Below are positions 1 to 64,000 of a DNA stretch of 64,000 nt, piece after piece. Within the stretch, counting starts at the first letter, position 1. The number at the start of each line of letters is the position of its first letter. The stretch is from positions 1 to 64,000 of the forward strand of contig JAIETM010000007.1 in NCBI GenBank assembly GCA_019745155.1, written 5' to 3'. The notes under the pieces are model-generated. The model saw only the letters and a program-made list of their open reading frames with translations. It ran no database searches and was not told the origin of the DNA. A program made the translations under genes and the position numbers. Source of the stretch: Chitinophagaceae bacterium. Its GTDB lineage: Bacteria > Bacteroidota > Bacteroidia > Chitinophagales > Chitinophagaceae.

Positions 1-764
1 TGAATCACAGAATCCGGATCAGGTGATACATAATATTTGAGGTAATCATCCAGCTTGGGTTCAAAGAATGGTGTGCGCAGTAAGCGGTCATCGTTGAAGA
101 CTACATCATCCCAGAAATGTTCTTTTACAAATCGATAAGGGTAAATAGAATCTGGTTTACCATTGACAATAGGAATAGGCGGTGCAGTGGGCGTTTGCAT
201 TACTTTAAACAACATGCTCAACATAGATTTTGGCTGTTGCTGCATGATGTTCTTACGATAGACTTGTAATTCATTGCTTACAGCAGTTATCAGCGACTGC
301 AGCTTTGAAGAATCTGCAGCAGTGCGTGATTGTTGTAGTTGCTGTTCCAACGCTTGCAACTGCATACCCTTGTTGGTAGAGAACTGAGAGTATTTTCGAA
401 ATAGATCATTATCAGGCGAGCCGGTGATGATGGCTTTGTCCTTCTGTGCCGTATCTGCCACAATGCTGAACTGTTGGGTTCTGTCCATCAACAATTCAAA
501 TTGTATCACATAGTCGGGAGATACCACAAAATAGATACCGCCTGTGAGTTTGTTCTTGCCTTTAAATACGCCCTGACTATTCGCATTCAGCATACACGAA
601 TCAGCCAGTACACGGGTTTTGCCGTAATAGCTGCCCAGATATACTTTACAGTTCTTCAATGGCTTTAGGGTAATCTGGATATTTCTGCCCGCAGGCGTTT
701 GGGCCATAGCTGTGCCCGCCCATATAAGCAATAGACTCAGTACCAATCTTTTCATACGCATCAT
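1..764 (-). CDS. DUF4369-type secreted protein, probably thioredoxin-family; 3' end outside window
   Basis: The frame is open to the left edge, so only the N-terminal part (about 254 codons) is present. It begins with a cleavable-looking signal peptide (MKRLVLSLLLIWAGTAMAQ). A beta-rich region resembling DUF4369 follows, then a helical, Gln-rich stretch resembling DUF5106-type linkers. In Bacteroidota this arrangement usually precedes a C-terminal TlpA/thioredoxin domain. That domain would lie beyond the window, so the redox role is inference. Three in-frame ATGs (764, 761, 755) are possible starts; the one at 755 gives the cleanest signal peptide. A TAATTTTAA element lies at 772-780, divergent from the rlmD promoter. 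Confidence 0.75.
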   Translation of the reverse strand, partial: MMRMKRLVLSLLLIWAGTAMAQTPAGRNIQITLKPLKNCKVYLGSYYGKTRVLADSCMLNANSQGVFKGKNKLTGGIYFVVSPDYVIQFELLMDRTQQFSIVADTAQKDKAIITGSPDNDLFRKYSQFSTNKGMQLQALEQQLQQSRTAADSSKLQSLITAVSNELQVYRKNIMQQQPKSMLSMLFKVMQTPTAPPIPIVNGKPDSIYPYRFVKEHFWDDVVFNDDRLLRTPFFEPKLDDYLKYYVSPDPDSVI

Positions 765-835
765 TCTGGCGTTAAAATTACAGGATTGGCTTCTTGCTTT
801 TTGTTAATACCCGGCAGATTCGGGGCGGCAAGCCT

Positions 836-844
836 TACTTTTGC
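836..844 (+). promoter_or_regulatory. -7 promoter element TACTTTTGC for rlmD
   Basis: Exact match to the Bacteroidota -7 consensus TAnnTTTG plus C. It ends three bases before the GTG at 848, which places the expected transcription start at or next to the start codon. It also argues against the longer frame that begins at 794. Confidence 0.7.
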
Positions 845-847
845 GCC

Positions 848-2266
848 GTGAGAAAGCAGAAACCGCCCGTTATTCTGGAGAAAGTACTGGTAGAAGATTA
901 TGCCGCAGAAGGTAAATCTTTGGCCAGGGTTGATGGAAAAGTGATTTTTCTGGAACATACTGTTCCGGGAGATATCGTTGATGTGCAATTAGGAAAGAAC
1001 AAAAAAGATTGGGCAGAGGGCCGACCCATTCGCTTTCATCAATATTCGCCCGATAGGGTAAACCCTTTCTGTACACATTTTGGCGTATGTGGTGGCTGCC
1101 AGTGGCAACACTTGCCTTATGCCAAGCAGTTGGCGTATAAGCAACAACAGGTCTTGGATAATCTCACCCGCATTGGTAAAGTAGCTTTACCGGAGATGCC
1201 GCCGATTATTGGGGCTGATGTAACGCAAGGCTATCGCAATAAAATTGAATACACTTTTGCTACGCAACGCTATATTCCTACTGAAGAGTTTCGCAAAATG
1301 AAAGAGGCGGGCACTTTTCCTGAGAGTGATAAAGTAGCCGGCTTTCATGCACGGGGTTTCTTTGATAAAGTGGTGGAAATCGACACTTGCCATTTGCAGG
1401 AAGAACCTACCAACGCCATTCGTAAAGCCATAGTAGCTTTTGCCGAACAACACCATGCACCGTTTTATGATATTCGACAACACCAAGGCTGGTTGCGCAA
1501 TATCATCATTCGCATTGCTACTACCGGTGAGTTGATGGTGAACTTGGTGCTCGGTTACGAACAGCGTTCATTGCGTGAGCAATTGCTCGATCATTTGCTG
1601 CAACTGTTTCCGCAGATTACCACATTACTATACACAATCAACAGTAAGCACAACGATAGTATCCATGATTTGAAACCGGAAGTCTATCATGGTCCCGGTT
1701 ATATCATTGAACAGCTGGAAGATTTTCGTTTCAAGATCAGTCCCAAGTCTTTCTTCCAAACCAATACCCGTCAGGCTGAAAAACTCTATCAGGTTACCAG
1801 AGAATTTGCAGCCCTAACCGGTAAGGAAGTGTTGTACGATTTGTATTGCGGTACAGGTAGTATTAGTATTTTCTGCAGCAAGGGCGCTGCAAAGATTGTT
1901 GGGGTAGAACTGATTGCCGATGCAATAGAAGATGCCAAACTCAATGCAGCATTCAACGGCATTCAGCACTCTTATTTCACGGCTGGTGATGTGATCAATA
2001 TTTGTGATAATGCATTTTTTGCCACACACGGTAAACCGGATGTATTGATTACCGATCCGCCAAGAGCCGGTATGCATGAAAAACTCGTCAACAAATTGCT
2101 AGAGATCAGCGCACCTACAGTTGTGTATGTGAGCTGTAATCCTGCAACACAGGCTAGAGACTTGGCTTTGTTGGATGAAAAATACGCTGTCACTAAAATG
2201 CAGCCGGTGGACATGTTTCCGCATACCCACCACATTGAGAATGTTGTACAATTGAAATTGCGCTAA
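848..2266 (+). CDS. rlmD: 23S rRNA (uracil-5-)-methyltransferase RlmD/RumA-like
   Basis: This 472-residue protein is a class I SAM-dependent tRNA/rRNA m5U methyltransferase. An N-terminal TRAM domain (about 1-65) is followed by the [4Fe-4S] ligand pattern C75-x5-C81-x2-C84; a fourth Cys in IDTCHL is a candidate ligand. The SAM-binding motif DLYCGTGS lies near 330, DPPRAG near 402 and the catalytic Cys in SCNP near 428. The family methylates U1939 (or U747) of 23S rRNA; which uridine is modified here cannot be read from sequence. I chose GTG at 848, not the upstream frame from 794, because the promoter element lies inside the longer version. The next gene starts 5 bp downstream. Confidence 0.9.
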   Translation: MRKQKPPVILEKVLVEDYAAEGKSLARVDGKVIFLEHTVPGDIVDVQLGKNKKDWAEGRPIRFHQYSPDRVNPFCTHFGVCGGCQWQHLPYAKQLAYKQQQVLDNLTRIGKVALPEMPPIIGADVTQGYRNKIEYTFATQRYIPTEEFRKMKEAGTFPESDKVAGFHARGFFDKVVEIDTCHLQEEPTNAIRKAIVAFAEQHHAPFYDIRQHQGWLRNIIIRIATTGELMVNLVLGYEQRSLREQLLDHLLQLFPQITTLLYTINSKHNDSIHDLKPEVYHGPGYIIEQLEDFRFKISPKSFFQTNTRQAEKLYQVTREFAALTGKEVLYDLYCGTGSISIFCSKGAAKIVGVELIADAIEDAKLNAAFNGIQHSYFTAGDVINICDNAFFATHGKPDVLITDPPRAGMHEKLVNKLLEISAPTVVYVSCNPATQARDLALLDEKYAVTKMQPVDMFPHTHHIENVVQLKLR

Positions 2267-2271
2267 TTACC

Positions 2272-3108
2272 ATGACTGAATTTAGACCCACGCGATTTGA
2301 AATATTACCACTCATCGTCAAGAACCTGCTCATCATTAACGGGCTGATGTTTCTGGCGCAGATGACATTTAGCGGGCCAACAGCTAGTTTCTCTTTCGAA
2401 GACAATCTGGCGCTACATGCTTGGCAGAGTGAACTGTTTCGCCCATGGCAATTGATCACCCACATGTTTTTGCACGGCGATTTCGGTCACATCTTCGGAA
2501 ACATGTTTGCGCTCTGGATGTTTGGTTCTATTCTGGAAAACCTTTGGGGCCCCAAGCGTTTCCTCACGTTCTACCTGGTCTGCGGTTTGGGTGCAGCATT
2601 TATTCATTTGTTGTTCTTGAACTATGAATTCGCAGAACTGGCCAGAGATTATCAATATGTTTTCAATAAGCAGGATGCAGGTAATCAGGCCTTGGTGAAT
2701 GCCATGATTGATTTCATCAATAAATACCATGTGGGCTTCCCTGCACAGTCGCTGGAGTTTATCAGAGAAAATCCGCAGGACAATCAATCTGTTGACCTGC
2801 TTTTCCAGAGTATTACCAAAGCATATAAATCAGCAGTCAACAATGCAACCATCGGCGCCAGCGGTGCTGTATTTGGTGTATTGGCCGCATTTATTTATCT
2901 CTTCCCCAACACCTATATCTATTTGTACTTTTTGGTGCCCATCAAGGCCAAATGGTTGGGATTATTGTATTTCGGGTATGAAGTGCTGTTTGCCTTACGC
3001 AACTCAGCCGGTGATAATGTGGCCCGTTGGGCGCATATTGGTGGAGCAATCGTAGGCTTCCTCATCGTACTCACTTGGAACAAAAAGAATAAAAAAACGT
3101 TTTACTAA
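2272..3108 (+). CDS. Rhomboid family intramembrane serine protease
   Basis: This polytopic membrane protein of 278 residues has the complete rhomboid dyad. The nucleophile is S197 in GASGAVFG and the base is H255 in AHIGGAIVGF. The early HMFLHGDFGHIFGNMF segment is the conserved HxxxN-containing membrane helix. About 75 mostly hydrophilic residues lie between the third hydrophobic segment and the GxSG helix, an insertion relative to minimal six-helix rhomboids. It is predicted to cleave membrane-anchored substrates within the bilayer; the substrate is unknown. It starts 5 bp after rlmD and is followed 10 bp later by a second rhomboid, so the three genes probably share a transcript. Confidence 0.9.
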   Translation: MTEFRPTRFEILPLIVKNLLIINGLMFLAQMTFSGPTASFSFEDNLALHAWQSELFRPWQLITHMFLHGDFGHIFGNMFALWMFGSILENLWGPKRFLTFYLVCGLGAAFIHLLFLNYEFAELARDYQYVFNKQDAGNQALVNAMIDFINKYHVGFPAQSLEFIRENPQDNQSVDLLFQSITKAYKSAVNNATIGASGAVFGVLAAFIYLFPNTYIYLYFLVPIKAKWLGLLYFGYEVLFALRNSAGDNVARWAHIGGAIVGFLIVLTWNKKNKKTFY

Positions 3109-3118
3109 AAAAACAGCC

Positions 3119-4057
3119 GTGCAAACAAGTGCTTATTCAAGATCGGGCAGACAATTATTGCTAGGGCAGGATAATAATGGCCTTGTGTTGCTTTTTGCCA
3201 TCAATGGCATCATGTTCATCCTGCTGAACTTTCTGAAGATTACCTATTTTCTTTCCTACGATGATAATGCAACTGCTGAGTTATTCTTCAGAAAGCAGAT
3301 ACTGAATTGGTTTGTGTTGCCTTCTGATCCGGATATGTTTTTTACCAGACCCTGGACATTGCTGACATATATGTTCACGCATATGCAGATCTGGGCCTTC
3401 CTCTCCAATATGCTCTGGCTCTGGGCTTTTGGCTATATCCTGCAAGATCTTTCAGGAAACAATAAGCTGATTCCAGTTTATCTATATGGTGGGTTTATTG
3501 GCGGTTTGGTTTTCTTATTGAGTGTAAACTTGGTTCCTGCTTTTCAGCGCAACCTCGAGTTTATGCCCAATCTCATGGGTGCCGGTGCTGCAGTAATGGC
3601 CATCGCTGTTGCAACTACGACATTGACACCTGACTATAGAATCTTCCCTTTACTGAATGGCGGTATTCCTTTGTGGGTGTTGACACTGATTTTTGTTGCA
3701 ATCGACTTTGCATTTATCGCCAGTGCCAACGGAGGTATTGCTTTGGCACACTTAACAGGTGCAGTGATAGGCTTTATCTACATTCATCAATTGCGCAAAG
3801 GCAGAGACCTTGGTGCGTGGATGACGAGCTTTGTGCATTGGGTAGACGATTTATTCAATCCAGAGAAAAAGCATCATGCCGATAAGCGTAAAGATCAATT
3901 ATATTATCGTTCTACTAAGAAGCCATATACCAAAACCCCTTTGCTCACACAGCAAAAATTGGATGCTATTCTGGATAAGATCAATCAGCATGGCTATGAA
4001 ATGCTCACCGAAGAAGAGAAAGCTTTTTTGAAAAGAGCATCTGAAGAAGAGCTATAA
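3119..4057 (+). CDS. Rhomboid-family protein lacking the catalytic serine (predicted inactive)
   Basis: This 312-residue protein has a rhomboid-like set of hydrophobic helices and a charged C-terminal tail of about 75 residues. The nucleophile motif reads GAGAAVMA, so the GxSG serine is Gly (G156). The general base is retained as H211 in LAHLTGAVIGF. With Gly at that position, serine proteolysis is not expected, so it resembles an iRhom-type pseudoprotease. It may partner or regulate the active rhomboid immediately upstream; that pairing is inference. The start is GTG at 3119, 10 bp after the preceding gene. No other in-frame start near it preserves the first helix as well. Confidence 0.8.
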   Translation: MQTSAYSRSGRQLLLGQDNNGLVLLFAINGIMFILLNFLKITYFLSYDDNATAELFFRKQILNWFVLPSDPDMFFTRPWTLLTYMFTHMQIWAFLSNMLWLWAFGYILQDLSGNNKLIPVYLYGGFIGGLVFLLSVNLVPAFQRNLEFMPNLMGAGAAVMAIAVATTTLTPDYRIFPLLNGGIPLWVLTLIFVAIDFAFIASANGGIALAHLTGAVIGFIYIHQLRKGRDLGAWMTSFVHWVDDLFNPEKKHHADKRKDQLYYRSTKKPYTKTPLLTQQKLDAILDKINQHGYEMLTEEEKAFLKRASEEEL

Positions 4058-4074
4058 GAATACGGCTGATTTAG

Positions 4075-4083
4075 TACTTTTAG
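4075..4083 (+). promoter_or_regulatory. -7 promoter element TACTTTTAG
   Basis: Matches TAnnTTT with A instead of G. It ends three bases before the ATG at 4087, the same geometry as at rlmD, SCO1 and pheS. A very short or absent 5' leader is predicted. Confidence 0.5.
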
Positions 4084-4086
4084 TGC

Positions 4087-5205
4087 ATGGCAACCAAGGC
4101 TTCGGGCTTTAAATATTATTTCAGGCTTTTCTTTCTGATCATCAATTTAGTTGTAGCGCTTTTTTTTGCACTAGGCTGTTTCTCTCCGCTGTTGAATCCG
4201 GTTGATTTTTGGCCATCAGGTTTTGTGTCGCTCTTGATGCCTTACCTAATCATTACGTTGTTGTTCTTTGTGTTGTTCTGGCTCATCATGCGCCCAATTA
4301 TTGCCATTTTTCCTGTAGTGGTTTTATTGGCGGGTTATCAGCAGGTTTCATCCATTTTTGCTTTTCAATATACTGAGCGATTTCAGATAGCAAAAGCAAC
4401 CGGTGCTATCCGTGTCATTACTTGGAATATTCATGGATTTAATGGATTGAGTGGTACCAAATCAACATTGCGCCTGATTCGCGAAGAAATATTCAAGACT
4501 ATCGATGAGTCTGGTGCTGATGTAATCTGTCTGCAAGAATTCAACCATAGTACTAAGATGGAAGTGCGTTCAGACAATATTGGTTTGTTTCAAAAAGCAT
4601 TTCCATATTATTACTTTTCGCACGACTATGCTTTCAGCGATCATTACCAAGCTGGAACCATACTTTTCTCCAAGCTGCCCATTGTTGATACGGGTAAGAT
4701 TCGTTACGCCAACGGAGAGCACCTGATCTGGGCTGATGTGGTAAAAGACAAAGACACCATTCGTGTGTATACTACCCACTTGCAATCTTTCAATTTTGGT
4801 ATGGAAGATTATGCAAACATGTACGATTTAAAAGAGGGCGAAGCCAATCCGCTTAGCTCATCACGTCCTATCCTGCGCAAAATGCGCGAAGCTTTCCGTT
4901 ACCGAGGCACGCAAGCAGATATGATTGCACAAGCTTTAGCACAAAATCAGCTGCCTTCCTTTATTTGCGGCGACTTTAACGATGTGCCCGGATCTTACAC
5001 GTATTTCCGTGTTAAGGGAGATAGGCAGGATGTGTTTCTTAAAAAGGATTTTGGCATCGGCAGAACCTATAATTCTTTGGCGCCAACCCTGCGTATCGAC
5101 TATATCCTGCCCGATCAGCAGCTGGAAGTACTGCAATGTGATCTGGTAGATGAAGGCCTCAGCGATCACCAGATGCTGATTGCCGATCTGCGTGTGCGAA
5201 AATGA
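4087..5205 (+). CDS. Membrane-anchored endonuclease/exonuclease/phosphatase-family protein
   Basis: About 100 N-terminal residues hold three hydrophobic helices. An EEP-fold domain follows, recognisable by VITWNIHGFNG, DVICLQEF (metal-binding Glu), FICGDFNDVPGS and the terminal LSDHQMLIADL with the catalytic His. The 372-residue length fits Bacteroidota EEP proteins with an N-terminal membrane anchor. The family hydrolyses phosphodiester or phosphomonoester bonds with Mg2+, but the substrate (nucleic acid, phospholipid or inositol phosphate) cannot be deduced. The catalytic domain probably faces the periplasm. It follows the two rhomboids and has its own -7 element three bases before ATG. Confidence 0.8.
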   Translation: MATKASGFKYYFRLFFLIINLVVALFFALGCFSPLLNPVDFWPSGFVSLLMPYLIITLLFFVLFWLIMRPIIAIFPVVVLLAGYQQVSSIFAFQYTERFQIAKATGAIRVITWNIHGFNGLSGTKSTLRLIREEIFKTIDESGADVICLQEFNHSTKMEVRSDNIGLFQKAFPYYYFSHDYAFSDHYQAGTILFSKLPIVDTGKIRYANGEHLIWADVVKDKDTIRVYTTHLQSFNFGMEDYANMYDLKEGEANPLSSSRPILRKMREAFRYRGTQADMIAQALAQNQLPSFICGDFNDVPGSYTYFRVKGDRQDVFLKKDFGIGRTYNSLAPTLRIDYILPDQQLEVLQCDLVDEGLSDHQMLIADLRVRK

Positions 5206-5207
5206 TG

Positions 5208-5216
5208 TAATTTCGA
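5208..5216 (+). promoter_or_regulatory. Candidate -7 element TAATTTCGA for the cysS leader
   Basis: One mismatch to TAnnTTTG (TTCG). It begins three bases after the stop of the preceding gene and ends six bases before the leader-peptide ATG at 5223. The predicted transcript therefore has only a few untranslated bases before the small ORF. Confidence 0.45.
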
Positions 5217-5222
5217 GCCTCG

Positions 5223-5264
5223 ATGCCAATACAGTTGTCCATAGTTCGTTGTTGTTGTTGCTGA
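5223..5264 (+). CDS. Putative polycysteine leader peptide upstream of cysS
   Basis: A 13-codon ORF encodes MPIQLSIVRCCCC and then TGA. Its last four sense codons are TGT TGT TGT TGC. It lies 52 bp upstream of the cysteinyl-tRNA synthetase start and just after a plausible -7 element. By analogy with amino-acid attenuation leaders, ribosome stalling at the Cys codons when charged tRNA-Cys is scarce could increase cysS expression. Complementary segments support an RNA switch: AATACAG (5228-5234) with CTGTATT (5278-5284), and GTTGC (5257-5261) with GCAAC (5270-5274). There is no U-tract terminator, so control at the cysS start is more likely than classical termination. The Cys run lies in a (GTT)n stretch, so chance is possible. 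Confidence 0.5.
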   Translation: MPIQLSIVRCCCC

Positions 5265-5316
5265 TTCCCGCAACCCGCTGTATTATTCTATTGCATCAAC
5301 GTTCAATTAGTACATC

Positions 5317-6822
5317 ATGTCATTAAAAGTCTATAATTCACTTACCCGTCAGAAAGAAGTATTTACGCCAATCATCGAAGGCCATGTGGGCATGTATGTC
5401 TGCGGTCCAACAGTAAGTGGCGAAAGTCACCTTGGTCATGCACGTCCCTTTATCACATTCGATGTGGTGTATCGTTACCTCATGCACCTTGGTTACAAAG
5501 TGCGTTACGTGCGAAATATTACGGATGCTGGTCACTTTGAAGAAGAAGGTCGCGAGGCAGAAGATAAGATTAGCAAAAAGGCAGCAGTAGAAAGATTAGA
5601 ACCGATGGAGCTGGTGCAGAAATACACCAATCTCTATCATTGGGCTATGGCACAGTTCAATAACCTGCCACCAAGCATCGAGCCAACTGCAACAGGACAT
5701 ATAGTAGAGCAGATTGAGATGATCAAAAAGATCATCGAAGATGGTTATGCATATGAAGCAAATGGCTCTGTGTATTTCGATGTAGAGAAATATCACCGCG
5801 ATTACAGCGCCAAGGGTATGCCTTATGGTATGCTCAGTGGTCGTAATCTAGATGAGCAATTGGATACCACGCGTGAATTGGATAATCAGGAAGAGAAGCG
5901 TAATAAAAGCGATTTTGCCTTATGGAAAAATGCGCCGCCAGAACACATCATGCGTTGGGCTAGCCCTTGGGGCGAAGGTTTCCCCGGCTGGCATATTGAG
6001 TGCTCTGCGATGAGTACAAAATATTTGGGTGAAGAATTTGATATCCATGGCGGTGGTATGGATTTACAGTTTCCACACCATGAATGTGAGATTGCACAAA
6101 GTACGGTGTGCAACCACAAAACGCCTGCTCGCTATTGGTTACACAATAACATGATTACCATCAACGGTAAGAAGATGGGTAAGAGTTATAACAATGTGAT
6201 CAAGCTGAGTGAGCTGTTTGCAGGCACACACCCAATATTAGAACAGCCTTATCATCCAATGACGATTCGCTTCTTTATTCTGCAGTCGCATTACAGAAGT
6301 ACATTGGACTTTAGTAATGAAGCATTACAATCTGCAGAAAAAGGGATGAAGCGTTTGTGGGAAGCGTATGAGAACCTGCAGAAGTTGAGTACGGATAATG
6401 CTAGTGCAGCCGATACGGCACTGGATCAGAAAGTACAGCAATTACTCGCTGAGTTATACGAGTTCATGAATGATGACTTGAATACAGCGAAAGTATTGGC
6501 GAACTTGTTTGAGCTGGCACCGATTATCAATAGCATTCGTCACGGACAAACAGCAGCCAATGCTGTAGCGGGAAGTACGATTGCCAAAATGCAGCAATAC
6601 TTTCACCTGTTTCTGGAAGAGATTTTCGGATTAAAAGCAGAACAGGCGAATGACGACAATAAGCTGGGTGGTGTATTACAACTGCTGATTGATATTCGCA
6701 AAGATGCCAAGAGTAGAAAAGATTATGTGACCAGTGATAAAATCCGAAATGAATTAGCAACTTTGGGTATACAACTCAAAGATGAGAAAGACGGAAGTGT
6801 GAGTTGGAGTATTAACAATTAA
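5317..6822 (+). CDS. cysS: Cysteinyl-tRNA synthetase
   Basis: This class I aminoacyl-tRNA synthetase of 501 residues charges tRNA-Cys in the cytoplasm. Signature features are the N-terminal [18 protein letters not shown], which holds the zinc-ligand Cys and the HxGH-type ATP motif. WHIECSAMS and [18 protein letters not shown] carry further zinc ligands. [10 protein letters not shown] is the KMSKS-type loop. The DALR-like helical C-terminus is complete. The length is somewhat above the E. coli enzyme (461). It is preceded by a possible cysteine-responsive leader ORF and followed after 10 bp by a YHS lipoprotein gene that may be cotranscribed up to the terminator at 7156. Confidence 0.96.
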
Positions 6823-6832
6823 AATTATTTAC

Positions 6833-7147
6833 ATGAAAAAGATCAGTGTGCTTTGTTTATTGGCTTTAGCCGTGGCCTGTAAGAACGGAGAGAAAACAGA
6901 ATCTACAGAAGCCATGACGCCGGCTACTACAGATAGTGCTGCTGCTGAAACTGCGCGCTTTACACCGGCAATGGTGTACAATAAGAAAGATCCTTCTTGT
7001 GGTATGCCTGTTACAGCAGGTATCAACGATACTGCTCATTATAAGGATAAAGTATATGGTTTCTGTGCAGAGGGTTGCAAGCAGGATTTCCTCGCACATG
7101 CAGATGAGATGGTTGCACAAATTGAAAAAGAGAATAAAGAACAATAA
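6833..7147 (+). CDS. YHS-domain lipoprotein, probable metal-binding
   Basis: This 104-residue protein starts with a lipoprotein signal peptide (lipobox LAVAC, Cys at residue 16). A Thr/Ala-rich linker follows, then a YHS-like domain. The domain includes DPSCGMPV near the middle and YGFCAEGCKQDF near the end. Its three Cys residues form the C...CxxxC arrangement typical of YHS domains, which are linked to copper and other soft metals. It is predicted to sit in the periplasm, attached to a membrane. It lies 10 bp after cysS and upstream of a metal-handling group (MerC-like, SCO1, Fur-family), which supports a metal role but does not prove one. Confidence 0.75.
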   Translation: MKKISVLCLLALAVACKNGEKTESTEAMTPATTDSAAAETARFTPAMVYNKKDPSCGMPVTAGINDTAHYKDKVYGFCAEGCKQDFLAHADEMVAQIEKENKEQ

Positions 7148-7155
7148 CCCATGAG

Positions 7156-7180
7156 GAGGCCTTCGGGCCTCTTTGTTTAT
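7156..7180 (+). terminator. Rho-independent terminator after the cysS-YHS unit
   Basis: Perfect 6-bp stem GAGGCC/GGCCTC closed by a TTCG tetraloop (7156-7171), followed by CTTTGTTTAT. It also shows that the longer reading frame of the next gene (from 7151) is not its true start. Confidence 0.8.
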
Positions 7181-7189
7181 ACATTCAGT

Positions 7190-7978
7190 ATGAAGAAATT
7201 ACTTTTCAGCTTTGCCTTACTGTTATTACTGCAACAGCTTTCTGCTCAAACCATGCAGGCTCAACATACAGCTGCACCCAATAAGCTTTTGCCGGTTTTG
7301 TGGCATCAGCATGCAGCTGAGTATCGTGCGTTGTGTTATCAGGCATTCAATTTGGCGGAATTGCGTCTGGCCTCCATCAAAGTAAAAAAGCATAAGCGTC
7401 CTCTGGCCATCATCACTGATATTGATGAAACTGCTTTGGACAATAGCTATAGTGAAGCGCAATCCATCAAAACCAATGCAGAATACAATCCTGCAAATTG
7501 GAAAAACTGGACCAGCAAAGCTGCCGCAACACCCTTACCCGGTGCTGTTGCTTTTTTCCAGAAAGCCAAGCAAATGGGTTTTCATGTTTTTTATATCTCC
7601 AACAGAGATACATCTGAAGTAAGTGCCACATTGAAGAACCTGCAGACATATCAATTTCCTGATGCAACAGCTGAGCATCTCTTATTCTTGTCAAACGAAT
7701 CATCTAAGGAGACGCGCAGACAAAAAGTGGCTGAACAGTATGATATTGTAATGCTGTTGGGTGATAACCTCAATGATTTTGCTAAGGTATTTGAGAAGAA
7801 AAGTATTGCGGATCGTTTTGCTGAAACCGATGCTGTGCAAGCAGAATGGGGAAAGAAGTTCATTGTGTTACCCAATGCCATTTATGGCGAATGGGAGAAT
7901 GCATTGATTCAATACAAGCGTGGCTTAAACAACGCACAGAAAGATTCTGCTTACAAGGCACAGTTGAAGGGATACTAA
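7190..7978 (+). CDS. 5'-nucleotidase, lipoprotein e(P4)-like acid phosphatase (HAD superfamily)
   Basis: This secreted phosphatase of 262 residues has a Sec signal peptide (MKKLLFSFALLLLLQQLSAQ), not a lipobox, unlike the namesake e(P4). The HAD motif I is DIDETALDN, with both nucleophile and acid/base Asp. The ISNRD segment and the acidic GDNLNDF motif near the C-terminus complete the class C acid phosphatase pattern. Family members dephosphorylate nucleoside monophosphates or NMN in the periplasm to permit uptake. The ATG at 7190 was chosen because the longer frame runs through the terminator hairpin. It converges on the MerC-like gene with a 2-bp gap. Confidence 0.88.
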   Translation: MKKLLFSFALLLLLQQLSAQTMQAQHTAAPNKLLPVLWHQHAAEYRALCYQAFNLAELRLASIKVKKHKRPLAIITDIDETALDNSYSEAQSIKTNAEYNPANWKNWTSKAAATPLPGAVAFFQKAKQMGFHVFYISNRDTSEVSATLKNLQTYQFPDATAEHLLFLSNESSKETRRQKVAEQYDIVMLLGDNLNDFAKVFEKKSIADRFAETDAVQAEWGKKFIVLPNAIYGEWENALIQYKRGLNNAQKDSAYKAQLKGY

Positions 7979-7980
7979 GT

Positions 7981-8373
7981 TTAGTGGTTGCAATCGTCTG
8001 CATGTGCATGATCATGTACCCTGCATGCCTGATAATTGATGTAATGAGCTACCACTATCAACACTACAGCTGGTATCAAAAACCAAAGCTGCCATTGATG
8101 CCAGATTTGCTTGGCAAACAATAAAGCGATACCGGCTACAAACAAGGTAATTGGTAGAAAGCTGTGGTGGTGCTTTTTCCAGCCATGGTATAAAGAATAC
8201 ACGCCTACACCCAATGCCAGGAAAATCATGAAATATTCAAAACGAATATTATCAATGATGTTCATACCGAAAATGGGTAGGCTGCTCATCACCAACGGCA
8301 AAACCGCACAGTGAATAGCACAGGCCAAAGAAGCACTGATACCTAAAGCGTCCCAATTGATTTTAAAACCCAT
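7981..8373 (-). CDS. MerC-domain membrane protein
   Basis: This 130-residue protein has four hydrophobic segments. The first carries ACAIHCAVLPLVM, the CxxHC-type pair characteristic of MerC-like proteins. The C-terminus is His/Asp-rich (VHDHAHADDCNH), suggesting metal binding. MerC transports mercury in mercury-resistance operons; chromosomal Bacteroidota members often sit near Fur/Zur regulators and are thought to handle zinc or other soft metals, so the metal here is inference. ATG at 8373 was preferred over the 8574 frame because a perfect TATATTTGC element lies just upstream. It is divergent from the SCO1 gene, with 103 bp between the starts. Confidence 0.75.
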   Translation of the reverse strand: MGFKINWDALGISASLACAIHCAVLPLVMSSLPIFGMNIIDNIRFEYFMIFLALGVGVYSLYHGWKKHHHSFLPITLFVAGIALLFAKQIWHQWQLWFLIPAVVLIVVAHYINYQACRVHDHAHADDCNH

Positions 8374-8381
8374 AGTGGACC

Positions 8382-8390
8382 GCAAATATA
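8382..8390 (-). promoter_or_regulatory. -7 element TATATTTGC for the MerC-domain gene
   Basis: Perfect TAnnTTTGC on the minus strand, ending eight bases before the ATG at 8373. It supports the shorter start of the MerC-like gene. Confidence 0.65.
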
Positions 8391-8464
8391 CACTATTTCG
8401 CAACTTTGTTGCAAAAAAATTGTAATTCACTTGAACAGGCTCACTGCTCGCCGCATTTGAGCAG

Positions 8465-8473
8465 TACATTTGC
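8465..8473 (+). promoter_or_regulatory. -7 element TACATTTGC for the SCO1-family gene
   Basis: Perfect TAnnTTTGC that ends exactly three bases before the ATG at 8477. A leaderless transcript is predicted. Confidence 0.65.
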
Positions 8474-8476
8474 ACC

Positions 8477-9136
8477 ATGTCAAAGAAATTGATTGGATAC
8501 GTATTGTTTTTCCTAGTGTTGGTATTGGCATTCTGGTATTTCCTGTTCCAGGGAACCGATATGTGGAAGGCCAAGAAACCTGTGATTAGCTATGTGAAGC
8601 CATTCCAATTCATGAATCAGGATGGCCAGCCTGTAACAGACCAACAGCTATTGGGAAAAGTAACAGTCGTAGAGTACTTCTTTACTACCTGCAAGGGTAT
8701 TTGTCCACGCATGAACAGCAATATGAAAACCGTGTACGCTGATTTCAAAGATGAGCCAGACTTCCAGATTCTTGCCCATACTTGTATGCCCGAGACAGAT
8801 TCGGTGCCTCGCTTGAAGCGTTATGCAGACTCCATGCAGATTGATACCAAGAAATGGATATTGGTTACGGGTAGAAAAGATAGTCTCTATAATATGGCGC
8901 GCAATAGCTATCTCTTGGATGATCCTAAGAATAGTGTTGAAAAAATAGAAGACCAATTTATCCATACCCAGTTTTTTGCAGTAGTAGATAAGAATGGTCA
9001 GGTGCGTGGCCAGATTTATGATGGATTGAAACAAAAAGAACTGGACGAGATGAAAAATACGGTTCGTGAGTTATTGAAAGAAAAAGCAGGTAAGAGTGGA
9101 TTTGTGAATGGTATTTTCAATAACAATCCCCAGTAA
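8477..9136 (+). CDS. SCO1/SenC-family copper chaperone or thiol reductase
   Basis: An N-terminal hydrophobic anchor (about residues 5-24) is followed by a thioredoxin-fold SCO domain. The copper-binding motif is FFTTCKGICPRM, with C72 and C76 in CxxxC spacing. The third ligand is H163 in FIHTQFF. The 219-residue length is normal. SCO proteins deliver copper to the CuA site of cytochrome c oxidase or maintain its thiols in the periplasm. The Fur-family regulator begins 9 bp downstream and the pair is probably cotranscribed. The ACIII operon at the right edge shows that the organism has the respiratory chain such a factor would serve. Confidence 0.88.
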   Translation: MSKKLIGYVLFFLVLVLAFWYFLFQGTDMWKAKKPVISYVKPFQFMNQDGQPVTDQQLLGKVTVVEYFFTTCKGICPRMNSNMKTVYADFKDEPDFQILAHTCMPETDSVPRLKRYADSMQIDTKKWILVTGRKDSLYNMARNSYLLDDPKNSVEKIEDQFIHTQFFAVVDKNGQVRGQIYDGLKQKELDEMKNTVRELLKEKAGKSGFVNGIFNNNPQ

Positions 9137-9145
9137 ATTTGAAGC

Positions 9146-9565
9146 ATGCAGGAACTGATTACCGATATACTCAAACGCAATCAGCTCAGTGTTACTGAGA
9201 GCAGAAGAAAAATATTAGAGCTCTTTCATCAATCGAAAGGGGCTTTGGCACATGCGGATATTGAACAGAGTTCTGCTGAGCATTTCGATCGTGTGACCAT
9301 TTATCGTACACTACAGACTTTTGTTGACAAAGGCATTATTCATACCATTCCTACTTCAGATAATTCTGTACGTTATGCTTTGTGTAAGGATGAATGTTCT
9401 GCGGGTCATCATCACGATAACCACGTACACTTTATCTGCGATCAATGTGATACTACATATTGCTTAGATCATGTATCAGTGCCTTCACTCAAGATGCCGA
9501 ATGGCTTTGAAGCCAAGCAAACAGACGTGGTGGTAAGTGGTATTTGCAAGAACTGCCAGTCATAA
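9146..9565 (+). CDS. Fur-family metal-responsive transcriptional regulator
   Basis: This 139-residue protein has the N-terminal winged helix of Fur (VTIYRTLQTFVDKGIIHTI). The C-terminal dimerisation domain has a His-rich metal site (GHHHDNHVHF) and two CxxC pairs, CDQC and CKNC, for structural zinc. It could be Fur, Zur or PerR. The neighbouring MerC-like gene favours a zinc- or general metal-responsive (Zur-like) role, but this is inference. It lies 9 bp after the SCO1 gene. Confidence 0.85.
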   Translation: MQELITDILKRNQLSVTESRRKILELFHQSKGALAHADIEQSSAEHFDRVTIYRTLQTFVDKGIIHTIPTSDNSVRYALCKDECSAGHHHDNHVHFICDQCDTTYCLDHVSVPSLKMPNGFEAKQTDVVVSGICKNCQS

Positions 9566-9588
9566 TCTACCTTTAAACTAAACCTTAC

Positions 9589-10563
9589 ATGATACTTGTT
9601 ACCGGTGCTACAGGCCTTGTGGGATCTCACTTAATACAAGCTTTAGTGAGTGCTGGTAAGCCGGTAAAAGCGCTCTACAGAAAATCCATACCACAAATAG
9701 TAGGCGCAGAACAAGTGCAGTGGGTACAGGCAGATATTTTGGACGTGGTGGCTTTGGAAGCTGCTATGGAAGGTATAACCCATGTGTATCATTGCGCTGC
9801 CATTGTTTCTTTTAGTCCCAAACAAAAAGCCGCATTACACCAAACCAATATTGAAGGCACAGCAAATGTGGTGAATGCTTGCTTACAAGCAGGCGTACAA
9901 AAATTACTGTATGTAAGTTCAGTTGCTGCATTAGGCCGTATCAGAGAATCGGGTATGGTAGATGAAAGCATGAACTGGAGTGAAGAAACCAGCAATAGTG
10001 AATATGGTAAGACCAAATTTCTCGCCGAGATGGAAGTGTGGCGTGGTATCGGAGAAGGCTTGCAGGCAGTCATGATCAATCCTGTGATCATTCTAGGTGC
10101 CGGCGATTGGAATAAGGGCTCTTCAGAAATTTTCCAGTCAGCTTACAATGAGTTTCCTTGGTATACAAGCGGCATGAGTGGTTTTGTGGATGTGGTGGAT
10201 GTTGTACAAGCAGCGATGGTATTGATGGAATCATCTGTTACTGCACAACGATTCATCATCAGCGGAGAGAACAGGTATTACCGTGATATCTTCACCATGA
10301 TTGCACAAGGCTTTGGTAAAAAACCGCCGCATCGAAAAGTAACACCCCTGTTGGCAGAAATTGTTTGGCGTTTGGAAGCCATCAAAGGTTGGATTACGGG
10401 TAAAGATCCATTGCTGACCAAAGAAACTGCACGCACTGCGCAGGCGGTGGTCCGTTTTGACAATAGTAAGTTATTAAAACAGTTTCCTGATTTTCAGTAC
10501 ACGCCTTTCGAAGATAGCATCAAAAGAATTTGCGGCGAGCTGACCGTTAAACACGGCCTATAA
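9589..10563 (+). CDS. NAD(P)-dependent epimerase/dehydratase-like SDR
   Basis: This extended short-chain dehydrogenase of 324 residues has the N-terminal Rossmann motif VTGATGLVGSHL and the YGKTK (YxxxK) active site near 140. The sequence resembles dihydroflavonol 4-reductase or 3-beta-HSD-like members more than sugar-nucleotide epimerases. The substrate is unknown. TACCTTTAA precedes the gene by about 12 bp and is a weak -7 match. The stop codon abuts, with no gap, the stop codon of the convergent lpxD-like gene. Confidence 0.8.
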   Translation: MILVTGATGLVGSHLIQALVSAGKPVKALYRKSIPQIVGAEQVQWVQADILDVVALEAAMEGITHVYHCAAIVSFSPKQKAALHQTNIEGTANVVNACLQAGVQKLLYVSSVAALGRIRESGMVDESMNWSEETSNSEYGKTKFLAEMEVWRGIGEGLQAVMINPVIILGAGDWNKGSSEIFQSAYNEFPWYTSGMSGFVDVVDVVQAAMVLMESSVTAQRFIISGENRYYRDIFTMIAQGFGKKPPHRKVTPLLAEIVWRLEAIKGWITGKDPLLTKETARTAQAVVRFDNSKLLKQFPDFQYTPFEDSIKRICGELTVKHGL

Positions 10564-11508
10564 TTATTCCATCACTTTTTTCCAGAGTGCAGGTATGCGT
10601 TTGATCCATACCAGCTCTCTTCTTTTCTGGGCAGCATCTTCTGCCGGATAGCCAAAATAGGTTTTGCCGCCTGCAAGGGAGGATGGAACCCCACTTTGTG
10701 CCAAAACCACGGCATTGGCACCGATTGTCAGGGTTTTACTCACGCCAACCTGTCCCCAAAGGGTAACGCCATCCTCAATATTGGTGGCGCCCGCTACCCC
10801 AACCTGGGCAGCAAACAGGCAATTTTTGCCAATATGTACATCGTGGCCGATATGTACGAGGTTATCCATGATGGTACCTTGGCCAATTTTGGTCACAGCA
10901 GTAACGCCACGGTCGATGGTACAATTGGCGCCGATTTCTACGTTGTTCGCAATCTCTACATGGCCGCAACTTTTCATCCTGCGAAACCATACCTCACGAT
11001 TTTTCTTGCTGTTATAATAAAATGCATCACTACCGATCACTGTACCTGATTGAATCACTACATGATCACCAATGATGGTATGATCATGAATCACTACGTT
11101 AGGATGAATCACACAATGCTTTCCAATCACTACATGATGACCGATAAAAACATTGGGCATTACAACAGTTCCTTCACCAATAATAGCAGAACTACTAATT
11201 GGTGTTGCTGAAGGTGTGAAGGGACGAAAATGTGTTGCGATGGTGAGATAAGATTCAAAAGGTTGGTCAACCACCAAAATCGTTTTGCCTTCAGGAACTT
11301 GTACTTCTTTACTGTTGATGATGATACAAGTTGCAACACTTTGCAAGCACTTGTCGTAATACTTTGGATGATCTACAAACACCACATCACCATTTTCAAC
11401 GCGATTGATTTCATTCAATCCAGTTACTTCTTGATCTGGATTGCCGATGAGTTCAGCACCAATCAATGAAGCAAGCCAGGAAGTGGTAACAGGTGTGGGA
11501 AATTGCAT
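10564..11508 (-). CDS. lpxD: LpxD-like UDP-3-O-acylglucosamine N-acyltransferase
   Basis: The N-terminal uridine-binding domain (about 1-95) is followed by many left-handed beta-helix hexapeptide repeats (for example VVIGKHCVIHPN, VEIGANCTIDRG). The catalytic His region is DNLVHIGHDVHIGKN. The enzyme adds a 3-hydroxyacyl chain to UDP-3-O-acyl-GlcN in lipid A synthesis in the cytoplasm. At 314 residues it is somewhat shorter than typical LpxD (about 340). Bacteroidota often carry more than one LpxD paralogue, so this could be the secondary copy. The promoter TACCTTTGA lies at 11528-11536. Confidence 0.85.
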   Translation of the reverse strand: MQFPTPVTTSWLASLIGAELIGNPDQEVTGLNEINRVENGDVVFVDHPKYYDKCLQSVATCIIINSKEVQVPEGKTILVVDQPFESYLTIATHFRPFTPSATPISSSAIIGEGTVVMPNVFIGHHVVIGKHCVIHPNVVIHDHTIIGDHVVIQSGTVIGSDAFYYNSKKNREVWFRRMKSCGHVEIANNVEIGANCTIDRGVTAVTKIGQGTIMDNLVHIGHDVHIGKNCLFAAQVGVAGATNIEDGVTLWGQVGVSKTLTIGANAVVLAQSGVPSSLAGGKTYFGYPAEDAAQKRRELVWIKRIPALWKKVME

Positions 11509-11527
11509 AAGCGTGTTTTTTGACCGT

Positions 11528-11536
11528 TCAAAGGTA
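11528..11536 (-). promoter_or_regulatory. -7 element TACCTTTGA for the lpxD-like gene
   Basis: Matches TAnnTTTG on the minus strand, 19 bases before the ATG at 11508. Confidence 0.55.
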
Positions 11537-11843
11537 GGTAGACGGCCTGCTGCAGAAATTTTTTTTACGCCCTTTTTCCAACTGAAAACAAGCCTGTCTT
11601 TCTAAGTAATGATTATATCTTCTATGTATAGTTTAATGAAGAAGATAAAATCTGTATATGCTGAAACACTTGCTGCATCAGTGTTTGCGGCGATGTGATT
11701 TTTTATGCGATGTGTATCATCATCTTTCACGAAGTGTTGTAACATGTTTTATTGATGATTGGATAAAGGGGTTAATTCACAAAGCGCCAAAAAATGTGAA
11801 TAAAATTGTTTGAAAAATTTTTTGCTTTGGATAAAACAATATT
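11537..11843. other. AT-rich divergent spacer with inverted repeats, no gene seen
   Basis: About 300 bp without a credible ORF. It holds an 8-bp perfect inverted repeat TATCTTCT (11616-11623)/AGAAGATA (11640-11647). It also holds a 7-bp hairpin AAACACT (11664-11670)/AGTGTTT (11680-11686) and the octamer GCGATGTG twice shortly after it. These could be operators or part of a non-coding RNA. I cannot tell. Confidence 0.4.
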
Positions 11844-11854
11844 TAATATTGTGT

Positions 11855-11925
11855 AGGGAAATTTATTTCCCGGTACTTACTAACCCATCCATATACAAAG
11901 TCCCGCTTCTGCGGGACTTTTGTTT
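11855..11925 (+). ncRNA. Candidate small RNA or attenuator upstream of rluE-like gene
   Basis: TAATATTG (11844-11851) is one mismatch from TAnnTTTG, and a TTTTG lies about 19 bases upstream at the expected -33 position. The predicted transcript of about 70 nt folds into hairpin GGGAAA/TTTCCC (11856-11871, TTTA loop). It ends in a perfect 10-bp terminator AAAGTCCCGC/GCGGGACTTT (11897-11920) followed by TGTTTT. The gene upstream is transcribed away on the minus strand, so this plus-strand terminator has no protein gene to serve. Either a stand-alone sRNA or a leader attenuating the pseudouridine synthase 18 bp downstream would explain it. Confidence 0.45.
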
Positions 11926-11938
11926 TACAGCATTCGTC

Positions 11939-12529
11939 ATGCATCGTTACTTCATTATATACAAACCTTATCTCGTCTTATCGCAATTTTCACCAGAAGG
12001 TGATCAGCGCACCTTGCGTGATATTTTGTCTGTACCAAAAGATGTGTATCCTGTTGGAAGACTCGATCATGATAGTGAAGGCTTATTGATTTTGAGTAAT
12101 GATGCAGCATTGAATCAACGATTGTTACATCCCAAACAACATCAGGAAAAAGAATATTGGGTACAGATAGATGGTGCTATTACAGATGATGCGATTCTAC
12201 AATTACAAAAAGGTGTGCAGATACAAGTGAATGGAAAACAACATCGCACATTACCCGCGACGGTAAAAAAATTTACAACCGATCCTGCGTTACCCGATCG
12301 TCATCCACCCATTCGTTTTCGTAAATCCATTCCCGCACCATGGATCAGTATCACTATTCGAGAAGGGAAGAATAGACAGGTGAGGCGCATGACTGCTGCT
12401 GTAGGTTTTCCGACACTGCGTTTGGTGCGTTATCGTATTGGCAGCCTCACTATCGAGGGCATACAGCCGGGCGATTGCATAGAAATGGAGGAAAAAGCCC
12501 TGTACCACAGCCTCTTTGGTAAGTCCTAA
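11939..12529 (+). CDS. RluE-type rRNA pseudouridine synthase
   Basis: This 196-residue protein of the RsuA/RluB/C/E/F family lacks an S4 domain, like E. coli RluE, which modifies U2457 of 23S rRNA. The catalytic Asp lies in GRLDHDSEGLL. Further family motifs are KEYWVQIDG and GKNRQVRRM near the C-terminus. The start at 11939 is chosen because the upstream extension (from 11810) would translate through two RNA hairpins and a terminator. Expression must come from read-through of that terminator or from a promoter overlapping it (GACTTTTG at 11915-11922 is one mismatch from consensus). Confidence 0.85.
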   Translation: MHRYFIIYKPYLVLSQFSPEGDQRTLRDILSVPKDVYPVGRLDHDSEGLLILSNDAALNQRLLHPKQHQEKEYWVQIDGAITDDAILQLQKGVQIQVNGKQHRTLPATVKKFTTDPALPDRHPPIRFRKSIPAPWISITIREGKNRQVRRMTAAVGFPTLRLVRYRIGSLTIEGIQPGDCIEMEEKALYHSLFGKS

Positions 12530-12561
12530 ACCCTTTACCCCCCTTCATAGGCGAAATCCGC

Positions 12562-12570
12562 TAATTTTGC
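12562..12570 (+). promoter_or_regulatory. -7 element TAATTTTGC for lysS
   Basis: Perfect TAnnTTTGC, 18 bases before the lysS ATG. Four bases after it a TTG opens a five-codon frame ending in TGA that overlaps the lysS ATG (ATGA). Confidence 0.65.
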
Positions 12571-12588
12571 CGCCTTGAAAACATCATT

Positions 12589-14109
12589 ATGAGTCAACAT
12601 CTGAGTGAACAAGAGATTATCCGCAGGGAGAAACTGGCCAAATTGCGTGAGGCGGGCATCGAGCCCTATCCCGCACCATTATATCCGGTGAACCAATATT
12701 CTGCTGATATCAAAGCAGGCTTTACAGAGGAAAACAAAGAAGCTTATGCCAATGTCTGCGTTGCAGGCCGTATCATGAGCATCAACGATAAGGGAAAGGT
12801 ATTCTTCATCAAGATTCAGGATAGCAAGGGTATTATCCAGCTCTATGTGCGCAGAGACGATATCTGCCCAGAAGAAGATAAATCATACTGGGATAACCTG
12901 GTGAAGCACGGATTGGATCTGGGTGATATTATCGGTGTAACTGGTTTTGTGTTCATTACTAAGACAGGTGAAACTTCTGTACATGCACAAACATTAACCC
13001 TGCTCACCAAATCACTGAAGCCACTGCCTGTGGTGAAGCGTGATGAAGAAGGTAATGTGTTTGATGCAGTAACAGACCCTGAGTTTCGTTATCGTCAGCG
13101 CTATGCTGATCTGATCATTAATCCTGAAGTAAAAGAAGTATTTGCTAAGCGCACATTACTGGTGAATACCATTCGCCAGTTCTTGAATGAGAAGGGCGCA
13201 TTGGAAGTAGATACGCCTGTATTGCAATCTATACCCGGTGGTGCTGCTGCAAGACCATTCATTACGCACCACAATGCATTGGATGTGCCTTTCTACCTGC
13301 GTATTGCGAATGAGTTGTACCTGAAGCGTTTGATCGTGGGTGGTTTTGATTGGGTATATGAGTTCAGCCGCAATTTCCGCAACGAGGGTATGGATAGAAC
13401 CCATAATCCTGAGTTCACCATTTTGGAATGGTATACCGCTTACAAAGATTATTTCTGGATGATGGAAATCACCGAGCAACTGTTGGAGTGTGTAGCGATT
13501 GCCTTGCATGGTACTACTGATGTGCAGTTGGGTGATAAGATGATCAGCTATAAAGCACCATTCAAGCGTATCAGCATTTTTGATGCGATTAAGGAAAACA
13601 CCGGCATCGATATTTCTGCTATGGATGAAACCGGACTGCGCGATGTGTGCAAGCAACTACATATTGATGTGCCCGGTAATATTGGTAAGGGTAAGCTGAT
13701 TGATGAAATCTTCGGTGCTACCAGCGAACACAATTATATACAGCCTACGTTCATCATTGATTATCCTGTGGAGATGAGTCCGCTCACGAAGAAGCACCGC
13801 AGCAAAGCCGGATTGGTAGAGCGTTTTGAGCTCATGGTGAATGGTAAGGAAGTAGCGAATGCCTATAGTGAGTTGAATGATCCTGTAGATCAGCGTGAGC
13901 GTTTTGAAGAGCAGGTGAAACTCATGGAGCGTGGCGATGATGAAGCCATGTTTATTGACCATGATTTCCTGCGTGCGCTGGAATATGGTATGCCCCCAAC
14001 ATCGGGTATTGGTATTGGTATCGATCGTTTGTGTATGATGATGCTGAACCAAGTATCTATTCAGGATGTATTGCTTTTCCCGCAGATGCGCCCTGAGAAA
14101 ATGGATTAA
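12589..14109 (+). CDS. lysS: Lysyl-tRNA synthetase, class II
   Basis: This 506-residue class II synthetase has an N-terminal OB-fold anticodon-binding domain (about 55-170), motif 2 in RNFRNEGMDRTHNPEFT and motif 3 in GIGIGIDRLCMM near the C-terminus. It charges tRNA-Lys in the cytoplasm. Length and motif order are normal for the bacterial enzyme. It is followed by a strong bidirectional terminator shared with the convergent amidohydrolase gene. Confidence 0.97.
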   Translation: MSQHLSEQEIIRREKLAKLREAGIEPYPAPLYPVNQYSADIKAGFTEENKEAYANVCVAGRIMSINDKGKVFFIKIQDSKGIIQLYVRRDDICPEEDKSYWDNLVKHGLDLGDIIGVTGFVFITKTGETSVHAQTLTLLTKSLKPLPVVKRDEEGNVFDAVTDPEFRYRQRYADLIINPEVKEVFAKRTLLVNTIRQFLNEKGALEVDTPVLQSIPGGAAARPFITHHNALDVPFYLRIANELYLKRLIVGGFDWVYEFSRNFRNEGMDRTHNPEFTILEWYTAYKDYFWMMEITEQLLECVAIALHGTTDVQLGDKMISYKAPFKRISIFDAIKENTGIDISAMDETGLRDVCKQLHIDVPGNIGKGKLIDEIFGATSEHNYIQPTFIIDYPVEMSPLTKKHRSKAGLVERFELMVNGKEVANAYSELNDPVDQRERFEEQVKLMERGDDEAMFIDHDFLRALEYGMPPTSGIGIGIDRLCMMMLNQVSIQDVLLFPQMRPEKMD

Positions 14110-14127
14110 CGAATCTATCCGTAAATA

Positions 14128-14155
14128 AAAAAGGATCGCCACGGCGATCCTTTTT
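14128..14155. terminator. Bidirectional rho-independent terminator
   Basis: Near-perfect stem AAAAAGGATCGCC/GGCGATCCTTTTT with a minimal loop, placed between convergent lysS and the M20 amidohydrolase. The A-run on one side and T-run on the other let it work in both directions. Confidence 0.85.
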
Positions 14156-14174
14156 GTTATATGTAATACGATGA

Positions 14175-15629
14175 TTAGTCACGATAATTCAAAGCTGGCT
14201 TTCTATTGCCCAGCAATGCTTCGTACTGATAATCTCCCTTGGCCTTCTTGAGTTCTTCAGTCGCTTTTTGAATCAGTTCCTTGTTGGTGAAAAGATCAAT
14301 CGCTGTGAGTGCCATGGTCTTTGCAGCAACCAGCATACCCTTGGTACCAATTTCTGTTCCACCTGCAGCAACAGCCTGCCAGCTGTGTGCAGCTGTGCCT
14401 GGTACCCATGTTGCAGTGCGTAAACCAACAGTAGGTACTGCATAGCTTACATCACCTACGTCGGTGCTGCCACCACCAGCATCCATGTCTAATTTCAATG
14501 GCTTGATGGTTCCAGCAGATTCAATAGCAGGTGCTTTGGTATCAAAGCTAGACTGAATCTTTTGTGCGAACGCTTTCTCTGCTTCTGTATAAGCAAAGCC
14601 TCCTACTTTCTCCAAATTCACTTGCATAGCTTCAGCTAGCGTTCTGTTCAAGAGCAAATCATGTGTGCCACCAATGATTTCAAATTCCATTTTGGTATCA
14701 GTGCCCATGGCTGCACCTTCTGCGGCTTTGGCTACGCGATCGAAAATAGATTTTACGACATCGCGCTTAGGATGACGTACATAGTAATATACTTCTGCAA
14801 AATCAGGAATCACATTGGGTGCTTTACCTCCATTGGTAATTACATAGTGAATCCTGGTTTCCTGCGGGATATGTTCACGCATCATATTCACCATATAGTT
14901 CATAGACTCAACTGCATCTAATGCAGAGCGGCCACGTTCTGGAGATGCTGCCGCGTGTGCAGAGATACCGCGGAAACGAAATTTGGCAGATTTGTTGGCC
15001 AGTGCACTCGTCATAGTAATGCTATTGTCTGCGCCCGGGTGCCAGTGGATGACAGCATCCACATCATTGAACAAACCTTCGCGCACCATATATACTTTAC
15101 CACTACCTCCTTCTTCCGCTGGCGTACCGTATACTTTAATGGTACCTGTAAACTGTTTGCTCTCTATCAATTCTTTAATGGCGATACCTGCCGCTACAGA
15201 GGCGGTACCAAACAAATGGTGTCCACAAGCATGGCCCGCATCTTTCCCAGCACTGGCTTTTTCAGGAATTGCTTGCTGAGAGATACCCGGCAAAGCATCA
15301 AATTCAGCGAGTATGCCAATAACTGGTTTACCTGAACCATAAGTAGCTACAAATGCTGTAGGTATGCCTGCAACACCCGTTTCTACCTGAAAGCCTGCTG
15401 CTCTCAAAGTTTCCTGATGCAAAGCTGAACTCTTCACTTCTTTATAACCTACTTCAGCAAAGTCCCAAATCTTCAGGGCGATGTCTTTGTAACGGGGATA
15501 AGCAGCATCCAGCGAAGTGCTAGCAGCTGTTTTCATTTTCTCGGCCGGATTGAACTCGGCTTTCTTCTTCTGTGCGTTTGCTTGTGTGAGCAAACCAAGG
15601 GTAAAACAAATCAGTACAAGTTTTCTCAT
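14175..15629 (-). CDS. Secreted M20-family amidohydrolase (AbgB-like)
   Basis: A Sec signal peptide (MRKLVLICFTLGLLTQANAQ) precedes an M20D metallo-amidohydrolase of 484 residues in total. The metal-site motif is GHACGHHLFGTASVAAG. The length and C-terminal region resemble aminobenzoyl-glutamate utilization protein B. Such enzymes hydrolyse N-acyl amino acids or p-aminobenzoyl-glutamate. Here the protein should act outside the cytoplasm, and the substrate is unknown. ATG 15629 was chosen, not 15698, because it gives a proper signal peptide and follows TACATTCG (15649-15656), a near-consensus -7 element. Confidence 0.85.
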   Translation of the reverse strand: MRKLVLICFTLGLLTQANAQKKKAEFNPAEKMKTAASTSLDAAYPRYKDIALKIWDFAEVGYKEVKSSALHQETLRAAGFQVETGVAGIPTAFVATYGSGKPVIGILAEFDALPGISQQAIPEKASAGKDAGHACGHHLFGTASVAAGIAIKELIESKQFTGTIKVYGTPAEEGGSGKVYMVREGLFNDVDAVIHWHPGADNSITMTSALANKSAKFRFRGISAHAAASPERGRSALDAVESMNYMVNMMREHIPQETRIHYVITNGGKAPNVIPDFAEVYYYVRHPKRDVVKSIFDRVAKAAEGAAMGTDTKMEFEIIGGTHDLLLNRTLAEAMQVNLEKVGGFAYTEAEKAFAQKIQSSFDTKAPAIESAGTIKPLKLDMDAGGGSTDVGDVSYAVPTVGLRTATWVPGTAAHSWQAVAAGGTEIGTKGMLVAAKTMALTAIDLFTNKELIQKATEELKKAKGDYQYEALLGNRKPALNYRD

Positions 15630-15681
15630 GGTTGACAATTCTGGAGTACGAATGTACCCATTTGCAACATGCCATGCATCC

Positions 15682-15710
15682 ACAAAAAAGAAAAGCACCC
15701 GAAGGTGCTT
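15682..15710 (-). terminator. Rho-independent terminator for the DUF2807 gene
   Basis: Read on the minus strand: AAGCACC, TTCG loop, GGTGCTT, then TTCTTTTTTG. It lies directly after the stop codon of the DUF2807 gene. Confidence 0.8.
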
Positions 15711-15713
15711 CCG

Positions 15714-16364
15714 CTAACGTTTAATGACTCTTCCACTTCCGTTGATACTGATATCTGTAACCGGACTTCCCCAGTAATAAATATTACCACTGCCGTAGAT
15801 ACTTGCCTTTAGTTTATCACCAGCTGTGATGTACGAGTAACCACTTCCATGCACATTCACTTCTGCCTCTCTAGCCCATAAAGATTGTGCATCAATATCA
15901 CCGCTACCGTAAATGTTTAGATAGGCTTTATTATAGGTTGAGTTGGATATATTGATGTCTGCGCTGCCATGAATACGTGCTTCAATTTCTTGTCCTTGCT
16001 GAAAGCCGGAGATACTAATATCACCACTACCATGTGTGGTTGCTTTCTTAAGCGCAGGTAGTTGTATATAAGCCACAATATTACTATTGCGAATGGTGTT
16101 GTACTGGTGATTGTATTTGAGTTTTAATACACCATTTACCACTTCTGTTTCCAGAATACCCAATAAGTTTTCATAGCCTCGAACACGAACGGACTGTGTA
16201 GTACCATAGCTGATAACTGCTTTGATATCATAATGCGCTTCAACAGCATCAAAAGCAGGAATCGTTCTTGTTTGCTCAATGGTATTCCCACTTCCTCTGA
16301 TAACATCCTTCTTGCAAGAGAAAAGCAGGAGCGCCAATGTGGCCAATACAAAGTTTCTAAACAT
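15714..16364 (-). CDS. Head-GIN (DUF2807) domain lipoprotein
   Basis: This 216-residue protein has a lipoprotein signal (lipobox LLFSC, Cys 17). The beta-solenoid-like DUF2807 domain contains repeated xHGSGDI / IYGSGDI motifs at roughly 20-residue spacing, which is diagnostic. The N-terminal GSGNTIEQTRTIPAFDAVEA segment is the head-GIN motif. The family is common in Bacteroidota, surface or periplasmic, and of unknown function; the old name putative autotransporter adhesin is not demonstrated. It has its own promoter (TAGGTTTGC at 16380-16388) and terminator, so it appears monocistronic. Confidence 0.85.
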   Translation of the reverse strand: MFRNFVLATLALLLFSCKKDVIRGSGNTIEQTRTIPAFDAVEAHYDIKAVISYGTTQSVRVRGYENLLGILETEVVNGVLKLKYNHQYNTIRNSNIVAYIQLPALKKATTHGSGDISISGFQQGQEIEARIHGSADINISNSTYNKAYLNIYGSGDIDAQSLWAREAEVNVHGSGYSYITAGDKLKASIYGSGNIYYWGSPVTDISINGSGRVIKR

Positions 16365-16379
16365 AGTTGCTTGTTTCGT

Positions 16380-16388
16380 GCAAACCTA
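16380..16388 (-). promoter_or_regulatory. -7 element TAGGTTTGC for the DUF2807 gene
   Basis: Perfect TAnnTTTGC on the minus strand, 15 bases before the ATG at 16364. Confidence 0.65.
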
Positions 16389-16429
16389 TGTTCAGCAAGA
16401 AGCTTGTACAATCACATAACTATGTGAAA

Positions 16430-17248
16430 CTAGACGAATAGGTCTTGATACAGTTGTGCCCCAGGTACAACAGAGTAATGCGACAAATCAGTAATGCCTT
16501 CCTTGGCCAAAACTTCTTCGTCAATGAATGTATTACCTGTGTAAGCCAGATTGGTCTTGGTGACAATATGGTAAACAGCATCAGCAAGAATGTCTGGTGT
16601 GCGGCTCATCTTGGCAAGCATTTCACCACCCAATAGATTTCGCACAGCAGCTGTGTCAATGGTGGTTCTTGGCCAGAGTGCATTGGAGGCTACACCATCT
16701 TCTTTTAATTCTGCTGCCCAGCCCAATGCCATCATACTCATGTTGAACTTGGTCATGGTATAAGCCACATGTGGTCCTAACCATTTGGGTGTGATATTGA
16801 TGGGGGGAGAAAGTGTGATGATATGTGGATTCTTACCACGCTTTAGGTGGGGAATACAATGCTTGGTCATGAGAAATGTACCACGCACATTGATGCTATG
16901 CATCAGATCAAAGCGTTTGGATTCTGTGTTTTCTGTATTGGTGAGTTGAATGGCAGAAGCATTGTTGATGAGCACATCAATACCGCCAAAAGTGTCAACG
17001 GCTTTGTGTACTGCTGATTGAATCTGGTCTTCAAAACGAATGTCTAACTGAATGGCCAAGGCTTTACCGCCTGCTGCTGCTACTTCTTCCGCAGCAGAAT
17101 AGATCGTGCCACCCAGTCGCGGATCTTCTTCCACGCTTTTAGCTGCAATCACAATATTCGCACCTTCTTTGGCGAGGCGAAGTGCCATCGCTTTACCAAT
17201 ACCCCTGCTGGCACCAGTTATAAATACAGTTTTGTTTTGCATGGACAT
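16430..17248 (-). CDS. HSDL2-like short-chain dehydrogenase/reductase
   Basis: This classical SDR of 272 residues has the cofactor motif TGASRGIGKAM near the N-terminus, NNAS near 92 and the YTMTK (YxxxK) active site near 165. The insertion after the first Rossmann strand (AAKSVEEDPRLGGTIYSAA) and LSPPINITPKWLGPHVAY are characteristic of hydroxysteroid dehydrogenase-like protein 2. That relationship suggests a lipid or fatty-acid substrate, but none is established. ATG codons at 17248 and 17242 are both possible starts. The gene lies 42 bp after gmk on the same strand. Confidence 0.85.
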   Translation of the reverse strand: MSMQNKTVFITGASRGIGKAMALRLAKEGANIVIAAKSVEEDPRLGGTIYSAAEEVAAAGGKALAIQLDIRFEDQIQSAVHKAVDTFGGIDVLINNASAIQLTNTENTESKRFDLMHSINVRGTFLMTKHCIPHLKRGKNPHIITLSPPINITPKWLGPHVAYTMTKFNMSMMALGWAAELKEDGVASNALWPRTTIDTAAVRNLLGGEMLAKMSRTPDILADAVYHIVTKTNLAYTGNTFIDEEVLAKEGITDLSHYSVVPGAQLYQDLFV

Positions 17249-17290
17249 ACCAATCGTTTTTTGTGGATACTAAATATCTGCAAAAGCGGT

Positions 17291-17866
17291 TTACCAGCCT
17301 AAGAATTCGCAGATTGTTTTTTCTGTTGCCTTGCAAGCATCTTCCAGCACATCATTCAGGATGACTTTATCGAACTGGTTTTTGAAGGTTAGCTCATAAC
17401 TAGCTTTGTTTACCCGGGCAGCCAGACTTTCTTCTGTTTCGGTGCCACGGCTACGCAAGCGCTTTTCCAATTCTTCCACGGAAGGTGGTTCAATAAAGAT
17501 GATGAGTGTTTGTTCGGGAAACTGTTTTTTTACATGCAACGCACCCTTCACATCAATATCCAATACAGGCACTTGCCCTGCAGTCCACATACGTTCCAGC
17601 TCTTCTTTTAAAGTGCCATAGTACTTGCCCTCGTAAACCATCTCCCATTCTACAAATGCATTGTCTTGAATCTTTTGCTGAAATTCAGCAACGCTGATGA
17701 AGTAGTAATCTTTGCCATGCACTTCGGCACCACGTGGCTGACGCGTTGCAGCAGAAATAGAAAATGCGAGTTTAGGATACTTACCCAATAGGTATCGGGT
17801 AATAGATGTTTTACCTGAGCCGGATGGCGCAGCAATGATGACGATCTTTTTATTGAGTGAAGCCAT
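17291..17866 (-). CDS. gmk: Guanylate kinase
   Basis: This 191-residue enzyme phosphorylates GMP to GDP in the cytoplasm. The P-loop is APSGSGKTS, followed by SISAATRQPRGAEVHGKDYYF, the GMP-binding segment (with S, R and Y contacts). The LID and C-terminal helices are complete. ATG 17866 is the family start; the longer frame from 17971 overlaps the end of murA. It follows murA by 28 bp on the same strand and is probably cotranscribed with it. Confidence 0.95.
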   Translation of the reverse strand: MASLNKKIVIIAAPSGSGKTSITRYLLGKYPKLAFSISAATRQPRGAEVHGKDYYFISVAEFQQKIQDNAFVEWEMVYEGKYYGTLKEELERMWTAGQVPVLDIDVKGALHVKKQFPEQTLIIFIEPPSVEELEKRLRSRGTETEESLAARVNKASYELTFKNQFDKVILNDVLEDACKATEKTICEFLGW

Positions 17867-17894
17867 GCGCAAAGAACGGAAAAATCCGCTTCGC

Positions 17895-19199
17895 TTACAC
17901 GCGTTTGATATCCGCACCCAAAGCCTGCAATCGCTGATCAATGTATTGATAGCCTCTGTCGATCTGCTCAATATTCTGAATCACACTCTTGCCTTCTGCA
18001 CTTAGCGCTGCAATCAGCAAGGCCACACCGGCACGGATATCCGGACTACTCATGGTGATGCCGCGCAAAGCTTGTTTGCGGCCAAGGCCGATGACAGTGG
18101 CGCGATGCGGATCGCAGAGTATGATCTGCGCACCCATGTCAATGAGTTTATCGGTGAAGAAGAGTCGGCTCTCAAACATTTTCTGATGAATCAATACGCT
18201 GCCTCTTGCTTGTGTAGCCACTACTAAGACAATGCTCAGCAAGTCGGGCGTAAACCCAGGCCAGGGATGATCGTAAATGGTGAGGATACCACCGTCAAGA
18301 AAAGTTTGTATTTCGTAAGTCTCTTGTTCAGGAATGAAAATATTGTCACCTTGAATTTGTACATCAATACCCAACTGTCTGAATTTATCCGGAATTAAAC
18401 CAAGATGAGCAACACCTGCACCTTCAATGGTAATGGCGCTTTGTGTCATCGCTGCCAAGCCAATAAAGCTGCCCACTTCAATCATATCCGGTAAGATGGT
18501 GTGTGTGGTTCCACCTAATTGCGCTACACCATCAATGATTAAGAGATTACTGCCAACGCCGCTGATCTTAGCACCCATCTGATTCAACATCGTGCAGAGC
18601 TGTTGTACATAAGGTTCGCAAGCGGCATTGTAGATGGTTGTTCTACCTTCAGCCAAAACAGCAGCCATTACAATATTGGCGGTACCTGTTACAGATGGTT
18701 CATCCAATAAGAGATTGGCACCACGCAGCTGTGGCGCATCTAAACGAAAATAGCCATGATCTTCATCGTAATAAAAAGCAGCACCTAGTTGTTCAAAGCC
18801 AATGATATGGGTGTCTAATCTTCTTCTACCAATTTTATCGCCGCCGGGTTTGGGTATATAGGCTTTGCGGAATCGCGCCAGCATTGGTCCGGCCACCATC
18901 ACGCTGCCACGCAGTCGGCCACCTTTTTTGCGAAATGCATCTGAAGCCAGATAGTCCACATCTACCTGATCTGCTTGAAAAGTGCAGCTATGTCTGTTGT
19001 GTCGATTGATGCGCACACCCATATCGCCCAACAATTCTATGAGCAGGTTTACATCCAGAATGTCTGGAATATTATGGATGGTTACAGGTGCATCTGTAAG
19101 CAATACAGCACTGAGTATCTGCAATGCTTCATTCTTGGCACCCTGGGGTGTGATGGTGCCACTGAGTTTTTTTCCGCCCCGTACTTCAAAACTGCTCAT
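17895..19199 (-). CDS. murA: UDP-N-acetylglucosamine 1-carboxyvinyltransferase (Cys-to-Asp variant)
   Basis: This 434-residue EPSP-synthase-fold enzyme catalyses the first committed step of peptidoglycan synthesis, from PEP and UDP-GlcNAc. N-terminal KNEALQILSAVLL holds the conserved Lys-Asn pair. The active-site loop reads PGGDKIGRR, so the fosfomycin-target Cys (E. coli C115) is Asp (D121). This substitution is known to leave MurA active but insensitive to fosfomycin. ATG 19199 was chosen because the upstream extension to 19262 runs through a terminator. It is followed by gmk and preceded by the DUF4290 gene. Confidence 0.95.
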   Translation of the reverse strand: MSSFEVRGGKKLSGTITPQGAKNEALQILSAVLLTDAPVTIHNIPDILDVNLLIELLGDMGVRINRHNRHSCTFQADQVDVDYLASDAFRKKGGRLRGSVMVAGPMLARFRKAYIPKPGGDKIGRRRLDTHIIGFEQLGAAFYYDEDHGYFRLDAPQLRGANLLLDEPSVTGTANIVMAAVLAEGRTTIYNAACEPYVQQLCTMLNQMGAKISGVGSNLLIIDGVAQLGGTTHTILPDMIEVGSFIGLAAMTQSAITIEGAGVAHLGLIPDKFRQLGIDVQIQGDNIFIPEQETYEIQTFLDGGILTIYDHPWPGFTPDLLSIVLVVATQARGSVLIHQKMFESRLFFTDKLIDMGAQIILCDPHRATVIGLGRKQALRGITMSSPDIRAGVALLIAALSAEGKSVIQNIEQIDRGYQYIDQRLQALGADIKRV

Positions 19200-19224
19200 A
19201 AGAAAACAATTAGCGCTTAAAAAT

Positions 19225-19255
19225 AAAAGAGCGCCGCGGAATGCAGCGCTCTTTT
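19225..19255 (-). terminator. Rho-independent terminator after the DUF4290 gene
   Basis: Perfect 10-bp stem AAAAGAGCGC/GCGCTCTTTT with an 11-base loop, 20 bp past the DUF4290 stop on the minus strand. It separates that gene from murA unless read through. Confidence 0.75.
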
Positions 19256-19274
19256 TATACACGATTGCGTTATA

Positions 19275-20045
19275 TCAATAACGTTTTTTGAAACCGCCAC
19301 TACGGTTATTGCCACCGCCACTACGGTTATTGCCACCGCCGCCCATTCTGTTATCGCGACTGCCACCACCACCGCCGTTGCGGTTATTGCGATTACCGCC
19401 ACCACCACCGCGATTGTCTCTTCCGCCTCCACGGTTATCTCTACCGCGGCCGCCAAAGTTTTGCTGTCTGCGTGGTCCGCGACCATAATCATCTCTTTCG
19501 ATCTGGTTGCGGTGTTTGATAAATGGAGTATTGCTGAACTCCAATCCACCGCCGGTGAGGCTGTTGAGTTCTGCACGGATCGTATCATCATGCACCAACT
19601 CTTTGTGCCAAGTGCTGTAGGCCAGCTTCATATAGTAAGCAATGGTATGGGCAAAGCCATCTTTCTTTTCTTGATCGGTTTCTTCCAATGCTTTATTGAT
19701 CACTGTTTCCAGATTCTTACCCAGGTGCGAATATTTTGGATGACGCTTAGGATAAGGCAATGGATCAGGCTTGGCCTTGTATGTTTCGCGCTGAGGTATG
19801 GGGTATGGACAGTCAACGTCCAATTTGAAATCACTCATCACAAAGAGGTGATCCCATAACATATGGCGAAAATCTTCTACGTTTTTTAAGTGGGGGTTTA
19901 GAAAACCCATGAGTTCCACTACCACCTTGGCTTGTTCGTTTCTTTTGTCCCTGTCTTCTATAGTAAGGAGAAAGTCAACCATTTTCTGAATATGACGGCC
20001 ATATTCGCGCATACCGAGGTGGCTCCTCGTTGTATTGTATTCCAT
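19275..20045 (-). CDS. DUF4290 protein with Gly/Arg/Asn-rich C-terminal tail
   Basis: Residues 1 to about 185 form the conserved helical DUF4290 domain of unknown function, found widely in Bacteroidota and often next to murA. The last roughly 65 residues are low-complexity, built from GGGRDNRGG, GGNRNNRNGG and GGGNNRSGG repeats ending in FKKRY. This resembles RGG boxes of RNA-binding and condensate-forming proteins. RNA binding is therefore a reasonable but untested inference. The divergent neighbour is pheS. A TACATTTGT promoter element lies 18 bp upstream. Confidence 0.8.
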   Translation of the reverse strand: MEYNTTRSHLGMREYGRHIQKMVDFLLTIEDRDKRNEQAKVVVELMGFLNPHLKNVEDFRHMLWDHLFVMSDFKLDVDCPYPIPQRETYKAKPDPLPYPKRHPKYSHLGKNLETVINKALEETDQEKKDGFAHTIAYYMKLAYSTWHKELVHDDTIRAELNSLTGGGLEFSNTPFIKHRNQIERDDYGRGPRRQQNFGGRGRDNRGGGRDNRGGGGGNRNNRNGGGGGSRDNRMGGGGNNRSGGGNNRSGGFKKRY

Positions 20046-20063
20046 GAAATCTACTTAGTGCAG

Positions 20064-20072
20064 ACAAATGTA
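20064..20072 (-). promoter_or_regulatory. -7 element TACATTTGT for the DUF4290 gene
   Basis: Perfect TAnnTTTG on the minus strand, 18 bases before the ATG at 20045. Confidence 0.6.
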
Positions 20073-20112
20073 AGGATTTTGGCTTCAGTGGCGTTGAGGC
20101 CGGGGCTTTCGT

Positions 20113-20121
20113 TATCTTCGC
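20113..20121 (+). promoter_or_regulatory. -7 element TATCTTCGC for pheS
   Basis: One mismatch to TAnnTTTGC. It ends exactly three bases before the pheS ATG and predicts a leaderless mRNA. Confidence 0.5.
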
Positions 20122-20124
20122 GGC

Positions 20125-21156
20125 ATGGACGCACTGATCAATCAGATAGAAGGATACAAACAAGAAATGCAGGCTTTTGAAGCTGCAAATACCGATGCAG
20201 TTGAGGCATTCCGTATTCGTTTTTTGGGTACCAAGGGTATTGTAAAAGCCGTGATGGGCGAAATGAAAAACGTACCCAATGAGCAGAAAAAGCAGTTTGG
20301 TCAGATTTTGAATGAGTTCAAGGGTTTTGCTGAAGCACGCTATGAAACATTGAAGTCAGCCGTGGAAAGCAGCGCCGATGCTGCTGGTTTTCAGGGAGAT
20401 TGGTCATTACCAGGCGATCCGATTGCCGTTGGTACAAGACATCCTTTGAGTATTGTGCGCAAGCAGATTATCGATATTTTCGGCAGACTGGGCTTTGCTT
20501 TGGCAGAAGGTCCCGAGATTGAAGATGATTGGCACAATTTCGGTTCCATGAATTTGCCGGAAGATCATCCTGCGCGTGATATGCAGGATACGTTTTATAT
20601 CCATCAAAATCCATCTTGGTTACTGCGCACACATACCAGTAGTGTACAGGCAAGGGTGATGGAAACCCAGAAGCCTCCGATTCGGGTAATATGTCCCGGT
20701 CGAGTGTATCGCAATGAAACCATCAGCGCTCGAGCGCATTGCTTCTTCCATCAGGTAGAAGGTTTATACATCGATGAAAATGTAAGCTTCGCTGATCTGA
20801 AGCAGACCTTATACTTCTTCGTGAAGGAGATGTTTGGTAAGGATGTGAAAGTGCGATTCCGCCCAAGTTATTTTCCTTTCACAGAGCCTAGTGCTGAAAT
20901 GGATATTAGTTGTTTGATTTGTGAGGGCAAGGGCTGTAATGTTTGTAAGCACACTGGTTGGGTAGAGATTTTAGGTAGTGGTATGGTGCATCCCAACGTG
21001 TTAGAAAACTTCGGCATTGATAGCAATAAATACACCGGCTTCGCTTTTGGTATGGGCATGGAGCGCATCTGTCAATTGAAGTATCGTGTAAACGATCTGC
21101 GTTTGTACTCACAAAATGATGTGCGCTTTCTCAAGCAGTTTACCGGCGCTGTTTAA
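20125..21156 (+). CDS. pheS: Phenylalanyl-tRNA synthetase alpha subunit
   Basis: This 343-residue catalytic class II subunit works as a heterotetramer with PheT, which is not in this window. The N-terminal coiled coil (about 1-85) binds tRNA. Motif 2 lies around RVYRNETISARAHCFFHQVEG and motif 3 around GFAFGMGMERICQLKY. The small Cys-rich loop CLICEGKGCNVCKHTGW is a common bacterial feature. recO follows after 8 bp. No leader ORF with Phe codons is present; the start codon sits three bases after the -7 element. Confidence 0.96.
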   Translation: MDALINQIEGYKQEMQAFEAANTDAVEAFRIRFLGTKGIVKAVMGEMKNVPNEQKKQFGQILNEFKGFAEARYETLKSAVESSADAAGFQGDWSLPGDPIAVGTRHPLSIVRKQIIDIFGRLGFALAEGPEIEDDWHNFGSMNLPEDHPARDMQDTFYIHQNPSWLLRTHTSSVQARVMETQKPPIRVICPGRVYRNETISARAHCFFHQVEGLYIDENVSFADLKQTLYFFVKEMFGKDVKVRFRPSYFPFTEPSAEMDISCLICEGKGCNVCKHTGWVEILGSGMVHPNVLENFGIDSNKYTGFAFGMGMERICQLKYRVNDLRLYSQNDVRFLKQFTGAV

Positions 21157-21164
21157 ATAAACAT

Positions 21165-21899
21165 ATGCAGGTATTTCATACAAGGGCAGTAGTGCTTAGG
21201 CAAACCAAGTATGGAGATACCAGTTTAATTGTATCTGCCTACACAGAATTATTCGGTATTCAGAGTTACCTCATTAAGGGGGTGCGACAAAGCAGTAAGA
21301 AATCTGCAAGTCGTGTGATGTATTTTCAGCCCGGCTCTATTCTGGATATGGAAGTATACCATAGCGAGTTCAAGCAATTACAATTTGTCAAAGAGTATCA
21401 GTGGGCCTATGTGTATCGCCAGTTGTTTACCGATGTGGTGAAACATGCGGTAGCTATGTATATGATTGAAATATTGCAGCATAGCTTGAAACAGCCGGAA
21501 GCTAATCCGGAAATGTTTGCCTTGATTGCAGAAAGCTTGCAGGAATTGGATATGGCCGATGATGGTGTAACTGCAAACCTGCCTTTATACTTCACTTTGA
21601 AATTGTGTGCTGAATTAGGGTTTCAAATAGCTGGTGATTTGAGTGGCGATATTTTTGATTTGAAAGAAGGATGCTTTACTCATTCCTTACCTGATCATCC
21701 TTATTATATTGAAGGTGCGGCGGCTGCAATCACTGCAGCTATCATTCAAGCAAATAGTGTTTCACAATTGGGTGTAATCACTTCTAATAGAGTGCAGCGT
21801 AGAGAAATCTTACAAGCGTATCAAACATTTATGGCATTGCATATTCCTGATTTTGGCGAACTCAGAAGTTGGCCGGTATTGCAGGAAGTATTGGGTTAG
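21165..21899 (+). CDS. recO: DNA repair protein RecO
   Basis: This 244-residue protein has the N-terminal OB-fold typical of RecO (AVVLRQTKYGDTSLIVSAYT, then a GVRQSSKKSA loop). A mostly helical C-terminal domain follows. RecO helps RecR load RecA onto SSB-coated single-stranded DNA. No Cys4 zinc finger is evident. It is probably cotranscribed with pheS (8-bp gap). Its TAG stop overlaps the TAA stop of the convergent amidohydrolase by four bases. Confidence 0.9.
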   Translation: MQVFHTRAVVLRQTKYGDTSLIVSAYTELFGIQSYLIKGVRQSSKKSASRVMYFQPGSILDMEVYHSEFKQLQFVKEYQWAYVYRQLFTDVVKHAVAMYMIEILQHSLKQPEANPEMFALIAESLQELDMADDGVTANLPLYFTLKLCAELGFQIAGDLSGDIFDLKEGCFTHSLPDHPYYIEGAAAAITAAIIQANSVSQLGVITSNRVQRREILQAYQTFMALHIPDFGELRSWPVLQEVLG

Positions 21900-23047
21900 A
21901 TCAATCTTTTTACCGTCATCGTATCTGTATCTTCTATCAAGAGTAATCCAGGTTGCTTACCTTTTTCAATACTGCCCAGCGTATCATCAAAACCCAAAGC
22001 AACAGCACCATTGTAAGTGGCCCATTGCAATACTTCCGCAAATGGTATTTGTGGGAAATGTTGACGAATAGTTTTAATCTCTGCTGCAATACTGAGTTGA
22101 TGATTGCTAGCGAGACTATCCGTACCTAAACAGATTTGTGCATCATGCTTGCGCAATAGCTCAATTGGCGGCACTTTGTTTTCGATATATAAATTGGCGT
22201 TTATGCAGCAGCAGTAATGAATCGCTTGATGCTGCGCTTTGATGAACTGCAGATCTGCTTCACTGATGCAGGTGTTGTGTACCAACAATGTGGCTGCGGT
22301 ATCGCGCAACCAAGGCAGATAGGTTTGTACACTGCTTTGGTGATAAGGTTTGGTGAAGCTGATGTCAACACCCAAAGTCTCATACAGACGAAAGAAATCA
22401 CCTGAAGCATCTTGATACAGTGTATCTTCTGCAGCAGTTTCTTGATTGTGGATGCTGATGATTTTTCCTTTGCTGTGTGCATTGATCATCCCAAACAACT
22501 CCGGTGAAACTGAGTAAGGTGCATGTGGCACGATAGATACATGCGGCAAAGCATTGATGAATGCCTGATATACTTGTTCAATATTCGCGAAACGTTGTGT
22601 TGCGATACCCGGCACATAGCCCGTTACTTCAATAAAGTTTCTATAGCGCAGTTTGCTGGCTTGTTTTGCCTGAATGGTAAATGGCGTATTGCTGATATCG
22701 CCAACAGCTACAATTCCTGCTTCATGCATTGCCTTATCTGCTGCTTCAATAGCGCTTGCTATTGTCTCTTCCGGAAAATGTCTTTGTTGAAATACACCAA
22801 TGAGAAAATCAACCAGTCCTGTTCTTTCAGGAAGCATACTGTACATATGGCTCAGCTCCAAGTGGCAGTGCGCATTAATGAATCCCGGGCATATGGTGCC
22901 ATGAACTAACTGCACATCATCACCGGCCTCAGCCTCATTCACCAGATCCAGAATATTACCCTGATTATCTGTAATGACCACAAGCGATTGATGCAGCATC
23001 TCTTTGCCGGTAAACAAACGGTCTGCAAGAAATTTTTGGTAGCTCAA
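21896..23047 (-). CDS. Amidohydrolase-family protein (ATZ/TRZ or deaminase-like)
   Basis: This cytosolic metal-dependent hydrolase of 383 residues has the HxH motif in GFINAHCHLELSHM, a metal His in SIHNQET, and the terminal metal Asp in CLGTDSLASNHQLS. It resembles chlorohydrolase or aminodeoxyfutalosine deaminase-like proteins; the substrate cannot be assigned. The start is TTG at 23047, since no ATG preserves the N-terminal beta domain. A TACCTTCG element lies 13 bp upstream (23061-23068). Confidence 0.8.
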   Translation of the reverse strand: MSYQKFLADRLFTGKEMLHQSLVVITDNQGNILDLVNEAEAGDDVQLVHGTICPGFINAHCHLELSHMYSMLPERTGLVDFLIGVFQQRHFPEETIASAIEAADKAMHEAGIVAVGDISNTPFTIQAKQASKLRYRNFIEVTGYVPGIATQRFANIEQVYQAFINALPHVSIVPHAPYSVSPELFGMINAHSKGKIISIHNQETAAEDTLYQDASGDFFRLYETLGVDISFTKPYHQSSVQTYLPWLRDTAATLLVHNTCISEADLQFIKAQHQAIHYCCCINANLYIENKVPPIELLRKHDAQICLGTDSLASNHQLSIAAEIKTIRQHFPQIPFAEVLQWATYNGAVALGFDDTLGSIEKGKQPGLLLIEDTDTMTVKRLI

Positions 23048-23199
23048 GCGAATATTTATCCGAAGGTATTAAAACTTATGGCCATTCATATTTGTGACTA
23101 AGCGCACACAATCAATAACACTTGTTAGTATATGCGCCATCAAATGCCAAGGAATTGTGAATCTGCCCAGGCAAATCGGAAACAACACATAATATTAAC

Positions 23200-23208
23200 T
23201 ATGTTTGT
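23200..23208 (+). promoter_or_regulatory. -7 element TATGTTTGT
   Basis: Perfect TAnnTTTG. It places the transcription start near 23212 and so favours ATG 23231 for the next gene. Confidence 0.5.
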
Positions 23209-23230
23209 CATATCTATTCAAAGCAGGTAC

Positions 23231-23653
23231 ATGTTTAAGCAAGCACGTTTATTGTCAACCTATAAATCTGTTGCAGGTTTTTTTGCCGCATTGAATTGGA
23301 TATTGGTATTTCTTGCGGCCAGTATTGCTGGTCCTGCATTAGCAGCAAGTGGCTCACAAGCACAATTTGGTCATGCTGTTATTACACCTGTTGTTCCGCC
23401 TGCACCTTTAGTTGGTATTGTAGATCCTGCTCAACTGCCGGAAAGCAATGAAACCGTAGATGAAGATGGTGCTAATGAATCTGATGATGAAGAGCGGTCG
23501 TCTTTCTTCGCTGATTATGTTCAACATAATACTGCACAGATATTGCAGCAGTTGCAGCAAGTAAAAACGTTTCGTTTTCAATTGGCTGCTCAGCAAAATG
23601 AATCCATTCCTTTGTTCGTTTTGCATCATTCCTGGAAAGCCCACCTTATCTAA
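23231..23653 (+). CDS. Unrecognised small exported or membrane protein
   Basis: I do not recognise a family. The 140-residue product has one hydrophobic segment (about residues 13-38) ending in PALAASG, which could be a signal peptide or anchor. A Pro/Val-rich stretch follows, then an acidic segment (NETVDEDGANESDDEERS) and a Gln-rich amphipathic helix (AQILQQLQQVKTF). It lies 118 bp upstream of an RND efflux operon on the same strand, so an accessory or regulatory role is conceivable but unsupported. The true start could also be ATG 23201. Confidence 0.5.
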   Translation: MFKQARLLSTYKSVAGFFAALNWILVFLAASIAGPALAASGSQAQFGHAVITPVVPPAPLVGIVDPAQLPESNETVDEDGANESDDEERSSFFADYVQHNTAQILQQLQQVKTFRFQLAAQQNESIPLFVLHHSWKAHLI

Positions 23654-23771
23654 ATAGTACTATTTCGCAGTGCTACAGCTATGTAGGCTGCTTGTACCAT
23701 GCATTGCATGGACATTCACTTTGTACTCAGCATCCTTGCTGACGATTCGTTTTACAAACAAGTACTATTTC

Positions 23772-24857
23772 ATGAAGTATATTTTTACATTTGCCTTACT
23801 GGCAACAATATTTGCTGTTTCCGCTTGTGGTAACAAGCACGAAGAAAAAGAAGAAGAACCCGTTTTTATCGTTACAAGCCCTATACAACGAGATACTATT
23901 TTGTATAAGGAGTATGTTGGTCAGATCCATTCTGCCAGCCACATTGAGTTACGCTCACAAGAGAAAGGCTATCTGGAGAAAATATTTGTAGATGAGGGCC
24001 AGTTTGTACGCAAGGGGCAGCTCATGTTCAAAATCATGCCGGTAATTTATCAGGCTGAAGTAGAGAAAGCCAGAGCTGAAGTAAACTATGCAGAGATAGA
24101 GTATAACAATACCAAAAGTCTGGCCGACAATAATGTTGTTTCGCCCAATGAGTTAGCACTAACCAAGGCAAAACTAAATAAGGCCAGAGCTGAATTGTCT
24201 TTGGCGCAAGCTCATTTAGGCTTTACCGATATCCGTGCGCCGTTTAACGGCATTATGGACAGGCTACAAAAGCGATTGGGTAGTTTAATTGATGAAGGAG
24301 AATTGCTCACCAGTTTGTCTGATAACAGTAAGATGTGGGTGTATTTTAATGTGCCCGAAGTAGAGTATCTGGATTATGTGAAGAAAGCCAAATCAGATCG
24401 TAACCAGAAAGTCTTGTTACAAATGGCCAACAAGCAGTTGTTCGATCAACAGGGTGTGGTAGAAACGATTGAAGCAGACTTCAATAATGAAACAGGCAAT
24501 ATTGCTTTCCGTGCCACTTTCCCAAACCCAAAGGGCATATTACGCCATGGTGAAACGGGTAATATTCTTATGCCCGTTGCTTTTAAAGGTGCCATACTGA
24601 TTCCGCAAAAAGCTACTTATGATGTGCTGGATAGAAAGTATGTATATGTGGTAGATGAAAATAATACCCTGAAGGCAAGGGAAATCACCATCGCACAAGA
24701 AATGCCACACGTGTATGTGGTTGCATCAGGTATTGGTCCTAAAGACAAGATCCTTGCTGAAGGTCTTGGTAAGGTTAGGAACAATGAGAAGATCAAATAC
24801 AATTTTGTTCCCTATGAGAAAGAGCTCGCTGAGTTAAATCGTTTGCACGCCGAGTAA
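23772..24857 (+). CDS. RND efflux periplasmic adaptor (MFP) lipoprotein
   Basis: This 361-residue membrane-fusion protein has a lipobox (AVSAC, Cys 19). A lipoyl-type half-motif (GYLEKIFVDEGQFVRKGQ) is followed by a coiled-coil hairpin about residues 95-145, then the second lipoyl half (LGFTDIRAPFNGIMDRL) and beta-barrel domains. It bridges the inner-membrane RND pump and the outer-membrane channel encoded just downstream. ATG 23772 was chosen for the lipoprotein signal; the longer frame from 23670 has none. Confidence 0.9.
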   Translation: MKYIFTFALLATIFAVSACGNKHEEKEEEPVFIVTSPIQRDTILYKEYVGQIHSASHIELRSQEKGYLEKIFVDEGQFVRKGQLMFKIMPVIYQAEVEKARAEVNYAEIEYNNTKSLADNNVVSPNELALTKAKLNKARAELSLAQAHLGFTDIRAPFNGIMDRLQKRLGSLIDEGELLTSLSDNSKMWVYFNVPEVEYLDYVKKAKSDRNQKVLLQMANKQLFDQQGVVETIEADFNNETGNIAFRATFPNPKGILRHGETGNILMPVAFKGAILIPQKATYDVLDRKYVYVVDENNTLKAREITIAQEMPHVYVVASGIGPKDKILAEGLGKVRNNEKIKYNFVPYEKELAELNRLHAE

Positions 24858-24882
24858 GGCAGGAACCGTAAAAAGAAGTATT

Positions 24883-27800
24883 ATGTTTAACAAGTTTATA
24901 CAAAGACCGGTTCTTGCTATTGCCTTATCCGTAGCTATTGTGTTCATGGGTTTATTGGCAATCAAGACCTCGCCGGTTGCACAGTTTCCGGAAATTGCCC
25001 CGCCAAGGGTGAATATATTTATTGAGTTTCCAGGCTCCAATGCAGATGTGTTGGTGAAATCAACGCTAACGATTTTGGAGCGTGCGATCAATGGAGTGCA
25101 GGGTATGCAGTACATGTTGTCTGATGCCACTAGCGCCAGTGAAGCAAGTATTGAAGTCATCTTCGAGCCAGGTACAGATCCTACACTTGCAGCAGTAAGG
25201 GTAAAGTCCAGAGTAGATCAGGTCATGACCAATCTGCCACCACTGGTACAAAGAGAGGGTGTGATTATCTCGCCCCTGCAGCCCAGCATGTTGATGTACC
25301 TCAACCTCTACAGCAATGACAATAGTGTAGATGAGAAATTCCTTTTTAACTATGCCAATACCCATATTCTACCGGAGTTACAGCGTATCAAGGGTATGGG
25401 CTTTGCGCAAGCGATTGGTAGCCGCGCATTTGCTATTCGTGTATGGTTGAATCCTGATAGAATGCGTGCATACAATATCTCAGCAGATGAAGTATTGAAA
25501 GCAATTGATGAACAAAGTGTACTCGCTCGTCCCGGTCGTGTGGGTTTGAGTTCGGGTAAAACAGCACAGTCGCAGGAATATGTGTTTACGTATAAGGGTT
25601 GGTTCAATACCCCTGAACAGTATGAAAATATTGTTATCAAAGCCAGCCCAGATGGGGAGATTCTGAAATTAAAAGATCTCGCGCAGGTAGAAGTGGGTAG
25701 TGAATTCGTAGATATTTATTCTAATAAAGATGGTCACCCTTCAGCTTCCTTGGTATTGAAGCAAAACCCCGGCAGTAATGCCAGAACTGTTATTGAGGAT
25801 GTAAAGGCCAAGTTGGAATCTTTGAAAAAAGACTTCCCGCCTGGTATTGATTATGAAATCAATTATGATGTATCGAAGTTTGTAGATGCTTCAATAGAAA
25901 AGGTATTACATACTTTGTTTGAAGCGTTTATACTGGTGACGATTGTGGTCTTTGTTTTCCTTGGTGATCTGCGTTCAACCTTTATCCCTATTCTGGCTGT
26001 ACCTGTTTCATTGATTGGTGCATTTGTGTTGATGAATGTATTCGGGCTAAGTATTAACCTGATTACATTGTTTGCATTGGTGTTGGCGATTGGTGTAGTA
26101 GTAGATGATGCTATCGTGGTAGTAGAGGCAGTACACGTGAAAATGGAAGAGGAACATCTCTCTCCTTTCGCGGCGGTGAAAAAAGTGATCAGAGAAATCA
26201 GTGGCGCCATCATTGCCATTACGTTGGTGATGACTTCTGTATTTGTGCCGATTGCATTCATGGATGGTCCGGTTGGGGTATTATATCGTCAGTTCTCATT
26301 AACCATGGCAAGTGCCATTGTCATCTCAGGTTTTGTGGCATTAACCTTAACACCTGTTTTGTGTGCAATATTGCTGAAGAATACACATGGAAAGCCTAAG
26401 CGTAAAACGCCGGTTACATTATTTCTTGATTGGTTTAATAAAACTTTTGAGAAAGCAACGGGCAAATACACCAAGTTTCTGCTCTTAATCGTGAATAGAA
26501 AAACGGTGACTTATGGTATTCTATTCTTGTTTGGCTTAGGTATCGTGGGTGTTAATAGAGTATTGCCAGCTGGGTTTATTCCAAGTGAAGATCAGGGGCA
26601 GATATATGCCATCATTCAAACGCCTCCGGGTACAACACTGGAGCGTACCAATGAAATTTCCAGAAAACTGCAGCATTTAGCGAAAGAAGTAGAGGCTGTG
26701 TCTTCTGTTACTTCATTGGCTGGATATGAAATTTTGACGGAAGGCCGCGGTTCTAACGCAGGTACTTGTTTGATCAACCTGAAAGATTGGTCAGAGCGAA
26801 AGCAATCAGTAAAAGAAGTGATCAAAGAGTTAGAAGAGAAGTCAAAAGACTTGCCGGCTAATATCGAATACTTTGAACCCCCTGCTGTTCCTGGCTATGG
26901 TACATCTGATGGTTTTTCACTGCGTTTATTGGATAAGCAAAGTGATGTGGATTATCAGGAATTTGATAGGGTAAATGCTGAATTTCTCGCTGCTTTGAAA
27001 AAGCGAAAAGAATTGGCTGGTCTGTTCGCCTTTTATTCAGCCAAGTATCCACAGTATGAAATTTTTGTAGATAATGCTTTGGCCATGCAGAAGGGTGTGT
27101 CAGTAGGTGATGCAATGGAGAACCTGAATATCATGGTCGGCAGTACGTATGAGCAAGGCTTTATTCGCTTCAATAACTTTTATAAAGTATATACACAGGC
27201 AGGTCCTGAATTCAGGAAGCAACCTTCTGATATCCTGAACATGTATATCAAGAATGATCATGGAGAGATGGTGCCTTATTCTGCGTTCATGAAGATCAAG
27301 AAAACGCAGGGGCCTAATGAGATCTCCCGATATAATCTTTATATCTCCTCCTTAATCAATGGTGTTCCTGCAAAAGGCTATTCATCTGGGGATGCTATTA
27401 ATGCGATCAAAGAAGTAGCTGCGCAGTCCTTACCACGCGGCTATGATATTGCATGGGAAGGTTTGTCATACGATGAAGCCAGAAGAGGTAATGAGGCTTT
27501 GTATATTTTCTTAGTAGTTATCTTCTTTGTTTACCTGATTTTGGCTGCACAATATGAGAGCTTCTTATTGCCCTTTGCTGTGTTGCTATCGATCATCCCG
27601 GGCATATTCGGTTCTTTCTTGCTCTTGAAATCCATGGGTCTGGCGAATGATGTGTATGCGCAAGTTGGCCTGATCATGCTTGTGGGTTTATTAGGAAAGA
27701 ATGCCGTATTGATTGTAGAGTTTGCTGTGCAGAAACACAACAAAGGCATGTCTGTATTTGATGCAGCGATTGAAGGTGCCAAAGCGCGTTTTCGTCCCAT

Positions 27801-28122
27801 CCTGATGACCTCTTTTGCTTTCATTGCAGGGTTAATACCATTGGTTATAGCCAAGGGTGCAGGTGCTATTGGTAACCATACCATTGGTTCTTCTGCATTA
27901 GGTGGTATGTTGTTCGGAACCATCTTCGGTGTAATTGTGGTGCCTGGTCTCTATTACATCTTCGGTAAACTACAGGAAGGCAGACATCTTATTCGCAATG
28001 AAGATGAAAACCCATTGAGCGAAGATTTTGTAGAGTCCAGAAATGAGGCTGCACTTAGTAAGCGCATTCAAAAAATTATCAAACGAATCAGGAAAAATAA
28101 CGATGAAGAAAATAACAGTTAA
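24883..28122 (+). CDS. RND multidrug efflux permease, HAE1/AcrB-like
   Basis: This 1079-residue inner-membrane pump has two repeats of one plus five transmembrane helices and two large periplasmic porter loops. The proton-relay Asp pair is in GVVVDDAIVVVEAV (TM4). The start MFNKFIQRPVLAIALSVAIV and the FIPSEDQGQIYAIIQTPPGTT segment are typical of HAE1 exporters. Substrates cannot be predicted. A charged C-terminal tail ends within the first codons of the TolC-type gene, a 20-bp overlap that suggests translational coupling. Confidence 0.95.
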   Translation: MFNKFIQRPVLAIALSVAIVFMGLLAIKTSPVAQFPEIAPPRVNIFIEFPGSNADVLVKSTLTILERAINGVQGMQYMLSDATSASEASIEVIFEPGTDPTLAAVRVKSRVDQVMTNLPPLVQREGVIISPLQPSMLMYLNLYSNDNSVDEKFLFNYANTHILPELQRIKGMGFAQAIGSRAFAIRVWLNPDRMRAYNISADEVLKAIDEQSVLARPGRVGLSSGKTAQSQEYVFTYKGWFNTPEQYENIVIKASPDGEILKLKDLAQVEVGSEFVDIYSNKDGHPSASLVLKQNPGSNARTVIEDVKAKLESLKKDFPPGIDYEINYDVSKFVDASIEKVLHTLFEAFILVTIVVFVFLGDLRSTFIPILAVPVSLIGAFVLMNVFGLSINLITLFALVLAIGVVVDDAIVVVEAVHVKMEEEHLSPFAAVKKVIREISGAIIAITLVMTSVFVPIAFMDGPVGVLYRQFSLTMASAIVISGFVALTLTPVLCAILLKNTHGKPKRKTPVTLFLDWFNKTFEKATGKYTKFLLLIVNRKTVTYGILFLFGLGIVGVNRVLPAGFIPSEDQGQIYAIIQTPPGTTLERTNEISRKLQHLAKEVEAVSSVTSLAGYEILTEGRGSNAGTCLINLKDWSERKQSVKEVIKELEEKSKDLPANIEYFEPPAVPGYGTSDGFSLRLLDKQSDVDYQEFDRVNAEFLAALKKRKELAGLFAFYSAKYPQYEIFVDNALAMQKGVSVGDAMENLNIMVGSTYEQGFIRFNNFYKVYTQAGPEFRKQPSDILNMYIKNDHGEMVPYSAFMKIKKTQGPNEISRYNLYISSLINGVPAKGYSSGDAINAIKEVAAQSLPRGYDIAWEGLSYDEARRGNEALYIFLVVIFFVYLILAAQYESFLLPFAVLLSIIPGIFGSFLLLKSMGLANDVYAQVGLIMLVGLLGKNAVLIVEFAVQKHNKGMSVFDAAIEGAKARFRPILMTSFAFIAGLIPLVIAKGAGAIGNHTIGSSALGGMLFGTIFGVIVVPGLYYIFGKLQEGRHLIRNEDENPLSEDFVESRNEAALSKRIQKIIKRIRKNNDEENNS

Positions 28123-29527
28123 ATATGTGGTAGCTTTTGTTGTTATCACATGGCTGGGTGGTTGTAAGATTCCTGCTATCACGGGCAAGACAGAAAATAA
28201 AACTGTTCCTGCCGCATATCAGCAATCTACAGACAGCGTTAACTCTGCTACCATTCCTTGGCGTAGTTACTTTAATGATACATACCTCACAGCTTTAATC
28301 GATACCGCACTACACAATAATCAGGAATTGAATATTGTGCTGCGCGAGATTGAAATGAGCAACAATGAGGTAATGGCCAGACGAGGAGAATATTTACCTT
28401 TTGTTCAACTACGTGCAGGTGCTTTAACAGATAAAAATGGGAAGTACACATGGAATGGATTCAACGAAGAAGACTTAAAAACCAATCCAGATAAAGCACC
28501 GAAGTATTACGGCGACTTTGTGTTAGGTGCAACGATGTCTTGGGAGTTGGATGTTTGGAAGAAGTTGCGCACTGCCAAGAAATCAGCTGTGTTGAGGTAT
28601 TTGTCTACTATTGAAGGCAAGAATTTTCTGATCACCAACATTGTTGGAGAGATTGCCAATAGCTATTACGAGTTGATGGCTTTAGATAATCTCTTGGCCA
28701 TTATTCAGCAGAATATTGAACTGCAGAGTACTGCTTTGCAAATTGTGAAGCTGGAAAAAAATGCCGCCAAAGTATCGCAGTTGGCTGTCAACAGGTTTGA
28801 GGGACAATTACTCAACACAAAGAATCTACAGTTTGCCATCAAACAGCAGATTGTAGAAACGGAGAATAGGATTAATCTGCTTACAGGTCGATTTCCTCAG
28901 CCGGTGCCGCGTAATACAGCAGGGTTTAATCAATTGGGTGTAGGTGATGTTGCTGCAGGATTGCCATCACAATTGCTCACCAATAGACCGGATATCCGTC
29001 AGGCAGAATTAGCACTTGCGGCTACAAAGCTGGATGTTCAAGTGGCGAGAGCCAATTTTCTTCCTTCGTTTCGCTTAACTGCGGGTATGGGTTTGAATGC
29101 TTTCAATCCAGCATATGTATTGAGGCCAACCGCATTGATGTATGAACTGGCCGGAGATGCTGTTGCACCATTGATTAATAGAAAAGCGATTGAAGCAACC
29201 TATTTCAATGCTAATGCGAAGCAGGTGCAAGCAGCTTATGAGTATGAACGTACCATTTTGAATGCACACATTGAAGTGGTGAATCAATTATCTGGCATTG
29301 AGCAGTATACCCAAAGTTTTGAGACGAAAGCCAAGGAGGTGGAAATACTAACCCAGTCTATTACGATTTCTAATGACCTCTTTCGTTCTGCAAGGGCAGA
29401 CTATATTGAAGTCTTACTGACACAGAAAGAGGCGTTGGATTCCAGAATTGAACTGATAGAAATCAAGCTTATGCAATTACAGGCCAAGGTGAATATGTAT
29501 AAAGCCTTGGGCGGCGGCTGGAAATAA
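28103..29527 (+). CDS. Outer-membrane efflux lipoprotein, NodT/OprM-like
   Basis: This 474-residue TolC-family channel has a lipoprotein signal (lipobox LGGC) and two OEP repeats of long helices and short beta strands. The conserved LLTNRPDIRQAELALAATK segment is diagnostic for OprM/NodT members. It completes the tripartite exporter with the two upstream genes. ATG 28103 gives the lipoprotein signal and overlaps the permease 3' end by 20 bp. Confidence 0.92.
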   Translation: MKKITVKYVVAFVVITWLGGCKIPAITGKTENKTVPAAYQQSTDSVNSATIPWRSYFNDTYLTALIDTALHNNQELNIVLREIEMSNNEVMARRGEYLPFVQLRAGALTDKNGKYTWNGFNEEDLKTNPDKAPKYYGDFVLGATMSWELDVWKKLRTAKKSAVLRYLSTIEGKNFLITNIVGEIANSYYELMALDNLLAIIQQNIELQSTALQIVKLEKNAAKVSQLAVNRFEGQLLNTKNLQFAIKQQIVETENRINLLTGRFPQPVPRNTAGFNQLGVGDVAAGLPSQLLTNRPDIRQAELALAATKLDVQVARANFLPSFRLTAGMGLNAFNPAYVLRPTALMYELAGDAVAPLINRKAIEATYFNANAKQVQAAYEYERTILNAHIEVVNQLSGIEQYTQSFETKAKEVEILTQSITISNDLFRSARADYIEVLLTQKEALDSRIELIEIKLMQLQAKVNMYKALGGGWK

Positions 29528-29566
29528 GCTTTGTTCTAAGGGCTTACCCCCAAGTCCCGGTACAGT

Positions 29567-29585
29567 GCACAGACCTAGTCTGTGC
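29567..29585 (+). terminator. Palindrome after the RND operon, probable terminator
   Basis: Perfect 8-bp stem GCACAGAC/GTCTGTGC with a 3-base loop. CCGG and CCGG can pair outside it, and GGTATTTTGTTTTT follows. It is placed 39 bp past the efflux operon. The distance of the T-run from the core stem makes termination likely but not certain. Confidence 0.5.
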
Positions 29586-29680
29586 GGCTCCCGGGTATTT
29601 TGTTTTTGATGCATGTCAATTTATTGATTGGCTCTCTTGCATCGAATATGAATTCGTGTAACTTTCTGAAAACTTTGTAT

Positions 29681-30562
29681 ATGCGTAAGCATTGTCTTCG
29701 ATTGGTTTGTCTGCTGTTATTTGTAACTGGTTTTGTTCAAGCACAGGAAGTGATTAAACTCTATCCCGGTAAAGCGCCCGGTTCAGAAGATTGGAATTGG
29801 TCTGAGCAATACTTAGAGAAAAATGCTTGGAATACGCCCATCGTCTATAATGTAGCAGATCCCACATTAACTGTTTTCAAACCGGCAGCAGCTAAAGCTA
29901 ATGGTGCAGCAGTGGTGATTTGTCCCGGTGGTGGTTTTTTGGCACTTTCAATAGAAAGCGAAGGATTTGGTGCAGCACGCTGGCTGGCCGAAAAAGGGGT
30001 TACCTGTTTTGTGCTCAAGTATCGTTTGGCCAAAGCATCGGGTAATGACCCCATCAAGGATTTTACAGCTTCTTTTACAGATAAATCCATTCAAAGCAGA
30101 CAACAAGCATCTATACCGCTGGGTATTGCTGATGGAAAAGCAGCAATTGCTTATGTGCGTTCGCATGCAGCGGACTTTGGTATTGATCCAAAACGAATTG
30201 GTATCATGGGTTTTTCTGCTGGCGGTACTGTGGCTGGCAGCGCCTTATTTGGTTATACCCCTGAGAACAAGCCTGATTTTGCTGCACCTATTTATGCTTT
30301 TTTGCCTCCTGATATGCAAGGCACTGTTGCTGCCGATGCCCCACCGCTGTTTCTGACAGTGGCATCTAACGATCAGCTAAACCTGCAGGACCATTCTGTG
30401 GCATTATATACTAAGTGGAATACCGCCAAAAAGCCGGTAGAATTGCATGCTTATGCCAGCGGCGGACATGGATTTGGCGTTAAGCAACAGCAATTACCCA
30501 GCGATTCTTGGATAGAAAGGTTCTGGGAATGGCTGCAAAATCAGGGTTTTACGAAGAAATAA
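29681..30562 (+). CDS. Secreted alpha/beta-hydrolase (acetyl-esterase-like)
   Basis: A signal peptide (MRKHCLRLVCLLLFVTGFVQAQ) precedes an alpha/beta-hydrolase of 293 residues in total. The oxyanion-hole motif CPGGGF (HGGG-type), the nucleophile elbow GFSAGG and the terminal His in GGHGFG are all visible. It resembles xylan or carbohydrate acetyl esterases and carboxylesterases common in Bacteroidota. A role in polysaccharide deacetylation is plausible, but no polysaccharide locus is nearby. ATG 29681 is preferred over the frame from 29582, which crosses the palindrome region. Confidence 0.82.
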   Translation: MRKHCLRLVCLLLFVTGFVQAQEVIKLYPGKAPGSEDWNWSEQYLEKNAWNTPIVYNVADPTLTVFKPAAAKANGAAVVICPGGGFLALSIESEGFGAARWLAEKGVTCFVLKYRLAKASGNDPIKDFTASFTDKSIQSRQQASIPLGIADGKAAIAYVRSHAADFGIDPKRIGIMGFSAGGTVAGSALFGYTPENKPDFAAPIYAFLPPDMQGTVAADAPPLFLTVASNDQLNLQDHSVALYTKWNTAKKPVELHAYASGGHGFGVKQQQLPSDSWIERFWEWLQNQGFTKK

Positions 30563-30659
30563 ATTTTATTGCGCTAAAATTTTATTGAAAATCAATTAGT
30601 TGCAAAGATGCGCTAAAAAATAATCTCCATTTTCTTTGGTGAAACGGCCTGGTGGTGCC

Positions 30660-30731
30660 TACCTTTGCCGTCCGAAATTTTTCGGAAGCAATCCGGTGGG
30701 TTAGCGCCGGTTCACCTAAAATGTTTTTAAT
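30660..30731 (+). promoter_or_regulatory. rplM promoter and structured 5' leader
   Basis: A perfect -7 element TACCTTTGC (30660-30668) is followed by two hairpins. The first is TCCGAA/TTCGGA (30671-30686, ATTT loop). The second is CCGGTG/CGCCGG (30693-30710, one G-U pair, GGTTAG loop). The position upstream of rplM-rpsI suggests an autoregulatory ribosomal-protein leader. Confidence 0.6.
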
Positions 30732-31175
30732 ATGAGTAAACTTCATTTCACCACCAAGCATGCGAATGCGGCTACCGTGCAACGCAATTGGTACGTTGTA
30801 GACGGTACTAATCAAACCGTGGGTCGTATGTGTTCTAAGATTGCAGCTGTTCTCCGTGGTAAGAACAAAGCGTATTACACGCCTCACGTTGATTGTGGTG
30901 ATTACGTAATCGTGATCAATGCAGACAAGGTTGTTTTCACTGGTAACAAGTTTGAAGACAAAGTGTATCAGAACTTCTCTGGTTATCCAGGCGGTCTGAA
31001 AGAAGAAATCGCTAAGGATTTGCTGAAGCGTCGTCCTGAAGTGGTTGTAGAAAGAGCGGTAAAAGGTATGTTACCTAAAAACCGTCTGGGCCGTAAGATG
31101 TACAAGAAGCTGTTTGTATATGCAGGTAGCAGCCATGCGCACACTGCACAGAATCCCAAAGAGCTGAAATTCTAA
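30732..31175 (+). CDS. rplM: 50S ribosomal protein L13
   Basis: This 147-residue protein is recognised by WYVVDGTNQTVGRMCSKIA, the HVDCGDYVIVINADK segment and the VKGMLPKNRLGRKMYKKL block. It is an early assembly protein of the large subunit. It is the first gene of the universal rplM-rpsI pair, with rpsI 27 bp downstream. The structured leader upstream suggests feedback control. Confidence 0.97.
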   Translation: MSKLHFTTKHANAATVQRNWYVVDGTNQTVGRMCSKIAAVLRGKNKAYYTPHVDCGDYVIVINADKVVFTGNKFEDKVYQNFSGYPGGLKEEIAKDLLKRRPEVVVERAVKGMLPKNRLGRKMYKKLFVYAGSSHAHTAQNPKELKF

Positions 31176-31202
31176 TTCCAACAACATTCCAAATACAGAT
31201 AA

Positions 31203-31592
31203 ATGGAAAAACAAAAAAACGCAGTTGGTCGTCGTAAAGAAGCGGTTACCCGTGTGTTCATCAGCAAGGGTGACGGTAAGATCACTGTAAACGACAAGGA
31301 TTATAAAGAATATTTTCCGCTGGTATACCTGCAGAATCAGGTAGAAGCGCCTTTAAAGACTGCCGATGTGGTAGGTAAGTTTGATGTACTCATCAACGCT
31401 GCCGGTGGTGGTCTGAAAGGTCAGGCTGAAGCTGCAAAATTGGGTATTGCCCGTGCATTGCTCGAGATCAACCCAGAGTTCCGTCCTGCTTTGAAAGCAG
31501 CCGGTTACCTGAAGCGTGATCCGCGTGGTGTTGAGCGTAAGAAGTTCGGTCACAAAAAGGCCCGCAGAAGCTTCCAGTTCAGCAAGCGTTAA
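31203..31592 (+). CDS. rpsI: 30S ribosomal protein S9
   Basis: This 129-residue small-subunit protein has a C-terminal tail reaching the P-site tRNA. Signature motifs are GRRKEAVTRVF at the N-terminus, GGGLKGQAEA and the basic end KKARRSFQFSKR with the conserved terminal Lys-Arg. It is cotranscribed with rplM. Confidence 0.97.
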   Translation: MEKQKNAVGRRKEAVTRVFISKGDGKITVNDKDYKEYFPLVYLQNQVEAPLKTADVVGKFDVLINAAGGGLKGQAEAAKLGIARALLEINPEFRPALKAAGYLKRDPRGVERKKFGHKKARRSFQFSKR

Positions 31593-31604
31593 TCGCAGCA
31601 ATGT

Positions 31605-31650
31605 CCATGGTCCATTGTCGATGGTCCATGGTTCGCGAGACTATCGACAA
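31605..31650. repeat. Intergenic repeat cluster between rpsI and rpsB
   Basis: ATGGTCCAT occurs twice (31607-31615 and 31621-31629) inside near-perfect inverted arms CCATGGTCCAT/ATGGTCCATGG. A second, perfect 8-bp inverted repeat TTGTCGAT (31615-31622)/ATCGACAA (31643-31650) overlaps it. The set ends just before the rpsB promoter. It may terminate rplM-rpsI transcripts, act as an operator or be a dispersed intergenic repeat. Confidence 0.5.
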
Positions 31651-31652
31651 AC

Positions 31653-31660
31653 TAATTTTG
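31653..31660 (+). promoter_or_regulatory. -7 element TAATTTTG for rpsB-tsf
   Basis: Perfect TAnnTTTG, 22 bases before the rpsB ATG at 31683. It shows that rpsB-tsf has its own promoter. Confidence 0.55.
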
Positions 31661-31682
31661 AAACTTTTATACAAATCATACA

Positions 31683-32543
31683 ATGGAAAATAACACTTCA
31701 TTGCAACAGCAATTACTCGAAGCCGGTGTACATTTTGGTCACCTGCGTAAGAAGTGGAACCCCAAGATGTTGCCTTATATCTTCGCTGAGAAGAAAGGTA
31801 TTCACATCATTGACCTGAACAAAACTGTTGATCACCTGCAGGAAGCTGCAGCTGCTATGAAGCAGATTGCGAAGAGCGGTAAGAAGATCATGTTTGTTGC
31901 TACTAAAAAGCAGGCCAAAGAAATCGTGAGCGAATGTGCTAAGCGTGTAAACATGCCTTATGCTACTGAGCGTTGGTTGGGTGGTATGTTGACAAACTTC
32001 AACACAGTTCGTAAGAGCGTGAAGAAGATGCAGAGCATTGAGAAGATGCTGAACGATGGCAGCGCTGAAAGCCTGACCAAGAAAGAGCGTCTGACATTGA
32101 GCCGCGACAAGGACAAAATGGAAAAAGTACTGGGTGGTATCGCTCAGCTGGGTCGTCTGCCAGCAGCTTTGTTCATCGTTGACATTGGTCACGAGCACAT
32201 CGCTTTGGCTGAAGCCAAGCGCCTGGGTGTAACAACCTTCGGTATGGTAGATACTAATTGCGATCCTAACAAAGTAGACTTCGCTATTCCTGCGAATGAC
32301 GATGCTACCAAGAGTATCGCAATCATCACCAACTACATCACTGCAGCAATCGCTGAAGGTCTGGCTGAGCGTCAGGCTTCAAAAGATGATGATGATTCTT
32401 CTGATGATACCAACGAGAACGAGCGTAAAGCTGCGCGTCTGTTGGCTGAAGCTGAAGCAGAATCTGGCCGTGGTGGTAAGGGTCGTGGTGGTAACGCACC
32501 TAAGCGTCGCGTTCCTGCTACACGCAGACCAGCTGGTAAATAA
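31683..32543 (+). CDS. rpsB: 30S ribosomal protein S2 with extended C-terminal tail
   Basis: The core S2 domain is clear (LLEAGVHFGHLRKKWNPKM at the N-terminus; RWLGGMLTNFNTV; FIVDIGHEHIALAEAKRLG). The 286-residue protein is about 45 longer than E. coli S2. The extra C-terminus contains an acidic run (KDDDDSSDDTNENE), then SGRGGKGRGGNAPKRR and a basic end. The tail is low-complexity and probably flexible. The gene is followed by tsf, the universal rpsB-tsf order. Confidence 0.97.
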   Translation: MENNTSLQQQLLEAGVHFGHLRKKWNPKMLPYIFAEKKGIHIIDLNKTVDHLQEAAAAMKQIAKSGKKIMFVATKKQAKEIVSECAKRVNMPYATERWLGGMLTNFNTVRKSVKKMQSIEKMLNDGSAESLTKKERLTLSRDKDKMEKVLGGIAQLGRLPAALFIVDIGHEHIALAEAKRLGVTTFGMVDTNCDPNKVDFAIPANDDATKSIAIITNYITAAIAEGLAERQASKDDDDSSDDTNENERKAARLLAEAEAESGRGGKGRGGNAPKRRVPATRRPAGK

Positions 32544-32557
32544 TTGATCAGATAGTG

Positions 32558-32603
32558 ATTGGGTCATTAGTCATTCAGTACACTGTTTGATTATTGACCC
32601 AAT
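32558..32603. repeat. Perfect 9-bp inverted repeat between rpsB and tsf
   Basis: ATTGGGTCA (32558-32566) pairs with TGACCCAAT (32595-32603) across a 28-base loop. No T-run follows, so it is not a standard terminator. It could be a leader structure for tsf, a processing site or a partial terminator. Confidence 0.5.
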
Positions 32604-32642
32604 TCGCATATATCTCTACATAACATCTTAAACATAATTATT

Positions 32643-33482
32643 ATGAGTACAGCCGTAGCTATTACAGCCGCTGATATCAACAAGCTCCGTCAGGCCACAG
32701 GTGCCGGTATGATGGATTGTCGCAAAGCATTAACAGAAACCAATGGCGATTTTGAAGCAGCTATCGACTGGTTGCGTAAGCAGGGTCAGAAAGTTGCAGC
32801 AAAGCGTAGCGATCGTGAAGCAAAAGAAGGTGTGGTAATTGCCAAGACTTCTGCTGATAACAAAACTGGTTTCGTTGTATGTATCAGTTGCGAAACTGAT
32901 TTCGTGAGCAAGAATGCTGATTTCGTTGCATTTGCACAGAGCATTGCAGACGCAGCTGTTGCAAACGATGTGAAGAACGCTGAAGAACTGAACGAAGTAA
33001 CCATCAATGGTGCTAAGGTTGCTGATATGATCAACGACAAGCTGGCTGCCATCGGTGAAAAGATTGGTGTTGCTAAGTTTGAGCGAGTAGAAGCACCTTA
33101 TGTAGCTTCTTATATCCACGGTGCTTACAGAATGGGTGTATTGGTTGCCTTGAACAAAGAAGCAGCTGAAGCTGGTAAGGATGTAGCGATGCAGATTGCT
33201 GCGATGAATCCGCTGGCTGTAGATGCAAACAGCATTCCTGCTGAAACCATCGAAAGAGAGAGAGCCATTGTTATCGAGACAATGAAAGCTGATCCTAAGA
33301 TGGCTGGTAAGCCTGATGAAATGCTGTCTAAGATTGCTGAAGGTAAACTGAATGCATTCTTCAAAGAGAACACTTTGTTGGCACAGCCTTTCGTAAAGGA
33401 TGGCGGCATCACTGTAGAAGCTTACCTGAAGTCTGCAGGCGACGTAACAGTAAACGCTTTCAAGCGCGTAGCACTGGGTTAA
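32643..33482 (+). CDS. tsf: Elongation factor Ts
   Basis: This 279-residue nucleotide-exchange factor for EF-Tu has the N-terminal UBA-like helix with [16 protein letters not shown]. The core motif CETDFVSKN follows, then the dimerisation subdomain and the C-terminal module. The length is normal. A strong terminator follows 26 bp after the stop. Confidence 0.97.
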
Positions 33483-33508
33483 TTCGATACAAGTATATCG
33501 GTATATTG

Positions 33509-33534
33509 AAAAGGGACGCAACTGCGTCCCTTTT
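33509..33534 (+). terminator. Rho-independent terminator after tsf
   Basis: Perfect 11-bp stem AAAAGGGACGC/GCGTCCCTTTT with an AACT loop and a continuing T-run. It lies inside the longer pyrH frame and shows that pyrH starts downstream. Confidence 0.85.
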
Positions 33535-33589
33535 TCGTTTGGCATTATTTCAAAAAAACAGGTTCTTTGCAGCGAAACAACTGCACAAC

Positions 33590-34306
33590 ATGTTACCCAG
33601 ATACAAACGCATCCTCCTCAAATTATCCGGTGAAGCGCTCTTAGGTGATCAGCGTAATGGAGACCCATTCAATCCTCAGATCATTGAACAGTATGCGCAG
33701 GATATCAAAGAAGTGATTAATCTGGGCGTTCAAGTTGCGATCGTAATTGGTGGTGGTAATATCTACCGAGGCATGAATGAAGCCGAAAGTGGTATTGAAC
33801 GTGCACATGGTGATTATATGGGTATGTTGGCAACCGTCATCAATGGTATGGCTATGCAGGCCATGCTGGAAAAGATTGGTGTGTACACACGATTGCAGAG
33901 TGCCATTAATATGGAGCAAGTAGCTGAACCTTATATCCGTCGTAAAGCCATGCGCCACTTGGAAAAAGGTCGCGTGGTGATTTTCGGTGCTGGTACTGGT
34001 AACCCATATTTTACAACAGACACAGCAGGCTCGTTGCGCGCTATTGAAATGAAAGCAGATGTGATTTTAAAAGGAACACGTGTAGATGGTATCTATACAG
34101 CAGACCCGGAGAAAGATCCTACTGCAACAAGATTTGAAAAAATCAGCTTTCAGGATTGTATCAGCAAGAACCTGAAAGTAATGGATATGACCGCTTTCAC
34201 TCTTTGTATGGAAAACAAATTGCCCATTATCGTATTCGATATGAACAAGCCAGGTAACCTCATGAGTGTGGTGCAGGGTATGAATGTGGGTACGCTGGTT
34301 TGCTAA
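33590..34306 (+). CDS. pyrH: UMP kinase
   Basis: This 238-residue amino-acid-kinase-family enzyme converts UMP to UDP. Key motifs are [24 protein letters not shown] and [17 protein letters not shown], with the C-terminal [15 protein letters not shown] region. The start is ATG 33590, because the frame from 33506 crosses the tsf terminator. It continues the rpsB-tsf-pyrH order seen in many bacteria but must have its own promoter or depend on read-through. Confidence 0.96.
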
Positions 34307-34364
34307 TTACCGCTGGCGTAATTTTTTTTCGGGCAAGGAGGGGGCATCCTAACTTCACGCTAAC

Positions 34365-35663
34365 ATGAGGCGCTTATCATTCCTATTCATTGTGCTGCTA
34401 AGCAATGCAGCGTATGCCCAGCAACGTTTTACGTTGGCCGATGTGGTGAACACAACGTTGAAGAATTCATTGGACATTGAGATTGCCAAGAATAATCTTG
34501 AGATCAATAGTATCAACAACAATATTGGTAATGCCGGTGGATTACCCACGGTTAACCTCAATGCCAACTACAACGAGAACTCTACCAGCGTTAACCAAAA
34601 ACTGAATAATGGTAATACCATTGAGCGCGCTGGTGCACGTGCCAATACCTTAACGCCTAATGTGCAGGCAAGTATCTTACTCTTCAATGGTTTTCGTGTG
34701 AAGGCAACGCAAAAGCGTTTGCAAGAGTTAGAGTTAATGAGTAAGGAGCAACTGAATGCGCAAATTCAGAATGCAATTGCTGAAGCCATGGTGAAGTACT
34801 ATGATATTGTTCGTCAGCAGAGTTATTTTAGAACCATACGCCAGTCAATTGAACTTTCTGCTAAACGCTTGGAAATTTTACAAGCAAAAAAAGAAGCAGG
34901 CTTATCTAATAACGTAGAAATTTATCAGGCAGAAGTTGACCTGAATGCTCGTAAGCAAGATTTACAAACACAACAACTCATACTGGATCAAGCGAAGACA
35001 GATTTGCTGAATATCATGAATATGAAGCCTGATTTGAAGATTGATATTCAGGATACAATTCTTGTTGACAAATCAATTGTATTGGATAGTGTGATGAAGA
35101 TGATTCCCTTGAATCCACAACTACTATCTGCCAATCAAATGATCCGCGTAAGTGAACAGGCAGAGAAAGAAATTCAGGCTCAGCGTTATCCAGCTATTCG
35201 TTTCAATACAGGGTTTAATTACAGCCGTAACTATAGTCAGGCTGGTTTATTCATACTCAACCAAAGCTATGGTCCATTTGCCGGTATCAACCTGCAAATG
35301 CCATTGTACAATGGTGGTATTCTCAAGCGTCAGGAGAAAACAGCCCGCATTGATGTGAAGAACGCCACTTTACAAAGAGACAATCTCGTAAATGCTTTGG
35401 AAGCTGGAGCAGTAAGAACTTATCAGGGCTATCGCAATGCCTTGCAGCAGCGAGATGCAGAACTAAAGAACTATGCAACTGCACAAACCCTACTTGATTT
35501 AATCATGGAGCGTTACAAGCTGAATCAGGCAACAATCCTTGATGTGCGTGAAGCGCAAAAGAGCTTTGAAGATGCCGGTTACAGACTGGTTAACCTGAGT
35601 TATGCAGCCAAAGTGGCTGAGATAGAACTCAAGCGTTTGTCCAGTACCCTGCTCAAGGATTAA
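34365..35663 (+). CDS. Orphan TolC-family outer-membrane protein
   Basis: A signal peptide (MRRLSFLFIVLLSNAAYAQ) and two OEP repeats with long amphipathic helices give a 432-residue TolC-like channel. No adaptor or permease is adjacent: upstream is pyrH, downstream a small convergent gene. It presumably pairs with an exporter encoded elsewhere. A TAACTTCAC element lies six bases before ATG. Its stop overlaps by four bases that of the small convergent gene. Confidence 0.88.
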   Translation: MRRLSFLFIVLLSNAAYAQQRFTLADVVNTTLKNSLDIEIAKNNLEINSINNNIGNAGGLPTVNLNANYNENSTSVNQKLNNGNTIERAGARANTLTPNVQASILLFNGFRVKATQKRLQELELMSKEQLNAQIQNAIAEAMVKYYDIVRQQSYFRTIRQSIELSAKRLEILQAKKEAGLSNNVEIYQAEVDLNARKQDLQTQQLILDQAKTDLLNIMNMKPDLKIDIQDTILVDKSIVLDSVMKMIPLNPQLLSANQMIRVSEQAEKEIQAQRYPAIRFNTGFNYSRNYSQAGLFILNQSYGPFAGINLQMPLYNGGILKRQEKTARIDVKNATLQRDNLVNALEAGAVRTYQGYRNALQQRDAELKNYATAQTLLDLIMERYKLNQATILDVREAQKSFEDAGYRLVNLSYAAKVAEIELKRLSSTLLKD

Positions 35664-35821
35664 GCCTGGCTACCCGCTGGTTTCACAGATTTTACTGCTG
35701 TTTCCTGTTCTGTTTGCACAGATTGCTTAGCTGCAGGTGTACTGCCAGAGAGATAAGCAACCATGACCATTGGTACCATCAGGATGATAAAAGCGTAACT
35801 GATAAAATTGATCTTTTTCAT
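35660..35821 (-). CDS. 53-residue single-pass membrane protein, unknown
   Basis: A short ORF has one clear transmembrane helix (FISYAFIILMVPMVMVAYLSG, residues 5-25) and a Gln/Glu/Lys tail of 28 residues. I recognise no family. In favour of a real gene: a tidy start (MKKIN), a strong hydrophobic helix followed by a polar tail, and a four-base tail-to-tail overlap with tolC like other gene pairs here. The in-frame extension to 35920 is less convincing. Confidence 0.5.
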   Translation of the reverse strand: MKKINFISYAFIILMVPMVMVAYLSGSTPAAKQSVQTEQETAVKSVKPAGSQA

Positions 35822-35980
35822 TTTGTTTTGTTTGCATATTTGACGGCAAATGAAGCATTTCGTTACACCGTTCATCATCACATAAAGATGTGAAAAGTCT
35901 TTTTCGAACTTCCTTAACAATTGGCTGAAATCCTTATCTATCCTGCATTACATCAACTATATTGCAGTAAAATCAACCTG

Positions 35981-37126
35981 ATGTCATTGATTCAGTCTAA
36001 ACTGCCAACCGTTGGTACTACCATCTTTACGGTGATGAGCCAATTGGCCCTTGAACATGGTGCTGTGAACCTCGGTCAGGGCTTTCCAGATTTTCCGATG
36101 AGTAGCGATCTGACAGATTTAGTAGCCAAAGCCATGCGCGATAATTTCAATCAATACACGCATATGGCCGGATTGCCTCTGCTGCGCGAACGTATTGCAG
36201 CCAAAGTGGCCATGTTGTATGGAACAGAAATACATCCCGATACAGATATCACGATTACTCCTGGCGGTACTTATGCGATTTACACAGCTTTGACTACCGT
36301 GCTGCAACCGGGAGATGAAGTAATTGTGTTTGAACCTGCTTACGATAGTTATATTCCCAATATTGAAATCAATGGCGGCATAGCTGTGCGCATTCCACTG
36401 AACTATCCGGACTATTCTATTCCATGGGATAAAGTGAAGGAATCCATCAACCCAAAGACGCGCATGATCATGATCAACTCACCGCATAATCCAACCGGTG
36501 CTGTGTTGAGAGAGTCGGACATGTTGCAGTTGATGGAGCTTGTGCGCAATACACAAATCCTGATCTTGAGTGATGAAGTTTATGAGCACTTGATCTTCGA
36601 TGGTATTCCACACCAAAGCATTTTGCGCTATCCTGAATTACTACACAGAAGTTTTGTGTGCTTCTCATTCGGTAAAACCTATCACTGCACCGGATGGAAA
36701 TTAGGTTATTGTATTAGTAGCCCTGCATTGATGAAGGAATACAGAAAAGTGCATCAGTTCAATGGTTTTTGTTGCGATACACCCAAGCAAGTGGCTTTGG
36801 CTGAATATATCCAAAACAAAGAAGCTTATCTCACTTTAGGAAGTATGCTACAGCAAAAGCGTGATTATTTCCGCAAGCTGATGGCATCAACGAGATTGAA
36901 ATGTATTCCATCGCATGGCAGTTATTTTGAGTGCTACAGTTATGCTGGTATTAGCGATGAAAATGATAAAGACTTCGCAGTGCGTTTAACAAAGGAGTTT
37001 GGTATTGCCACCATTCCTGTCTCTGCTTTTTATAAGGATGGCAAAGATGATCGGGTAATACGTTTCTGCTTCGCGAAGCAAGAAGAGACCTTAGATAAAG
37101 CAGTAGAACAATTGATTCGGTTATAA
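35981..37126 (+). CDS. Methionine aminotransferase (YbdL/KAT-like, PLP-dependent)
   Basis: This fold-type I class-I aminotransferase of 381 residues has the N-terminal GAVNLGQGFPDFP, the substrate/PLP segment NSPHNPTGAV, the Asp in LSDEVYEHL and the PLP lysine in FSFGKTYHCTGWKLGY. The closest family is methionine (or kynurenine/glutamine) aminotransferase, used in methionine salvage and 2-oxoacid transamination. ATG 35981 fits the family start. It ends at a strong bidirectional terminator shared with the convergent AIM24 gene. Confidence 0.9.
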   Translation: MSLIQSKLPTVGTTIFTVMSQLALEHGAVNLGQGFPDFPMSSDLTDLVAKAMRDNFNQYTHMAGLPLLRERIAAKVAMLYGTEIHPDTDITITPGGTYAIYTALTTVLQPGDEVIVFEPAYDSYIPNIEINGGIAVRIPLNYPDYSIPWDKVKESINPKTRMIMINSPHNPTGAVLRESDMLQLMELVRNTQILILSDEVYEHLIFDGIPHQSILRYPELLHRSFVCFSFGKTYHCTGWKLGYCISSPALMKEYRKVHQFNGFCCDTPKQVALAEYIQNKEAYLTLGSMLQQKRDYFRKLMASTRLKCIPSHGSYFECYSYAGISDENDKDFAVRLTKEFGIATIPVSAFYKDGKDDRVIRFCFAKQEETLDKAVEQLIRL

Positions 37127-37129
37127 ATA

Positions 37130-37156
37130 AAAAGTCCCGAGTGCATCGGGACTTTT
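37130..37156. terminator. Bidirectional rho-independent terminator
   Basis: Perfect 11-bp stem AAAAGTCCCGA/TCGGGACTTTT with a GTGCA loop, between convergent aminotransferase and AIM24-like genes. Confidence 0.85.
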
Positions 37157-37161
37157 CTATC

Positions 37162-37959
37162 TTATCTCCATCCATCGCCATCGAGCATATTACCGATACC
37201 ACCGAGGATAGAACCTTCTTCTTTTCGTTGATACGTACCATAGGCAAGAATTCTACCAGCCAGTCTGCTGATCGGTAAACTTTGTATCCACACTTTACCC
37301 GGGCCACGCAGTGTAGCAAAGAACAAGCCTTCTCCACCAAATAAGGTGTTCTTAATGCCCCCTACAAATTGGATATCATAATCTACACCGGCAGTGAAGC
37401 CAACGATACAACCTGTATCAATCTTCAGCAATTCGCCGGGCTGTAAAGTTTTCTCTTGCACAAAGCCGCTGGCATGTAAGAAAGCCATGCCATCACCTTC
37501 CAGTTTTTCCATGATAAAGCCTTCGCCACCAAATAAGCCGGTACCCAACTTACGCTGAAACTCAATACCGATGCTCACACCCTTGGCAGCACAGAGAAAT
37601 GCATCTTTCTGACAGATAACCCTGCCGCCTAATTGTTGTAAATCCAGCGGAACAATTTTACCTGGATAAGGTGAGGCAAAGCTGATGCGTTTTTTACCTT
37701 GAACAGTATTGGTAAATGCTGTCATGAATAGGTTTTCACCTACCAGCATTCTTTTACCAGCACTAAACAACTTGCCGAGTAAACCGCCTTGCTGTTGCTG
37801 ACTGCCATCACCAAAAATGGTTTGCATTTGAATGCCATCATCCATCATCATAAATGCACCGGGTTCAGCAATGGCTGTTTCGTTAGGATCCAGTTCTACT
37901 TCTACATACTGCATTTCTTCACCGAAGATGCGGTAGTCTATTTCGTGATTGCTTCTCAT
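37162..37959 (-). CDS. TIGR00266/AIM24-family protein
   Basis: This 265-residue beta-rich protein of the AIM24 (DUF124) family has Gly-rich turns such as FGGEGFIMEKLEGDG and LFGGEGLFFATLRGPG. Hydrophobicity does not suggest membrane spanning. The yeast homologue AIM24 is mitochondrial and affects MICOS; the bacterial function is unknown. The last residues (ILGGIGNMLDGDGWR) are Gly-rich. A TAATTTTAT element lies upstream of the start. The gene stands alone. Confidence 0.85.
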   Translation of the reverse strand: MRSNHEIDYRIFGEEMQYVEVELDPNETAIAEPGAFMMMDDGIQMQTIFGDGSQQQQGGLLGKLFSAGKRMLVGENLFMTAFTNTVQGKKRISFASPYPGKIVPLDLQQLGGRVICQKDAFLCAAKGVSIGIEFQRKLGTGLFGGEGFIMEKLEGDGMAFLHASGFVQEKTLQPGELLKIDTGCIVGFTAGVDYDIQFVGGIKNTLFGGEGLFFATLRGPGKVWIQSLPISRLAGRILAYGTYQRKEEGSILGGIGNMLDGDGWR

Positions 37960-38035
37960 ATTCTTGTTTTGATAAAATTAGCAAGCTGTAAGTAGTGCTT
38001 TGGTACAAATTATTACAGTCGGTTCACCTACAGTA

Positions 38036-38064
38036 TAAAAAAAGCCGCTCCCGGAGGAACGGCT
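38036..38064 (-). terminator. Rho-independent terminator after the second RND operon
   Basis: On the minus strand: AGCCGTTCC, TCCG loop, GGAGCGGCT (one G-U pair), then seven T. It lies 27 bp past the RND permease stop. Confidence 0.8.
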
Positions 38065-38090
38065 ATATGCTCACCAAAACCAACTGCTGT

Positions 38091-41000
38091 TTATTTGGAA
38101 GGGACTGGTTTCAGCTGACCCATCCATACTTTTTTACCTTGTATTCTTCTCACTAGGAACATTAGTCCAACGAAGATGAAGAAGAAGGGACCTAAGAAAC
38201 CAAGTAAGGCGATAAACTTGGTACCATAGAATCTTTCCATCGGACGTTTCAGTCTTTCAGCGATGATATACATACTTGGTACCATCGTGAGTGTTAAGAA
38301 GAAGGCCAGGATTAGACCATAGATAATGGTCCAGCTCAATGGTCCCCAGAATACCACACTATCACCACCAAAGAAGATATGCGGATTCAAATGCTGGAAG
38401 AGCGATACGAAATCGATATTGAAACCAACTGCGAGTGGTATCAAACCTAACATGGTTGCCAAAGCAGTCAACAATACAGGAATGATACGAATTCTACCAG
38501 CCTGAATTGCTGCTTCGCGTAAACGCATACCACGACCGCGGAGCTCATCCGTAAACTCAATCAATAGAATGGCATTCTTCACCACAATACCGGCCAAACC
38601 AACCACACCTACACCCACCATGATGGTTGGTACATTCATTTTGGTTACTGCAATACCGAGGAGTACACCAATGATACTGAAGAAGATTTCGTTCAATACG
38701 ATGAATGGTTTACTGAGTGAGTTAAACTGCAGTACCAATGTCATGAAAATCAAACCAAGGGCGATGGCCATGGCCCATCCTAAGAAAGAAATGGTTTCGG
38801 CTTGTTCTTCACCTTCACCGGTTTGCTTGATGCTAACACCGGCTGGTTTGTATTTATCATTGAACTCGTTCAATACTGGTTTGAGTCTTTCGTTTACATC
38901 AAATGGTGTGTAACCGCCAGTTACGTTACTATACAATGTAATTACACGCTTGTAGTTTTTACGACGGATACCACCTGCTGTATTGGTATAATCAACAGTT
39001 GCAACAGCACCCAATGGCACTTGCTTAATCTGACCGGTTGTGAAATCACGATAAGTGATCTTCATGTTCATCAGATCAGTGATATTGTTGCGTTGCAAAT
39101 CGTTGTAACGAATCTGAATCTTGTATTCATCTTCATCAATCTTCAGTTTGCTGGCTTCACGTCCGAAGATGGCTGTACGCAATTCAAAACCAATTTGTCC
39201 TGTACTCAAACCAACCAATAAAGCTTTTTCACGATCCACATTCACACTGATTTCAGGGTTGCTGAGATCAATATCCAGTTTCAGGTTTTCAATACCTTCT
39301 ACACGAACCGTATCGAGATAGTTCTTTAAAGATGTTGCCGTACTGGCGATGGCTTCGAAATCTTCACCAATCACTTCAATGTTAACTGGAGGTTGGGTAG
39401 GAGGTCCGCCCTGTTCTTGGTCAACAGTAATCAAAGCACCAGGAATTCCTTTTACGGCTGCGCGAATAGAATCGAGGTAAGGCATGGTTTTTTTACCATC
39501 ACGTTTTTCAAATTCTACGAAAGAAATCTGAATACGACCCAGGTTACTTTGTGTGCTCTTATTTGGATCGTTGGGATCAGTTGCGCCAACAGCTACGTTA
39601 CTGATGACACTTTCAACAATTGGATTGTTTTCACCCAACACATCGAATACACGCTTTTCCAAAACGGCTGTTACGCTATCTGTATAAGCTGTTTTGGTAC
39701 CAACAGGCATTTTCAGGTAGGCGTAGATGATATTCGGATCACCACTAGGGAAGAACTGAATATCTGGTCCGCGTAATACAACCAATACTAATGAAATCGG
39801 GAAGAGCAGGAATAAGAAAGCTACTGACCATGCCGGTCTTGTGCCTTTTAATGCCCAACGCAATAGTTTTTCATATCGATCCATTAAGCTCGGCAGAAAA
39901 CCATGCTGAAACTTATAGATGGTTGCTTTCAGTACATAATTATTCAACACAGCAAGAATGGCTAACAGCAACAAGAAGTTGGCAAAACCATGCCAGCTGG
40001 CTAAGTGAAGCAAGAGACCCATGGCAACAAATAACCACCAATACCATTTTTTGAAGATGGCATTTTTGGGTTCATCAAACTCATGCCCTTCGGGCTTCAT
40101 GGTAGAAACCGCAAATACAGGGTTGAAGATAAAGGCCACAATCAACGAAGCAGATAATGTCAAGATCAACATCGTTGGTAAATAGATCATGAACTTACCA
40201 ATGATACCCTGCCATAGCAATAGCGGAAAGAATGGCGCCAACGTAGTAACAGTACCGGCTAATACGGGAATGAATACTTCACCGGCAGCTTCTTTGGCGG
40301 CGCGTACAACAGGTACACGGCCATTGGCATAGATACGGTGTGTATTCTCAATCACCACAATCGCATCATCCACAATAATACCCAAGCCAAAGAGTAGGGC
40401 AAATAGTACGATAAAGTTCAACGTGATAGAAGTACCTACGATATAATCACCCAGTGGTAAGAATAAGAAGGCAACAAATACAGAGAGTGGCACACTCAAT
40501 GCCACGAAGAAGGCATTGGTTACACCCATAAAGAACATCAGAATCACCAATACCAGCACAAAACCAATGATGATGGTATTCACCAGTTCATTGAAAGAAG
40601 TCTTTGTTTGTTTACTCTGATCACCGGTGAAACTTACTTTCAGGCTCTGTGGTAATTCCTTAGCCTTATACATGTCTGCTACAATCTCTTTTACCTTGTC
40701 TGCTGTTTCAATCAGGTTCTCACCAGCACGCTTCACGATATTGACTGTAACTACATTCTTTCTATCAAGACGGCTATAGCTTTCTTTTTCTTTTACCGTA
40801 TCAATTACTTGTGCAATGTCTTTCAGGTAAATCGCTTGGCCGTAGATATTCTTGACAATAATGTTCTGCATTTCCATGGCAGAAACAAACTGACCTTTCA
40901 CACGCAGTGAACGATTCATATTACCTACTTCTACCAGACCACCACTCACATCTCTGTTTTCATTGGCGATAGCTTGTGCGATATCGTTGAAAGAAACCTT

Positions 41001-41630
41001 GGAGACTTCCATTTTGGTTTTATCAACGTTGATCTGGATCTCTCTTTCTGGTGCACCAACAATCTCTGCTTTGCTGATCATGGGTAGTTCCTCAAAGCGA
41101 TCCTGCAGCTTGTCTGCATACTCTTTCAGTTTAACCGCATCGTAATCACCACTCACGTTCACAAACATGATAGGCAGTTCACTGAATGTAAATTCCTGTA
41201 CGTTTGGCTGAACAGTGAGGTCGGTAGGTAAGTCTGTCTTGGCACGATCAACAGCATTCTTCACTTTGTCTTTGGCGATGTCAACATTTACATCGGTTTC
41301 AAATTCTACAGTGATTAAGCTGAAGTCCTGCTGAGAGATTGAGTTTACTTTTTTGATCTTGGCACCGGTTAAGCCCTTGATTTGTTTTTCGATGGGTCTG
41401 GTAACCAAGTTCTCCATGTCTTTAGGAGAAGTACCAAAGTAAATAGTAGACACACTGATCGTGGGTACCACGATATCAGGGAACTGTTCTTTTGGTAAGG
41501 TATTGAAAGTGCGCAAGCCCATCAGGGTAATGATGATGGTGATAATGTACATGGCTGTACGATTATCCACCGCCCAGCTGGTAGGCTTGAACTCTTTGAA
41601 TTTTTGCGTGATATCTTTTAATACGCTCAT
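38091..41630 (-). CDS. RND efflux permease with additional transmembrane segments
   Basis: This 1179-residue RND pump has the proton-relay motif GIIVDDAIVVIENTHR. The family start is recognisable (AMYIITIIITLMGLRTFNTLPKEQFPDI). It is about 100 residues longer than the other permease in this window. Two extra hydrophobic stretches lie between the two halves (around WYWWLFVAMGLLLHLASW and NFLLLLAILAVLNNYV), and one more is near the C-terminus (FIALLGFLGPFFFIFVGLMF). The cargo is unknown. It is the last gene of a tetR-tolC-adaptor-permease operon. Confidence 0.93.
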   Translation of the reverse strand: MSVLKDITQKFKEFKPTSWAVDNRTAMYIITIIITLMGLRTFNTLPKEQFPDIVVPTISVSTIYFGTSPKDMENLVTRPIEKQIKGLTGAKIKKVNSISQQDFSLITVEFETDVNVDIAKDKVKNAVDRAKTDLPTDLTVQPNVQEFTFSELPIMFVNVSGDYDAVKLKEYADKLQDRFEELPMISKAEIVGAPEREIQINVDKTKMEVSKVSFNDIAQAIANENRDVSGGLVEVGNMNRSLRVKGQFVSAMEMQNIIVKNIYGQAIYLKDIAQVIDTVKEKESYSRLDRKNVVTVNIVKRAGENLIETADKVKEIVADMYKAKELPQSLKVSFTGDQSKQTKTSFNELVNTIIIGFVLVLVILMFFMGVTNAFFVALSVPLSVFVAFLFLPLGDYIVGTSITLNFIVLFALLFGLGIIVDDAIVVIENTHRIYANGRVPVVRAAKEAAGEVFIPVLAGTVTTLAPFFPLLLWQGIIGKFMIYLPTMLILTLSASLIVAFIFNPVFAVSTMKPEGHEFDEPKNAIFKKWYWWLFVAMGLLLHLASWHGFANFLLLLAILAVLNNYVLKATIYKFQHGFLPSLMDRYEKLLRWALKGTRPAWSVAFLFLLFPISLVLVVLRGPDIQFFPSGDPNIIYAYLKMPVGTKTAYTDSVTAVLEKRVFDVLGENNPIVESVISNVAVGATDPNDPNKSTQSNLGRIQISFVEFEKRDGKKTMPYLDSIRAAVKGIPGALITVDQEQGGPPTQPPVNIEVIGEDFEAIASTATSLKNYLDTVRVEGIENLKLDIDLSNPEISVNVDREKALLVGLSTGQIGFELRTAIFGREASKLKIDEDEYKIQIRYNDLQRNNITDLMNMKITYRDFTTGQIKQVPLGAVATVDYTNTAGGIRRKNYKRVITLYSNVTGGYTPFDVNERLKPVLNEFNDKYKPAGVSIKQTGEGEEQAETISFLGWAMAIALGLIFMTLVLQFNSLSKPFIVLNEIFFSIIGVLLGIAVTKMNVPTIMVGVGVVGLAGIVVKNAILLIEFTDELRGRGMRLREAAIQAGRIRIIPVLLTALATMLGLIPLAVGFNIDFVSLFQHLNPHIFFGGDSVVFWGPLSWTIIYGLILAFFLTLTMVPSMYIIAERLKRPMERFYGTKFIALLGFLGPFFFIFVGLMFLVRRIQGKKVWMGQLKPVPSK

Positions 41631-41676
41631 AATAAGTGTTTTGGTCCTTCAGGTAATGCTGCCTGAAGGCGATTCA

Positions 41677-42873
41677 TCATTTGATTTCAATCACCTGACC
41701 ATCATACAAATCCTGATAGCCTTCTGTGATCAATTGTACGCCTACAGCTAAACCAGACTTCACTTCAATTCTGGTACCGTAGAGTTCACCAACGGTGATG
41801 GCTTTCTTTCTGGCCACCAGTTTGCCATTCTCTTTTTCTGCTACATACACAAACTTGCCTTTCTCATCTGTTTGTACAGTATTTACCGGAATAGCGATGG
41901 CATTATTGGCAGCATAATCCTGAATCTTGATATTGGCCAACTGATTAGGTCTGATATTGGCATCAAACGGAATCTTGGCTTCCACTTCAAATGCACGGGT
42001 AGTAGCACTGATGGTTCTGCCAGCTAAGGAAACGGTTGAGTTGTATTCTTTGCTGAGATCGGGTAACACAATCTTCACCTGAGTACCTTGCTTTACTTTA
42101 CCGAGATAATTCTCCGGAACATCAGCAATCACTTTCAGGCTGTTGGTATTTACGATTTTGATTTGCGGACCCAGTGCAGTAGCGCCTACAAATGCTTCTC
42201 CAATCTTTACATTCACTTCATCTGCAATACCGCTCACATCACTGTATACCAGGCTTGTTTTCAATTGCTCTTCTGCAACTTTCACTTGTTCTTGAGCTGC
42301 TTTCAGATTCTTCTCTAATGTTTCCACATTTGTTTTAGCAGAAAGCAGTTGTACTTCTGTACCAATATTCTGATCCCAGAGATTTTTCTGGCGTTGATAA
42401 AGATTTTTGGCAAACTCTAATTGCACTTTGATAGTTTCCAGACTTTGCTTGGCAGCTGCTACGTTCTGTTTCATGATGGCATCATCTAAAACAGCAACAA
42501 GCTGACCTTTCTTAACAAAGTCGCCCTTCTTCACCAGTAATTGCTTCACCACACCGCCCATACCGCGTGGAGCGATGTAAGAGATATCATCTGCATCTAC
42601 TTTTGCTTGCAAATCGATATAGTGAACAAACTGTTCTGCATTTAATACAGCTGCTGAAACCAGTTTCGCATTTGCGTTTGCCTTACTGGTGTCTGCCTGT
42701 GCAATTTCTGCTTCCAGTTTCAGGATTTGTGTATTCAGTGCATCATGATCTTTTTTCAGCTTAGCTAGTTGATCTTTTTTAGCCTCCAGTCCGCCGGTGG
42801 CTTTATCGCCGCCACAGGCACTGAACAGTACTGCGGCTGTTGTTGCGATTGCGATGGTATAATTGCGTATCAT
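41677..42873 (-). CDS. RND efflux periplasmic adaptor lipoprotein
   Basis: This 398-residue membrane-fusion protein has a lipobox (LFSAC). A coiled-coil segment (about 28-70, KKDQLAKLKKDHDALNTQIL) directly follows the lipid anchor, before the first lipoyl half (GGVVKQLLVKKGDFVKKGQ). A second hairpin lies near 110-180, followed by beta-barrel domains. The extra N-terminal coil is unusual relative to AcrA but seen in Bacteroidota. It lies between tolC and the permease, with 22- and 46-bp gaps. Confidence 0.9.
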   Translation of the reverse strand: MIRNYTIAIATTAAVLFSACGGDKATGGLEAKKDQLAKLKKDHDALNTQILKLEAEIAQADTSKANANAKLVSAAVLNAEQFVHYIDLQAKVDADDISYIAPRGMGGVVKQLLVKKGDFVKKGQLVAVLDDAIMKQNVAAAKQSLETIKVQLEFAKNLYQRQKNLWDQNIGTEVQLLSAKTNVETLEKNLKAAQEQVKVAEEQLKTSLVYSDVSGIADEVNVKIGEAFVGATALGPQIKIVNTNSLKVIADVPENYLGKVKQGTQVKIVLPDLSKEYNSTVSLAGRTISATTRAFEVEAKIPFDANIRPNQLANIKIQDYAANNAIAIPVNTVQTDEKGKFVYVAEKENGKLVARKKAITVGELYGTRIEVKSGLAVGVQLITEGYQDLYDGQVIEIK

Positions 42874-42895
42874 AAATCTGTTGTTGTAGTTTGGA

Positions 42896-44308
42896 TTAAT
42901 TGAGTTTTCCTAATGCTCTCATGTAGGCAATCTTTGCCAGTACTGCATTGTACAATGCACTGAAATAATTGCCCTGTGCAGTTTGTAGCTCTGTATCGGC
43001 GGTAAGCACTTCAAAACTGCTGCCAATACCCTGCTCATATTTTTTCTTGGTGGTATTGTACACATTCTGGGCCAGTTGCATATTTTTCTCAGCAGCATCC
43101 ATCTGCTCAATATTGGTGATGAAGTTTTTCTTAGCTGCTAATTTCTGCAGGTCGATGCCCTGTTCAACTGTGTTGATAGTGTTGTTGTGCTTTTCCAAAG
43201 CAATTTTTGCCTGTTTGATTTTTTGATCACGTGCAAAGCCGGAGAAAATAGGTACGTTAATATTTACACCAACGATGGAGGTTGGGAACCAGGGATAGGC
43301 TGTACCGCTTTTGAAGAAGTTGAAATCCTGACGCAATGCGTTTCTGCTGTAATTCCAGTATGCCGCAATGGTTGGAATTCTACCCAGTTGGTTACGCTGA
43401 ATATCGAGTTCGAGAAGTTTCTTCACTTTATTCAGTGCAAGTATTTCGTTGCGGTCTTCGTAGCGGAAATTTTCATCAGAAAGAATATCCTGCTTCACTT
43501 CTGTTGGGCTTAGCGGTGTAGTGAGTTCCAGCGTGTCTGCTTGCGGAATACCCATTTGTAATTTCAGGTTGGCATAGCCAATCTGTAATAGGTTGTCCAG
43601 TTGGGCTTTAGTTGTAGTCAAGTTATTCAGCAATACCTGTGTTTTTTCAATATCCAGTTTCTCTACAAAGCCGTTCTTGTACATTTCTGTCATGTCGTAC
43701 AACAACTTTTCCAATCGCTTCTTGCTTTCATTTACATAATACTGTTGCTTTTGTGCAATCAGAATTGCGTAATAGGCAGTGTACACATTCTCACGCACTT
43801 TGTCTTCACCCACACGTACGTTCGCGCTGGCATAATCCATGGCAGTTTTTCTGGCTTTCAAACCCACGAATACATCAGCCTGGAACAGCAATTGCTGTAC
43901 AGTAAATCCTGCACTAGCTTGCCAGGGCACACCAAATTGTGCGGGAATGGTACCGAATGAACCGGGCATCTGAATAGGATTACCATTGCCATCTTTCACG
44001 CCTTCTTTGGTTAACACACCATACACAGAAGGTGAAATGAAATCTGGTAATACCTGGGTAGGGATTGCAAAGAAATGCTGGGTACTGATGGTACCACTGA
44101 TCTGCGGATAAGCAGATCCTTCAATCTCCTTGTTTTTGGCGCGCTGGGCCTCATAGTCCAGCTTCAGGTTTTTTAAATCGTTCACCTGCTGCAAAGCCAG
44201 CTCTACCGCTTCTTTGGCCGATACAGTTCTTTTGGTCTGTGCTTCGGTCTGAAGAAACAACAGCAGCGGGGCCATGCAGAGGATGAATCTCAGGTTGCTT
44301 GCTCTCAT
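42896..44308 (-). CDS. TolC-family outer-membrane efflux protein
   Basis: This 470-residue protein has a signal peptide (FILCMAPLLLFLQTEAQ), not a lipobox, and two OEP repeats with long helices (YEQGIGSSFEVLTADTELQ near the C-terminus is typical). It supplies the outer-membrane channel for the adjacent adaptor and permease. Its ATG overlaps the TGA of the upstream TetR gene as ATGA, so translation is probably coupled. Confidence 0.9.
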   Translation of the reverse strand: MRASNLRFILCMAPLLLFLQTEAQTKRTVSAKEAVELALQQVNDLKNLKLDYEAQRAKNKEIEGSAYPQISGTISTQHFFAIPTQVLPDFISPSVYGVLTKEGVKDGNGNPIQMPGSFGTIPAQFGVPWQASAGFTVQQLLFQADVFVGLKARKTAMDYASANVRVGEDKVRENVYTAYYAILIAQKQQYYVNESKKRLEKLLYDMTEMYKNGFVEKLDIEKTQVLLNNLTTTKAQLDNLLQIGYANLKLQMGIPQADTLELTTPLSPTEVKQDILSDENFRYEDRNEILALNKVKKLLELDIQRNQLGRIPTIAAYWNYSRNALRQDFNFFKSGTAYPWFPTSIVGVNINVPIFSGFARDQKIKQAKIALEKHNNTINTVEQGIDLQKLAAKKNFITNIEQMDAAEKNMQLAQNVYNTTKKKYEQGIGSSFEVLTADTELQTAQGNYFSALYNAVLAKIAYMRALGKLN

Positions 44309-44922
44309 TGTGTTGCTTTTAGTCTTTGTTGTTTGTATTGTTGAATTAGTTCGGTGCCTTTTTGAGTTGCCATGCCGAAAAGGAAGTTTTCGGTCATTTC
44401 TTTGAGGATCACTGCGGGGTTGTATTTTGATAGCAGTACATCCGGTGCCAAAATCATGAACATGGTGCCTACCCGGAAGCGGCTCAGGATATCGGCATTG
44501 ATATCAGCTCGATACAAACCTTCTTCGATACCTCTTTCGATATTTTCCTTGGTAATTCTGCTGAAGAAGTCGTTTTTGTGTTCGTGCATCTTACGGAAGG
44601 CCTTAGGATGGTACTTTTCCAAGTCGAAAATGATTGAAGGGTTCATGCCTTTCAACATTTCTTGTACCATATCCATCGCCAAATACACTTCATGAATCGC
44701 ATTGTCTGATTGGCCCTTGCAAAGGTTGCAATCATGCATATTCTCTTGAATCTCAAGCTCTATGACAGCTTCTACAAGGCTGTCTTTGTCCTCAAATGAC
44801 TGGTAAATGGTCTTTTTGCTGATGCCCAGATGTGCGGCAATTTCATCCATGCTAATGCTGCGGATGCCATAGCGGAGAAATAGCTCGTGGGCTTTGGTGG
44901 CGATTCTGTCCTTGGTTTCCAT
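44305..44922 (-). CDS. TetR/AcrR-family transcriptional regulator
   Basis: This 205-residue protein has an N-terminal helix-turn-helix (residues about 5-50; GIRSISMDEIAAHLGISKKTIYQSF) and a helical ligand-binding domain containing CNLC. It is the first gene of the RND operon, so it most likely controls this exporter, including itself. The promoter TAGTTTTGC is 18 bp upstream. No clear palindromic operator could be assigned by eye. Confidence 0.9.
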   Translation of the reverse strand: METKDRIATKAHELFLRYGIRSISMDEIAAHLGISKKTIYQSFEDKDSLVEAVIELEIQENMHDCNLCKGQSDNAIHEVYLAMDMVQEMLKGMNPSIIFDLEKYHPKAFRKMHEHKNDFFSRITKENIERGIEEGLYRADINADILSRFRVGTMFMILAPDVLLSKYNPAVILKEMTENFLFGMATQKGTELIQQYKQQRLKATQ

Positions 44923-44940
44923 ATACCTGTAAAAAGGAGG

Positions 44941-44949
44941 GCAAAACTA
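44941..44949 (-). promoter_or_regulatory. -7 element TAGTTTTGC for the tetR-RND operon
   Basis: Perfect TAnnTTTGC on the minus strand, 18 bases before the tetR ATG. Confidence 0.65.
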
Positions 44950-45049
44950 TGGAAACTTAAATCGTAACAAAAGTTTCCGCAGTTTTTTTTCATTAATTAT
45001 TTGTTAAGTGGCGCCATAAGGCGATGAAAGGAAAGCAGGGTCAAGCCCG

Positions 45050-45058
45050 TATTTTTGC
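45050..45058 (+). promoter_or_regulatory. -7 element TATTTTTGC for the DUF502 gene
   Basis: Perfect TAnnTTTGC. It lies inside the longer frame starting at 45024 and points to ATG 45081 as the true start. Confidence 0.6.
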
Positions 45059-45080
45059 TTACTTCACACAAATACAAAGA

Positions 45081-45695
45081 ATGGCAACCAATCCCTTAGG
45101 CATTTTTCACTGGCGCAAGTTGTTTCAGTATTTTCTGCAGGGATTGCTGATTGTAGCACCTGTGGTCATTACTGGTTATTTGATTTATTGGATGGTTACC
45201 ACCATCGACAACCTGATTCCCATATTCGAGGTTAAAGACATCAACGGGAATAGCATACCAAGAAATTATGGACTAGGTATTCTGATGATTGTGGCTGCGC
45301 TGATCCTGATTGGTTTTGTGAGCTCTAATTTCTTTGCCCAAAGGCTGATTGATATGTTCGACAGTTTGCTGGAGAAAACGCCGGGTATCAAATTCATTTA
45401 TTCCTCTGTCAAAGACTTTTTTGAAGCATTTGCAGGCAGTAAGAAAAAATTCAACCATCCGGTATTGGTGAATGTGGATGGGCCCGATGTATGGCGTATC
45501 GGTTTTATTACTCAGGAAGATGCACACCAGTTTGGATTAGCAGAACATATGACGGTCTATGTACCGCACAGTTATGCGATCTCAGGTATTACATACATAG
45601 TTCCTAAAGAAAAAATTCGTGCTGTACCTAATGTCAGCAGTACTGATGCGATGAAGTTTGTGGTAAGCGGTGGTGTTACCGATGTGGAAGACTAA
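45081..45695 (+). CDS. DUF502 membrane protein
   Basis: This 204-residue protein has two transmembrane helices (about 20-42 and 65-88). The conserved PGIKFIYSSVKDFFEAFAG segment follows, then a soluble C-terminal domain rich in beta structure. DUF502 proteins are widespread and uncharacterised. The start at 45081 is supported by the promoter element just upstream. Its stop overlaps that of the convergent gltD by four bases. Confidence 0.85.
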   Translation: MATNPLGIFHWRKLFQYFLQGLLIVAPVVITGYLIYWMVTTIDNLIPIFEVKDINGNSIPRNYGLGILMIVAALILIGFVSSNFFAQRLIDMFDSLLEKTPGIKFIYSSVKDFFEAFAGSKKKFNHPVLVNVDGPDVWRIGFITQEDAHQFGLAEHMTVYVPHSYAISGITYIVPKEKIRAVPNVSSTDAMKFVVSGGVTDVED

Positions 45696-47200
45696 ATAAA
45701 TACTTTGTTCACCAGATTATGGTCCTTGGTTTCCAGTCTGCTGCTTCCTGTTAAGTATTCATCTACTTTTCTTGCACATTCTCTGCCCTCACTGATGGCC
45801 CAAACGACTAAGCTTTGTCCGCGGCGCATATCGCCTGCTGCAAATACTTTGGCCATATTGGTTTGATAGTGTTGTTCATTGGCCCTTACATTGCCGCGTT
45901 CATCCAATTCAATATCTAATTGCTCCAACAAACCTATCTTTTGTGGATGCATAAAGCCCATGGCCAGTAAAGCTAGCTGACAAGGAATGGTTCTTTCGCT
46001 ACCCGCTACTTCTTCAAAGCTGGCAGGTTTGCCATCCGCACCAACACTCCATTCCAGATCTACCAATTGAATTGCTTGCAATTGTCCTTGTTCATCACCA
46101 ATAAATGCTTTAGTGGCAACAGCCCATAATCTATTCGCACCTTCTTCATGAGAAGTTGTTGTTTTCAGCAACATTGGATAGCTAGGCCAGGGCATATGTT
46201 CTGTTCTGCTCTTAGGTGGCTGCGGTAATAATTCAAACTGTGTTACTGATGCAGCACCTTGTCGGTTAGAAGTACCCACACAATCGCTGCCCGTATCGCC
46301 ACCACCAATCACTACTACATGTTTACCCGTTGCAGTCAAATTTTCATCAAGGATATTACTTTCAATTTCAAGATTCGCTAAGGGATCTTTACCAGCAACT
46401 CTTTTGTTCTGTTGTTTGAGGAACTGCATCGCGAAATAAACACCTTTCAATTCTCTGCCGGGCACGGGTAAATCTCTTGGTTGTGTGGATCCACCCGCTA
46501 ATACAATCGCATGATATTCGCGCAACAAATCTGTTACCGGCACATTCACGCCCACATGTGCATGACAGCGAAACTCAATACCCGATGCTTTCATTAAATC
46601 AATACGTCTGTCAACCACCCATTTCTCCAATTTAAAATCAGGAATACCATAGCGCAACAAACCACCAGGCGCTTCATCTCTTTCAAACACGGTAACATTA
46701 TGTCCTACACTATTCAATTGTACAGCTGCTGCTAATCCTGCAGGACCAGAACCAATCACGGCTACTTTTTTACCACTGCGCACATGTGGTGCACGAGGCT
46801 GTACAAATCCTTTATCGAAAGCAATCTCAATAATGTGCTTCTCAATTTCTTCAATAGCAACAGGTGGTTGATTAATACCTAACACGCAGGCTGATTCGCA
46901 TGGTGCCGGACAAATTCTTCCAGTGAACTCAGGAAAATTATTAGTAGAACTGAGTATCTCATAAGCTTCCTGCCATTTCTCACGATAGACTGCATCGTTG
47001 AATTCTGGAATGATATTACCGAGCGGACAACCGGAATGACAAAAAGGTACACCGCAATTCATACAGCGCGCAGATTGCTCATGCAACTGCTGTCCTGTAT
47101 AAGGCTGTACAAACTCTTTATAGTCTTGCAATCTGGCTTCTACCGGACGCTTATCCGGTGTGGCTCTTGTAAACTCAATGAATCCTGTTGGTTTGCCCAT
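45692..47200 (-). CDS. gltD: Glutamate synthase small (beta) subunit
   Basis: This 502-residue NAD(P)H-oxidising flavoprotein subunit of GOGAT has N-terminal 4Fe-4S ligands CMNCGVPFCHSGCPLGN and CPAPCESAC. The FAD motif is GSGPAGLAAA and the NAD(P) motif GGGDTGSDC. It passes electrons to GltB to convert 2-oxoglutarate and glutamine to glutamate. It is downstream of gltB in one operon, separated by 81 bp of short imperfect repeats. Confidence 0.96.
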   Translation of the reverse strand: MGKPTGFIEFTRATPDKRPVEARLQDYKEFVQPYTGQQLHEQSARCMNCGVPFCHSGCPLGNIIPEFNDAVYREKWQEAYEILSSTNNFPEFTGRICPAPCESACVLGINQPPVAIEEIEKHIIEIAFDKGFVQPRAPHVRSGKKVAVIGSGPAGLAAAVQLNSVGHNVTVFERDEAPGGLLRYGIPDFKLEKWVVDRRIDLMKASGIEFRCHAHVGVNVPVTDLLREYHAIVLAGGSTQPRDLPVPGRELKGVYFAMQFLKQQNKRVAGKDPLANLEIESNILDENLTATGKHVVVIGGGDTGSDCVGTSNRQGAASVTQFELLPQPPKSRTEHMPWPSYPMLLKTTTSHEEGANRLWAVATKAFIGDEQGQLQAIQLVDLEWSVGADGKPASFEEVAGSERTIPCQLALLAMGFMHPQKIGLLEQLDIELDERGNVRANEQHYQTNMAKVFAAGDMRRGQSLVVWAISEGRECARKVDEYLTGSSRLETKDHNLVNKVFI

Positions 47201-47281
47201 ATGTGAAGAATGATTAAATGATAGGATGAGGGAATGATAGAATGATTGAATGAATGGATGATAGGATGAGTGAATGGATGA
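47201..47281. repeat. Short imperfect repeats in the gltB-gltD spacer
   Basis: The spacer is almost entirely ATGA/GAATG-type sequence. A 19-bp unit ATGATAGGATGAGKGAATG occurs at 47218-47236 and 47258-47276, one mismatch, exactly 40 bp apart. On the transcribed strand it is pyrimidine- and A-rich and should be unstructured. Confidence 0.6.
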
Positions 47282-50200
47282 TTAGTGAATGGCTTTGCTG
47301 AGTTGTTGTTTCAATACTTGTTTGTAATCTCTCGGAAAGACTTTCACGAAATTGCTCAGCTGATGATCAAAATCGCCGAGAATGAATTTAGCAACTGTAC
47401 TACCCGTGTTTGCAACATGTTCTGTCAGCAATGCATGCAATTGTTGCGCATCTAAATCATCCAATGGATCAAGGTCTACCATTTCAGCATTGCATTGTTG
47501 CTGGAAGTTTTTGCGTACATCATAGATATAGGCAATACCACCACTCATGCCTGCTGCAAAGTTTCTACCTGTATTGCCTAATACAACAACAACACCGCCT
47601 GTCATGTACTCACAACCATGATCGCCTACACCTTCTACAACAGCTGTTACGCCTGAGTTTCTGACTGCAAAGCGTTCACCAGCCATACCCCTGATAAACG
47701 CCTTACCGGAAGTAGCGCCATAGAAAGCTGTATTACCAATGATGATATTGTCTTCTGCTGTGTACGCGGCCTGCTTTGGTGGATACACAATTAATTTTGC
47801 ACCGCTCAAGCCCTTGCCAAAATAATCGTTGGCATCACCTTCCAACTCCAATGTAATACCTCTGGTATTGAATGCACCGAAGCTTTGTCCCGCAGTTCCT
47901 TCAAAACGAAAATGAATGGTATCATCAGGTAAACCAGCTGCTTTGTAGCGTTTGGTGATTTCATTGGAAACAATGGTGCCTACTGTTCTATCAATATTCT
48001 TGATTGGGAATGCAGCATACACTTTTTGCTGTTGTTCAATTGCTGGCTGTGCCGCTTGCAGCAATTGCCAATCCAGCACATTGGCCAATCCATGGTCCTG
48101 CGCTTCTTGTTGAAATAATCCTGTGCTAGAATCTGCCTGTGCTTTGTACAGGACAGCAGACAGATCCAGCTTGCTGTATTTCCAATGCTGAATGTTCTCG
48201 CGCATTTGTAAATGTTCTACCTGACCCACCATTTCATGTACGGTTCTGAAACCCAACTCTGCCATGATCTCACGCAACTCTTGTACAATAAAGCGGAAGA
48301 AATTCACCACATGATCTGGATTACCGGTAAACCTTTTTCTCAACTCAGGATCTTGCGTGGCAACGCCAACGGGACAAGTATTCAGATGACACTTACGCAT
48401 CATGATGCAACCTTCTACAATCAATGCAGCAGTGGCCACACCCCATTCTTCTGCACCCAATAATGCAGCAATAGCGATATCGCGACCGGTCTTCATTTGT
48501 CCGTCTGCTTGCACCACTACGCGACTACGCAGTTTGTTCCGCACCAAGGTTTGATGTGTTTCCGCCAAACCCAATTCCCAAGGCAGACCGGCATGCTTGA
48601 TAGAACTCAGCGGGGATGCACCTGTGCCACCATCATGACCAGAGATCAACACCACATCTGCTTTTGCTTTGGTTACACCGGCAGCAATCGTGCCTACACC
48701 TGCTTTACTCACCAATTTCACATTGATGCGCGCGGCTCTGTTGGCATTCTTTAAATCAAAGATTAACTGCGCCAAGTCTTCAATGGAATAAATATCGTGG
48801 TGCGGTGGTGGTGAAATCAAACCCACACCCGGCGTGGCATGTCTTGTTTTGCCTATCCACTCATCTACTTTATGACCGGGTAATTGTCCGCCCTCGCCAG
48901 GCTTGGCACCCTGTGCCATTTTGATTTGCAATTCATCTGCTTCAGTCAGGTATAAACTGGTTACACCAAATCGAGCAGACGCCACCTGTTTAATCGCACT
49001 GCGCATCGAATCACCATTGGGTAATGGTGTGTAACGTGTTTCATCTTCACCACCTTCACCAGTATTGCTCTTACCACCCAAGCGGTTCATGGCAATCGCT
49101 AGTGTAGTATGCGCTTCCCATGAAATGGAACCAAAGCTCATGGCGCCTGTGGCAAAACGTTTGTAAATATTTTCTGCAGGCTCTACTTCATCAATAGAAA
49201 TAGAAGGCCTGGTTTGTTTAAATGCAAATAGACTACGCAGCGTACAAGCTTTCTCACTCTGGTCGTTCACCAGCTTGGTGTACTTCTTGAATGTCGCATA
49301 ATCATTCATTCGTGTGGCATGCTGAAGCAAATGAATGGTTTGTGGATTGAACAAATGAAACTCGCCTTTGCGTTTCCACTGATAAATACCACCCACCGGT
49401 AACCGATCTGTGGGAATTTCCTTTCTGCTGAAAGCGAAGAAATGTTTCGCCAATGTTTCACGTGCCAGCTCATCCAGACCCATGCCTTCGATTCGGGAAG
49501 TTGCACCGGTGAAATATTGATTCACCACGGCTTTATTGATACCAATAATTTCAAATATCTGTGCGCCTTGATAAGATTGCAGCGTAGAGATACCCATCTT
49601 GCTGAAGACTTTCAGCAAACCATCATTCACTGCTTTGATATAATGCTTCTTCAGTTGTTCTTCTGATAAATCTGTTTTCATGATGCCTGTCTCCTTCATA
49701 TCTCTGATAGAAGACAAAGCCAGATAAGGATTGATGGCTGTAGCACCAAAACCCAGCAAACAAGCAAAATGATGCACTTCCCAAACATCGCCTGCTTCAA
49801 CGATGATGCCCACTTTACCACGCAGTCCTTTTCTAATGAGGTGGTGGTGTACAGCAGCGGTAGCAAGTAAAGATGGAATAGGCGCATGGTCTGAATCTAT
49901 CGCACGGTCTTGCAGAATGATCACTTCAAATCCATCCTGCGCCGCATCTACGGCGTAGCGACAAATTCTATCTAAACCAGCTTTTAATGAGCCGGGTTGT
50001 TGATCTGCTCTGAAATAGCATTGTAATGTTTTGGCTTGGAAAATGCCTGTATCAATACTGCGAATTTTCTCTAACTCAAAATTGGTAAGGATAGGATGTT
50101 TAAGTGCAACGGTATGACAAGCCAGCGGATCTTCTTCCAGCAGGTTGCCTACATTACCTACGAAAGTAGAGAGCGACATCACCATGCGTTCACGAATCGG

Positions 50201-51799
50201 GTCAATCGGCGGATTGGTTACCTGTGCAAACAATTGTTTGAAATAACTGCTGAGGTGTTGCGGTTCATCACTCAATACTGCAAGTGGCGTATCGGTACCC
50301 ATGGAACCGATGGGTTCTTTACCTTCCAAAGCCATTGGTTGAATAATGGTTTCCAAATCTTCTTTGGAATAGCCAAATGCTTTCTGGTATTTAAATACCT
50401 GATCATGTTCTAAATGGGTGAACATCACTCTTGGCTCTGGTAATTCTTCTAATCGAATCTTGTATTTATTCAGCCAATCGCCATAGGGTTGTTGTGTGCA
50501 GATATTCGTTTTCAACTCTTCATCACTGATGATTCGCCCCTGTTCCATATCCACTACAAACATTTTACCCGGCTGCAATCTTCCCTTCTCTTTGATGATA
50601 GCTGGATCTACTGGCAAAGCACCTGTTTCAGAGGCCATGATTACACGCTCATCTGTGGTAACGCAATAGCGCGATGGTCTTAAGCCATTTCTGTCGAGCG
50701 TAGCACCAATAATTTTTCCATCGGTGAATGAAATAGACGCTGGTCCATCCCAAGGCTCCATCATAGATGCATGGTATTCATAGAAAGCTTTTTTCACAGG
50801 ATCCATTTGCACATTGCCATCCCATGCTTCCGGAATCAGCATCATCATCACATGTGGTAATGATCGGCCGGTGAGTGTGAGTAATTCAATCATATTGTCC
50901 AGACAGGCAGAATCAGACTGGCCTTCACCCACTATGGGCAGTAGCATATCCATTTCTTCCTTACTGAAATATTTAGAAGTAAAACCCTGCTCACTTGTTT
51001 TTAACCAGTTGAGATTACCCTGCAGTGTATTGATCTCTCCATTGTGTGCGATGTAACGGAAGGGCTGTGCCAGTTTCCAGGAAGGAAAAGTGTTTGTAGC
51101 AAAGCGAGAGTGTACCAGACCAAATGCACTCACCATGGATTTATCACTGAGATCAGGGAAATAGTTACGCACCTGTAAACTGGTGAGCTGTCCCTTATAT
51201 ACAACTGTTTTATAACTCAGCGATGCGATGTAAAAACCAATGGCATCTTTTTGTACAGTATTATTGACAAGATGTGTTACATAGTTGCGCAATACAAAGA
51301 GCTTGCGTTCAAAGTCATCAGGGTTATGCACTTGATCAGGGCAACGCACAAACACTTGCTCCATTTCTGGTTCTACGCTTAAAGCGGTTGGGCCAATATC
51401 TGCAGGATTTACGGGTACTTTGCGATAACCCAATAATTCCATCCCCAGTTTCTCTGCGGCTCTGTTGAAAATATCGCGGCATTCTTCTCTGCGTTGCACA
51501 TCTTTTGGAAAGAAGAGTACACCTACACCATACTTACCATAAGCTGGTAAATGTATACCTAGCTGTAAACATGCTTCAAAGAAAAAAGCATGCGGTGTTT
51601 GAATCATGATACCGGCACCATCACCTGTGTTATTTTCACATCCACATGCACCGCGGTGTTCCATGTTTTCCAACACGGTTAACGCATCTGAAATATGTTG
51701 ATGTGATTTTTTCCCTTTAATGCTGGCAACAAAACCGATGCCACAGGAGTCGTGTTCAAACCGGGGATCGTAAAGCCCGCCACCAAGATGCATAGACAT
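47282..51799 (-). CDS. gltB: Glutamate synthase large (alpha) subunit
   Basis: This 1505-residue enzyme has a short propeptide (18 residues) before the N-terminal nucleophile Cys19 in HDSCGIGFV of the glutaminase domain. The central and FMN domains follow (GHDGGTGASPLSSIKHAG), with the 3Fe-4S ligands in CIMMRKCHLNTCPVG and the C-terminal beta-helix domain rich in Gly. It makes glutamate from glutamine and 2-oxoglutarate with GltD. It is the first gene of gltBD and is divergent from serC. The start ATG 51799 gives the expected propeptide. Confidence 0.97.
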   Translation of the reverse strand: MSMHLGGGLYDPRFEHDSCGIGFVASIKGKKSHQHISDALTVLENMEHRGACGCENNTGDGAGIMIQTPHAFFFEACLQLGIHLPAYGKYGVGVLFFPKDVQRREECRDIFNRAAEKLGMELLGYRKVPVNPADIGPTALSVEPEMEQVFVRCPDQVHNPDDFERKLFVLRNYVTHLVNNTVQKDAIGFYIASLSYKTVVYKGQLTSLQVRNYFPDLSDKSMVSAFGLVHSRFATNTFPSWKLAQPFRYIAHNGEINTLQGNLNWLKTSEQGFTSKYFSKEEMDMLLPIVGEGQSDSACLDNMIELLTLTGRSLPHVMMMLIPEAWDGNVQMDPVKKAFYEYHASMMEPWDGPASISFTDGKIIGATLDRNGLRPSRYCVTTDERVIMASETGALPVDPAIIKEKGRLQPGKMFVVDMEQGRIISDEELKTNICTQQPYGDWLNKYKIRLEELPEPRVMFTHLEHDQVFKYQKAFGYSKEDLETIIQPMALEGKEPIGSMGTDTPLAVLSDEPQHLSSYFKQLFAQVTNPPIDPIRERMVMSLSTFVGNVGNLLEEDPLACHTVALKHPILTNFELEKIRSIDTGIFQAKTLQCYFRADQQPGSLKAGLDRICRYAVDAAQDGFEVIILQDRAIDSDHAPIPSLLATAAVHHHLIRKGLRGKVGIIVEAGDVWEVHHFACLLGFGATAINPYLALSSIRDMKETGIMKTDLSEEQLKKHYIKAVNDGLLKVFSKMGISTLQSYQGAQIFEIIGINKAVVNQYFTGATSRIEGMGLDELARETLAKHFFAFSRKEIPTDRLPVGGIYQWKRKGEFHLFNPQTIHLLQHATRMNDYATFKKYTKLVNDQSEKACTLRSLFAFKQTRPSISIDEVEPAENIYKRFATGAMSFGSISWEAHTTLAIAMNRLGGKSNTGEGGEDETRYTPLPNGDSMRSAIKQVASARFGVTSLYLTEADELQIKMAQGAKPGEGGQLPGHKVDEWIGKTRHATPGVGLISPPPHHDIYSIEDLAQLIFDLKNANRAARINVKLVSKAGVGTIAAGVTKAKADVVLISGHDGGTGASPLSSIKHAGLPWELGLAETHQTLVRNKLRSRVVVQADGQMKTGRDIAIAALLGAEEWGVATAALIVEGCIMMRKCHLNTCPVGVATQDPELRKRFTGNPDHVVNFFRFIVQELREIMAELGFRTVHEMVGQVEHLQMRENIQHWKYSKLDLSAVLYKAQADSSTGLFQQEAQDHGLANVLDWQLLQAAQPAIEQQQKVYAAFPIKNIDRTVGTIVSNEITKRYKAAGLPDDTIHFRFEGTAGQSFGAFNTRGITLELEGDANDYFGKGLSGAKLIVYPPKQAAYTAEDNIIIGNTAFYGATSGKAFIRGMAGERFAVRNSGVTAVVEGVGDHGCEYMTGGVVVVLGNTGRNFAAGMSGGIAYIYDVRKNFQQQCNAEMVDLDPLDDLDAQQLHALLTEHVANTGSTVAKFILGDFDHQLSNFVKVFPRDYKQVLKQQLSKAIH

Positions 51800-51926
51800 A
51801 TTCTTTCAGTCCGTTTTAGGGTGAATGGCAGGCAATGCTCAATATACTGAATGCGTTTTGTAAAACCATAACACTAACAAGCGTGAGTTTCTGTTGGGCT
51901 TGATTTCTACGTACTTTGCAAGCCGT

Positions 51927-53003
51927 ATGAGTCAGCAAAAACACAATTTCAATTCAGGTCCCTCTGTTTTACCACAACCAGTGCTGGAAGCAGCAGCAAA
52001 TGCTATCTATGATTTCAATGGCAGTGGCTTATCCATTTTGGAAATCGGGCACCGCACACCATTGTTTCAAGAAGTGCTGGACGAAGCGCGCAATGCTGTA
52101 AAGCAATTAATGGGCTTGGATCATGCATATGAAGTATTGTTTTTACATGGTGGTGCTACTACGCAGTTCATGCAGGTACCGATGAATTTGCTGGATGCGA
52201 ATGCAACAGCTGCTTATTGCGACAATGGCATTTGGGGTAATAAGGCTTTGAAAGAAGCCAAACTGTTTGGTAAGGTGGATGTGGTAGCTTCTTCCGCGGA
52301 TCAGTCACATACCTATATTCCAAAAGATTTCAGTGTTGATCCAGCTTATACTTATCTGCATATCACTACCAATAATACTGTAGAAGGAACACAGTGGCAC
52401 CAATATCCAGATGTGGATGTACCGCTGATTGGTGATATGAGTAGTGATATTTTCAGCAGACCTGTCGACTTCAAAAAATTTGCACTTATCTATGCCGGTG
52501 CACAAAAGAATATGGGTGCAGCAGGTGTAAACCTCGTGGTAGTGAGAAAAGATGTATTGGGTAAAACCAGCCGAGCGATTCCTACCATCATGGATTATCG
52601 CAAGCATATCGAAGCAGGCTCACTGATGAATACGCCACCTGTTTTTGCTGTATATGTAGCTATGTTAACGCTGCGCTGGATTATTCAGCAAGGTGGTTTA
52701 AGTGTAATGGCTGAACATGCTACTGCAAAGTCGGATCTCTTATACAACACCATCGACAGTTTACCATTATTTAGTTGTAAAGTGCGCAAAGAAGACCGTA
52801 GTCAGATGAATGCTGTGTTCTTCATCAATGATGAAGTATTGCAAAACAAATTTCTGGATGAGTGTAAAGCCAATGGTATGGTGGGCGTAAAAGGTTACCG
52901 TACCGTAGGTGGTTTACGTGTAAGCATGTACAATGCATTGTCTATGCAGAGCGTAGAAACGATTTGTCATCTGATGAAAGATTTTGCACAGCGCCATGGC
53001 TAA
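51927..53003 (+). CDS. serC: Phosphoserine aminotransferase
   Basis: This 358-residue fold-type I PLP enzyme makes 3-phosphoserine from 3-phosphohydroxypyruvate and glutamate. Visible motifs are HNFNSGPSVLPQPVLEAA at the N-terminus, HGGATTQFMQVPMNL, and the PLP lysine in YAGAQKNMGAAG. The start ATG 51927 follows TACTTTGC by a few bases; the TTG-initiated longer frame from 51894 is not needed. Its amino donor, glutamate, is the product of the divergent gltBD operon. Its stop overlaps by four bases that of the convergent small gene. Confidence 0.96.
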   Translation: MSQQKHNFNSGPSVLPQPVLEAAANAIYDFNGSGLSILEIGHRTPLFQEVLDEARNAVKQLMGLDHAYEVLFLHGGATTQFMQVPMNLLDANATAAYCDNGIWGNKALKEAKLFGKVDVVASSADQSHTYIPKDFSVDPAYTYLHITTNNTVEGTQWHQYPDVDVPLIGDMSSDIFSRPVDFKKFALIYAGAQKNMGAAGVNLVVVRKDVLGKTSRAIPTIMDYRKHIEAGSLMNTPPVFAVYVAMLTLRWIIQQGGLSVMAEHATAKSDLLYNTIDSLPLFSCKVRKEDRSQMNAVFFINDEVLQNKFLDECKANGMVGVKGYRTVGGLRVSMYNALSMQSVETICHLMKDFAQRHG

Positions 53004-53401
53004 TGCGCCATATCATCGTAATTCACATGAGGTTGATCCGATGCAGGTTTTTCTTCCGGTGTATGCGCAGGTGCTGCAGCTTGTAAAGTTTGTTGTGCTG
53101 TAAAGCCCTGTGTAGCTTGCAGAAAATTGTGGTAGGATTTGTATTGTTTCATCACTTGAATGCCAGTACCGGTTAAATAGACAAATCCATTTTTTCCAAA
53201 CCCTACGGAAGCTTTTACGAGTTGTGTACTCATGAGAATCTCACGTACATGTTCTAGCTGACGTTCATCCAACTGTACCTGGGCCGGTGCAAGTATATCT
53301 CTTTCCAGATGTAACTCATTCTTATCCAGATTGCTGTACAAGTGTCTGAGAATGTATTCAATCAGGTCATCTTCTGTAATGGCTTTTACCTGCTGAGACA
53401 T
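53000..53401 (-). CDS. Small conserved-looking protein of unknown function
   Basis: I recognise no family. The 133-residue protein has a mainly helical N-terminal two-thirds (DDLIEYILRHLYSNLDKNEL; LDERQLEHVREILMSTQLV) and a short beta-like GFGKNGFVYLTGTGIQVM segment. That pattern could be a winged-helix fold. The C-terminal 40 residues are Ala/Pro/Gln-rich and probably disordered. It sits between serC and DUF1015 on the opposite strand. Confidence 0.6.
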   Translation of the reverse strand: MSQQVKAITEDDLIEYILRHLYSNLDKNELHLERDILAPAQVQLDERQLEHVREILMSTQLVKASVGFGKNGFVYLTGTGIQVMKQYKSYHNFLQATQGFTAQQTLQAAAPAHTPEEKPASDQPHVNYDDMAH

Positions 53402-53516
53402 GGGACTGAATTTTGATCAAATTAAGCGAAAACATTAGAGGATTCTGTTAAATCATGCGGATATTATAGCACCGACAGGAATATCAACCTGCAATAATTA
53501 TCTTGCGGCCCAGATT

Positions 53517-54749
53517 ATGGCAAATATCCAACCCTTCAAGGCCCTTCGTCCGCACGCACCTTTTGCTGCACAAGTGGCCAGCAGACCTTACGATGTATTG
53601 AATAGTGCAGAAGCACGTGTAGAAGCACAAGGCAATCCCAATTCTTTCCTGCATATCACCAAAAGTGAAATTGATCTGCCCGAGCAGACAGATATCCATA
53701 GCATGCCTGTGTATGAAAGAGCAAAGGAAAATCTCGATGCGTTTATCAAACGCGATATTCTCTTTCGGGAAGACAAAGACTGCTATTATATCTATCGCCT
53801 CATCATGGATGGTAGAAGCCAGACTGGTTTGGTTTGTGTAAGCAGTGTGGATGATTACAATGAAGACATCATTAAGAAGCACGAGTTTACACGTCCGGAA
53901 AAAGAGCAGGACAGAATCAATCATATCAAAACAACAGGTGCACAAACAGGTAATGTATTTCTGGCATATAGAAATGTGGCAGAAGTAGATGCACTCATTG
54001 ATAAGTGGATGACTGCCCGCTCACCGGTTTATGATTTTAAAGCGGATGATGGTATTCAGCATACCATCTGGATCATCAGCGATAGCGATGTGTGTAAGCA
54101 GATCACCGATCTTTTTGTAGCTAAAGTGCCTTGTACCTATATCGCAGACGGCCACCACCGTGCCGCTTCAGCTGCTAAAGTGCGCGCTGCGCTGGGTAAT
54201 ACAGCAACACAATCAGCAGATTATTTTCTAACAACCTTATTCCCTGCCAGTCAGCTAGCTATTCTGGATTATAACCGTGTGGTGAAGGATTTGAATGGGT
54301 TAAGTAAAGCTGATTTATTAGAACGTTTATCGGCTGACTTCACCGTTGAATTGAACGGTAGCAGTGCAGTAAAGCCAGCTGTACTGCATGAGTTTGGTAT
54401 GTATATCGATAAAGAATGGTATCGCCTTACAGCAAAACCTGGTGTTTATCGCAACGATCCCATTGGTGTGTTGGATGTAACCATTCTGCAAGAAAACATT
54501 CTTGATCCATTGCTCAATATCAAAGACCAGCGTACGGATAAGCGTATTGATTTCGTTGGTGGAATCCGCGGTTTGGGTGAATTGGAAAAGCGCGTGAACA
54601 GTGGTGATATGCAGTTGGCATTCAGTCTCTATCCTGTTACCATTGAGCAATTGTTTGATATTGCTGATAGTGGTAATGTAATGCCACCAAAGAGCACTTG
54701 GTTTGAACCAAAGCTACGCGATGGTTTGTTAACTCACCTGATTCATTAA
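53517..54749 (+). CDS. DUF1015 family protein with ParB/SerK-like DGHHR motif
   Basis: This cytosolic protein of 410 residues has the N-terminal DUF1015 signature (IQPFKALRPH...VASRPYDVLNSAEA) and the central motif IADGHHRAASAAKVR (D211-R215). The DGHHR-type motif resembles the nucleotide-binding element of ParB-like free-serine kinases (SerK, SbnI). Location close to serC, frequent in Bacteroidota, suggests a link to serine or phosphoserine metabolism. That function is inference. The TPR gene follows after 4 bp. Confidence 0.8.
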   Translation: MANIQPFKALRPHAPFAAQVASRPYDVLNSAEARVEAQGNPNSFLHITKSEIDLPEQTDIHSMPVYERAKENLDAFIKRDILFREDKDCYYIYRLIMDGRSQTGLVCVSSVDDYNEDIIKKHEFTRPEKEQDRINHIKTTGAQTGNVFLAYRNVAEVDALIDKWMTARSPVYDFKADDGIQHTIWIISDSDVCKQITDLFVAKVPCTYIADGHHRAASAAKVRAALGNTATQSADYFLTTLFPASQLAILDYNRVVKDLNGLSKADLLERLSADFTVELNGSSAVKPAVLHEFGMYIDKEWYRLTAKPGVYRNDPIGVLDVTILQENILDPLLNIKDQRTDKRIDFVGGIRGLGELEKRVNSGDMQLAFSLYPVTIEQLFDIADSGNVMPPKSTWFEPKLRDGLLTHLIH

Positions 54750-54753
54750 TCAT

Positions 54754-55749
54754 ATGCGTGTTGCTCTACTGTTGATTTGTGTATTGTTCGGCCTGCGCGT
54801 GATGGCGCAGCAGCCTGAGCATAAAAGACTAATCATGCAGGGAGAATATGCAGCTGCAACAACACAGTTGGAAAAAGCTTTGGCTGCTGCACCCAATGAT
54901 TTGGGTTTACTGAAAGACAAACTCTTTTTACAATTTCTTCAGCGCGATTTTGCCGGTGCTATTGAATTGGGTAAGCAACTGATTGAACGCAACGATGCTG
55001 ATTTTCAAGTGTTTCAACAATTAGGGCTTACTTATGCTGCCATCGCTGATTATAAAGAAGCAGAAAAACTATACATAAAAGGCATTCAGCGTTTTCCAAC
55101 CAGTGGGGTGTTGTATGCCGACTATGGTGCGATGCTGCAAGCAGCAGGTAAAAAAGCAGAGGCTATTGTACAGTGGGAAAAGGGTATTGCCACAGATCCT
55201 AATTATCCTGGGAATTATTTCTTCGCAGTAAAACATTATGCACTTGCAGAGGATTGGTTTCCTGTTATGCTGTACGGTGAACTTTTTTTGAATCTGGAAA
55301 GCTTCTCGCAGAGAACAACAGAGATTAAGAATCTTTTATACGAATCATGTAAGCGCATTTTTTCATTGTCAGATATGCTGCAGGCCATACCTGCCAGCAG
55401 AAAGCCTAATGCATTTGAAAAAGCAGTACTGGGTAATTTCAACAAGTTTGGGTCTATGATCCGAGAAGGTGTTACCCCCGAGGTACTTACTGCCATCAGA
55501 ACCCGTTTCTTATTGTCCTGGATGCAGTCCGATTTGAACAAGCAATTCCCTTTTGAACTCTTTCAACACCTGAATCAGCTCCTGCGCGAAGGCCATTTCG
55601 ATGCCTATCATCAGTGGTTATTTGGTATGGTGGCTAGTCCATCAGCCTACCAGATCTGGCTGAATAACCATGATACCGAGGTAGAAAAGTTCAAAAAATA
55701 CCAACGCAGCAATCTGTTCAAAATCCCCGCTGGGCAGTATTACCGCTAA
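54754..55749 (+). CDS. Secreted tetratricopeptide-repeat protein
   Basis: A signal peptide (MRVALLLICVLFGLRVMAQ) is followed by about four TPR-like helical pairs in residues 30-170 (for example ADYKEAEKLYIKGIQRFPTSG, then YADYGAMLQAAGKKAEAIVQ). A helical C-terminal region resembles no domain I know. It is probably a periplasmic scaffold protein. It starts 4 bp after DUF1015, so the two are likely cotranscribed. Confidence 0.8.
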   Translation: MRVALLLICVLFGLRVMAQQPEHKRLIMQGEYAAATTQLEKALAAAPNDLGLLKDKLFLQFLQRDFAGAIELGKQLIERNDADFQVFQQLGLTYAAIADYKEAEKLYIKGIQRFPTSGVLYADYGAMLQAAGKKAEAIVQWEKGIATDPNYPGNYFFAVKHYALAEDWFPVMLYGELFLNLESFSQRTTEIKNLLYESCKRIFSLSDMLQAIPASRKPNAFEKAVLGNFNKFGSMIREGVTPEVLTAIRTRFLLSWMQSDLNKQFPFELFQHLNQLLREGHFDAYHQWLFGMVASPSAYQIWLNNHDTEVEKFKKYQRSNLFKIPAGQYYR

Positions 55750-55833
55750 AAAACTGCTTATAGCCGGTGGCAATGAAGCCCTGCTTTGCTGTTTCTGCTG
55801 TTTTGCCTAATTTGTTCCCCTCAACAGCTTGCC

Positions 55834-56133
55834 ATGCAAACTCCCGACAATGATAAACTCTGGCGTATCGCCAAAAAACGCGCCAACTTCAAGAAAAGCG
55901 CATTTGCCTATGTAGTGGTCAATATTTTTCTGTGGACCATTTACTGGATTACCCACGGGTATGAAGGCTTCGAGTTCAAAGCTTCTGCATGACCCATCTG
56001 GGTAACGCTTGGTTGGGGTATTGGAATTGCCTTCCAGTATTATGAAGCCTATGCCGGTAATCAGGATGATCTGGTAGAAAGGGAGTATGAAAAACTGAAG
56101 CAGGAAAAGAAAGATCAATCAACATCACTATAA
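55834..56133 (+). pseudogene. 2TM-domain protein interrupted by in-frame TGA
   Basis: The frame reads MQTPDNDKLWRIAKKRANF onward through one transmembrane helix to FEFKASA. A TGA (codon 53, 55990-55992) follows, then PIWVTLGWGIGIAFQYYEAY and a charged tail to TAA at 56133. Together these form a complete 2TM domain of 99 codons, where homologues typically have Trp before PIW. TGG to TGA is a single change. Either the gene is recently inactivated, TGA is read through at some level, or there is a base error. It lies 9 bp before the acyl-CoA synthetase. Confidence 0.8.
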
Positions 56134-56142
56134 TCATTCATC

Positions 56143-57939
56143 ATGAGTTTTCCCAATTATCGATTGTTTGATGTATTGCAGTTTCAGCTGGAGAAGTTTC
56201 CAAAACCAGATATGCTGAATGCAAAAGAGAACGGACAGTGGAGAGCGTATAGTACAAAGGAAGTGAATGATATCGCCATCAGGTTTGCGGCAGGTTTGCT
56301 GAAACTGGGTATCAATGGTGGAGATTATTCACCTGAAGGTGCGCAGAAAGTAGCACTGATTAGTGCCAACAGACCAGAGTGGATTTTTACAGACCTGGCT
56401 GTGCAACAAACGGGTGCAGTACTCACGCCTATTTATCCAACCACCAATCCGCTGGAATTACAATTCATCCTGAATGAAGCAGAGGTGAAATATGTTTTTG
56501 CAGGTGATGCCAATTTGTGGGATAAAGTGATGAGCATCAAAGATCATGTGCCCACACTCCAACAGGTATATACATTCGATAAAGTAGAAGGTGCTGCACA
56601 TTGGTCTGAATTATTACATCTGGCCGATGCAGAAAGCCTGTCTCAGGTAGCAGCTATCAGCGCGCAAATACCAACATCCAATCTTGCAACCATTATTTAT
56701 ACCTCAGGTACAACGGGTACACCCAAGGGTGTGATGTTAACGCATGAGAATATTGTAAGTAATGTCTTTCATTCAAAAGAAAGTTTTCCTTTTGAAGACA
56801 GACCTGATGGTAAAGCGCTCAGCTTTCTGCCACTGAACCACATTTTTGAAAAAGTGATTACTTATATCTATCTCTTTAGTGGTATCAGTATTTATTATGC
56901 AGAGAGTTTGGAGACCATTGGCGACAACCTGAAGGAAGTAAAGCCGATGGGCTTCTCCACTGTGCCGCGTTTGTTGGAGAAAGTGTTTGAAAAAATCATG
57001 ACGAAGGGTAATGAGTTGGAAGGCACTAAAAGAAAATTATTTTTCTGGGCAGTTGGCTTAGCAGAAAAATATGACAACAATGTGAGTGGTGGCATGTGGT
57101 ACAATGTGGAATTGTCCATGGCCAATAAAATCATCTTCAATAAGTGGCGCGAAGCATTGGGCGGCAATATTGAATTCATCATTACAGGTGGTGCTGCTTG
57201 TCAGGAAAAACTTTTACGCATTTTCAACGGCGCACAAATTCCAGTGTATGAAGGCTATGGTCCAACTGAAAATAGTCCGGTGATTACCGTAAACAGAAAA
57301 ACACCAGGCGGTTGTAAGTATGGCTCTGTAGGTTTACCCATTGTTGGGCAGGAAGTGAAGATTGCTGAGGACGGTGAGATATTGGTGAAAGGTCCCAGTG
57401 TTATGAAGGGTTATTACAAGCGTCCCGAGATTACTGCTGAAACGGTGATCGATGGTTGGTTGCATACAGGTGATATTGGTATCTGGGATGAAGGCAAATA
57501 CCTAAAGATCACAGATCGTAAGAAGGAATTGTTCAAGACCAGTGGCGGTAAATATGTGGCACCTCAGCCTATTGAAAACCGTTTGAAAGAAAGTCTTTTT
57601 GTAGAGCAAGTAATGGTGGTAGGTGCTGAAAGAAAATTCGTTGGTGCATTAATTGTACCTTCTTTTCCTACACTGCGTGAGTGGATGAAGGAAAAGCAAA
57701 TTCAATTTACCACACCGGAAGCGGCCATCAATCATCCACGTATATTGGAACTCTACCGTGAGTTGGTAGAGAGCTTCAATAAGTTTTTCAACCATGTGGA
57801 ACAGATCAAGAAGTTTGAATTGTTGGCTCATGAGTGGACGGTGGATACAGGCGAATTAACGCCCACCTTAAAGCTGAAGCGAAAAGTAATTAATGAAAAA
57901 TACAAAGCCTCCATAGAGCGTATTTATGAAGGTTCCTAA
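56143..57939 (+). CDS. Long-chain acyl-CoA synthetase (AMP-dependent ligase)
   Basis: This 598-residue ANL-superfamily enzyme activates fatty acids to acyl-CoA through an acyl-AMP. The P-loop is IIYTSGTTGTPKGVMLTH. The adenine motif is YEGYGPTENSP and the hinge motif GWLHTGDIG, followed by DRKKELFKTSGGKYVAPQPIE. The length and order match bacterial FadD15-like proteins. It probably acts at the inner face of the cytoplasmic membrane. A strong terminator follows directly. Confidence 0.93.
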   Translation: MSFPNYRLFDVLQFQLEKFPKPDMLNAKENGQWRAYSTKEVNDIAIRFAAGLLKLGINGGDYSPEGAQKVALISANRPEWIFTDLAVQQTGAVLTPIYPTTNPLELQFILNEAEVKYVFAGDANLWDKVMSIKDHVPTLQQVYTFDKVEGAAHWSELLHLADAESLSQVAAISAQIPTSNLATIIYTSGTTGTPKGVMLTHENIVSNVFHSKESFPFEDRPDGKALSFLPLNHIFEKVITYIYLFSGISIYYAESLETIGDNLKEVKPMGFSTVPRLLEKVFEKIMTKGNELEGTKRKLFFWAVGLAEKYDNNVSGGMWYNVELSMANKIIFNKWREALGGNIEFIITGGAACQEKLLRIFNGAQIPVYEGYGPTENSPVITVNRKTPGGCKYGSVGLPIVGQEVKIAEDGEILVKGPSVMKGYYKRPEITAETVIDGWLHTGDIGIWDEGKYLKITDRKKELFKTSGGKYVAPQPIENRLKESLFVEQVMVVGAERKFVGALIVPSFPTLREWMKEKQIQFTTPEAAINHPRILELYRELVESFNKFFNHVEQIKKFELLAHEWTVDTGELTPTLKLKRKVINEKYKASIERIYEGS

Positions 57940-57941
57940 GT

Positions 57942-57967
57942 AAAGCCGGTCATTGACCGGCTTTTTT
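57942..57967 (+). terminator. Rho-independent terminator after the acyl-CoA synthetase
   Basis: AAAGCCGGTC/GACCGGCTTT stem with an ATT loop, then further T. It lies 2 bp after the stop codon. Confidence 0.85.
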
Positions 57968-57975
57968 GTGTTGCC

Positions 57976-58073
57976 TACTTGGGTGTCCACACCCGAGTAT
58001 TTGTAAATGTCCTTTATCGCGGTGAGGACACCGGCTTGTGGCAGATGGCCCGTTCGGGTGTCCGCACCCGAAC
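57976..58073. repeat. Cluster of three related palindromes (GGTG-NNNN-CACC)
   Basis: Three small hairpins share the core GGTG, four-base loop, CACC. They are 57976-57999 (10-bp stem around GGGTG-TCCA-CACCC, one G-U), 58020-58033 (CGGTG-AGGA-CACCG) and 58052-58073 (GTTCGGGTG-TCCG-CACCCGAAC, perfect 9 bp). The centres are about 38 bp apart. This looks like a REP-type intergenic palindrome family. Confidence 0.6.
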
Positions 58074-58133
58074 TAATGGCGATCACCTTTTATAAGCATG
58101 ACCAATGTCAGTGTTTGCGGAGGATGCGGGTTT

Positions 58134-58142
58134 TAGTTTTGA
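58134..58142 (+). promoter_or_regulatory. -7 element TAGTTTTGA for the DoxX-like gene
   Basis: Perfect TAnnTTTG, 17 bases before ATG 58160. It supports the shorter start of that gene. Confidence 0.55.
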
Positions 58143-58159
58143 AGCCTCAAACGATTGCC

Positions 58160-58630
58160 ATGCAGACACCCAGAGAACAAGCTTCCCGTTTATCCGCCAT
58201 GTCATTACTGCGCATCAGTGTAGGTATTGTTTACCTGTGGTTTGGTGCATTGAAATTTTTTGATGGCTTGAGTCCGGCAGAGCAACTCGCCATGAATACC
58301 ATTCATGAACTCACGTTCGGTTTGATTGATAATAAAGTAAACTTGATCATGCTGGCTGGTTGGGAATGTATTGTTGGGGTATTGCTGATTATTGGTAAAT
58401 ACATTCGTCCAACACTGATCCTACTGTTTTTGCATATGGTATGTACGTTCACACCTTTCATTTTCTTTCCCAAAGAAACTTTTCACTACATGCCTTACGG
58501 CCTAACACTAGTTGGGCAATACATCATGAAGAACATCATCATAGTAGCAGCGGGTATTGTGCTTTGGAAAACCGAAAGAGAGAAAGAAGCCAATCAGCAT
58601 TTTAGCGAAATGGCTTTGTCGCGTGAATAA
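58160..58630 (+). CDS. DoxX-like/DUF417-type membrane protein
   Basis: This 156-residue protein has four hydrophobic helices. The first contains ISVGIVYLWFGALKFFDGLSPAE, the characteristic G-x-KF motif of DoxX/YkgB-like proteins. The second lies in the GWECIVGVLLIIG region. DoxX proteins have been linked to quinone- or thiol-related redox functions, with no firm role for this type. ATG 58160 is chosen because the longer frame (from 58007) runs through the palindrome cluster and the promoter. Confidence 0.75.
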   Translation: MQTPREQASRLSAMSLLRISVGIVYLWFGALKFFDGLSPAEQLAMNTIHELTFGLIDNKVNLIMLAGWECIVGVLLIIGKYIRPTLILLFLHMVCTFTPFIFFPKETFHYMPYGLTLVGQYIMKNIIIVAAGIVLWKTEREKEANQHFSEMALSRE

Positions 58631-58642
58631 TCTGTTTGTTTT

Positions 58643-59317
58643 TTATAAAGTGTCGTCAGGTTTGCCGGTAAGGTAATACTGACGAATGCGTTCACCAATA
58701 GGATGCTTTTGTACAGTATGGTTAAAAGCTTCCAGCATGGTAGTAGCTTCTGCTGCGTTGAAATCGCCTTTGATATAAAACAATTGTTTTAGCAGGCTTA
58801 TCGAATTTGGATAGGATTTGATGGTTTGAATATTCTTCTTTAGTAATGCAACCTGTTTAATGGCATCTTTAGAATAATACAATTGCGCCATGCTGAAATC
58901 TGCATCGTTCACTTTACTGCCACTTACCCAGCTGGGGAATTCATCTGTTGGTGTATTGGGTTGAAAAACTGTTGGCCTTTGATCCACATAAAAGAAAGAG
59001 AAAACAGCATTGGGTGTTTTGGTATTCAAAAATCCAATAGGTCTTTTATATGCATTCGTTGAATCAACATAACGGATGCTGCAAAAAATGGCCGGTGAAT
59101 CTAGATGTAGCGCATACTGGAAAATAAGTTTTGCATCATTCACTAATTGCGAATCAATCACCACTTGCTTGTCCTCATTCATGAGGTAGAGATATTGGTT
59201 GCGTAGTGAAGACAACTGTTTTTCACTTAAAACATAGGTAACTGTATTTGTATGTTGTTGGGCTTGTCTACAAGCCAGACTAGATATGACCAGCAGCAGT
59301 ATCAGTACTTGTTTCAT
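58643..59317 (-). CDS. Lipoprotein with DUF4369-like N-terminal region, no thioredoxin domain
   Basis: A lipoprotein signal (lipobox SSLAC, Cys 16) is followed by a beta-rich segment (YLYLMNEDKQVVIDSQLVND) like the DUF4369 domain that often precedes TlpA-like thioredoxins. Here the protein stops at 224 residues without a CxxC motif, so no redox centre is visible. The C-terminal half is helical. It is probably a periplasmic or outer-membrane lipoprotein of unknown role. The family assignment is tentative. Confidence 0.6.
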   Translation of the reverse strand: MKQVLILLLVISSLACRQAQQHTNTVTYVLSEKQLSSLRNQYLYLMNEDKQVVIDSQLVNDAKLIFQYALHLDSPAIFCSIRYVDSTNAYKRPIGFLNTKTPNAVFSFFYVDQRPTVFQPNTPTDEFPSWVSGSKVNDADFSMAQLYYSKDAIKQVALLKKNIQTIKSYPNSISLLKQLFYIKGDFNAAEATTMLEAFNHTVQKHPIGERIRQYYLTGKPDDTL

Positions 59318-59355
59318 ATACCTGAGATGCTGATATCAGGTATTTCCATAATGTA

Positions 59356-59928
59356 TCATGCTAATTCTTGCAAATAAGCTTCTACCACTTCAGGAAAATG
59401 CTGGTGCTCCAGACCATGGATGCGTGCTGCAAGGCTATCAGGCGTATCATCGGGTAAAACGGGGCAGGAGAACTGGGCCAAGTGGCGACCATGGTCGTAT
59501 TCTTCATCCACCAAATGAATGGTGATGCCGCTTTCCTGCTCTTTGGCTTCAATCACAGCTTGATGCACATGGTGGCCATACATACCCTTGCCGCCATATT
59601 TTGGGAGTAGGGCAGGGTGGATATTGATGATGCGCTGGGGATAGGCTTCAATCAGGGCCTGGGGTATTTTCCAGAGAAATCCGGCCAGCACAATCAGCTC
59701 AATGCCTGCTGTTTTCAGCTCAGCCAAATGGGCGTCTCCATTCTTAAAACGTTCTTTATCAATTAATAATGAAGGAATGCCCAGATTCTTTGCCCTTTCT
59801 AGCACATAGGCATCGGGCTTATTGCAAAGGATTAAGGAAACCTCAGCAGAACCTTTTTGGCGAAAATGCTCCACCAGTGCTTGTGCATTGGTGCCTGATC
59901 CGGAAGCAAAAATGGCCAGTTTGATCAT
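59356..59928 (-). CDS. purN: Phosphoribosylglycinamide formyltransferase
   Basis: This 190-residue enzyme uses 10-formyl-THF to formylate GAR, the third step of purine synthesis. The N-terminal motif is AIFASGSGTNAQAL. The catalytic triad region INIHPALLPKYGG (Asn, His) and the loop with the final Asp in HLVDEEYDHG are present. The length is slightly below E. coli PurN (212). Its ATG overlaps the TGA of the upstream small membrane protein as ATGA. Confidence 0.93.
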   Translation of the reverse strand: MIKLAIFASGSGTNAQALVEHFRQKGSAEVSLILCNKPDAYVLERAKNLGIPSLLIDKERFKNGDAHLAELKTAGIELIVLAGFLWKIPQALIEAYPQRIINIHPALLPKYGGKGMYGHHVHQAVIEAKEQESGITIHLVDEEYDHGRHLAQFSCPVLPDDTPDSLAARIHGLEHQHFPEVVEAYLQELA

Positions 59929-60212
59929 GCGTCTTTTTTGCCGGCCATCTTTCGGCCAATCCTGCTAATATAATTTTTGAAGAAACGGAACTGGCCTAAA
60001 GGAATACTGATTACTAGCACACAAAGCGGCCAAAGTAAGGTTACTATGATGATATACAGTGGTATACGTATGGCTGTATTGTCTATGTTGAGGTACTGCA
60101 ATACTTGACGACCCAGCCAGCCGCAGCCACTTCCACCCAATGCAAACGTGGTAAAAATTAGGGTGAACTGCCACCAGCTCACGCCCCATTTCGCTTTCAA
60201 TTTTTGGAGCAT
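59925..60212 (-). CDS. Small membrane protein (DUF6787-like)
   Basis: This 95-residue protein has two hydrophobic helices (WWQFTLIFTTFALGGSGCGW and IPLYIIIVTLLWPLCVLVIS) and a basic C-terminal tail. The opening LQKLKAKWGVSWWQF is shared by an uncharacterised Bacteroidota family; I assign the family name tentatively. ATG 60212 follows TTTGC with a three-base spacer (GCC), so the start is probably leaderless. It is coupled to purN by the ATGA overlap. Confidence 0.65.
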   Translation of the reverse strand: MLQKLKAKWGVSWWQFTLIFTTFALGGSGCGWLGRQVLQYLNIDNTAIRIPLYIIIVTLLWPLCVLVISIPLGQFRFFKNYISRIGRKMAGKKDA

Positions 60213-60395
60213 GGCGCAAAGGACGAAAAAAAATCTTGCTTCAACACAATAAATCAAGAAAACCCTTCAACAAAAAAATACAGTTTACTAAATCATGACA
60301 GATTTTATAGAGCATAGCTCTGAATGCGCTGAAATGCAAGCCAGATAAGGCTAAATTTTTTTTAAACGAACTGCTCTTTCGTAAGCTTACTACCC

Positions 60396-60404
60396 TATTT
60401 TTGC
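60396..60404 (+). promoter_or_regulatory. -7 element TATTTTTGC for the Alternative Complex III operon
   Basis: Perfect TAnnTTTGC, 46 bases before ATG 60451. The surrounding 60213-60450 spacer is AT-rich and contains no gene. Confidence 0.65.
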
Positions 60405-60450
60405 AGCCGTTCGCGGATATTTTTCCACACTAGAATCACCGCTTGTGAAT

Positions 60451-61704
60451 ATGACAACGTTTAGAAGAATCTCACGCATCCTCGCAGCAGGTATTTTTTT
60501 CCTCAGTATTTCTTTTGCCAATAAGGTAACAGCCCAAGATGGCAAGGCATTGTTCAATGCGAACTGTGCTTCCTGCCACAAAATGGATAAGGACCTGACA
60601 GGTCCGGCCCTGATGGGTGTGCACGACCGCTGGAACAACGATAAGTTGTTGGCATTATGGATCAAGAACTGGAACAAAGCCGTTGCTTCAGGCGATGCGT
60701 ATGCAGTGAAGATCAAAGATTGGAGCCCAAGCTCAATGACGGTATTTGAAGGTACCCTGAGTGATGCGCAGATTGATGCCATCCTCGGTTACATCAAAGC
60801 ATGGAAGCCTGAAGCTAAGCCAACAGCTGCTGCTGCCGGTGCTCCTGCTGAAGAAGGTGATAACACCTTGCTCTTCGGTATCCTTACATTGATCCTGGCG
60901 GTAATTTCTTTCACTTTATTACAAGTGAATGCCAGCCTGAAGAAAATGGCTGATGAAAAAGCAGGTGAGCCTGTTGTAGAGCCAGTACCATTCTGGAGAA
61001 ACAAAGCCTACATCGCTACCTTAACAGTAATCCTGTTCTGCGTTGGTGGTTATCTCACTTCAAAAGGTGCGATGGCTTTGGGTCGTTCTAAAGACTACAC
61101 ACCAACACAACCTATCTTCTACTCACATAAAGTACACGCAGGTGCTAACCAAGTAAACTGTCTGTATTGCCATGGTGGTGCTGAGCAGGGCAAGCATGCC
61201 AACATTCCTTCTGTGAATGTGTGTATGAACTGTCATAAGGCCATCAATGAGTATGTAAAAGGTCCTAAGCTCTATGATGAAGATGGTAACGAGGTGGATG
61301 GTACAGCTGAGATTCAGAAATTATATAAGTATGCTGGTTTCGATCCTGCCAATGCTGCTGCATGGGATCCTTCTAAAGCCAAGCCTATTGAATGGGTTAA
61401 GATTCACAACCTGCCTGATCACGTATACTTCAACCACAGTCAGCACGTAAAAGCTGGTAAAGTAGCTTGTCAAACCTGCCACGGTGAAATCCAGAAAATG
61501 GATGAAGTAAAGCAGTTCAGCGATCTGAGCATGGGCTGGTGTATCAACTGTCACCGCGAAACCAAAGTGCAGTTCAAAGACAATGGTTTCTATAGCATCT
61601 ACGAGAAATACCATAACGACCTGAAGAGCGGAAAGATCGACAGCACCAAGGGTATTACTGTAGAGAAAATCGGTGGAACAGAGTGTCAGAAGTGTCACTA
61701 TTAA
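60451..61704 (+). CDS. actA: Alternative Complex III cytochrome c subunit (monoheme-pentaheme ActA fusion)
   Basis: An N-terminal signal (residues 1-28) is followed by a monoheme cytochrome c domain with CASCH (C39-H43). An Ala-rich linker comes next, then two transmembrane helices around 145-165 and 190-210. The C-terminal multiheme domain has five CxxCH motifs (CLYCH, CMNCH, CQTCH, CINCH and CQKCH near the end). This is the ActA subunit of quinol-oxidising ACIII, fused to an N-terminal cytochrome c as in other Bacteroidota. It carries electrons towards terminal oxidases. The in-frame GTG at 60445 is a possible alternative start. actB follows after 59 bp. Confidence 0.92.
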   Translation: MTTFRRISRILAAGIFFLSISFANKVTAQDGKALFNANCASCHKMDKDLTGPALMGVHDRWNNDKLLALWIKNWNKAVASGDAYAVKIKDWSPSSMTVFEGTLSDAQIDAILGYIKAWKPEAKPTAAAAGAPAEEGDNTLLFGILTLILAVISFTLLQVNASLKKMADEKAGEPVVEPVPFWRNKAYIATLTVILFCVGGYLTSKGAMALGRSKDYTPTQPIFYSHKVHAGANQVNCLYCHGGAEQGKHANIPSVNVCMNCHKAINEYVKGPKLYDEDGNEVDGTAEIQKLYKYAGFDPANAAAWDPSKAKPIEWVKIHNLPDHVYFNHSQHVKAGKVACQTCHGEIQKMDEVKQFSDLSMGWCINCHRETKVQFKDNGFYSIYEKYHNDLKSGKIDSTKGITVEKIGGTECQKCHY

Positions 61705-61763
61705 TATATGTATGATCGACAGCCCGTCTGTCCTGAAATTTTACTAATTGTCAAACTGATATA

Positions 61764-64000
61764 ATGGAGCAACAAAAGTACTGGTCAAGTTTCGGAGAGC
61801 TGAATCAGTCAGATGCATATAAGAAAGATGTGCAGGACGAGTTCAAAGAAGAATTACCATTTGAAGCGGATGACAAAGGCCTGCTGGATGCGAAAACACC
61901 ACGCAGAGACTTCTTGAAATACCTCGGATTCAGCACTGCTGCAGCTGCTGTTGCAGCAAGCTGCGAAATGCCTGTAAAGAAAGCGATTCCTTTCGCCAAC
62001 AGACCTGAAGGAATTGTGCCTGGTGTTGCGAATTACTACGCAACTACTTATGTACAGGATGGTGATGCGGTGAGTGTAATTGCCAAAGTACGTGATGGTC
62101 GCCCCATTAAATTAGAGGGTAACGATTTGTCGCCTTTAACGAAAGGTGGTACTTCTGCCCGTGTACAAGCTGCTGTATTAGACCTGTACGATGGTGCACG
62201 TCTGCGTTTCCCTACCATCGATGGTAAGGAAGTAACACTGGAAGCTGTTGACAAAGCTGTTGCTGATGCAATGGCAGGTTTGAATGGCGCACCTGTTGTG
62301 TTATTGACTAGCACAGTTGTATCTCCTTCTTCTCAGGAAGTAATCAATCAGTTCTTAGCAAAATATCCTGGTAGCCGTCACGTAACATACGATGCGGTTT
62401 CTTATACAGGTATGTTGCTTGCTAACGAAGCTACTTATGGTAAGCGTGCCATTCCTGCTTACCGTTTTGATAAAGCAAAAACCATCGTGAGTCTGGCTGC
62501 AGACTTCCTCGGTACATGGTTGAGCCCTGTTGAATTTGCAAAGCAATATGCAACAGGTAAGAAACTGGATGAGAAGAACCCAAGCATGAGCAAGCATATT
62601 CATTTTGAATCTGCGCCTTCTGTAACTGGTTCTAACGCTGATGAGAAATTCCTGCACCGTCCATCTGAAACAGCTGCTGTTGCTGCAGCATTGTTATCAG
62701 CTGTAAATGGTCAGGCAATCAATATCGCTGATGCCAAGCTCAAAGCTGGTATCGAAAAGGCTGCAAAAGCCCTGAACGAAAACAAAGGTGCTGCACTGGT
62801 AGTTGCCGGCAGCAATGATGTAAATGTTCAGATCATCGTAAACGCCATCAACGAAGCTGTTGGTGCAAACGGACAAACCATTAACTGGGCTGCTCCTGTT
62901 AACTACAGAAAAGGTGTGGATGCCGACTTCGCGAAGTTGGTAGACGACCTGAATGCTGGTAGCGTGGGTGCGCTGGTGGTATATGGTGCTAACCCTGCTT
63001 ACAGCTGGTACGATGCAGACAAGTTTAAAGCTGGTCTGAAAAAAGCAAAAGCAACGATTTCATTGAACGCGAAAGTGGATGAAACCACTGAGTTGTGTAA
63101 ATATGTGATTCCTGATAACCATTTCTTAGAGAGCTGGGGTGATGCCGAGCCTCAGGCTGGTTATTATTCTTTCATTCAGCCAACCATTTATCCGCTGTTC
63201 AAAACACGTCAGTGGCAGGATAGCTTGTTGAAGTGGTCTGGTGCTACTACAGATTATCTCGGTTTCCTGAAAGGTTATTGGAGCACTAAGCTGGGAGGCG
63301 AAAGCGGATGGAACAAAGCATTACAAGATGGTGTCATCAGCCCTGCTGCTGAAACCATTGGTGGTGCATCATTCAACGGTGCTGCTGTTGCAGGTGCTGT
63401 TGCCGCTGCTGGTGCAAAGAAAGCTGGTAAGGTAGAAGTGGTATTGTATGAAAAAGTTGGTATAGGTCAAGGTCAAGGTGCTGCTAACCCATGGTTGCAG
63501 GAATTACCAGATCCAGTGACACGTGCTACTTGGGATAACTACGTGATTGTTTCTCCTGCAATGGCGAAGACATTGCTGGATATCGATTTGAATGATAGTG
63601 GTGAGGCAGATGCTTATGAAGTAATGCCTCCTAAGAAAGTGGTGAAAGTAACTGTTGGTAAAACAACAGTTGAACTGCCTGCTTTGATTGTGCCTGGTAC
63701 AGAGCCTAACACCATTGCTATCGCTGTAGGTTATGGTCGTAGCGAGAAATTGGGTAAGGCAGTAGTTGGTACAGGTAAAAACGTATATCCGTTTGCTTCT
63801 TTCAATGGTACAGCAGTTCAGTTTGCTGCTGCTGATGCTAGCATTGAAGCAACAGGCGAAAAATATCCAGTTGCTTTAACACAAACACACTTCCGTTACG
63901 ATACTGCACAAGGTAACCGTACTGAAGTGATGAAAGAACTGAGCTTAGCCCAATTCAAAAAGCATCCAACGGAAATTCGCGACGAGCGCGAAAAAGAATT
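61764..64000 (+). CDS. actB: Alternative Complex III iron-sulfur/molybdopterin-like subunit ActB, 3' end outside window
   Basis: The frame is open to the right edge (745 codons visible). The N-terminus has an RRDFLKYLGFS twin-arginine-like motif (about residue 47) followed by an Ala-rich segment with a Cys (AAAVAASCEMP), which suggests Tat export with lipid attachment. A molybdopterin-oxidoreductase-like domain follows (VVYGANPAYSWYDADKF and LESWGDAEPQAGYYSFIQPTIYP are typical). ActB is known to lack the molybdenum cofactor and to carry FeS clusters in its C-terminal half, which is beyond the window. It follows actA in the expected order. Confidence 0.92.
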   Translation, partial: MEQQKYWSSFGELNQSDAYKKDVQDEFKEELPFEADDKGLLDAKTPRRDFLKYLGFSTAAAAVAASCEMPVKKAIPFANRPEGIVPGVANYYATTYVQDGDAVSVIAKVRDGRPIKLEGNDLSPLTKGGTSARVQAAVLDLYDGARLRFPTIDGKEVTLEAVDKAVADAMAGLNGAPVVLLTSTVVSPSSQEVINQFLAKYPGSRHVTYDAVSYTGMLLANEATYGKRAIPAYRFDKAKTIVSLAADFLGTWLSPVEFAKQYATGKKLDEKNPSMSKHIHFESAPSVTGSNADEKFLHRPSETAAVAAALLSAVNGQAINIADAKLKAGIEKAAKALNENKGAALVVAGSNDVNVQIIVNAINEAVGANGQTINWAAPVNYRKGVDADFAKLVDDLNAGSVGALVVYGANPAYSWYDADKFKAGLKKAKATISLNAKVDETTELCKYVIPDNHFLESWGDAEPQAGYYSFIQPTIYPLFKTRQWQDSLLKWSGATTDYLGFLKGYWSTKLGGESGWNKALQDGVISPAAETIGGASFNGAAVAGAVAAAGAKKAGKVEVVLYEKVGIGQGQGAANPWLQELPDPVTRATWDNYVIVSPAMAKTLLDIDLNDSGEADAYEVMPPKKVVKVTVGKTTVELPALIVPGTEPNTIAIAVGYGRSEKLGKAVVGTGKNVYPFASFNGTAVQFAAADASIEATGEKYPVALTQTHFRYDTAQGNRTEVMKELSLAQFKKHPTEIRDEREKE

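Follow-up and report, generated by a model that had tools for sequence, protein, structure and literature searches.

Does the very short open reading frame that precedes the cysteinyl-tRNA synthetase gene cysS in a Chitinophagaceae bacterium sense the supply of cysteine, or is its terminal run of Cys codons an accident of the GTT repeat in which it lies? The locus belongs to a stretch of 64,000 nucleotides, referred to here as the window. Translation confirmed the claim of the original prediction that a 13-codon ORF (sORF) with four terminal Cys codons stands 52 nt 5' of cysS; the -7 element proposed 7 nt ahead of its ATG matches TAnnTTYG, and the two sets of complementary segments are likewise present, together with the CAAC at 5297-5300 (Table 1). 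The stop codon of the upstream gene ends at 5205 and the box follows directly after it. On the other side of cysS, 10 nt past its end, a small lipoprotein-like ORF with several Cys was recognized by eye (6833-7147), which is possibly co-transcribed. From the comparison of sequences presented here we consider it highly likely that this sORF serves cysS as a leader peptide that senses cysteine.

Table 1. The cysS leader and its surroundings in the window.
Feature	Position	Strand	Basis
Box TAATTTCG, matching the Bacteroidota -7 box TAnnTTYG (predicted promoter P1)	5208..5215	+	7 nt 5' of the sORF ATG; predicted
Leader sORF MPIQLSIVRCCCC, followed by stop	5223..5264	+	Translation of the ORF
Cys codons 10-13, TGT TGT TGT TGC, abutting the stop (proposed sensor)	5250..5261	+	Sequence; Cys frame ATG-open in 35/37 (TGY)3+ runs of the family
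Outer pairing AATACAG (5228-5234) / CTGTATT (5278-5284)	5228..5284	+	Sequence complementarity; enrichment in relatives not significant
Stop-codon hairpin GTTGC-N8-GCAAC	5257..5274	+	Predicted fold; 5' arm formed by the last Cys codons, stop inside the loop
Spacer, 52 nt, C > G	5265..5316	+	No intrinsic terminator found
cysS, cysteinyl-tRNA synthetase (proposed regulated gene)	5317..6822	+	TIGR00435, 456.5 bits (cut-off 340)

In the 200 nt upstream of cysS in the window, none of 5000 dinucleotide shuffles gave an ATG ORF of 6-45 codons with four terminal Cys. An ATG ORF with at least three Cys among its last eight residues appeared in 68 of 2000 shuffles, so the single sequence of the window is in itself only moderately surprising. 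The genome to which the window belongs (97% complete) contains 56 TGYTGYTGYTRA sites (three Cys and a stop). An ATG ORF no longer than 45 codons ends at 13 of them, and of these 13 only the cysS leader also has a TAnnTTYG box within 22 nt.

The conservation of a Cys-ending sORF before cysS in relatives, proposed as a check together with the prediction, was found. The start of cysS was placed in 142 loci, 135 from the family of the window and seven from other families of the same order; in six of the loci (G038, G064, G145, G059, G057, G127) no ATG occurs within 30 nt of the match and a GTG/TTG or the start of the match was taken, and in two others, L155 and L164, which lie at the beginning of contigs, the offset was assigned manually. 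By a strict criterion (ATG only, 200 nt, at least three Cys in the last six residues) a poly-Cys sORF precedes cysS in 34 of the 135 family genomes, compared with a mean of 0.2 and a maximum of 3 in 100 rounds of shuffling and with none in the antisense control, though most genomes of the family are without it. The next-largest residue under this criterion was Lys (4, shuffle mean 0.75). When CCC or at least three Cys in the last eight residues were accepted, the number rose to 40 of 135, the strictness of the first rule being the reason for 34 rather than 40; by this looser criterion 95 genomes (about 70%), close relatives included, have no such sORF. None of the seven cysS loci from other families of the order carries a poly-Cys sORF. 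For the analyses below, a set of 39 leaders was obtained by leaving out G151, where the Cys residues are scattered, and a set of 37 by further removing the near copies G002 and G144.

The sORFs of the family comprise 11-27 codons with 3-7 Cys each (n=39), and their N-termini are variable, in contrast to the preserved box, Cys run and stop, as in MKHLHLYCCYCCC, MARYSIYTCCCCCC and MNAPRLLFCCCC. A relative of the same genus with a CysS of 99% identity (G002) has the sORF MPIQLSIVCCCCC followed by the stop. In ungapped comparison its leader differs from that of the window at 1 of 111 positions, against 103 of 1500 in cysS and 83 of 588 in the upstream coding stretch, and the sole difference in the leader, CGT in the window and TGT in the relative, gives the latter a run of five Cys. 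Another member of the genus (G001, CysS identity 73%) encodes MKKQTCFTCCCCCC and a stop. Mapped on a tree of 52 CysS rows, the sORF is clustered, needing 11 changes versus a shuffled mean of 17.0 (2 of 500 shuffles were as low), and patchy, as 20 of the 30 rows of one supported clade carry the sORF. In G074, a relative without the sORF, a TATCTTCG box is located 50 nt upstream of cysS.

A still looser test (CC in an upstream ORF shorter than 40 codons with any start codon) matched 14 of 80 named loci. In L033, L035, L036 and L054 a Cys-rich run ends shortly before cysS, L036 being the locus of Segetibacter aerophilus NBRC 106135; L041 and L044 are doubtful, and the ORF of L034 starts with GTG and contains two Cys. 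The seven matches from other phyla (L063, L064, L072, L077, L085, L094, L099) look like chance. None was obtained by this test among the 16 loci of other Bacteroidota with a CysS identity of at most 60% (L045-L048, L050-L053, L055-L058, L060-L062, L108).

The caveat that the Cys run could be an artefact of a GTT repeat falls away in the relatives, because the Cys codons of the 39 family sORFs are a mixture of 78 TGC and 102 TGT and because the Cys frame is the open one. Among 37 runs of three or more TGY triplets upstream of cysS, collected irrespective of frame, 35 are ATG-open in the Cys frame; the Val/Ala frame is open in one and the Leu frame in three, all four of them open in the Cys frame too, and two runs are open in no frame.

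The placement of the sORF relative to the predicted promoter P1 is conserved as well. A TAnnTTYG box was found in the 22 nt before the ATG of the sORF in 30 of the 37 leaders (shuffle mean 0.9, maximum 4), and in 27 of these 30 it ends 4-8 nt before the ATG, 7 nt in the window. Given the location of such -7 boxes relative to the transcription start, a box so close to the ATG places the predicted start in such a position that the sORF is probably leaderless or nearly so, which supports the near-leaderless arrangement originally proposed. In the phylum few messages are leaderless: the available portions of two reports give 5.5% in F. psychrophilum (PMC9723704) and, for 5'UTRs shorter than 10 nt, about 3.7% in B. 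thetaiotaomicron (PMC7366714). Judged by these comparisons the sORF, its Cys run, its frame, the box and the position are under selection.

Within the spacer a second box, TAnnTTTG, occurs in 19 of the 37 leaders (shuffle mean 1.5, maximum 5); the spacer of the window has no exact match. Eleven of the 19 sit 9-13 nt past the stop of the sORF; with the -33 consensus and its spacing from the -7 box, this would allow the TTG repeat within the Cys codons to function as the -33 element for a second promoter, P2. Such a promoter may be an addition to the coding explanation and not its replacement, and since the second box is present in 19 of 37 spacers, some of the cysS expression may escape the leader.

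Searching 137 genomes for five Cys codons and a stop gave 85 sites, spread over 59 of the genomes; nine of the sites are before cysS and at least two before cysH, and cysH was therefore examined. A poly-Cys sORF precedes cysH in 20 of the best 30 loci (88 of the 137 genomes have a cysH-type match), with a shuffle mean of 0.13 (maximum 1 in 30 rounds) and none in antisense; by eye, the sORF is further from the box in these leaders. There is no cysH match in the genome of the window, and no link was seen between having the cysS leader and having cysH (27/38 vs 60/96, p 0.42). Among 28 class-wide cysH loci from outside the family, four have a poly-Cys sORF; these four (L402, L403, L405, L406) come from a single genus, g119, of a different family, and their sORFs end 104-138 nt upstream of where the cysH match begins.

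The 250 nt before the cysH match also contain at least one of the related hexamers GTAGAC, GTCTAC, GTGGAC, GTCCAC, GTCCAT and ATGGAC in 24 of 30 loci (L285-L314), compared with a shuffle mean of 4.5 (maximum 9) and with 17 of 142 cysS upstream regions; TAGACTA is found in five of the 30 (shuffle mean 0.26). By eye the motif is often part of a palindrome close to the -7 box, and it possibly represents the operator of a sulfur regulator.

The 85 sites consisted of 30 loci that were read, 47 that were further fetched (45 of them scored) and eight already known cysS or cysH sites. Six of the 30 terminate a short ATG ORF: two before cysS, one before cysH, L270, and L263 and L271, which have no evident target gene. 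Among the 45, 13 terminate a short ATG ORF, one with a box, and about nine of the 13 look like chance, as do most of the other five-Cys sites. Several single sites were noted: a boxed sORF, MNTVNNIHILMCNDSCCCCCC, upstream of a gene that Pfam assigns to the alpha/beta hydrolases and that resembles MetX by eye (L349); poly-Cys sORFs preceded by a GGTAGACTAATA-type motif upstream of TonB-receptor genes (Pfam; L322, L351) and, by eye, of a CarboxypepD_reg-like gene (L325); and L270, where the poly-Cys sORF follows TATTTTCG, with TTTGGTAGTGTAATA upstream, and the next gene is glutamate dehydrogenase-like.

The folding of the leaders was analysed for signs of the output. When the last 15 nt of the sORF together with 22 nt of the spacer were compared with shuffled spacers, the local hairpin was more stable than expected (mean z -1.17, t -6.6, 37 leaders), individually below 0.05 in only seven of the 37; the z of the window itself is -0.8. 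At least four pairs bridging or touching the stop codon were predicted in 35 of 39 cysS leaders and in 16 of 19 cysH leaders. If spacers were swapped among the cysS leaders, the own spacer was found to fit the Cys tract slightly better (4.0 vs 3.66 nt, p 0.008). The mean z of the hairpin in the cysH leaders is -1.10 and their swap test was negative (p 0.41, 19 leaders); G130, which has an 8-nt spacer by the chosen start, was excluded from the 19 cysH spacers. Pairing of the spacer with the 5' part of the sORF (mean z -0.34, t -1.65, below 0.05 in 5 of 37 leaders) or with the Cys tract (mean z -0.28, 37 leaders) was not significant, and the stability of the whole leader is not unusual (mean z -0.34 in 37 leaders; 0.56 in the window against shuffles). 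Of the two pairings originally pointed out, the GTTGC/GCAAC helix at the stop has counterparts in relatives, and the outer type, 5228-5234 with 5278-5284, is not significantly enriched (mean z -0.34).

The further proposal that stalling changes the fold and raises the translation of cysS found no support in folding. In simulated stalling, where the size and offset of the ribosome footprint were rough choices, the cysS start became easier to open by a mean of 0.4 kcal/mol and by more than 1 kcal/mol in just six of 39 leaders; in the window the opening costs 1.7 kcal/mol in the free and 1.6 in the stalled state. In the region 5100-5400 of the window no terminator-like site was detected and no Rfam family, T-box included, matched at E up to 1, and by eye the spacers of most relatives have no T-run after the stop hairpin. 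Rho-loading RNA is richer in C than in G. The excess of C over G is 0.117 in the spacers of the 37 leaders vs 0.038 in 46 5'UTRs without an sORF (p 1.4e-4; the control was limited to 5'UTRs, since an earlier non-sORF control was confounded by promoter sequence), which suggests compatibility with Rho loading.

Based on these features, the conserved leader very probably fits a cysteine-responsive leader-peptide attenuator, and its working could be pictured as follows. The P1 transcript would begin at the AUG of the sORF or a few nucleotides before it, and because the message starts there, the first ribosome would read the sORF. With charged Cys-tRNA at hand the ribosome would traverse the Cys run and leave at the stop, after which the small hairpin could form round the stop codon, the C-rich spacer would stay untranslated and P1-driven cysS would be held down. 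If charged Cys-tRNA is scarce, the ribosome would halt on the Cys codons and block the hairpin, and more cysS message or protein would result. We infer the Cys codons as sensor, the stalling and the direction of control from the anatomy of the leader and from known attenuators. As to the output, we favour, as a guess and at somewhat less than even chances, loss of the transcript in the spacer after release from the sORF, either through termination by Rho or through decay of the RNA, which the stalled ribosome would prevent, over masking of the start site or an intrinsic terminator.

A first rival explanation, translational attenuation of the mycobacterial type, in which RNA folding would hide the cysS start until a ribosome stalled on the Cys codons frees it, shares the sORF design, and the accessible text of PMC13236596 places cysteine genes of M. 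smegmatis under translation attenuation. Six of the 39 leaders would open more easily by over 1 kcal/mol; however, the remaining 33 do not exceed this value, the mean effect is 0.4 kcal/mol and the window hardly changes (1.7 vs 1.6), which makes masking unlikely. Classical transcription attenuation with an intrinsic terminator has a parallel in uORFC-8-2 of Rhodobacterales, a Cys-coding uORF upstream of the same gene (PMC8632094, as far as its available text goes), but the lack of terminator-like sites in 5100-5400 of the window and, by eye, of a T-run in most spacers of the relatives renders it improbable here.

That the TTG repeat is merely the -33 element of P2 and the ORF incidental would agree with the TAnnTTTG boxes in 19 of 37 spacers, 11 of them at 9-13 nt past the stop, which puts the Cys run near -33; this leaves unexplained the ATG, the open Cys frame (35/37), the mostly immediate stop, the 78 TGC codons interrupting the TTG repeat and the P1 box, and the spacer of the window has no TAnnTTTG, thus we hold it for even less probable than the intrinsic terminator, although the repeat may have a P2 promoter role alongside the leader. 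A Cys-rich micropeptide acting in trans, for instance in metal binding, would account for the Cys-rich end, yet only the Cys run is kept while the N-termini differ, and the sORF sits before both cysS and cysH; it appears very improbable. Least of all can we believe in a chance ORF in a GTT repeat: the 68 of 2000 shuffles of the upstream region of the window that yield a loosely similar ORF are outweighed by the statistics of conservation, frame and box, which refute it.

A wider reading of the cysteine-sensing leader is conceivable, though we regard it as rather doubtful: poly-Cys leaders might define a cysteine-charging regulon of the Chitinophagaceae and at least one more Bacteroidota family. 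The regulon would include cysS, cysH, TonB receptors and a MetX-like gene and would be superimposed on an operator for sulfur genes. Its output would do without masking of the start and without an intrinsic terminator: what becomes of the transcript would be gated by a leaderless, stalled ribosome together with a hairpin at the stop codon, and an internal promoter with its -33 element inside the Cys codons would exist alongside. The many natural variants and the two target genes are available for probing the output step, and they offer a handle on the sulfur regulation of the group.

Genes of Bacteroidota are mostly without Shine-Dalgarno sequences, therefore the usual coupling between leader and gene may not apply. 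That Shine-Dalgarno sequences are mostly lacking is stated for flavobacteria in the available part of PMC9723704. The same source suspects leader peptides before amino-acid biosynthesis operons of F. psychrophilum, and leader peptides or leader-like sORFs are suspected in 5' regions of B. thetaiotaomicron (PMC7366714); these cases are from the same phylum, and the accessible portions of both papers describe no poly-Cys sORF or cysteine control. Among the titles and abstract openings returned by our literature search, which covered mainly open-access papers, none concerns poly-Cys leaders in Bacteroidota. The leader is a variant on a theme familiar from other bacteria, and for this phylum we found no description of it.

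In mycobacteria, leaderless sORFs that encode polycysteine function as cysteine attenuators (Canestrari et al. 2020, doi 10.1111/mmi.14498), and leader peptides with a Cys run and without a terminator hairpin were predicted for cys operons of Actinobacteria (PMC1262725), as far as the available parts of these papers report. The Chitinophagaceae leader is similar to both in being a short ORF with Cys codons near the stop, upstream of cysteine genes, and in the window, too, no terminator hairpin was found; the mycobacterial sORFs are leaderless, and the present one is predicted to be near-leaderless from its box. In contrast to them, it belongs to another phylum and targets cysS, in relatives also cysH, and, compared with the mycobacterial leaders, folding indicates no switch masking the start site and a second box is present in about half of the spacers. 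uORFC-8-2, for which ribosome-mediated attenuation was proposed, carries a tandem pair of Cys codons, in most cases codons 14 and 15, and two stems with an intrinsic terminator, according to the accessible text of PMC8632094. Consecutive Cys codons in an upstream ORF before cysS and their participation in a stem are common to the two systems, whereas here there are 3-7 Cys near the stop and no terminator was found in the window. If our interpretation is correct, a cysteine-sensing leader peptide of the sort described in Rhodobacterales and Actinobacteria has arisen, or has survived, in Bacteroidota as well.
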